Shown here in pieces: positions 1-22,025 of a DNA stretch of 22,025 nt; the first letter of the stretch is position 1, and each line of letters begins with the position of its first letter. A model generated the notes under the pieces. That model was not told the origin of the DNA and searched no databases. It saw only the letters and a list, made by a program, of their open reading frames with translations. The stretch is from a virus, in the IMG/VR virus record IMGVR_UViG_3300035698_001856, positions 1 through 22,025 of that record; one strand, written 5' to 3'. A program made the translations under genes and the position numbers.

Positions 1-129
1 AACACCCTTATCGCCTTCCCTGTGGGAACTTGTTTCTGTAAATTCGAAGCCGGTTTCCTCTTCCAGCCACTCAAGGAGTTCTCTTAATATCGGGTGCCTG
101 AATTCCTGTTGTTTGAAGTCGGTTTTCAT
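1..129 (-). CDS. N-terminus of a possible M15-like peptidoglycan peptidase (endolysin), cut by the window edge
   Basis: Only the first 43 codons are present; the frame is still open at the window edge. The ATG at 129 overlaps the stop of the upstream gene (ATGA), so the two are translationally coupled. The visible protein begins MKTDFKQQEFRHPI, has a Leu/Glu-rich helix around residues 15-27, then T-x-x-S-x-H-R-E-G-D-K-G-V at residues 31-43. From memory this resembles the start of phage M15-like D-Ala-D-Ala carboxypeptidase/endolysin domains, where an R-x-G-D-x-G-V-H-G stretch opens the Zn-binding region. The Zn ligands would lie outside the window, so the call is tentative. If correct, it would cleave peptide cross-links of host peptidoglycan at lysis. 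Confidence 0.4.
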   Translation of the reverse strand, partial: MKTDFKQQEFRHPILRELLEWLEEETGFEFTETSSHREGDKGV

Positions 130-299
130 TCTGCTGGCTCGTATATTTTGTTTGCTAAATATTCAGCGAACTCATTAAAAAGGCTTGATGGGAATTCCCT
201 TACTTGGCTACCTTCAGCCCACGTGTAGCCAATTAGAATCTTTATGTCTGACTCAAGATCGGCACCGCTAAATATGTCTCCAAGCTCTTCGGTCTTCAT
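126..299 (-). CDS. Small unknown protein of the leftward cassette (57 aa)
   Basis: A 57-residue frame starting MKTEELGDIFSGADLESD and ending at a TGA shared with the start of the next gene. Its own ATG overlaps the stop of the 68-residue gene before it. The ATGA junctions on both sides are the main reason to call it real. The protein is acidic with no membrane segment, Cys motif or recognised domain. It sits just before the possible cell-wall peptidase, but nothing in it looks like a holin or spanin. Confidence 0.6.
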   Translation of the reverse strand: MKTEELGDIFSGADLESDIKILIGYTWAEGSQVREFPSSLFNEFAEYLANKIYEPAE

Positions 300-502
300 C
301 CCGTAGCCTCTGATAATTGGATTGCAAAAACAAGTATGGTGGTTGCGAGTTGCCTTGATTTGATCGGGTAAAGCGAGGATATTGCAGAGGCAATAGACAG
401 GCCAATATGTAAGTTATCCAGTGACCTTGCTTCGTTGCTGTCTTTTAAGGCTTGGAATATGTCTAATCTTCCATCCGGTAGTCTGTAGAGTTCCCAGTCC
501 AT
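296..502 (-). CDS. Small unknown protein of the leftward cassette (68 aa)
   Basis: The frame begins MDWELYRLPDGRLDIFQALK and ends with a moderately hydrophobic second half containing LHIGLSIASAISSLYP and LATTILVFAIQL. These could be amphipathic helices or weak membrane segments; a holin cannot be excluded, but the hydrophobic runs are broken by charged residues. A weak AAGG lies about 7 nt before the ATG. It follows the repressor-like gene by 55 nt and overlaps the next gene by 4 nt, so it is probably on the same leftward transcript. Confidence 0.55.
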   Translation of the reverse strand: MDWELYRLPDGRLDIFQALKDSNEARSLDNLHIGLSIASAISSLYPIKSRQLATTILVFAIQLSEATG

Positions 503-557
503 TAATTGACCTTGTTGGGGTTTGTGGCTCTAATGTATCTACTTTTTTATTTACTGT

Positions 558-719
558 CTACCCTACTATGCCCTTGTTCTTTTTGATGTAGTCAGAAATA
601 GCAGCCTCAAGTGCTTCAGGAACCTTTTTGCCACAAAGAATACCGGTAGCCCTGAATACTTCCCACAACCGCTTATCTACTTTTATTACCTGATTAGTGA
701 GCTTGTTTTTTATTGTCAT
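558..719 (-). CDS. Ribbon-helix-helix (CopG/Arc-like) DNA-binding protein, probable early repressor
   Basis: A 53-residue protein: a short basic N-terminus (MTIKNKLTNQVIKVDKRLW) that could form the DNA-contacting beta strand, followed by two predicted helices (about residues 17-27 and 33-47, EALEAAISDYIKK). The size and the VDKRLW-to-AISDYIKK pattern match RHH repressors, which bind inverted repeats as dimers of dimers. The start at 719 has a GAGGGG Shine-Dalgarno 4 nt upstream. The frame extends to a TTG at 782, but that TTG is part of the -35 box of its own promoter, so it cannot be the start. It is the first gene of the leftward transcript and lies next to the inverted repeat at 777-801, as expected for an autoregulated repressor. 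No homologue search was possible. Confidence 0.65.
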   Translation of the reverse strand: MTIKNKLTNQVIKVDKRLWEVFRATGILCGKKVPEALEAAISDYIKKNKGIVG

Positions 720-753
720 GTTCCCCTCATTGTTTAATTTAACTGTTGATTTA

Positions 754-782
754 ATACTACCCCAAACTTTTTTTCGTGTCAA
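754..782 (-). promoter_or_regulatory. Sigma70-type promoter for the leftward cassette
   Basis: On the minus strand a perfect -35 TTGACA (782 to 777) is followed after exactly 17 nt by TAGTAT (759 to 754), one mismatch from consensus. Transcription would start near 747, leaving a leader of about 28 nt before the ATG at 719. The -35 box lies inside the left arm of the inverted repeat at 777-801, so a protein bound there would block it. Confidence 0.75.
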
Positions 783-815
783 GTACTTTTTTTACTTGAC
801 AGCATAACTTTTTTT
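766..815. repeat. Three phased ACTTTTTTT tracts in the divergent control region
   Basis: Three copies of ACTTTTTTT, each with seven T, lie at 766-774, 785-793 and 807-815. Start-to-start spacing is 19 and 22 bp, close to two turns of B-DNA. A/T tracts in helical phase are a known cause of intrinsic DNA bending. The middle copy sits in the centre of the inverted repeat and the outer two lie in the spacers of the two divergent promoters. Bending or a direct-repeat binding site is an inference. Confidence 0.6.
777..801. promoter_or_regulatory. Operator-like perfect inverted repeat between divergent promoters
   Basis: TGTCAAGTA (777-785) and TACTTGACA (793-801) are exact reverse complements separated by 7 bp. 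Each arm contains a TTGACA -35 box, one for each strand. The adjacent RHH-like gene is the natural candidate to bind it. The symmetry extends further: AGTATTA occurs at 821-827 on the plus strand and at 758-752 on the minus strand, about equally far from the centre. Confidence 0.75.
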
Positions 816-825
816 ATGGGAGTAT
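796..825 (+). promoter_or_regulatory. Promoter for the rightward early operon
   Basis: A perfect TTGACA (796-801) lies in the right arm of the inverted repeat. The best -10 candidate is GAGTAT (820-825) after an 18-nt spacer; it shares AGTATTA with the -10 region of the leftward promoter. The -10 is weaker than that of the leftward promoter, so the exact start is uncertain. The leader to the first clear gene at 951 would be about 120 nt. A 6-bp stem (AAGAGA 889-894, TCTCTT 902-907) is the only structure noticed there; no U-run follows it. Confidence 0.55.
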
Positions 826-950
826 TACATCAAGGCATCACAAATCGATCCTGAAACGGATAAAACGATCACTGAACATGCCGAGTAAAAGAGACTCTAT
901 ATCTCTTATTGATTTCCCGAATTACTTAACCTTTATTAGAGAGTACAAAC

Positions 951-1205
951 ATGAATGAAGCCATGCCAGCAAAACGCCCAAAGCATTTAGAGCTTAACGC
1001 AGCTATTTGCGAAATTGACAACCTGTCAGAACGTATCCAGTCTTTGCTGTCAAAAATCAATGGCCCGCGACCTATAGCGGATGAAACAGAAAACTCTGAT
1101 GAACCGACGCTGTCTGATGTTCTTACCTTCAGCGTTGATAAAATCAGGTCACGTCTTGAAAGCATGCATCATATGGTTGGCGAAATCGAAGCTGCTCTTT
1201 TTTAA
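951..1205 (+). CDS. First gene of the early operon, unknown function (84 aa)
   Basis: An acidic, probably helical protein beginning MNEAMPAKRPKHLELNAAI. Two amphipathic stretches (about residues 10-37 and 55-83) could form a coiled coil. No Cys cluster, membrane segment or recognised domain. It is first after the rightward early promoter, a position often held by small host-takeover or regulatory proteins, but no function can be assigned. The Shine-Dalgarno is weak (AGAG about 9 nt upstream). A second in-frame ATG at 963 is possible. Confidence 0.65.
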   Translation: MNEAMPAKRPKHLELNAAICEIDNLSERIQSLLSKINGPRPIADETENSDEPTLSDVLTFSVDKIRSRLESMHHMVGEIEAALF

Positions 1206-1211
1206 TAACCG

Positions 1212-1225
1212 GGGGATTCGTCCCC
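1212..1225 (+). other. Small stem-loop with UUCG loop in an intergenic spacer
   Basis: GGGGA (1212-1216), loop TTCG (1217-1220), TCCCC (1221-1225), a perfect 5-bp stem just after the stop of the first early gene and about 10 nt before the Shine-Dalgarno of the next. No U-run follows, so it is not a typical terminator. It could protect the mRNA end or keep the next ribosome site open. Confidence 0.5.
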
Positions 1226-1242
1226 TAAACCAAAGAGGAAAT

Positions 1243-1443
1243 ATGGAAATGATGGAAATGTGGATCGCACGAAGCAAGGGCGGAACGAGATTGTTTTCAT
1301 TCAGTCATAAACCGCATTGGGACGGAACCAAGTGGATCAGCGCAGATGGTCATTGGATTGAACTTCCGAACCAGTGGGTTCAAAGTGTTGGATTCGATCA
1401 GAGTCCTAAGCGGATCAGAAGCATTCGGCTTCACAGGAAATAA
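1243..1443 (+). CDS. Small Trp-rich unknown protein (66 aa)
   Basis: Start chosen at 1243 because AGAGGAA lies just upstream; the frame is open further left but runs through the preceding gene. The protein starts MEMMEMWIARSKGGTRLF and is basic, with four Trp residues (in MWIAR, HWDGTKWIS, HWIELP and QWVQS). The pattern suggests a small beta-rich fold. No family recognised. It lies 37 nt after the previous gene and 15 nt before the next. Confidence 0.65.
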   Translation: MEMMEMWIARSKGGTRLFSFSHKPHWDGTKWISADGHWIELPNQWVQSVGFDQSPKRIRSIRLHRK

Positions 1444-1458
1444 ACCAATGGGAGAATT

Positions 1459-1704
1459 ATGAGCGATAAATATTTTGAAGACCCACTCAGAGAGAACATT
1501 GTCAAAGAGCTATGCCTCATCAATGCCATGTATGAACACGGACAGCGGTGGGACGGCAGTTTCTCGATGAAAGAGAACAAAGACACCGGAAGGTTTCTCC
1601 TGGTAGTCGGACGGATTGAGGCGTCAGGAGACACGGCAGTCCAGGCAATGCAGAATTTCATTTCAAATGCAACGAACCCGGATTACGAACCCATTCCATT
1701 CTAG
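1459..1704 (+). CDS. Small unknown early protein (81 aa)
   Basis: Begins MSDKYFEDPLRENIVKELC with GGGAGAA about 3 nt before the ATG. An N-terminal helix (residues 9-27) is followed by an alternating polar/hydrophobic region (GRFLLVVGRIEASGDTAVQAM) that could form two strands and a helix. No Cys or His motif and no known domain. It is spaced 15 nt from the previous gene and 9 nt from the next. Confidence 0.65.
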   Translation: MSDKYFEDPLRENIVKELCLINAMYEHGQRWDGSFSMKENKDTGRFLLVVGRIEASGDTAVQAMQNFISNATNPDYEPIPF

Positions 1705-1713
1705 GGATAAAAT

Positions 1714-1980
1714 ATGAAAATGTCAGTAAGGGGTATCTGCGGGAAGTATGCGGAAGTCACAGTTGAGGAAGGCGGTACAACTATTATTGATGGTCCACTC
1801 GATCAGAAAGAGATAAATGATCTTATCGAAAATCTGGAAGATGTTATTCAGGATTTAAAATCTTACGTGGAAGATAAAGAGGGCGAAGAGTGCGAGGTTT
1901 GTATTTACATGAGACACGGCCAATGTCGTGCAGAAGGTGAAACTGATACGGCAGGTGACTGTCCTTCATTCAAGGATTAA
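1714..1980 (+). CDS. Small protein with C-terminal Cys cluster (88 aa)
   Basis: Begins MKMSVRGICGKYAEVTVEE after an AGGGATAAA Shine-Dalgarno region. The middle is a long acidic helix (about 30-55, DQKEINDLIENLEDVIQDL). The C-terminus has C-x2-C, then C and C (EECEVCIYMRHGQCR and AGDCPSF), a small metal-binding pattern also seen in the gene at 9611. No catalytic motif is visible. It ends 2 nt before the ATG of the next gene and its last codons carry that gene's AAGGA ribosome site. Confidence 0.65.
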   Translation: MKMSVRGICGKYAEVTVEEGGTTIIDGPLDQKEINDLIENLEDVIQDLKSYVEDKEGEECEVCIYMRHGQCRAEGETDTAGDCPSFKD

Positions 1981-1982
1981 AA

Positions 1983-2215
1983 ATGAAAAAGAACCGGCAT
2001 TCCCTGTACATCCAGATGTGGCAGGGCAAGAACAAGTTTGCAACGCAATGGGGATGACCCTTCGTGATTACTTCGCAGCAAAAGCGATGGCGGCAATTTT
2101 AGGCAATCCTCATGTTGATCAGCGATCAGGTCCAATGTGTGAAGCGGGGAATGACTATATTTCTAATTGGTCATACGAACAGGCAGATTCAATGTTAAAA
2201 GAGCGGGGAAAATGA
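1983..2215 (+). CDS. Small phage protein with GMTLRDYFAAKAM motif; start and body in different frames
   Basis: The body EPAFPVHPDVAGQEQ...GMTLRDYFAAKAM resembles a common small phage protein whose members start just before the PAFP stretch. In this frame there is no ATG near it; the nearest lies at 1928 inside the upstream gene. An ATG at 1983, with AAGGA at 1972-1976 (6-nt spacing), is in the zero frame and reads MKKNRHSLYIQMW before a stop near 2057. The third-codon region is ATG AAA AAG AAC; a -1 shift on AAA AAG gives M-K-K-E-P-A-F-P and enters the long frame exactly. So this is either -1 frameshifting, transcriptional slippage on A5, a one-base deletion or sequencing error, or an unusual ATT start at 1976. 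The gene overlaps the next by 4 nt. Confidence 0.6.
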
Positions 2216-2568
2216 TCAATCTCGGGATAGAGGCTCAACGGTGGATGATGGTGCTTAAAGTCCTTCCGTATCGTAACCTGATATCGGTGCTGGATAGCAT
2301 GACGGGGCATGAAATGGCGATAATCTGCACGTATTATGCTGCAAGTGTTGACTTTGAGTCTGTCAGAGTCCGGACCGCTTTTCAGATGACTTTAGGATGG
2401 AAGCTACGGTTCATAATGGTACTATTACACGACATGCTACACTATGCAAGCAGTGTATCCGGAACCGTTTTTAATCCATCCTCTATCGCCTGGAAGTCAA
2501 TCAAGCACTTTGAGCGTAACCTCAAATTTTACCACAACATTATCAGGAGGCATTATGTCACTGCTTGA
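2212..2568 (+). CDS. Unknown early protein (118 aa)
   Basis: Start at 2212 overlaps the previous stop (ATGA) and has CGGGGAAA just upstream; the frame is open further left only through the preceding gene. The protein begins MINLGIEAQRWMMVLKVLP and is mostly alpha-helical and rather hydrophobic (MAIICTYYAASV, FIMVLLHDMLHYASS), with a basic C-terminus (FERNLKFYHNIIRRH). Weak membrane association is possible. No family recognised. Its 3' end overlaps the annealing protein gene by 14 nt and contains that gene's AGGAGG. Confidence 0.6.
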   Translation: MINLGIEAQRWMMVLKVLPYRNLISVLDSMTGHEMAIICTYYAASVDFESVRVRTAFQMTLGWKLRFIMVLLHDMLHYASSVSGTVFNPSSIAWKSIKHFERNLKFYHNIIRRHYVTA

Positions 2569-3151
2569 GATTCAGACAGAGTTAAAAGCGCCGAAGAGGC
2601 AGAACAACGATTTCGGTGGCTACAAATACCGGAACTGTGAAGATATACTGGAAGCGGTTAAGCCTCTTCTGAAGAAACACAATTGCAGATTGACTATTAC
2701 TGATTCAATAGTTGAGGTTGGCGGTCGGGTTTACGTTGAGGCGACTGTTAGAATTATCTGGAAAGAAAGCGATGCAGATGGGTCAGTATCAGAGACAGTC
2801 AAGGCATACGCAAGGGAGCCTGAGTCAAAGAAAGGAATGGACGAAAGTCAGATCACCGGGGCTGCATCTTCATATGCTCGAAAATACGCCTTAAACGGTC
2901 TTTTCCTGATAGATGATACCAAGGATGCAGACAATCAGGACAATTCAACGTCAGGTGCCAGCAATCAACAGCAGAAGCCAAAAGCTGAAGACGGTGGAGC
3001 AATGAACGCTGATGATTGCCTTGTATGTTACGAAGCGTGGAATGGCAAGTTGTATAAAGGCAACACGATCTATTGGAATAACAAGAAATACTCCCTTTCA
3101 GATAAGCAAGCCGACTGGTTTAAAGCTCAGTCTAAATTCAAAGAATCTTAA
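2555..3151 (+). CDS. erf: Erf-family single-strand annealing protein
   Basis: A 198-residue protein with the hallmarks of the phage Erf/ERF family: an N-terminal core with FGGYKYRNCEDILEAVKPLL (residues about 20-40) and the signature QITGAASSYARKYALNGLF with DDTKDAD (about 98-125). After a Gln/Ser-rich linker comes a short aromatic, basic tail (about 155-198). ERF proteins anneal complementary single strands in phage homologous recombination and can circularise or repair phage DNA. The start at 2555 is fixed by a perfect AGGAGG 4 nt upstream. P22 Erf is of similar size (about 200 residues). The coiled-coil gene and the NinB-like gene that follow fit a recombination module. Confident at family level. 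Confidence 0.9.
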   Translation: MSLLEIQTELKAPKRQNNDFGGYKYRNCEDILEAVKPLLKKHNCRLTITDSIVEVGGRVYVEATVRIIWKESDADGSVSETVKAYAREPESKKGMDESQITGAASSYARKYALNGLFLIDDTKDADNQDNSTSGASNQQQKPKAEDGGAMNADDCLVCYEAWNGKLYKGNTIYWNNKKYSLSDKQADWFKAQSKFKES

Positions 3152-3165
3152 CAATTGGGGAAACC

Positions 3166-4155
3166 ATGAGAAGAGAAGAGGCAGCACCCGAAGTCGCAAC
3201 TGAACTGGTTGTCATCGAGAATATAAACGCCGTTGAGCTGTTCACTGGTGAAAAAGTGGACCCCTTACTTGAGGGGATTTCTGAAAAAGTGAAAGCGTTT
3301 ATTCCAGACCTTAAAACCGATTCCAGCCGAAAGAAAATCGCATCTATGGCACATCAGGTGTCGAAGGCGAAAACCGCACTTGACGGCATGGGTAAGGATC
3401 TGGTTGCAGATTGGAAGGCGAAGGCGAAGACTGTTGACGCATCCCGCAAGCATATCCGTGATTGTCTGGATTACCTGAAAGCTGAAGTTCGTAAACCTCT
3501 GACTGATTGGGAGGATGAAGAAGATTGGAAAAAGGAAGAGGCCCGTCTACTCACTGAATACCTGGCTGATTGGGATCAGGCTATTGCAGACAATGATTTC
3601 ATCGATCGGGAGCGCGAGGTTCTTCGGAAAGAGGCTGAATTCGCCAAGATTGAAAAGGAACGACTTGAAGCGGAAGAGGCGGACAGATTCGCAAAGGCTC
3701 AGTTTGAGCGAGAAGAACGTCTTCAGAAAGAAGCTGCCGACAACGCCAAGCTCGAAGCTGAGAAAAAGGCGAACGCTGAAAAAGAGAAGATTCTCAAGCG
3801 CGAGGCGAAGGCCAAAGTTGACAAGGAAGAGGCCAAGCGCAAGCTGAAAGAAGCTGAGCAGAAGCGGGTTGATGATGCAAAACAGGCGAAGATTGGTCAG
3901 GAAAACGCTGTGAAACTCGCTGAACAGAAAGCCGCTGATGAAGCTAAACGGGTTGAACGTGACCGGCTGGAAACTGAACGCATCGAACGCGAGAAGGCAG
4001 AGAAGAAAGCGGCCAATGTCAAGCATCAGAAAAAGATTAATAACGAGGCTCTGGCTGATTTAGTGAAGGCGCTTGGTGTTGATGATAATTTTGGAATGGA
4101 GATCATCAAAGCTATTGCCAAAGGTCAGATCTCCTATATTTCCATTAATTACTGA
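3166..4155 (+). CDS. DUF1351-like coiled-coil recombination accessory protein (329 aa)
   Basis: Residues about 30-125 (FTGEKVDPLLEGISEKVKAF, then SSRKKIASMAHQVSKAKTAL and RKPLTDWEDEE) match what I recall of DUF1351 phage proteins, which lie beside recombinase genes. Residues about 125-290 are an almost uninterrupted highly charged coiled coil rich in Glu, Lys, Ala and Arg. The C-terminal 35 residues (KINNEALADLVKALGVDDNFG) look globular. GGGG precedes the ATG by 5 nt. The stop overlaps the NinB-like ATG by one base. The role is unknown; a partner or scaffold for the annealing protein is an inference from position. Confidence 0.75.
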   Translation: MRREEAAPEVATELVVIENINAVELFTGEKVDPLLEGISEKVKAFIPDLKTDSSRKKIASMAHQVSKAKTALDGMGKDLVADWKAKAKTVDASRKHIRDCLDYLKAEVRKPLTDWEDEEDWKKEEARLLTEYLADWDQAIADNDFIDREREVLRKEAEFAKIEKERLEAEEADRFAKAQFEREERLQKEAADNAKLEAEKKANAEKEKILKREAKAKVDKEEAKRKLKEAEQKRVDDAKQAKIGQENAVKLAEQKAADEAKRVERDRLETERIEREKAEKKAANVKHQKKINNEALADLVKALGVDDNFGMEIIKAIAKGQISYISINY

Positions 4156-4640
4156 TGAAACAGAAAACTTTCGTCCTGAGAGATAAAGCCGTCCTATCCC
4201 ATCTCATCGCTTTTATCGAAGCTCAGCCAGAGAAGCCGCTGATCGAGGTTGTGGTCAAAGATCATCACAAAGACCGGAGCTTGCTGCAAAATACGATTTA
4301 TTGGTATTGGGCTACTATAATCGCCAATGAGTTGGGAATGACTAAAGAGGATCTGCATTATGATCTCAGACGCCGGATGCTGGTCCCGATTTATGAACGG
4401 GATGATGAAGGATATGCGGCCATGATTCAGGCAGTCAGAGAGGTCCACAATCAAGGATTCCATGCAGAGTCAAAGGCTTTATCAGATCAGATTATCAAGT
4501 TGACCAGCACAACCAACGCCACGGTTAAACAGTTCGCTGAATATCTGACCGAGATTGAGCGAGACATGATCGGAAAGGGAGTTGCTTTACCACACAAAGA
4601 GGATCAATATTATGATGCTCTCATGATTAAACCAGCATAG
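4155..4640 (+). CDS. ninB: NinB-like recombination protein
   Basis: A 161-residue protein starting MKQKTFVLRDKAVLSHLIAF. It carries the NinB pattern: KDHHKDRSLLQNTIYWYWATIIANELG (about 35-62), then DLRRRMLVP, and a C-terminal LTSTTNATVKQFAEYLTEIE. NinB (lambda Orf) binds single-stranded DNA and acts as a recombination mediator beside the annealing protein. The length is close to that of lambda Orf (about 146 residues). The ATG overlaps the previous stop by one base (TGATG). Position in the ERF module supports the call. Confidence 0.85.
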   Translation: MKQKTFVLRDKAVLSHLIAFIEAQPEKPLIEVVVKDHHKDRSLLQNTIYWYWATIIANELGMTKEDLHYDLRRRMLVPIYERDDEGYAAMIQAVREVHNQGFHAESKALSDQIIKLTSTTNATVKQFAEYLTEIERDMIGKGVALPHKEDQYYDALMIKPA

Positions 4641-4649
4641 GAGAAGAGA

Positions 4650-4910
4650 ATGAAAAGTTATTATCATTTAATACTTGAGATCGATGTGCCAAAACATGAA
4701 ATGCCAAGAGGGGCAGACGGTCCGATGAGAAACGCAATATATGAAGCTGCTGAGAAATTGCACAAGGACGCAAAGGTTATGGGTATTTGGTCTGGTTGGG
4801 GATTGACAAAGAAAGGTGCAATGAATGTCCTTTCAGAGTCGTGCAAGGGTAAAAATACAATATCAACCCAGACTTGCAATCTCATAGGTGACAGGCGCAG
4901 AGATAAATGA
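4650..4910 (+). CDS. Small unknown protein after the recombination module (86 aa)
   Basis: Begins MKSYYHLILEIDVPKHEM with AGGAGAAGAG upstream. The start suggests a beta strand, followed by a helix (MRNAIYEAAEKLHKDAKV) and a Gly/Trp loop (GIWSGWGLTKKG). The C-terminus is basic (GDRRRDK). No domain recognised. It begins 9 nt after the NinB-like gene and ends in an ATGA overlap with the next gene. Confidence 0.6.
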   Translation: MKSYYHLILEIDVPKHEMPRGADGPMRNAIYEAAEKLHKDAKVMGIWSGWGLTKKGAMNVLSESCKGKNTISTQTCNLIGDRRRDK

Positions 4911-5221
4911 AACACGAAAAACCCGGCAAGGCCAAGAAATCGCACCGGCCAAAACACAAGCCGCCGAAGGATAGATATTGCCGCCGATGTGGGTCAGATA
5001 ACGGGGACTGCGCTTGGAGACACGCTGAAAGCCGGTTGATTAAAATGGCTCACGGTGGCGGGATAATGGGAGGGAAACTTCCAGATGATCAGACCGCTTT
5101 CCTCTGCCAGAATTGCGATCTGATACTATCTCAACCGCTGCCGAAGGATGCTAGTCAGAAAGAGTTAGAGATTCATGCTGCAGAATGGAAAATTGTTATA
5201 AACCTATCACATGAGAGATGA
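4907..5221 (+). CDS. Zinc-binding protein, possibly a degenerate DUF1364/HNH-type nuclease (104 aa)
   Basis: A basic, Pro/Lys-rich N-terminus (1-23) is followed by C25-x2-C28, then CAWRHAES at 35-42, a Gly-rich segment HGGGIMGGKLPDD (49-61) and C67-x2-C70. The spacing of two Cys pairs around a His-containing region recalls small phage nucleases of the DUF1364/HNH type found beside NinB. The usual final C-x2-C-H reads C-Q-N-C-D here, so the metal or catalytic His may be missing. It could be an inactive relative or a plain zinc-binding DNA protein. ATGA overlaps link it to both neighbours. Confidence 0.6.
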   Translation: MKHEKPGKAKKSHRPKHKPPKDRYCRRCGSDNGDCAWRHAESRLIKMAHGGGIMGGKLPDDQTAFLCQNCDLILSQPLPKDASQKELEIHAAEWKIVINLSHER

Positions 5222-5646
5222 AGATGAAAAAGTGGAGATTGAACATACCAGATAAAGTTAGAAGATGTGATGCTCACGCAGCATTTTCTATGAATGGAAA
5301 GAATGGTGATGTGATACCCCTAGAAGAGGTGGATGAATATTATTACATGTACAAAAAATACTACCAAGTCCCAAAAGACTGGCTCGAACCAATCCAAGAC
5401 GAGCCAGTGAGCGCTGAGGAAGTAATAAAAAAATCCCTGAAGGCTGTTAAATTTGTAACTGATGAACCAAGTATTGAACAATTTACATATAACGAGTTGC
5501 TGGCAGTGGTTAAAGAGGCAGAAGCAAACAACGAACTACGCCACCAGCGGAAGCAGAGTTTTGAAGAGTGGTTCGAGAAGAACAAGGTTTGGCTTGATTG
5601 TAAAAACATCTCCAAAAAACAAGCTGAAAGAATACGGGGAGACTAA
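5218..5646 (+). CDS. Unknown early protein (142 aa)
   Basis: Begins MKMKKWRLNIPDKVRRCDAH. The N-terminal third looks globular and aromatic (DEYYYMYKKYYQVPKDWLEP), followed by a charged, helical C-terminal half (ELLAVVKEAEANNELRHQRK). Two starts are possible: 5218, which overlaps the previous stop (ATGA), or 5224, which has AGAG at better distance. No known domain. The middle is relatively AT-rich. It ends 1 nt before the ATG of the next gene. Confidence 0.6.
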   Translation: MKMKKWRLNIPDKVRRCDAHAAFSMNGKNGDVIPLEEVDEYYYMYKKYYQVPKDWLEPIQDEPVSAEEVIKKSLKAVKFVTDEPSIEQFTYNELLAVVKEAEANNELRHQRKQSFEEWFEKNKVWLDCKNISKKQAERIRGD

Positions 5647-5647
5647 A

Positions 5648-5875
5648 ATGAAAGGTAGAATGAACTGGAGGAACGCTAGAAAGAAAGGGACCGCTCCAAG
5701 TGATACAGCGAACATATTTCCGAAAAAGGGGTACCAGGTAAGCCGTGAAATTATCGAGCAGGAGACAAGCAGGTTCCTGGAGAAAGGCGGAAAGATCAAA
5801 TTGGTTGTGAAGGTTGAAGAGTCTCCTTATCTTTATGGACATTCGAGTTCATGTTTTATTGAGGACGAGATATGA
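5648..5875 (+). CDS. Small basic unknown protein (75 aa)
   Basis: Start at 5648 follows GGGGAGA by 6 nt; the open frame extends left through the previous gene but has no ribosome site there. The protein begins MKGRMNWRNARKKGTAPSD. The basic N-terminus is followed by a helix (VSREIIEQETSRFLEKGGK) and a strand (IKLVVKVEES). The next in-frame ATG is at 5660. No family recognised. It ends in an ATGA overlap with the next gene. Confidence 0.6.
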   Translation: MKGRMNWRNARKKGTAPSDTANIFPKKGYQVSREIIEQETSRFLEKGGKIKLVVKVEESPYLYGHSSSCFIEDEI

Positions 5876-6141
5876 GAGTAACTATTGACGTATGCGAACA
5901 TTGTGGGTTGGAAATAAAAAAGCATGATGGCAACAAAATAATTGGAAAAGACGGGCTTCCTCAATACCACTTTGGATGCTTTCATAACTCTGAAGATTTT
6001 TGCCATAAGGATGGTTACGATTTCTATTATTTTACAGGAATAGCAGATTTCCTATCTATCGGAGGTGGTAGTATTGATATTGAGAAACTAGTAATTGAAG
6101 CTTTTAATTGTGGGTTTAAAAAAGGGGTTAAATCACTTTAA
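5872..6141 (+). CDS. Small Cys/His protein with a LIM-like metal pattern (89 aa)
   Basis: Starts MRVTIDVCEHCGLEIKKHDG. C8-x2-C11 and H33-x2-C36 (QYHFGCFHN) give one C2HC zinc-knuckle arrangement, and another Cys is at 44. A helix follows near the C-terminus (DIEKLVIEAFNCGFKKG). Metal binding is likely from the spacing; a DNA, RNA or protein-binding role is inference. It is the last gene before the 157-nt gap and ends with TAA at 6139-6141. Confidence 0.6.
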   Translation: MRVTIDVCEHCGLEIKKHDGNKIIGKDGLPQYHFGCFHNSEDFCHKDGYDFYYFTGIADFLSIGGGSIDIEKLVIEAFNCGFKKGVKSL

Positions 6142-6157
6142 CCGAACGGCTCCGGGC

Positions 6158-6226
6158 GCTCCGAATCGTCAGGTTTCGGGGCTTGGTGTAAAGGATGGCA
6201 CACCGGGGCTATTTAATTTGAAATAG
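6158..6226 (+). other. Three consecutive stem-loops in the 6142-6298 intergenic gap
   Basis: Stem 1: GCTCCGAA (6158-6165) pairs with TTCGGGGC (6175-6182), 8 bp with one G-T pair. Stem 2: GGTGT (6185-6189) with ACACC (6200-6204). Stem 3: CTATTT (6209-6214) with AAATAG (6221-6226). CGGGGCT is repeated at 6177-6183 and 6204-6210. No U-run follows stem 1. Possibilities are a terminator or processing site for the upstream transcript, a small structured RNA, or an origin-related structure next to the replication genes. There is no coding frame of note here. Confidence 0.5.
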
Positions 6227-6239
6227 TGGTGGATTGTAC

Positions 6240-6268
6240 TTGACTTAATTATTAGTTTATAATAAAAT
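6240..6268 (+). promoter_or_regulatory. Internal early promoter for the replication genes
   Basis: TTGACT (6240-6245) is followed after 17 nt by TAAAAT (6263-6268); a perfect TATAAT at 6258-6263 also lies nearby. The stretch is strongly AT-rich. TACTTGAC at 6237-6244 is the same 8-mer as one arm of the operator at 777-801, so the same repressor might act here on a single half-site. The next gene starts at 6299. Confidence 0.65.
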
Positions 6269-6298
6269 GGGCTAAACAATCCAAAAGGAGATACAAAT

Positions 6299-6475
6299 AT
6301 GATTACCAAATTTAAAGCCAGGATGAAGGAAAACGGTCAGTCGTTCAAGTGGTTCTGGTCAAAGTATATATTTGCATACGGGATAAGCTACGTTCAATTT
6401 ATTCAGCAGTTGAACGATTTTTCACCTTTGAAGGATGAAGTCAAGGAAGAGATCACCGCATACATGGAAAAATAA
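6299..6475 (+). CDS. Short unknown protein after the internal promoter (58 aa)
   Basis: A 58-residue frame with a strong ribosome site (AAAAGGAGAT, 8 nt before ATG). It begins MITKFKARMKENGQSFKWFW and ends EEITAYMEK. An N-terminal basic region is followed by an aromatic stretch (KWFWSKYIFAYGISYVQFI) and an acidic C-terminal helix. It could be a membrane-touching or DNA-packing peptide; no family recognised. Its TAA overlaps the ATG of the replication initiator by one base, so the two are coupled. Confidence 0.65.
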   Translation: MITKFKARMKENGQSFKWFWSKYIFAYGISYVQFIQQLNDFSPLKDEVKEEITAYMEK

Positions 6476-7146
6476 TGGGTCAAGGATACATTAAACTGTA
6501 TCGATCCATTAAAGCTAACCCGCTTTGGAAGTCGGAACCGTTCACAAAGGCTCAGGCATGGGTAGACATTTTAATTGAAGCTAACCATGCGGATGGTGGA
6601 TTTTTTAAACGGGGCATATGGGTTGATGTAAAAAGAGGTCAGACTGCAAGGTCTGAACTGACACTTGCCGACGAATGGAGATGGTCAAGGATGAAAGTAA
6701 GAAGGTTTCTTAACTGGCTTTGTGAACAATCAATGATAGACATAAAACGAGACAACAAAACAACCATCATAAGTGTTTGTAATTATGAGATTTACCAAGG
6801 TAAAGACAAATCAAACGAGACACCAAACGTTACAACAGACGAACACCAAACGAACACCAAACGAGACACAAACAATAATGTTAAGAAGAATAAGAATGTT
6901 AAGAAAGGAATAACTTCTAACGCACCAGACCCGACTGATTTTAAAATAACAGAACAACTCAAATCATGGGCAAATAAAAAAGGATTGACGAACGGTGATC
7001 TTGAGAGTTCAATTGAGGCGTGTTTAATCTGGCATAGTTCAAAAGGCAATCAATATTCAGATTGGTCTAAGACAATCCAAAATTGGATAATAAGGGATTT
7101 GAAAGATAGTCCAAATAAGAAACCCGCAACCCCGGCATGGTTATGA
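6475..7146 (+). CDS. Replication initiator / helicase-loader-like protein with N-terminal winged helix (223 aa)
   Basis: Begins MGQGYIKLYRSIKANPLWK, then KAQAWVDILIEANHADGGFF and RGQTARSELTLADEWRWSR, a pattern typical of phage DnaD/replisome-organiser N-terminal winged-helix domains (about 1-105). A polar Asn/Thr/Lys-rich linker follows (115-150), then a helical C-terminal region (about 155-215) with WSKTIQNWIIRDLK. Such proteins bind the phage origin and bring in the helicase. The primase-helicase gene follows directly with a short overlap, supporting this role. The N-terminal assignment is good at fold level; which initiator subfamily it belongs to is unsure. Confidence 0.75.
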   Translation: MGQGYIKLYRSIKANPLWKSEPFTKAQAWVDILIEANHADGGFFKRGIWVDVKRGQTARSELTLADEWRWSRMKVRRFLNWLCEQSMIDIKRDNKTTIISVCNYEIYQGKDKSNETPNVTTDEHQTNTKRDTNNNVKKNKNVKKGITSNAPDPTDFKITEQLKSWANKKGLTNGDLESSIEACLIWHSSKGNQYSDWSKTIQNWIIRDLKDSPNKKPATPAWL

Positions 7147-8819
7147 ATTTTTCAGACTTTGGAATACTGGTCAACCAACCAGGAAGCACTCAGCAAAAGG
7201 TATCATGCCCGAAATGTAAGAAGAAGAATAAAAACCTTTCTGTTAATATCGAAAAAGGGATCTGGAATTGTCATAGCGCAAATTGTGGATGGACAGGCAG
7301 CCTAACAATCAAGGAGATAGTCCCAATGATGAAGAAATTTAAAAAGCCAGTGTTCAGAGAGCAATCGTTTGAAGAGAAGACCGCTGGACATTTGGAGGCA
7401 AGGGGAATCAGTATCGACACTCAGACTAAATATAATGTTTCCCATGAAAAAGCATTCATGCCCCAAACCAGCCAAGAAGAAAATTGTATTGTGTTTCCAT
7501 ACTTCATTGACGGCGACCTGATAAACCGTAAGTATCGGGATGGCAAAAAGAATATGAAAATGGAATCAGAATGTCGGATGGTGATGTATAACCCGGTCAA
7601 GGATCAGCAAGCCAAGTCAGTCATGCGTATCTATATCACAGAGGGAGAGATTGACGCCCTGACGCTCTTAGAGTGTGGTTTAGACCATGTTACCTCAGTC
7701 CCTAATGGTGCACCATCTACCAATACCGACATTGAACGGGTTGACTTTGATTATATCGATTCGATCTATGAGATTTATTATGACTTTAAGGAAATCGTTC
7801 TGGTAATGGATGCTGATGAGGTTGGAATAAGATTTCGGGATGAATTGGCGAGGCGATTCGGGTTCGAGATATGCAAGAAAGTTTCTTACCCTGAAGATTG
7901 CAAAGATATCAACGATGTTATGGTTAAATATGGGGTAGACAAGGTTGCAGAGTGTATCAAAGAAGCAGAAGATTACCCGGTAAAAGGTCTTTACGATGTG
8001 GACAGCTTTCAGAGTTCCATTATGGACTATTACAAAAACGGGTTTCTTCCTGGGGTTTCTACTGGTTGGCCCGGTGTCAACAAGATATACAGCCCACGAA
8101 CTAAAGAGTTTACGGTTGTAACCGGGATTCCTTCTCATGGGAAATCTGTCTGGCTTGATAATTTGATGATCAATGTAGCAAAGCACCACAATTGGAAGTT
8201 TGCGGTCTTCTCCCCGGAAAACGCACCATGTGAAAGGCATATTGCAAACCTGACAGAAATCACCGTGGGTAAGCCTTTTGGACGGAATTACAACGGGCAT
8301 ATGTCAGAGAAAGAAATGCTCGACGCTCAAAAGATTCTGACCAATTTCTTCTATTTTCTTCTACCAGAAACAGACTCACCCACCATCGACGAAGTTCTCA
8401 GGCTATCCAAGGCCGCAATATTTAAACATGGTGTCCGGGGAATTGTGATAGATCCTTGGAACGAGATTGAGCATAACCGGGGAAGTGTATCAGAAACAGA
8501 TTACATTTCCAAGGCACTGTCAAAGATTCGCTATTTCTGCCGAATGAATGATGTTCATATCTGGCTGGTTGCCCACCCTTTCAAGATGAAGAAAGTAGAC
8601 AAGGGTCCAAACGCGGGGAATTACCCGGTGCCGACTCCATACGACATTTCAGGTTCAGCCCATTGGAGGAATAAAGCGGACAATTGCGTTTGTGTCTACC
8701 GGGATTTTGAAGAGAAGATCACGAAAATTTACACTCAAAAAATCCGGTTCAAGGAGTGCGGGGAAGTCGGAGAGGCTGTCTTGAAATTTGATGTGAAAAA
8801 TAGCCGGTTCTCAGAATGA
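7137..8819 (+). CDS. DNA primase-helicase, T7 gp4/Twinkle-like
   Basis: Length 560 residues. Zinc-binding module at the N-terminus: C24-x2-C27 and C45-x4-C50. TOPRIM primase: YITEGEIDALTLLE with E169, and VLVMDADEVG with D225 and D227. RecA-type helicase: Walker A GIPSHGKS (330-337), Walker B GIVIDPW (D439), and C-terminal motif IYTQKIRFKECG (531-542). The layout matches T7 gp4 (566 residues), which makes primers and unwinds DNA as a hexameric ring at the fork. Two starts are possible, 7137 or 7143 (MNFSDFG, in ATGA overlap with the initiator gene); neither has a strong ribosome site. The stop overlaps the HNH gene (ATGA). No DNA polymerase gene is seen in this window. Confidence 0.93.
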   Translation: MVMNFSDFGILVNQPGSTQQKVSCPKCKKKNKNLSVNIEKGIWNCHSANCGWTGSLTIKEIVPMMKKFKKPVFREQSFEEKTAGHLEARGISIDTQTKYNVSHEKAFMPQTSQEENCIVFPYFIDGDLINRKYRDGKKNMKMESECRMVMYNPVKDQQAKSVMRIYITEGEIDALTLLECGLDHVTSVPNGAPSTNTDIERVDFDYIDSIYEIYYDFKEIVLVMDADEVGIRFRDELARRFGFEICKKVSYPEDCKDINDVMVKYGVDKVAECIKEAEDYPVKGLYDVDSFQSSIMDYYKNGFLPGVSTGWPGVNKIYSPRTKEFTVVTGIPSHGKSVWLDNLMINVAKHHNWKFAVFSPENAPCERHIANLTEITVGKPFGRNYNGHMSEKEMLDAQKILTNFFYFLLPETDSPTIDEVLRLSKAAIFKHGVRGIVIDPWNEIEHNRGSVSETDYISKALSKIRYFCRMNDVHIWLVAHPFKMKKVDKGPNAGNYPVPTPYDISGSAHWRNKADNCVCVYRDFEEKITKIYTQKIRFKECGEVGEAVLKFDVKNSRFSE

Positions 8820-9151
8820 GCAAGTATTCAGAGAAGTTAAAAGATCCACGTTGGCAGAAAAAGCGGTTGAAGATTCTGAACAGGGACGGTTTCAAGTGCA
8901 TGTGCTGTCTGAGTACCAAAACCATGCTATCAATCCACCATCTCTATTACAGGACTGATTTGAACCCGTGGGAATATCCCAATAGATCACTGGTTACATT
9001 ATGCCAGGACTGCCACGAAGTTGCTGATCAGATCGATTTTAAGAGGTTATGGAAACGGCGCTTAAAACTTCGGTTAGTTCGGAATCAAAGCGTAATACCT
9101 GACCAAATTATTAAATTGATGTTCATTGTTTTTAGTCTTAAACATCTATAA
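8816..9151 (+). CDS. HNH endonuclease-like protein (111 aa)
   Basis: Begins MSKYSEKLKDPRWQKKRLKI. It contains C28-x2-C31, LSIHHLYY (H41, H42), the typical NPWEYPNRSLVTLC segment and C63-x2-C66-H67. This is the phage HNH pattern: two Cys pairs hold a zinc and the HH pair is at the active site. The basic stretch KRLWKRRLKLRLVRN follows. ATGA overlap with the primase-helicase suggests a built-in replication or packaging-related nuclease or a long-settled homing gene; the sequence does not decide. The stop TAA at 9149-9151 lies in the repeated linker described below. Confidence 0.85.
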   Translation: MSKYSEKLKDPRWQKKRLKILNRDGFKCMCCLSTKTMLSIHHLYYRTDLNPWEYPNRSLVTLCQDCHEVADQIDFKRLWKRRLKLRLVRNQSVIPDQIIKLMFIVFSLKHL

Positions 9152-9162
9152 CACAGGGGATA
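9148..9162 (+). repeat. Repeated stop-to-start linker, copy 1
   Basis: ATAACACAGGGGATA occurs here and identically at 9354-9368. In both places it begins at or near a stop codon and ends just before an ATG, and it supplies the AGGGG ribosome site. Confidence 0.7.
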
Positions 9163-9164
9163 GG

Positions 9165-9341
9165 ATGGATGAAAAAGAATTTTATACAGTGAGAGGAAAA
9201 CTGCTATCCGGCGCTCAGACAATAGAAGAGGCTCTGGAGTTTATTAAGATAATCAACACTCTGTTCGATATGGTTGAGGAAGCAAGCCAAGAAGATTTCT
9301 ATGGGACTGAAGGCTTCAAGCACCGTCTTGGATGGGATTAA
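9165..9341 (+). CDS. Small acidic unknown protein (58 aa)
   Basis: Start at 9165 is set by AGGGGAT 3 nt upstream, in the repeated linker; the frame also extends left to 9126 inside the HNH gene. The protein begins MDEKEFYTVRGKLLSGAQTI and is acidic and helical (IEEALEFIKIINTLFDMVEEA), ending FKHRLGWD. No Cys motif or known domain. Small acidic phage proteins of this kind are sometimes DNA mimics or inhibitors; there is no direct evidence for that here. Confidence 0.6.
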   Translation: MDEKEFYTVRGKLLSGAQTIEEALEFIKIINTLFDMVEEASQEDFYGTEGFKHRLGWD

Positions 9342-9368
9342 TCACAAACACACATAACACAGGGGATA
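9340..9368 (+). repeat. Repeated stop-to-start linker, copy 2 (compound)
   Basis: This linker combines AATCACAAACACACATA (9340-9356), which recurs at 9564-9580 with two mismatches, and ATAACACAGGGGATA (9354-9368), identical to copy 1. It starts with the TAA of the preceding gene. Confidence 0.65.
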
Positions 9369-9370
9369 TG

Positions 9371-9565
9371 ATGATTCATATCGATCAATTCTTTAAGGCC
9401 TCAAAAGAAACGAAATGTGAAAAATGTGGCGGTGATCCTGAAATTTGGCCAAAAGAAGAGGGACCATACACAGTCGAGTGTAACAATTGCGGGTTTGGGA
9501 CTATATCATGGGCATACGCGGATGAAGCATGGAAATGCTGGGTTGATTTAAACACTCAGCCATAA
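9371..9565 (+). CDS. Lar-like zinc-ribbon protein (64 aa)
   Basis: Start at 9371 has AGGGG at 5-nt spacing; an ATG at 9368 is directly next to the site and less likely. Sequence MIHIDQFFKASKETKCEKCG. C-E-K-C-G-G is followed by V-E-C-N-N-C-G and ADEAWKCWVDLN at the end. The C-x2-C-G-G ... C-x2-C-G ... EAWxxW layout resembles the Lar/zinc-ribbon family, whose Rac-prophage member Lar eases type I restriction by acting on the methylation activity of the host enzyme. The family resemblance is reasonable; the anti-restriction role is inference. Confidence 0.65.
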   Translation: MIHIDQFFKASKETKCEKCGGDPEIWPKEEGPYTVECNNCGFGTISWAYADEAWKCWVDLNTQP

Positions 9566-9580
9566 CCACAAACATACATA
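9564..9580 (+). repeat. Repeated stop-to-start linker, copy 3 (degenerate)
   Basis: AACCACAAACATACATA matches 9340-9356 at 15 of 17 positions and again begins at the TAA of the preceding gene. The following CTATAA (9584-9589) also echoes the CTATAA before copy 1. The ribosome site of the next gene (GAGGTAAAG) is different. Confidence 0.5.
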
Positions 9581-9610
9581 GATCTATAAACATATCTAAT
9601 CGAGGTAAAG

Positions 9611-9844
9611 ATGCCTAGAAAAATCACAGCCTATGCATGCAAGTTTAAATGCGGTCATCGGGTAAATACAAAGGAATCAGCAATTGTGATTCATGAGAAA
9701 ATATGTTTTGCAAATCCAGAAAGGCGCGCTTGCCGAATTTGCGCTAATTTTGTCAGGGGTGATGATGGTATGGAATGTTGGCAAGATCGTTTGACTCCAG
9801 ATCAATATGCAACATTCAATTGTCCATACTGGAAGGCCAAATGA
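9611..9844 (+). CDS. Small Cys-rich metal-binding protein (77 aa)
   Basis: Begins MPRKITAYACKFKCGHRVNT with GAGGTAAAG just upstream. Two metal-site candidates: C10-x3-C14-x-H16 with H28-x3-C32 (a C2H2-like finger), then C41-x2-C44 with C56 and C71 (RACRICANF ... MECW ... FNCPYW). The second pattern resembles the C-terminus of the gene at 1714. It probably binds zinc or an iron-sulphur group; function unknown. The stop overlaps the next ATG (ATGA). Confidence 0.65.
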   Translation: MPRKITAYACKFKCGHRVNTKESAIVIHEKICFANPERRACRICANFVRGDDGMECWQDRLTPDQYATFNCPYWKAK

Positions 9845-10170
9845 CTGCAAAGAACCCGGCGACAATTACTTACCGCGATATCACCGGAACCATCTGGGAT
9901 TGGTCGATTTATTCATCCATAAATTACAACACATTGTACCATCGAAAGGTCGTAGCATGTTGGGATGACGCAAAATGTATTGAGTATCCAGTGGGACCGC
10001 GGCACAACCGGACAATGAAGGATGAATGTCAGCAGAGAGAGAAAGAGCTTGCGGGTCAGAGGCCGATTGCTAACATGTTTAAGGGGTGTAGCCATCAGGT
10101 TGAGTCGGCGCTCCGGAGTGGGGATTTTACAGCGTTTATGGCTGCAACTGAATATATGGTAGCGAAATGA
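9841..10170 (+). CDS. Unknown early protein (109 aa)
   Basis: Start at 9841 overlaps the previous stop (ATGA). Sequence starts MTAKNPATITYRDITGTIWD. The N-terminal half is aromatic (DWSIYSSINYNTLYHR), the middle has PVGPRHNRTMKDECQQREKE, and the C-terminus is helical (FMAATEYMVAK). No known domain recognised. The frame extends left to 9775 inside the preceding gene without a ribosome site. The end overlaps the methyltransferase-like gene by 4 nt. Confidence 0.6.
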   Translation: MTAKNPATITYRDITGTIWDWSIYSSINYNTLYHRKVVACWDDAKCIEYPVGPRHNRTMKDECQQREKELAGQRPIANMFKGCSHQVESALRSGDFTAFMAATEYMVAK

Positions 10171-10736
10171 AAATATTAATTGCGTGTGAGTTTAGCGGGG
10201 TTGTCCGAGAGGCGTTCAGAAAAAAAGGCCATGATGCTTGGAGCTGTGATCTGTTACCGTCCGAAATATACGGTAAACATTATCAGGGAGATGTTTTCGA
10301 TATAATTAGCAACGGGTGGGATATGATTATTGCTCACCCGCCATGCACTTATTTGTGCAACGGTGGACAGGCAAACATAACCAGGAGGCCGCACCTTAAA
10401 TGGGAAGAGGGAAGAGACGCCGGGATTGATTTTTTCATGAAATTTGTCAATGCAGGGATTCCGAAGATTGCCGTTGAAAATCCAATCGGAGTGATGTCTA
10501 CCAGGTATAGAAAACCAGACCAAATTGTCAGACCGTTCATGTTTGGGCATGAATACAATAAGGATATTTGCCTGTGGCTGGAAGGGTTGCCAAAACTGAC
10601 ACCCACAAATCACCATCGAGGACCATACAAAAAAATTGACTTTTGGAGTACAAAAAGAAACCCGAACGGACGATCTTTAAAGTCTATAACCTTTCAGGGT
10701 TTGGCCGATGCAATGGCTGAGCAATGGGGAACATGA
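10167..10736 (+). CDS. Short C5-cytosine methyltransferase-like protein (189 aa)
   Basis: The N-terminus MKILIACEFSGVVREAF is motif I (AdoMet binding), D28 in CDLLPSE ends motif II, HPPCTYL (C60) is motif IV, and VENP (E104) corresponds to motif VI. It resembles a widespread phage protein often annotated as DNA cytosine methyltransferase. At 189 residues it lacks the target-recognition domain and later motifs of true C5 methyltransferases (usually 300 or more residues), and reads PPCT and ENP where those enzymes have PCQ and ENV. Whether it modifies cytosine in DNA, acts on dCMP or does something else is not settled by the sequence. It is coupled by ATGA overlaps to both neighbours, the next being a VRR-NUC nuclease. 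Confidence 0.75.
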   Translation: MKILIACEFSGVVREAFRKKGHDAWSCDLLPSEIYGKHYQGDVFDIISNGWDMIIAHPPCTYLCNGGQANITRRPHLKWEEGRDAGIDFFMKFVNAGIPKIAVENPIGVMSTRYRKPDQIVRPFMFGHEYNKDICLWLEGLPKLTPTNHHRGPYKKIDFWSTKRNPNGRSLKSITFQGLADAMAEQWGT

Positions 10737-11047
10737 AAGAAACCGATCTCAGGAACGCCTGTTACGATTACGCCGACTCTATGCCAAGATGTAAGCCAAT
10801 CGATACCAGCACATTGAACCGTGGCCAGCGGAAGTTTAAGCGGAAAAAACCGGGGGTCGCTGATCTGCATATCTGCAATATGGGAATGTTTATAGCAGTT
10901 GAAACTAAGATTGGGAAGAATGGGCAGTCAGATGGCCAAATATCGTACCAGGAAGAAGTTGAAGCGGCTGGTGGGGTCTACTGGCTGATTTATGACTTTG
11001 ATGATTTTAAGCGTCGAATTGATAGCTTTATGGAGTTATTAAAATGA
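10733..11047 (+). CDS. VRR-NUC domain nuclease (104 aa)
   Basis: Start at 10733 (MKETDLRNACYDYAD) overlaps the previous stop (ATGA) and is preferred over 10724. It has the PD-(D/E)xK pattern of VRR-NUC: PGVADLHI (D44), FIAVETKIG (E57, K59), then GQSDGQISYQEEV (Q69) and GGVYWLIYDFDDF. Stand-alone VRR-NUC proteins of phages are structure-specific nucleases thought to cut branched DNA such as Holliday junctions. It may replace RusA, which is not seen here, in resolving recombination or replication junctions before packaging. Confidence 0.85.
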   Translation: MKETDLRNACYDYADSMPRCKPIDTSTLNRGQRKFKRKKPGVADLHICNMGMFIAVETKIGKNGQSDGQISYQEEVEAAGGVYWLIYDFDDFKRRIDSFMELLK

Positions 11048-11244
11048 CAGCGACAGATCGTACCGCTGTAAACTCAGAATACATCGACCGGCTGAACCAT
11101 ATCCGGGAAATTAAATCGGCATTGGAGAATACCCCGAAAGGTCACGAGGTTCTTATCTGCCATACCTGCCATACTCACAGGACTATGCCGATTGGTCTGG
11201 ATAAGGGTTGCGAGGTGTGCGAAGCGGTACGAGGTGTAAAATGA
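11044..11244 (+). CDS. Small zinc-finger-like protein (66 aa)
   Basis: ATGA overlap with the VRR-NUC gene. Begins MTATDRTAVNSEYIDRLNHI; a helix covers about 10-30. C39-H-x-C42-H and C56-x2-C59 form a likely four-Cys zinc site in a short ribbon. No specific family recognised. It could be a DNA-binding partner of the nuclease, by position only. Confidence 0.6.
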   Translation: MTATDRTAVNSEYIDRLNHIREIKSALENTPKGHEVLICHTCHTHRTMPIGLDKGCEVCEAVRGVK

Positions 11245-11276
11245 GCCGAAAATCTAACCCCATCATGGGAGGAAAA

Positions 11277-11492
11277 ATGAAGACAGCAGAAGAGAGAGCC
11301 GAAGATTTTGTGCTAAAACTTCCGAGATCATGTAAGCCGCACAGAAAACAGATCAAGGAGGAATTAATTATCGCCCTAAAGCGGCAAGACAAGATCACCC
11401 GCCATGCCTGCGCTGATAATGTCGCAGAATATGCGGATGGATTTGATCTAAGCGGCGCAATCGCAGCAATCATGAACACAAAGGCAATATGA
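11277..11492 (+). CDS. Small helical unknown protein (71 aa)
   Basis: GGGAGG at 11267-11272 points to the ATG at 11277 (MKTAEERAEDFVLKLPRSCK). An in-frame ATG at 11241 overlaps the previous stop and would add 12 residues; the ribosome site favours the shorter form. The product is alpha-helical (ADNVAEYADGFDLSGAIAAIM) with two Cys. No domain recognised. The end overlaps the next gene (ATGA). Confidence 0.6.
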   Translation: MKTAEERAEDFVLKLPRSCKPHRKQIKEELIIALKRQDKITRHACADNVAEYADGFDLSGAIAAIMNTKAI

Positions 11493-11704
11493 AAATATCA
11501 TTGATGCACATAGCAATAGCTCTTATCCTGATATTCCTTACTCTCGTAATGGGCATAGTGCCGATTCAAACGAAGCATTTCACGACCAAAAATGGGGTTG
11601 ATTGTGTCGTGTTTAACTCTTTCTCAGCCCCATCATGCAATTGGGATAGGTGGAATGTATTGACAAACTACGGTCAGGAGCCTATCGCAATTGAAATTGA
11701 TTAA
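11489..11704 (+). CDS. Small membrane or exported protein (71 aa)
   Basis: Begins MKISLMHIAIALILIFLTLV: one N-terminal hydrophobic segment (about 5-25), an uncleaved anchor or a signal peptide, followed by a polar domain of about 45 residues with two Cys (DCVVFNSFSAPSC) that could form a disulphide in the periplasm. Similar short phage proteins with a DCVVF...SCNW pattern exist from memory, without known function. It is the last gene of the early run; its stop is at 11702-11704, directly before the next promoter. Confidence 0.65.
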   Translation: MKISLMHIAIALILIFLTLVMGIVPIQTKHFTTKNGVDCVVFNSFSAPSCNWDRWNVLTNYGQEPIAIEID

Positions 11705-11713
11705 TGATATAAT
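11705..11713 (+). promoter_or_regulatory. Extended -10 promoter of the lipoprotein gene
   Basis: TGATATAAT is a perfect extended -10 (TGnTATAAT). At 17-nt spacing the -35 position reads TCGCAA, which is poor, but extended -10 promoters tolerate this. The transcript would begin near 11720, about 20 nt before the ATG at 11740. A private promoter between early genes and the oppositely oriented late genes is typical of a moron. Confidence 0.65.
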
Positions 11714-11739
11714 TGAATATCTAACCAATGGAGGAAACC

Positions 11740-13071
11740 ATGAAAAAGCTGATTATTATTTTCATCCTTTTTTTGACGGGATGTGGTCCGGGTGATCGTG
11801 GGCCTATTGGTCCTATGGGGCCAAAAGGTGATTGGGCAGATGCGTCTGGTGACACAATGCCCGCTGTAGTTTCAAATCCAAGCGGAAAGATAGAAACCGC
11901 ATTCTGCAAAAAGGGGACAATCGTTTGGGCAACTTCTGTCGATGCCACATGGACACAGACGGGGGCTTTATCAGGAGAGGTAAAAACTAATGATGGTTCT
12001 TACGTTGTCCGGGGCGACTTTTCAGGACCGTTTATTTCTTTCCTTGTCCCGAATGGAACGTGCTTTAGTGAGGCCAACAATGCCTATGTTAATAATGTGA
12101 TCTTGAGAGGCATGGAACCTTCATCAGCCACCGCCCACAATAAAAACTACGCCACAAGCCTTGAGTATTTCCTGGGTGAAGATCATTTCTTTGATTCTAA
12201 CTCACCCGGATACAATGATATCCCGGCAGCTTTCCCGCTGGCTAAATCTGAGATTCTGGAATACTTCAACTTTCCGGCAATGGCAAAGGGGTTCAACGAG
12301 CTTTCAGTTGTCGGCGATACTGTAGCAGATGCTTACCTGTTGGCGCTTGAAACATACATCACAGATGCCGGGTCCGGGCCTGACCAATATAACAGGGTGG
12401 TCGAGCTTGCGATTGCTATCTTAGATCAGGATTTAACACTCAGAGCGACCATTAGACAGTTTGTTGAGGATATCAAAGTCAAGGAAGTGACCGACAATAT
12501 CAAGAACGAACGTGTCAACCTAGGTTTTTCTGCTGATGTTGCGCCGCTTTGGGAACTGCCGTTTTATCCGGATTATTACCGTGATTTGATGGTCAGGACT
12601 CCGGTTGAGATGGAAGGCAAAAATACAACTCAGACGTCAAATTCTGGAATCGGCTTGTCTACTTACAGCAGGTTTATATGGCCTATCCGGTTCACGATTC
12701 CAGGTAAAATTGAGGGGTCCAGGTACATGGAGATTGATGTTGATAACGGGGATCTATCTATTTGGACCAAGGGCGCTATTGTGAATGGGTATGAGACTCC
12801 AGGTGTTAAAGTGACAGATATGGAAAGGTTAAATGAGGTGTTGCTTCCGGGCGGAATGTCTGCAAATTATGATCTAGGAGAAAGTCACGGCCTGACAACC
12901 GGTACTGATTATATTCTAGTTCAGGAAAAGGCGACCCCATCTGATGAGTCTTCGCTTGATGCAGGAGACCATGTGCCATTCGGTCAAAACTCTGCGTATA
13001 ACGGTACGTGGCTTCCCGCTAATGTCACAGGCAGGTTTACGACTTCGCTTAAATGGAGGCTTTGGGATTAA
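11740..13071 (+). CDS. Moron-type lipoprotein with a short collagen-like stretch (443 aa)
   Basis: Start at 11740 has GGAGG 6 nt upstream. MKKLIIIFILFLTGC is a clear lipoprotein signal with a lipobox ending at C15; the +2 residue is Gly, so in a Lol-type host it would go to the outer membrane. Residues 18-32 are five Gly-X-Y triplets (GDR GPI GPM GPK GDW). Next come a beta-rich region (about 60-105, SYVVRGDFSGPFISFLVPNG), an ALxxY-like helical segment (about 130-180, LAKSEILEYFNF), and a long C-terminal part. The layout resembles bacterial surface lipoproteins more than virion proteins. With its own promoter it is a likely lysogenic-conversion or superinfection-exclusion gene; receptor blocking is inference. 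There is no catalytic motif. Confidence 0.7.
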   Translation: MKKLIIIFILFLTGCGPGDRGPIGPMGPKGDWADASGDTMPAVVSNPSGKIETAFCKKGTIVWATSVDATWTQTGALSGEVKTNDGSYVVRGDFSGPFISFLVPNGTCFSEANNAYVNNVILRGMEPSSATAHNKNYATSLEYFLGEDHFFDSNSPGYNDIPAAFPLAKSEILEYFNFPAMAKGFNELSVVGDTVADAYLLALETYITDAGSGPDQYNRVVELAIAILDQDLTLRATIRQFVEDIKVKEVTDNIKNERVNLGFSADVAPLWELPFYPDYYRDLMVRTPVEMEGKNTTQTSNSGIGLSTYSRFIWPIRFTIPGKIEGSRYMEIDVDNGDLSIWTKGAIVNGYETPGVKVTDMERLNEVLLPGGMSANYDLGESHGLTTGTDYILVQEKATPSDESSLDAGDHVPFGQNSAYNGTWLPANVTGRFTTSLKWRLWD

Positions 13072-13073
13072 CA

Positions 13074-13250
13074 ATGAATAGAGCCAAAAAAGAAGGGATT
13101 AAAATATTCCCGGAAAGGGAAGTTACTTTTTCTGCCGGTGGAAAGCTGATCAAGAGGAAGGTAACCCCATTTATAAAAGGTGGGGTTCCCTATATCCATG
13201 TCAACGTTAATTTTAGTTTATATCAGGATGGTAGCTTTTCTTCTGATTGA
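13074..13250 (+). CDS. Small basic unknown protein at the convergence point (58 aa)
   Basis: Begins MNRAKKEGIKIFPEREVTFS and looks like a small beta-rich protein (FSAGGKLIKRKVTPFIKGG, YIHVNVNFSLY). GGAGG lies 14 nt before this ATG, which is far; an ATG at 13053 inside the lipoprotein gene is the alternative. The last 28 nt overlap the end of the opposite-strand fibre-assembly gene. Conservation would be needed to be sure it is real. Confidence 0.45.
   Translation: MNRAKKEGIKIFPEREVTFSAGGKLIKRKVTPFIKGGVPYIHVNVNFSLYQDGSFSSD
13163..13187. other. Stem-loop near the meeting point of early and late genes
   Basis: AACCCCA (13163-13169) pairs perfectly with TGGGGTT (13181-13187) over an 11-nt loop. 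It lies inside the 58-residue gene and about 36 nt beyond the end of the leftward structural operon. No T-run follows on either strand, so it is at best a weak, possibly factor-aided, terminator. Confidence 0.3.
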
Positions 13251-13618
13251 CTAAACGGATCAACCGGAATTTTCTGAATCTTATAGCTAGCCATGCAAAG
13301 CCTGAGTTCTTTCCGGTAAGTCTCATTATCGGACTTGTCTTCAGGATATGGCCAATCTGATACTATCCGCTTGTCTGACTTATTAAGCAGGGCTTGGCAG
13401 GTCTGGCGTTGAGATTCAAGAGCCTGTTTTGCCTCTTCCTTTTCTTTTGCTGCAAGTTCTTCGGCGTTGTAAGCGTCTTCAATCTCGTTTCCTTCGGATA
13501 CCCATTCCATCATTGCGGCCCATCGTTCAGGCTTATTTTTCTTGTTGAATTCTATTTTATTTCCGAATTCGTCAATTTGCCATACCCAACCCGGTGATGC
13601 TGATTTTTTATATTTCAT
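13223..13618 (-). CDS. Tail fibre assembly protein-like (131 aa)
   Basis: Begins MKYKKSASPGWVWQIDEFGN. The middle is a charged helix (EELAAKEKEEAKQALESQRQ), and the C-terminus has LLNKSDKRIVSDWPYPEDK followed by TYRKELRLCM, which fits the tail fibre assembly family pattern (LL..SDW...D ... YR..LR). Such chaperones help the fibre next to them fold or trimerise. It lies 2 nt after the fibre gene and has a weak ribosome site, consistent with coupled translation. It is the last gene of the leftward late operon. Confidence 0.65.
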   Translation of the reverse strand: MKYKKSASPGWVWQIDEFGNKIEFNKKNKPERWAAMMEWVSEGNEIEDAYNAEELAAKEKEEAKQALESQRQTCQALLNKSDKRIVSDWPYPEDKSDNETYRKELRLCMASYKIQKIPVDPFSQSEEKLPS

Positions 13619-13620
13619 TT

Positions 13621-15057
13621 TTATTTGTGAAATGTTGGTTTTTTATCTAGTCCCGTTTGACCTGAAACTTGTATTATATCAATAGTTCCAGTAGCAGGAA
13701 CAGATTGAAACGTGTTTGTTCCGGCAAAAGTAGATACAAGTGTGCCAATATTTGTGCCACCATTTAGAAAACGTGAACTTAAAGCAACATCTAGCGATGT
13801 TAAATCTATTCCGGATATAGTTCCAACAAATGCACCAGTTGCGCTGGACAGCGTGCCTCTAGATGCAAAATACATTCCCCATGAACCTAAACCTGTCCAA
13901 TCATTTATTTGTTTTACAAAAATAACCGAGTAGTTTGTCGTCCAATTCGTCCCAGTAACCGTAAAATCTCCATCGTCCTCTGAATAACTTTTCTCGTCCT
14001 GAATCTGTGTATAAGTCGAGTCGTCAAAATTCCCAGCAGCATTATTATAAGCTACCCCAGGTTTAGCCTTATAATTACCCAAACCTGTTGGGCTTACCGC
14101 CTTTATTATAAAGGTTTCAGTTCCAAGTGGGAATAGGTCGAGATCAGCACCAGCTGCATCCTTACATGTCAAAACTGTTTCACTGGTAACTGCTTTTACA
14201 TATCCTTTTGTATTGTCAACGGTTTGATATATCTCATAATCAGCCTTTACTCCATCAGTCTCGAATGTCAGCCCGGTAGCAGAAAGAGAGTTCGCAACGT
14301 CAGCATCTGCTGTACCTGTTAGTTGTGCCGTGAGTTTATGCAAACCATCTTCATCAGTCCACATGTCATACCAATGACTCGCTTTTTCAGAACCGAAAAG
14401 TAAATCTGTTGGCATGGTAAAAGTTAAATCAACGTCTGATACCTGTTTGACCCGGTTATTCGAATCAATCAGGTTTATCACATCGGCGTCAATATCTACG
14501 GTATCATTACCGGTTACATCGACAATTAGGTTCTTGCTGGAAAAATTAACAACTTTCTGCACAGAATTCTTTCCTCTTTCAATCTCCCAATCCGCATCAA
14601 TACCGGTAGCACCTTGCTTATTGGCAATAATGAAGTCACCAACATAAAGCGTATAACCGCCTGAAACCGTGGCAAGGTCAAACTCTTCAGCGACCCGGTA
14701 CTTATCGCCCTGGCTCCCTGACGCAGGATAGTTGCTGCTGTTTGTTGTGCTGCTAAAATCACCTTGCCATATCACATCACCGTCCCGGCCCGTCAGGTTA
14801 TCCTGCGTTCCGTTTGTGATTATGTTATCGTCGGCGTCTGTGATGACAATCTTGTATAATCCGGAAATATAGATTGCAGGCCAAACTCCTGTTGATACTG
14901 CTAATACTGGATTCGCGTGTGGCACCGACTCTGCTGAATCGCTGTATGATGTTTTTCTTGTGGTGGTTCCAACTTCATAAAAATTGATCTTAGCCCCTTC
15001 ACTCGGCTTTATATTGAGTCCGTAAGCTGCTGTTATTGGAAGATAAAAGATTGACAT
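13621..15057 (-). CDS. Tail fibre / receptor-binding protein (478 aa)
   Basis: Start at 15057 has GAGGTATAA directly upstream. The N-terminal 65 residues (GAKINFYEVGTTTRKTSYSD, then HANPVLAVSTGVWPAIYISG and YKIVITDADDNII) form a known virion-attachment module of podovirus fibres and spikes. The rest is a Ser/Thr/Asp/Gly-rich beta-structured shaft and tip with no repeats long enough to name and no visible enzyme motif. It presumably binds the host receptor. Its place after the ejection genes and before the assembly gene matches the position of gene 9 in P22-like genomes, but it is not a P22 tailspike. Confidence 0.8.
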   Translation of the reverse strand: MSIFYLPITAAYGLNIKPSEGAKINFYEVGTTTRKTSYSDSAESVPHANPVLAVSTGVWPAIYISGLYKIVITDADDNIITNGTQDNLTGRDGDVIWQGDFSSTTNSSNYPASGSQGDKYRVAEEFDLATVSGGYTLYVGDFIIANKQGATGIDADWEIERGKNSVQKVVNFSSKNLIVDVTGNDTVDIDADVINLIDSNNRVKQVSDVDLTFTMPTDLLFGSEKASHWYDMWTDEDGLHKLTAQLTGTADADVANSLSATGLTFETDGVKADYEIYQTVDNTKGYVKAVTSETVLTCKDAAGADLDLFPLGTETFIIKAVSPTGLGNYKAKPGVAYNNAAGNFDDSTYTQIQDEKSYSEDDGDFTVTGTNWTTNYSVIFVKQINDWTGLGSWGMYFASRGTLSSATGAFVGTISGIDLTSLDVALSSRFLNGGTNIGTLVSTFAGTNTFQSVPATGTIDIIQVSGQTGLDKKPTFHK

Positions 15058-17685
15058 TTATACCTCGTTATTTAACATTTCTAACGTTTTCCGCTGTTGC
15101 GCGGGTGATTCTTTCTTGTTGTATTGCCTGATCGTCCTGAGTACATTGTTCAGTGTTTTGATATACTTCGCCTCTCCACCTGTCCCTTTTCCGATTTTAA
15201 TCAACAGGTTTCTAACCGCTTTCGACTCATAAGCCCTTGCTGCGGCTCCGATACCACCGGCTATTGCCGCTCCTTTTGGTCCACCAGCGACTGACGCAAG
15301 TCCGAAGGCTGCAATCATTGGAACGTTTTGAACTCCAGTTGGTGGTGCCACACCTGCAATCTCTGAGCGTTTCGTCAATTTCAGCGTTTTCACAAGACCA
15401 TCGAGAACCTGCTTATCCTTCCCGTGAAAGAAAACACCGGTTGATTTCTCCAACTTTTTTAATGCTGTGCTGAATTTTGCGGTTGACAAGTCATCGATTC
15501 CACCGGCTTTTTCAAGTGCTTCCTGCCATATGGCCACCCTTGCCCTTGATTTGCCCTCTGGTGTCAATCCCTTATACAACCTGCCTATCTCACTAGGCTT
15601 CCTGCTGAACAGCAATCGTCTGACCTCTTCGGGTGTCTGATCGCCTTTCTTAAGGACTCCTTTAAGCGCCGATACATCAAGCTCTTTCATCATGCCTGCA
15701 AGCCGTTTATTTGCTACACTCCATTTGTTGAAATCTCTTGGCTCACCTGTGGCCTTGATAAAGCCTCCCATGTCTTCCCTGAGAGCGCCGTATATTTTTC
15801 GAATCGATTTCTGAGCCTGATCCTTGACCGTTGCCAGATCAACAGATTTCAATTTTTCGCCTAAAATCTTCCGTAGATCCTCAACCTGAGAGAGTGACTT
15901 TCCTTCGAAAGACTGCCCGGCATCTTCCATGGCTACGATAAGTGGTTCAACGTCTTTCGACCCCAATTCTTTCAGTCTTGTCACCTCTTTATCTATTGCT
16001 GCTGTGGTTTTGTTTATTGGGACTGTGTTTCCATCCCAACCACTCACAATATGTTGTTTTAGATTTACCTTATCACCTGCCCGTTTCGTCGGCACTTTAA
16101 AATGGATTTCATCACCAAACGCATCGTCAAGAGTTAATTTATTTACTGGGATTTCTAACTTTACAACCTCTTCACCAAAACCAACAGCTTGCCCGGTATC
16201 CGAAGATGAAAAGAATATTCCGTCCTCTTTCCCAATAAAGTCACCTGATTCTCTTATTTTGTCAGCGGCCTCTTTTGATGTTCTGTGGTATGCGACAATT
16301 TTCCCATCCGGGGTGACTTGTGCGCCATTTGATATTGCTTCGTCTGCAAAATCCCTAGCCGATTCTCCTTTTATATTTAAATCGTCAACACTTGCGGCGA
16401 ATTTACTTCCAGAATCAGTTTCTTTCGACAACCGATCAATTACATCACCCTTTAATTTAGTGTATTTAGTCAGGTCAGCCCCACGTTTTTTAACCAGGTC
16501 TTTCATTACATCATCAGAAGCCTGGGCCGCTTCATCCGCTCCGTACTCTTCCATGACGTTTCTAATAGCCTGCACCCTGTCCACTTGCTGCTTGGCTCTG
16601 ACCGGTCCTGTGCCGACATATGGAATTCTTTCAGTGGTAGCCTGTCCAATTTTCCCGGTAAATGTCTTTGGAGGAAATACGTCAGAAGTCATAGGAGAGA
16701 CGCCCATCTTTTCCGCTGTCTCGACTGTTTTCTCTGCAGCCGTGGGGAATACGCCCATCTTTTCAGCCGCTGCTCTGAACGCTTTCGGTGCCTTCGCTCC
16801 GGCCATTGCACCCTTAATACCTGCGATGGCTTTACCAAATACAGCGACACCACCTTCAAACAATGCAGCAAGTGGTATTTCCTCTTCATCGAAAGTGCCT
16901 CCTGTGCCTTCCTGAGTGGCTTCAATACCCAACTGAGTCAGTGCGGCTCCTCCCATTCTACCGGCTACTGTCGGACGCCGTGAACCTGCTGCGTAAGCTA
17001 AAAGTGTTGCGCCTGACCGTAGCAAGTCCTCTTCTACTCTGAAGCCGGGTTTGATTGCGTACTGATTCCCATCCATTCCGGATGTAAAAACTACGTTACC
17101 TTTTGAATCACTCTCAACCTGAACATCCGGATTTTGGTTTTTTATTACTTGAGCGATTTCAGCCGGACCCGCTGCCATGGTCCCAATAAGGTTTTTTGCC
17201 GTCTTAATGCTCAAACTATTCATTTCAGGCATTCGTACCCATGAAGGAAGCTTTTCAGTCTCAGCTACTATTTTACCCTCTCCAGATATGGCCTGCCGTG
17301 CCTGTTCTAAAATGGGAACGTCTTCAGATTCAGCGGAAACAATACGGCCATCCTGAAAGTCATTTATCAGATTTTTCATACCTTCATCAGACATTTGACC
17401 ATCCCAGAAACGGGTCAATACTTCGTCTGGTACAATCTGTGGCGTCACCTCCATTTCGTGCGCTGGTTGTGGCTGTGCGATCTGCTCTAGTGGAGCCTGT
17501 TGTGCCGCCGCAGTCTGCTGACCTCCTTGAATGTAACCTTTCGCCAAATTCGCCCATGGACCCTGCGAACCTTCGGGTGCCTGGATAACTCCGGATATAA
17601 CGTCGGCTTCATAATTAGATCGGCCCTGATTAGACATGGACCCTGCAATATAATTTTGGTATAGCTGATTTTGCCAAGGTTCCAT
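15058..17685 (-). CDS. Large DNA-ejection protein (gp16-like position) with an ADP-ribosyltransferase-like segment (875 aa)
   Basis: Begins MEPWQNQLYQNYIAGSMSNQ; Gln/Pro/Ala-rich to about residue 80. Residues 145-260 carry a block known to me from podophage injection proteins (KLPSWVRMPEMNSLSIKTAK and NQYAIKPGFRVEEDLLRS), with Ala/Gly-rich, membrane-seeking stretches (225-300, 785-820). Residues 464-530 (VAYHRTSKEAADKIRESGDF, GIFFSSSDTGQAVGFGEE, VNKLTLDDAFGDEIHF) look like the ADP-ribosyltransferase-like domains of polyvalent phage proteins. The remainder is mostly helical. It lies third of three ejection genes, as gp16 does in P22, and should pass into the cell with the DNA. AEKMGV is repeated at 307 and 324. 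The start overlaps the previous stop by one base. Confidence 0.8.
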   Translation of the reverse strand: MEPWQNQLYQNYIAGSMSNQGRSNYEADVISGVIQAPEGSQGPWANLAKGYIQGGQQTAAAQQAPLEQIAQPQPAHEMEVTPQIVPDEVLTRFWDGQMSDEGMKNLINDFQDGRIVSAESEDVPILEQARQAISGEGKIVAETEKLPSWVRMPEMNSLSIKTAKNLIGTMAAGPAEIAQVIKNQNPDVQVESDSKGNVVFTSGMDGNQYAIKPGFRVEEDLLRSGATLLAYAAGSRRPTVAGRMGGAALTQLGIEATQEGTGGTFDEEEIPLAALFEGGVAVFGKAIAGIKGAMAGAKAPKAFRAAAEKMGVFPTAAEKTVETAEKMGVSPMTSDVFPPKTFTGKIGQATTERIPYVGTGPVRAKQQVDRVQAIRNVMEEYGADEAAQASDDVMKDLVKKRGADLTKYTKLKGDVIDRLSKETDSGSKFAASVDDLNIKGESARDFADEAISNGAQVTPDGKIVAYHRTSKEAADKIRESGDFIGKEDGIFFSSSDTGQAVGFGEEVVKLEIPVNKLTLDDAFGDEIHFKVPTKRAGDKVNLKQHIVSGWDGNTVPINKTTAAIDKEVTRLKELGSKDVEPLIVAMEDAGQSFEGKSLSQVEDLRKILGEKLKSVDLATVKDQAQKSIRKIYGALREDMGGFIKATGEPRDFNKWSVANKRLAGMMKELDVSALKGVLKKGDQTPEEVRRLLFSRKPSEIGRLYKGLTPEGKSRARVAIWQEALEKAGGIDDLSTAKFSTALKKLEKSTGVFFHGKDKQVLDGLVKTLKLTKRSEIAGVAPPTGVQNVPMIAAFGLASVAGGPKGAAIAGGIGAAARAYESKAVRNLLIKIGKGTGGEAKYIKTLNNVLRTIRQYNKKESPAQQRKTLEMLNNEV

Positions 17686-18878
17686 TATTTATACCTTTCC
17701 ATTGCTTCGGGTGGCATTTGAGGCGCTTGTGGTGGTTGTATTCCTTGTAGGCTCACTTCCTGAACGCTTGCATCTCCAAACCCGAATTGACTGGCGCTTG
17801 GATATGCGTTAGCCTTTTTGATTATTCCGGCGTACAGCTTATCAAGCCTTTTCAGGTTATACAGAATTTGAGCGTCGCTCTGTTTCATGTCCAGATTACC
17901 CATTACAGACTCAAGCTGTTTCATTTCGCGCTCTGATATTGCGCCCAATGCGCCTCCTGTTTTTGATGCGTCTCTCATGGCCTGCAACCGATCAAAACCG
18001 ATATTGGCACCAATGGTTGTTTGCAACGCTCTAGCATCTAACGCAGCCGTTCCGGAAATGTCTTTTAGCAAATCCCCGGACACACCTGTAGCTGGGTTGT
18101 ACCAGTCTTGATTCTGGACAAGTGCCGAAAGCCTTCCGATATCTTCTTTAACCAAGTTGGCGGTCGCACCGGTGTTTTTAGCTTTCGTCAAATCTTTCTT
18201 CTTGTCTTCTGCTGTTTTCTTTGCAATTGGTCCGCCGCCGATTTCAACATAGTGCGGTTTCCCGTTCCTCTTCGTAAGTGCATATCCAGGGGGAATTGTC
18301 CCGGTCTGGAAATCACCTGCACCACCAACATTAACTTCGATATTCTGACCTTTTCCACCCGTTCTGACCATCTGACCTTTAGGTGATATCTGAAACGGTT
18401 CGTTGACAGGCACACCGAAAGATTGCTTTTCCTGTTCTGTGGCTGGTCGGTATTGCTCGGCTGCTTTCGGCTCTTTGATGTATCCCCTTTGTACGCCCAA
18501 TTGGTAACGTTGTTCTATCGCTTCATCGGCCTCGGTTATCTTTGCGCCCATCATTTCAGACTCTTCCATGCTCCCGGCGTTTTGTTGACCCTGAACACCT
18601 GACTGATACATTGCCAAGAGTCTTTCGGTTGCTTCAGACGATATTCCCCTCGCTTTTAAATCTTCAACCCTCGCTTGGATTCGCTGTATTTTTTGGTCTA
18701 CCGGCAGATTACGAATAGAGGCCGCAAGTTGAGAGGATTCCTTTGTGAATCGTTCGGCGTCTTCAATGTCACGGTCTTCGCCCTCTTTCTGAATGCCTCT
18801 AATATCCCTGTATGTTCCAAGGCTCTGTCGTAATATTTGCCCCAAATCAGGTTGTTGCACTGCTTGCATTGGTATCAT
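17685..18878 (-). CDS. DNA-ejection protein (gp20-like position, 397 aa)
   Basis: Start at 18878 has AGGGGAAAAT upstream. Begins MIPMQAVQQPDLGQILRQSL. Residues 1-125 are helical and rich in Gln/Glu; 150-225 form a small Gly/Pro-containing region (PPGYALTKRNGKPHYVEIGG); 240-365 are helical with GALGAISEREMKQLESVMG; the tail is Pro/Gln-rich. The middle block resembles injection proteins of many podophages. It lies between the p7-like and p16-like ejection genes, the slot of gp20 in P22. Such proteins are loaded into the head and released through the tail to build a channel across the envelope. Confidence 0.75.
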   Translation of the reverse strand: MIPMQAVQQPDLGQILRQSLGTYRDIRGIQKEGEDRDIEDAERFTKESSQLAASIRNLPVDQKIQRIQARVEDLKARGISSEATERLLAMYQSGVQGQQNAGSMEESEMMGAKITEADEAIEQRYQLGVQRGYIKEPKAAEQYRPATEQEKQSFGVPVNEPFQISPKGQMVRTGGKGQNIEVNVGGAGDFQTGTIPPGYALTKRNGKPHYVEIGGGPIAKKTAEDKKKDLTKAKNTGATANLVKEDIGRLSALVQNQDWYNPATGVSGDLLKDISGTAALDARALQTTIGANIGFDRLQAMRDASKTGGALGAISEREMKQLESVMGNLDMKQSDAQILYNLKRLDKLYAGIIKKANAYPSASQFGFGDASVQEVSLQGIQPPQAPQMPPEAMERYK

Positions 18879-18890
18879 ATTTTCCCCTTA

Positions 18891-19826
18891 TCACGCGCCA
18901 AACGCATTTTTTAATTTTGCCCATTTCTTTCTTTCCGCCTCTTCCTTGGCGTATTTTGCGTCGAACCCTTCACCGGCTCTAAGATCCTGCTCAAACCTCA
19001 ATCTATCGCGTTCGTCTGTTGTTGCTTTTTCTTCTGCTCCATACCGATCCAGGACGCTGCCGCCGCCATATCTTCCCGAAGGTCCGCCGTTTGCTCCTGG
19101 TTGTCTATTAGCCATACTGTATTGTGGACCTCCACCAATAGCGGCACCGGGTCCGCCGCTTGCTCCCTGTGGCAACGGACGACCATCAGAAACAGGACCA
19201 CCACTAACAGGTCCGCTTGCTGTCCGTCCACCATCAAGTACACCAGCGTCCTTTCCAACCATTGCTTGACCTGCTGAAAGTCCTCTACCAGAAAGAGAAT
19301 CCAGACGTGAATATTGATTTTCAAGGTCTTGCGCCGCAAATCCTGCACCCTGTTCCACAAGGGCGGTTCTGACATTCCCACCACCCAATCCACCGATTGC
19401 AGAACTACCACGTAACAGGCTTTTTTGAGCACGTTCCCGGATAAATTTCTGGCCGGTGCTTTCCTGAATAGCACCTTGTGCTGCTGCTTGTTCCTCTGGT
19501 GTACCCATACCAAGTAAGGCTTGCATCTGTTGTGTTGCTGCCTGTCCTGCCTGTCCGTATCCACCAAGCTGTTGCCCTGAATAATCACGAATTGATTGAT
19601 TAATACCGCCGCCGCCGTATTGGTCTCTATATTTCTGCTCGCCTAATCTAGTGTCCTCCTCTCTAAGCATCGTGTTGATGTCAAACTGACGCCTATTCGA
19701 CGCCGACTGTTCTTTATTTTGCCTTGCGTTCTTACTGTTTGCATCGCTTTGTGCTCTCCTACTCTGTTCTGCACTCATATAACTAAGGGCGCCCGCCCCA
19801 ATAGTTGCCGCTGCTGCGTATGTCAT
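18891..19826 (-). CDS. DNA-ejection protein (gp7-like position, 311 aa)
   Basis: Start at 19826 (MTYAAAATIGAGALSYMSAE) has AGGGGAATT upstream; the frame extends left through the previous gene. An Ala-rich hydrophobic N-terminus (3-17) is followed by a charged Gln/Arg helix and the core QKFIRERAQKSLLRGSSAIG with GGLGGGNVRTALVEQGAGF (about 126-165), a pattern known in podophage DNA-transfer proteins (P22 gp7 / PRD1 p32-like annotations). Residues about 196-257 are low-complexity Gly/Pro/Ser; the C-terminus is a charged helix. Probably the smallest ejection protein, released first. Confidence 0.75.
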   Translation of the reverse strand: MTYAAAATIGAGALSYMSAEQSRRAQSDANSKNARQNKEQSASNRRQFDINTMLREEDTRLGEQKYRDQYGGGGINQSIRDYSGQQLGGYGQAGQAATQQMQALLGMGTPEEQAAAQGAIQESTGQKFIRERAQKSLLRGSSAIGGLGGGNVRTALVEQGAGFAAQDLENQYSRLDSLSGRGLSAGQAMVGKDAGVLDGGRTASGPVSGGPVSDGRPLPQGASGGPGAAIGGGPQYSMANRQPGANGGPSGRYGGGSVLDRYGAEEKATTDERDRLRFEQDLRAGEGFDAKYAKEEAERKKWAKLKNAFGA

Positions 19827-20332
19827 AATTCCCCTAATTGCTGTATTTTTTGGTCTATCAATTCCCTTTCTTCTTCTGCAGTGCAAACCATCATTGGCTC
19901 GAGTTTTTCAACAGTTTTTTCAATGTTTATTGAATCTCCGTCCATTACCAGATCAGAATCGTTAATGCGGTGTACCGTACTCCAAGTCATATCTTCCTTG
20001 ATATAGAGAACCTTCTTTACATCATCACCAGAAACAAACATGTCAGGGGCTTTTATCTCTCTTATTTCGCCATCTATCATCACATTAGCAACACCTGTAT
20101 GGATGATATTAAAATGTGTTGTTTTGTGCGTTTTCCCAATAACCCACGCGCCAGCAGGCATAAAGATTGTCCTCATGTAAATACCGGGTGTGAACTCATG
20201 AGTAAGAGGTAGGTCAACCTGTTCCTCTTTTAGTAGCATCTCCTGAAACTCTAATAGCCTAACCAGGTAGTCTGCCCTATTCAACCCAATCTGGTTTTTG
20301 CTTGAGTTCAATTCCATTTCCTCTGAAGACAT
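19823..20332 (-). CDS. Cupin-fold protein within the structural operon
   Basis: A single-domain beta-barrel (cupin) pattern: FTPGIYMRTIFMPAGAWVIG, then GKTHKTTHFNIIHTG with two His, KAPDMFVSGDDVKK, and WSTVHR with a third His. The three His are the probable metal ligands; the usual Glu is absent. Similar proteins occur among structural genes of several phages with unknown function. The start is uncertain: 20332 (MSSEE) has no clear ribosome site; ATG at 20317 is 2 nt from AGAGG; TTG at 20311 has AGAGG at 8-nt spacing. In any case it overlaps the preceding gene by about 35-56 nt in another frame. Its stop overlaps the next gene's ATG (ATGA). Confidence 0.75.
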   Translation of the reverse strand: MSSEEMELNSSKNQIGLNRADYLVRLLEFQEMLLKEEQVDLPLTHEFTPGIYMRTIFMPAGAWVIGKTHKTTHFNIIHTGVANVMIDGEIREIKAPDMFVSGDDVKKVLYIKEDMTWSTVHRINDSDLVMDGDSINIEKTVEKLEPMMVCTAEEERELIDQKIQQLGEL

Positions 20333-20774
20333 AAGCGTCCGTCGTTTCTGAATCATGTAAAAGGACAACCTCACCGTCATTTGACACACAAACACAATTT
20401 GCGGCTCCTGGTGCGGCTGTTGTCTGCTGTCCGTGGCATGGCTGATTATAGTCGGTAACGTTGGCAAAAACTAAGGGAAGCGTTAAGTCAACCCTTGTCC
20501 TGACTGCGCTTGCTACCGTGTAAACGAAACAAAAGTCAATATTCCAGATTATGTCGTCTGTTTGATATGGTATTATCCATCCACGTTTTAAAGCTACAAT
20601 TGCAGGGTCTGAACTAATCGTAAAGTCTTCGCTTCCGTCTGTGTCTGCAATGTACCGCTTTTTCCAAAGGTTTTGGCTAATTTCCTGCAGAAAACGGTTG
20701 AACCTTCTTGATTGCAGCCCGTTCTCATCAACTATCGGATTTGTTGCTAATTCAAGTTTTATTTTAGGCTGCAA
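20277..20774 (-). CDS. Virion-associated protein after the tail hub gene (165 aa), TTG start
   Basis: The start codon is TTG at 20774, supported by GGAGG at 6-nt spacing; it overlaps the end of the tail hub gene by 11 nt. Begins MQPKIKLELATNPIVDENGL, then SRRFNRFLQEISQNLWKK, a pattern seen at the start of small podophage structural proteins. The rest is beta-rich (IIWNIDFCFVYTVAS, NCVCVSNDGEVVLLHDS), ending in a short basic tail. In P22 this slot holds the tail needle gp26, but no needle-type coiled coil is visible, so it is not that protein. It may trim or decorate the fibre or tail. Confidence 0.6.
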   Translation of the reverse strand: MQPKIKLELATNPIVDENGLQSRRFNRFLQEISQNLWKKRYIADTDGSEDFTISSDPAIVALKRGWIIPYQTDDIIWNIDFCFVYTVASAVRTRVDLTLPLVFANVTDYNQPCHGQQTTAAPGAANCVCVSNDGEVVLLHDSETTDAYVFRGNGIELKQKPDWVE

Positions 20775-22025
20775 TCTCTGCCTCCAGTTTTATCCAAACT
20801 GTTTTGATTGGGTCTGTCTGCCTGAATCTGAAAACCCGGTAACTCGGTACACGGCCCAACCGCCTCCACACTGTTCTCCTGAAATATTCGCCTATTTTGC
20901 CAATTGGACGCCAGAATTCACTTGACCATGTTCTCGCACCTGTGTCGCTAAAATCCATCATGATCATAGGGTCAGAACCTTGACCGGCTTTCAATCCCTG
21001 CCCGGCGTCAACTGTCAGCTCCATTTCGCTGATAAATAATGAGCCTTCACTGGCCAGTGGACCTAGTGTCTTTTCCCTTAAAATAACGCTTGAATACTCG
21101 GTGTAGGTGTCCACATCCAGGTACCCTAGTCGGCCATCTTTATTGTCTGTCACAACCAATTTGTCGTACACTTTTGTAATTGAATTAATTCGCCATGATG
21201 TTTCAGATACACCTGTCTGCTGTTCGAACCATGTATTCTTACCTGACAACTTGCTGAATGTGACATTGTAGACAAACGTTCGGTCAGTCGTTAGCAATGA
21301 TCTGATTGTAAACCCTACAAAAGAGTAGCCTCGGACAGAGTAAGCAACGGAAAAGGCCGCTTCTATTTCTGATACAGTGAATTTCTGAATCTCGGTGTCT
21401 ATGGCGTCTGTGCTTACCTTTTCAGGTTCAGCAGATCCACCACCACGATAAATCGATGTAAGTTCATTCTTGCCACCACCCATGAAGTAAAAAGCACCTT
21501 CCCATTGGATCGGCGTATATTTGGCATGGCATCCTTTTTCGTAGCTTGCCCCGGGAATTCTCTGATAAGGGAAACCAGCTCCACCAATATTCTGAAATCG
21601 CTCTGTCGTTTCAGTTCCAAAAACAATTGCTTCATCATAGTTTGAAAACACTGCAACTATATCATCCGGGTTTAATTCTGCTGATCCGAAGTCAAGCGGA
21701 TCAATTGAGGTAGGATCGTTTAGAGCTGAAACAAACCAATTTGTTCCATCCGTTTCAGAGAATTTGAAATAACCATCGCTAAAGTCAACCGTGTCCGATG
21801 TTGTATAGTCAGCATCCGTTATTTGTGCGAAAGTGTCTGTTGATGCGGTGTAAACGTAAGCAGTTGAACCAGGCACAACGATACACAGCACAAGACCGTT
21901 ATGGGCCATTGATACCCGCACAGTTCCGGGTATTGTTCCCAGGCTTGTTCCGACTCCGGAGCTATCGAATGAATAAAGAAGGTTCCCTTGCACCGAGTAA
22001 AGCACGTCCCCCATCGCTACAGATC
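20764..22025 (-). CDS. P22 gp10-like tail hub / packaged-DNA stabilisation protein, N-terminus outside the window
   Basis: The frame stays open to the window edge (codons before the apparent Met at 22014 read S-V-A), so the true start is outside. Visible: VRVSMAHNGLVL, DGTNWFVSALNDPTSIDPLD followed by DIVAVFSNYDEAIVFG, TTERFQN, and a C-terminal RRTVWRRLGRVPSYRVFRFR. These line up with P22 gp10 (RVSMAH; DGTDSWFITDLEDESHPD; FGSSTIEYF; KRVGRIRRLIGFKLRV). P22 gp10 has 472 residues; about 420 are present here. It forms a hexameric ring below the portal-gp4 assembly and closes the head after packaging. Upstream neighbours (gp4-like, portal) would be expected beyond 22025. Confidence 0.88.
   Translation of the reverse strand, partial: SVAMGDVLYSVQGNLLYSFDSSGVGTSLGTIPGTVRVSMAHNGLVLCIVVPGSTAYVYTASTDTFAQITDADYTTSDTVDFSDGYFKFSETDGTNWFVSALNDPTSIDPLDFGSAELNPDDIVAVFSNYDEAIVFGTETTERFQNIGGAGFPYQRIPGASYEKGCHAKYTPIQWEGAFYFMGGGKNELTSIYRGGGSAEPEKVSTDAIDTEIQKFTVSEIEAAFSVAYSVRGYSFVGFTIRSLLTTDRTFVYNVTFSKLSGKNTWFEQQTGVSETSWRINSITKVYDKLVVTDNKDGRLGYLDVDTYTEYSSVILREKTLGPLASEGSLFISEMELTVDAGQGLKAGQGSDPMIMMDFSDTGARTWSSEFWRPIGKIGEYFRRTVWRRLGRVPSYRVFRFRQTDPIKTVWIKLEAEIAA

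Follow-up and report, generated by a model that had tools for sequence, protein, structure and literature searches.

Mirrored -35 boxes in a probable back-to-back promoter pair between the opposite transcription units of an uncultured P22-like podovirus

Known divergent arrangements and the present locus

Compact regions from which transcription departs in two directions have been described in several forms. In the immI region of phage P22 (arc, mnt, ant), tightly packed opposing promoters lie beside a gene annotated as encoding a 53-aa ribbon-helix-helix (RHH) protein, Pant and Pmnt overlap each other, and both Arc and Mnt have annotated operators. Prokaryotic bidirectional promoters, which were studied in E. 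coli, use a -10 region common to both directions, and their sequence symmetry results in divergent transcription and potential competition between polymerases (Warman et al., PMC12825309). A further form can be found in the Erf-carrying Vibrio podoviruses 1.211, 1.183, 41E34.2 and 24E30.2, where a leftward gene of 51-54 aa is followed by a divergent region of 125-145 bp, with back-to-back promoter-like sites and A-tracts, and then by the Erf operon. Thalassomonas phage BA3 has, opposite its Erf operon, a gene for a Cro/CI-type HTH protein (PF13443, E 7e-9), which supports the view that the small gene at this place often is a regulator.

The window investigated here is the whole of the 22,025-base IMG/VR contig IMGVR_UViG_3300035698_001856, which derives from an uncultured P22-like virus of bacteria. 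Its divergent region resembles P22 immI in having tightly packed opposing promoters beside a gene for a 53-aa protein, although the RHH nature of this protein as well as its operator are only putative, and the promoters stand back to back instead of overlapping. In contrast to the bidirectional promoters of E. coli, separate -35 boxes are mirrored, the predicted starts lie about 85 bp apart, and each direction has a -10 box of its own (754-759 and 820-825). The small leftward gene, the divergent region with A-tracts and the rightward Erf operon are shared with the four Erf-carrying Vibrio podoviruses, whose small proteins, however, have no detectable homology to that of the window. The perfect repeat at the -35 boxes is absent from the divergent regions of these relatives; the conservation check proposed in an earlier note on this DNA thus found the layout, and not the palindrome, to be conserved. 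The region is a further example of a known divergent arrangement and causes little surprise. The conserved layout of small gene, divergent promoters and Erf operon marks a place where early regulators of marine podoviruses could be sought.

Genomic setting

The P22-type virion genes (head closure Hc3, DNA transfer protein) are oriented leftward at 13.2-22 kb, and the operon with Erf, NinB and primase-helicase runs rightward from about 951. The 231-bp intergenic region 720-950 is the point of divergence between the leftward 53-aa gene and this operon, being flanked by 558-719(-) and 951-1205(+), and both transcription units probably begin here. The features are collected in Table 1. Counted from the predicted start, the leftward leader comprises 28 nt, with GAGGGG located 3 nt ahead of the ATG at 719. 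A 26-codon ORF, MPSKRDSISLIDFPNYLTFIREYKHE (878-958), runs into the beginning of the gene at 951-1205; it may be a leader peptide or a chance occurrence. The leftmost partial ORF gave no match to a known enzyme.

Table 1. Coordinates of features in the divergent region and of related elements in other phages
Feature	Position	Strand	Basis
53-aa gene at the head of leftward transcription, product possibly RHH; start codon ATG 719-717	558..719	-	ORF; leader CAACAGTTAAATTAAACAATGAGGGGAACATG; no family match
GAGGGG ribosome-binding site of the 53-aa gene	723..728	-	sequence
AGTATTAAATCAA, left copy of mirrored -10/start segment	746..758	-	motif search and mirror alignment
Leftward predicted transcription start, A	747..747	-	inferred, -10 box + 7 nt
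Leftward -10 box TAGTAT, spacer 17	754..759	-	consensus scan; rank 3 of 43,970 positions
ACTTTTTTT tract 1, within leftward spacer	766..774	+	sequence count
Leftward extended -35 box TACTTGACA, left arm of inverted repeat	777..785	-	repeat search, promoter scoring
ACTTTTTTT tract 2, between both -35 boxes; complement AAAAAAGTA directly upstream of leftward CTTGACA	785..793	+	sequence count
7-bp centre of inverted repeat, CTTTTTT	786..792	.	sequence
Rightward extended -35 box TACTTGACA, right arm of inverted repeat	793..801	+	repeat search, promoter scoring
ACTTTTTTT tract 3, within rightward spacer	807..815	+	sequence count
Rightward -10 box GAGTAT, weak, spacer 18, TGn ahead	820..825	+	rank 63 of 43,970; under threshold of stricter consensus scan
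AGTATTACATCAA, right copy of mirrored -10/start segment	821..833	+	motif search and mirror alignment
Rightward predicted transcription start, A	832..832	+	inferred, -10 box + 7 nt
First gene of notable length in the rightward unit; Erf (about 2558-3151), NinB and primase/helicase lie further along it	951..1205	+	ORF list, family searches
Loci of TGTCAAGTAAATTTACTTGACA phages	L136 1833, 3718, 4915; L196 3640, 5805; L198 1303
51-56-aa RHH-looking genes in other phages	L217 27207-27377; L216 29139-29303; L219 1489-1644

Two promoters back to back

All motifs named in the earlier note were found where it had placed them: TGTCAAGTA (777-785) and TACTTGACA (793-801) each occur once in the window, TAATACT (752-758) and AGTATTA (821-827) are present, and the only three copies of ACTTTTTTT in the window begin at 766, 785 and 807 (steps of 19 and 22). 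The two TTGACA boxes lie in one short AT-rich stretch and face outwards, with a -10 box at 16-18 bp on both strands and the -35 boxes on the inside. On the left, TTGACA-17-TAGTAT matches the consensus in 10 of 12 positions; on the right, TTGACA-18-GAGTAT matches in 9 of 12, with only three of six in the -10 box. Among the divergent promoter pairs of the window, this one scores best and is the sole pair with TTGACA on both sides.

With a probability of roughly 0.7, we read the region as a back-to-back pair of sigma-70-type promoters used by the host RNA polymerase, situated between the opposite units of a P22-like podovirus. The claim of two divergent promoters in the earlier note is backed by the divergent genes, the box spacing, the placement of the ribosome-binding site, the synteny and the fact that other phages have the core again, flanked on either side by -10 boxes. 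Judged by the motifs, the leftward promoter appears strong and the rightward one weaker; the former would serve the 53-aa gene with the genes downstream, and the latter, with its TGn, the Erf/replication operon. Against this reading it should be noted that the rightward GAGTAT is a poor -10 box, which the consensus scan missed, and that the segment AGTATTAnATCAA common to both starts does not follow the sigma-70 consensus and may be bound by a regulator.

The inverted repeat would exist because both promoters carry the identical extended -35 box TACTTGACA, with the hexamers 13 bp apart. The central T-tract coincides with the place expected for the alpha-CTD of either polymerase and is probably a shared UP-like element; its reverse complement, AAAAAAGTA, one base ahead of TTGACA, fits AAAAAARNR, the consensus of the proximal UP element. 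If standard footprints (-55 to +20) are drawn from the predicted starts (747 and 832), both would include 777-802, so that the polymerases probably compete and firing may tend to go one way at a time.

Symmetry, chance levels and the mirrored start segments

The mirror symmetry described in the earlier note is real, with the centres of the inner and the outer dyads (789 and 789.5) half a base off; the three T-tracts, listed there with the mirror-symmetric region, are direct repeats outside the mirror. A perfect repeat with 9-bp arms and a loop of at most 12 occurs only once in the 22-kb window; since each of 20 dinucleotide shuffles of the whole window held 0-5 such repeats, the arm length alone is unremarkable. 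When the 231-bp intergenic region was shuffled, a 9-bp repeat appeared in 1.4%, two TTGACA on any strand in 1.5% and three A/T7 runs in 0.3% of the shuffles, and three copies of ACTTTTTTT in none of 5,000.

The outer match exceeds the one first noticed: AGTATTAnATCAA is present at 746-758(-) and 821-833(+) at matching distances, and the gapped mirror alignment scores highest here of the whole window, the full mirrored segment being TACTTGACA ... AGTATTAnATCAA on both strands. The predicted starts A747 and A832 have the common context ATCAA. The mirrored AGTATTAnATCAA segments around the starts could be sites of a regulator, the -35 palindrome being mere promoter sequence. Their 12 matching positions at mirrored places, unequalled by any other copy in the window, are consistent with this. 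We regard it as quite unlikely: the same pattern could equally derive from two promoters made from one by inverted duplication, and within-pair promoter similarity is not generally raised in other phages, the window reaching the 90th percentile of between-site scores. That divergent pairs generally arise by inverted duplication was rejected, within-pair similarity not being raised. As the motif of a phage-specific promoter, AGTATTAnATCAA has no further good copies elsewhere in the window. A near-repeat, TGTTTAATTTAAC / TGTTGATTTAATAC, covers the leftward start region and leader (731-757), where it could offer the 53-aa protein a tandem operator.

The 53-aa protein and the operator question

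In the earlier note, both promoters shared one 25-bp operator, and an RHH-like gene stood next door; the inverted repeat is what was observed, and calling it an operator is that note's interpretation. The 53-aa protein indeed shows an RHH-like pattern by eye, has the same length as P22 Arc and lies in a plausible position; its RHH character was left unconfirmed by Pfam, PHROGs, NCBIfam, a PDB sequence search and an AlphaFold2 model. No RHH profile or PDB sequence matched in these databases, BLASTP returned no match, no homologues were found in GenBank phages, and a search of IMG/VR for close relatives of this protein and of the primase found none. The single-sequence AlphaFold2 model, of low confidence (pLDDT 69), consists of two helices without a strand, and a fold search with it listed only unrelated helical pairs and no RHH among them. 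Small proteins of 51-56 aa that look RHH-like and have no Pfam RHH match are also encoded next to divergent early regions in phages of Pseudoalteromonas and Vibrio (Table 1).

Repression by the product of the neighbouring 53-aa gene is possible. If the 25-bp inverted repeat were the operator of a dimeric repressor, for which this product would be the simplest candidate, binding would cover both -35 boxes and shut both promoters. The perfect 9-bp arms overlapping both boxes would suit such a site, as would the position of the small first gene, which is kept in relatives where its product is likewise RHH-like by eye; an ungapped fit to the equally long P22 Arc beats 99.98% of shuffles (p about 0.0002), in that single register only. 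Gapped and local comparisons with Arc or Mnt, however, were not significant, the protein has neither a family nor a fold match, the distance between half-sites varies in an analogous lineage (7-23 bp among its homologous sites), and the palindrome is missing from same-layout relatives which carry the small gene. The last two points speak against one common operator, and we hold it to be unlikely. Its fuller form, in which an Arc-sized repressor on the -35 palindrome controls both arms from one dimer site and polymerase competition makes the choice exclusive, would amount to a minimal directional switch of a lytic phage, conserved in layout and not in sequence across Erf-carrying podoviruses; this seems rather improbable.

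Predicted curvature

The earlier note had also expected bent DNA from the three phased T-tracts. Bending was predicted with two wedge models, whose phased and unphased controls behaved as expected. The phasing vector sum of the A-tracts is 2.5-2.7 of 3, and a modest bend is obtained for 756-826, about 75 and 49 degrees in the two models, compared with over 150 degrees for a perfectly phased control. Could statically bent DNA be the working part of a switch? Three T7 tracts at steps of 19 and 22 bp point that way, as does a predicted bend that ranks at the 97th-98th percentile within the window. Stronger curvature is predicted elsewhere in the window, however, and in 13-31% of trials an equal bend resulted when these tracts were placed at random. 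A modest bend is what remains of the expectation, with phasing no better than random, and a bend-based switch is very unlikely.

The core palindrome in other phages

The promoter pair gains from the recurrence of its core. TGTCAAGTA-N7-TACTTGACA has nine matches in IMG/VR, as against 0 and 0 for two control palindromes of identical dinucleotide content. A widespread bacterial operator was rejected as an explanation, six genome matches in 257 Gb being about chance. The IMG/VR scan was extended to TGTCAAGTA-N-TACTTGACA with gaps of 0-24, all counts being lower bounds; a good -10 box had to reach a strict score threshold of 6 at 16-18 bp, and expectations were taken from shuffled flanks. Among the at least 112 non-identical sites listed, at least 21 have a -10 box on one side (expected 6.2) and at least 22 on both sides (expected 0.1), the latter not being independent, as most come from one terminase-linked lineage. 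The window is a weak member of this two-sided class, its own boxes (scores of 4.2 and 0.9) lying under the threshold of the count, which also weighs against the promoter pair.

Many of the two-sided sites listed sit directly upstream of one terminase-small-like family (L004, L010, L111, L113, L116, L122, L164, L185, L186, L199). As in the window, the -35 boxes TACTTGACA stand back to back, with two-sided -10 boxes at 16-18 bp. The closest among the matches listed, L004 and L010, differ from the window by one base in the 25-bp core and have TTGACA-17-TATAAT and TTGACA-17-TATACT. Unlike in the window, the -10 boxes of this lineage are near consensus, and the gap between half-sites ranges from 7 to 23 bp among the sites listed; two promoters therefore fit better than a fixed dimer operator. 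Since no protein common to these phages and the window could be detected, the lineage should be seen as an analogy and not as homology. The compact divergent arrangement recurs in many phages, and the region therefore looks like an ordinary start point for both arms of the phage genome and not like a new kind of switch. Pairs of TACTTGACA can serve to flag divergent promoters in phage genomes. In P26218, DSL-LC05, H6/1, BT-1011 and SL25, no mirrored TTGACA/TTGACA was present among the top pairs.

Matches with gaps of 12 or 4 mostly are without -10 boxes and represent something else. TGTCAAGTA-N12-TACTTGACA is found in many contigs (L103, L131, L161, L171, L184) without -10 boxes and in partly coding-like sequence, a different class of repeat. 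Phages of about 160 kb contain three copies of TGTCAAGTAAATTTACTTGACA adjoining a repeated TTTTAGGATC and in most cases also AATTCTTTTTAAAATGTTGTTGAC; this is a regulatory element repeated at dispersed sites (Table 1). L105 has the palindrome twice (9058 and 9197, 139 bp apart), and a long inverted repeat at position 114 of L106 reaches 19 bp past the core.
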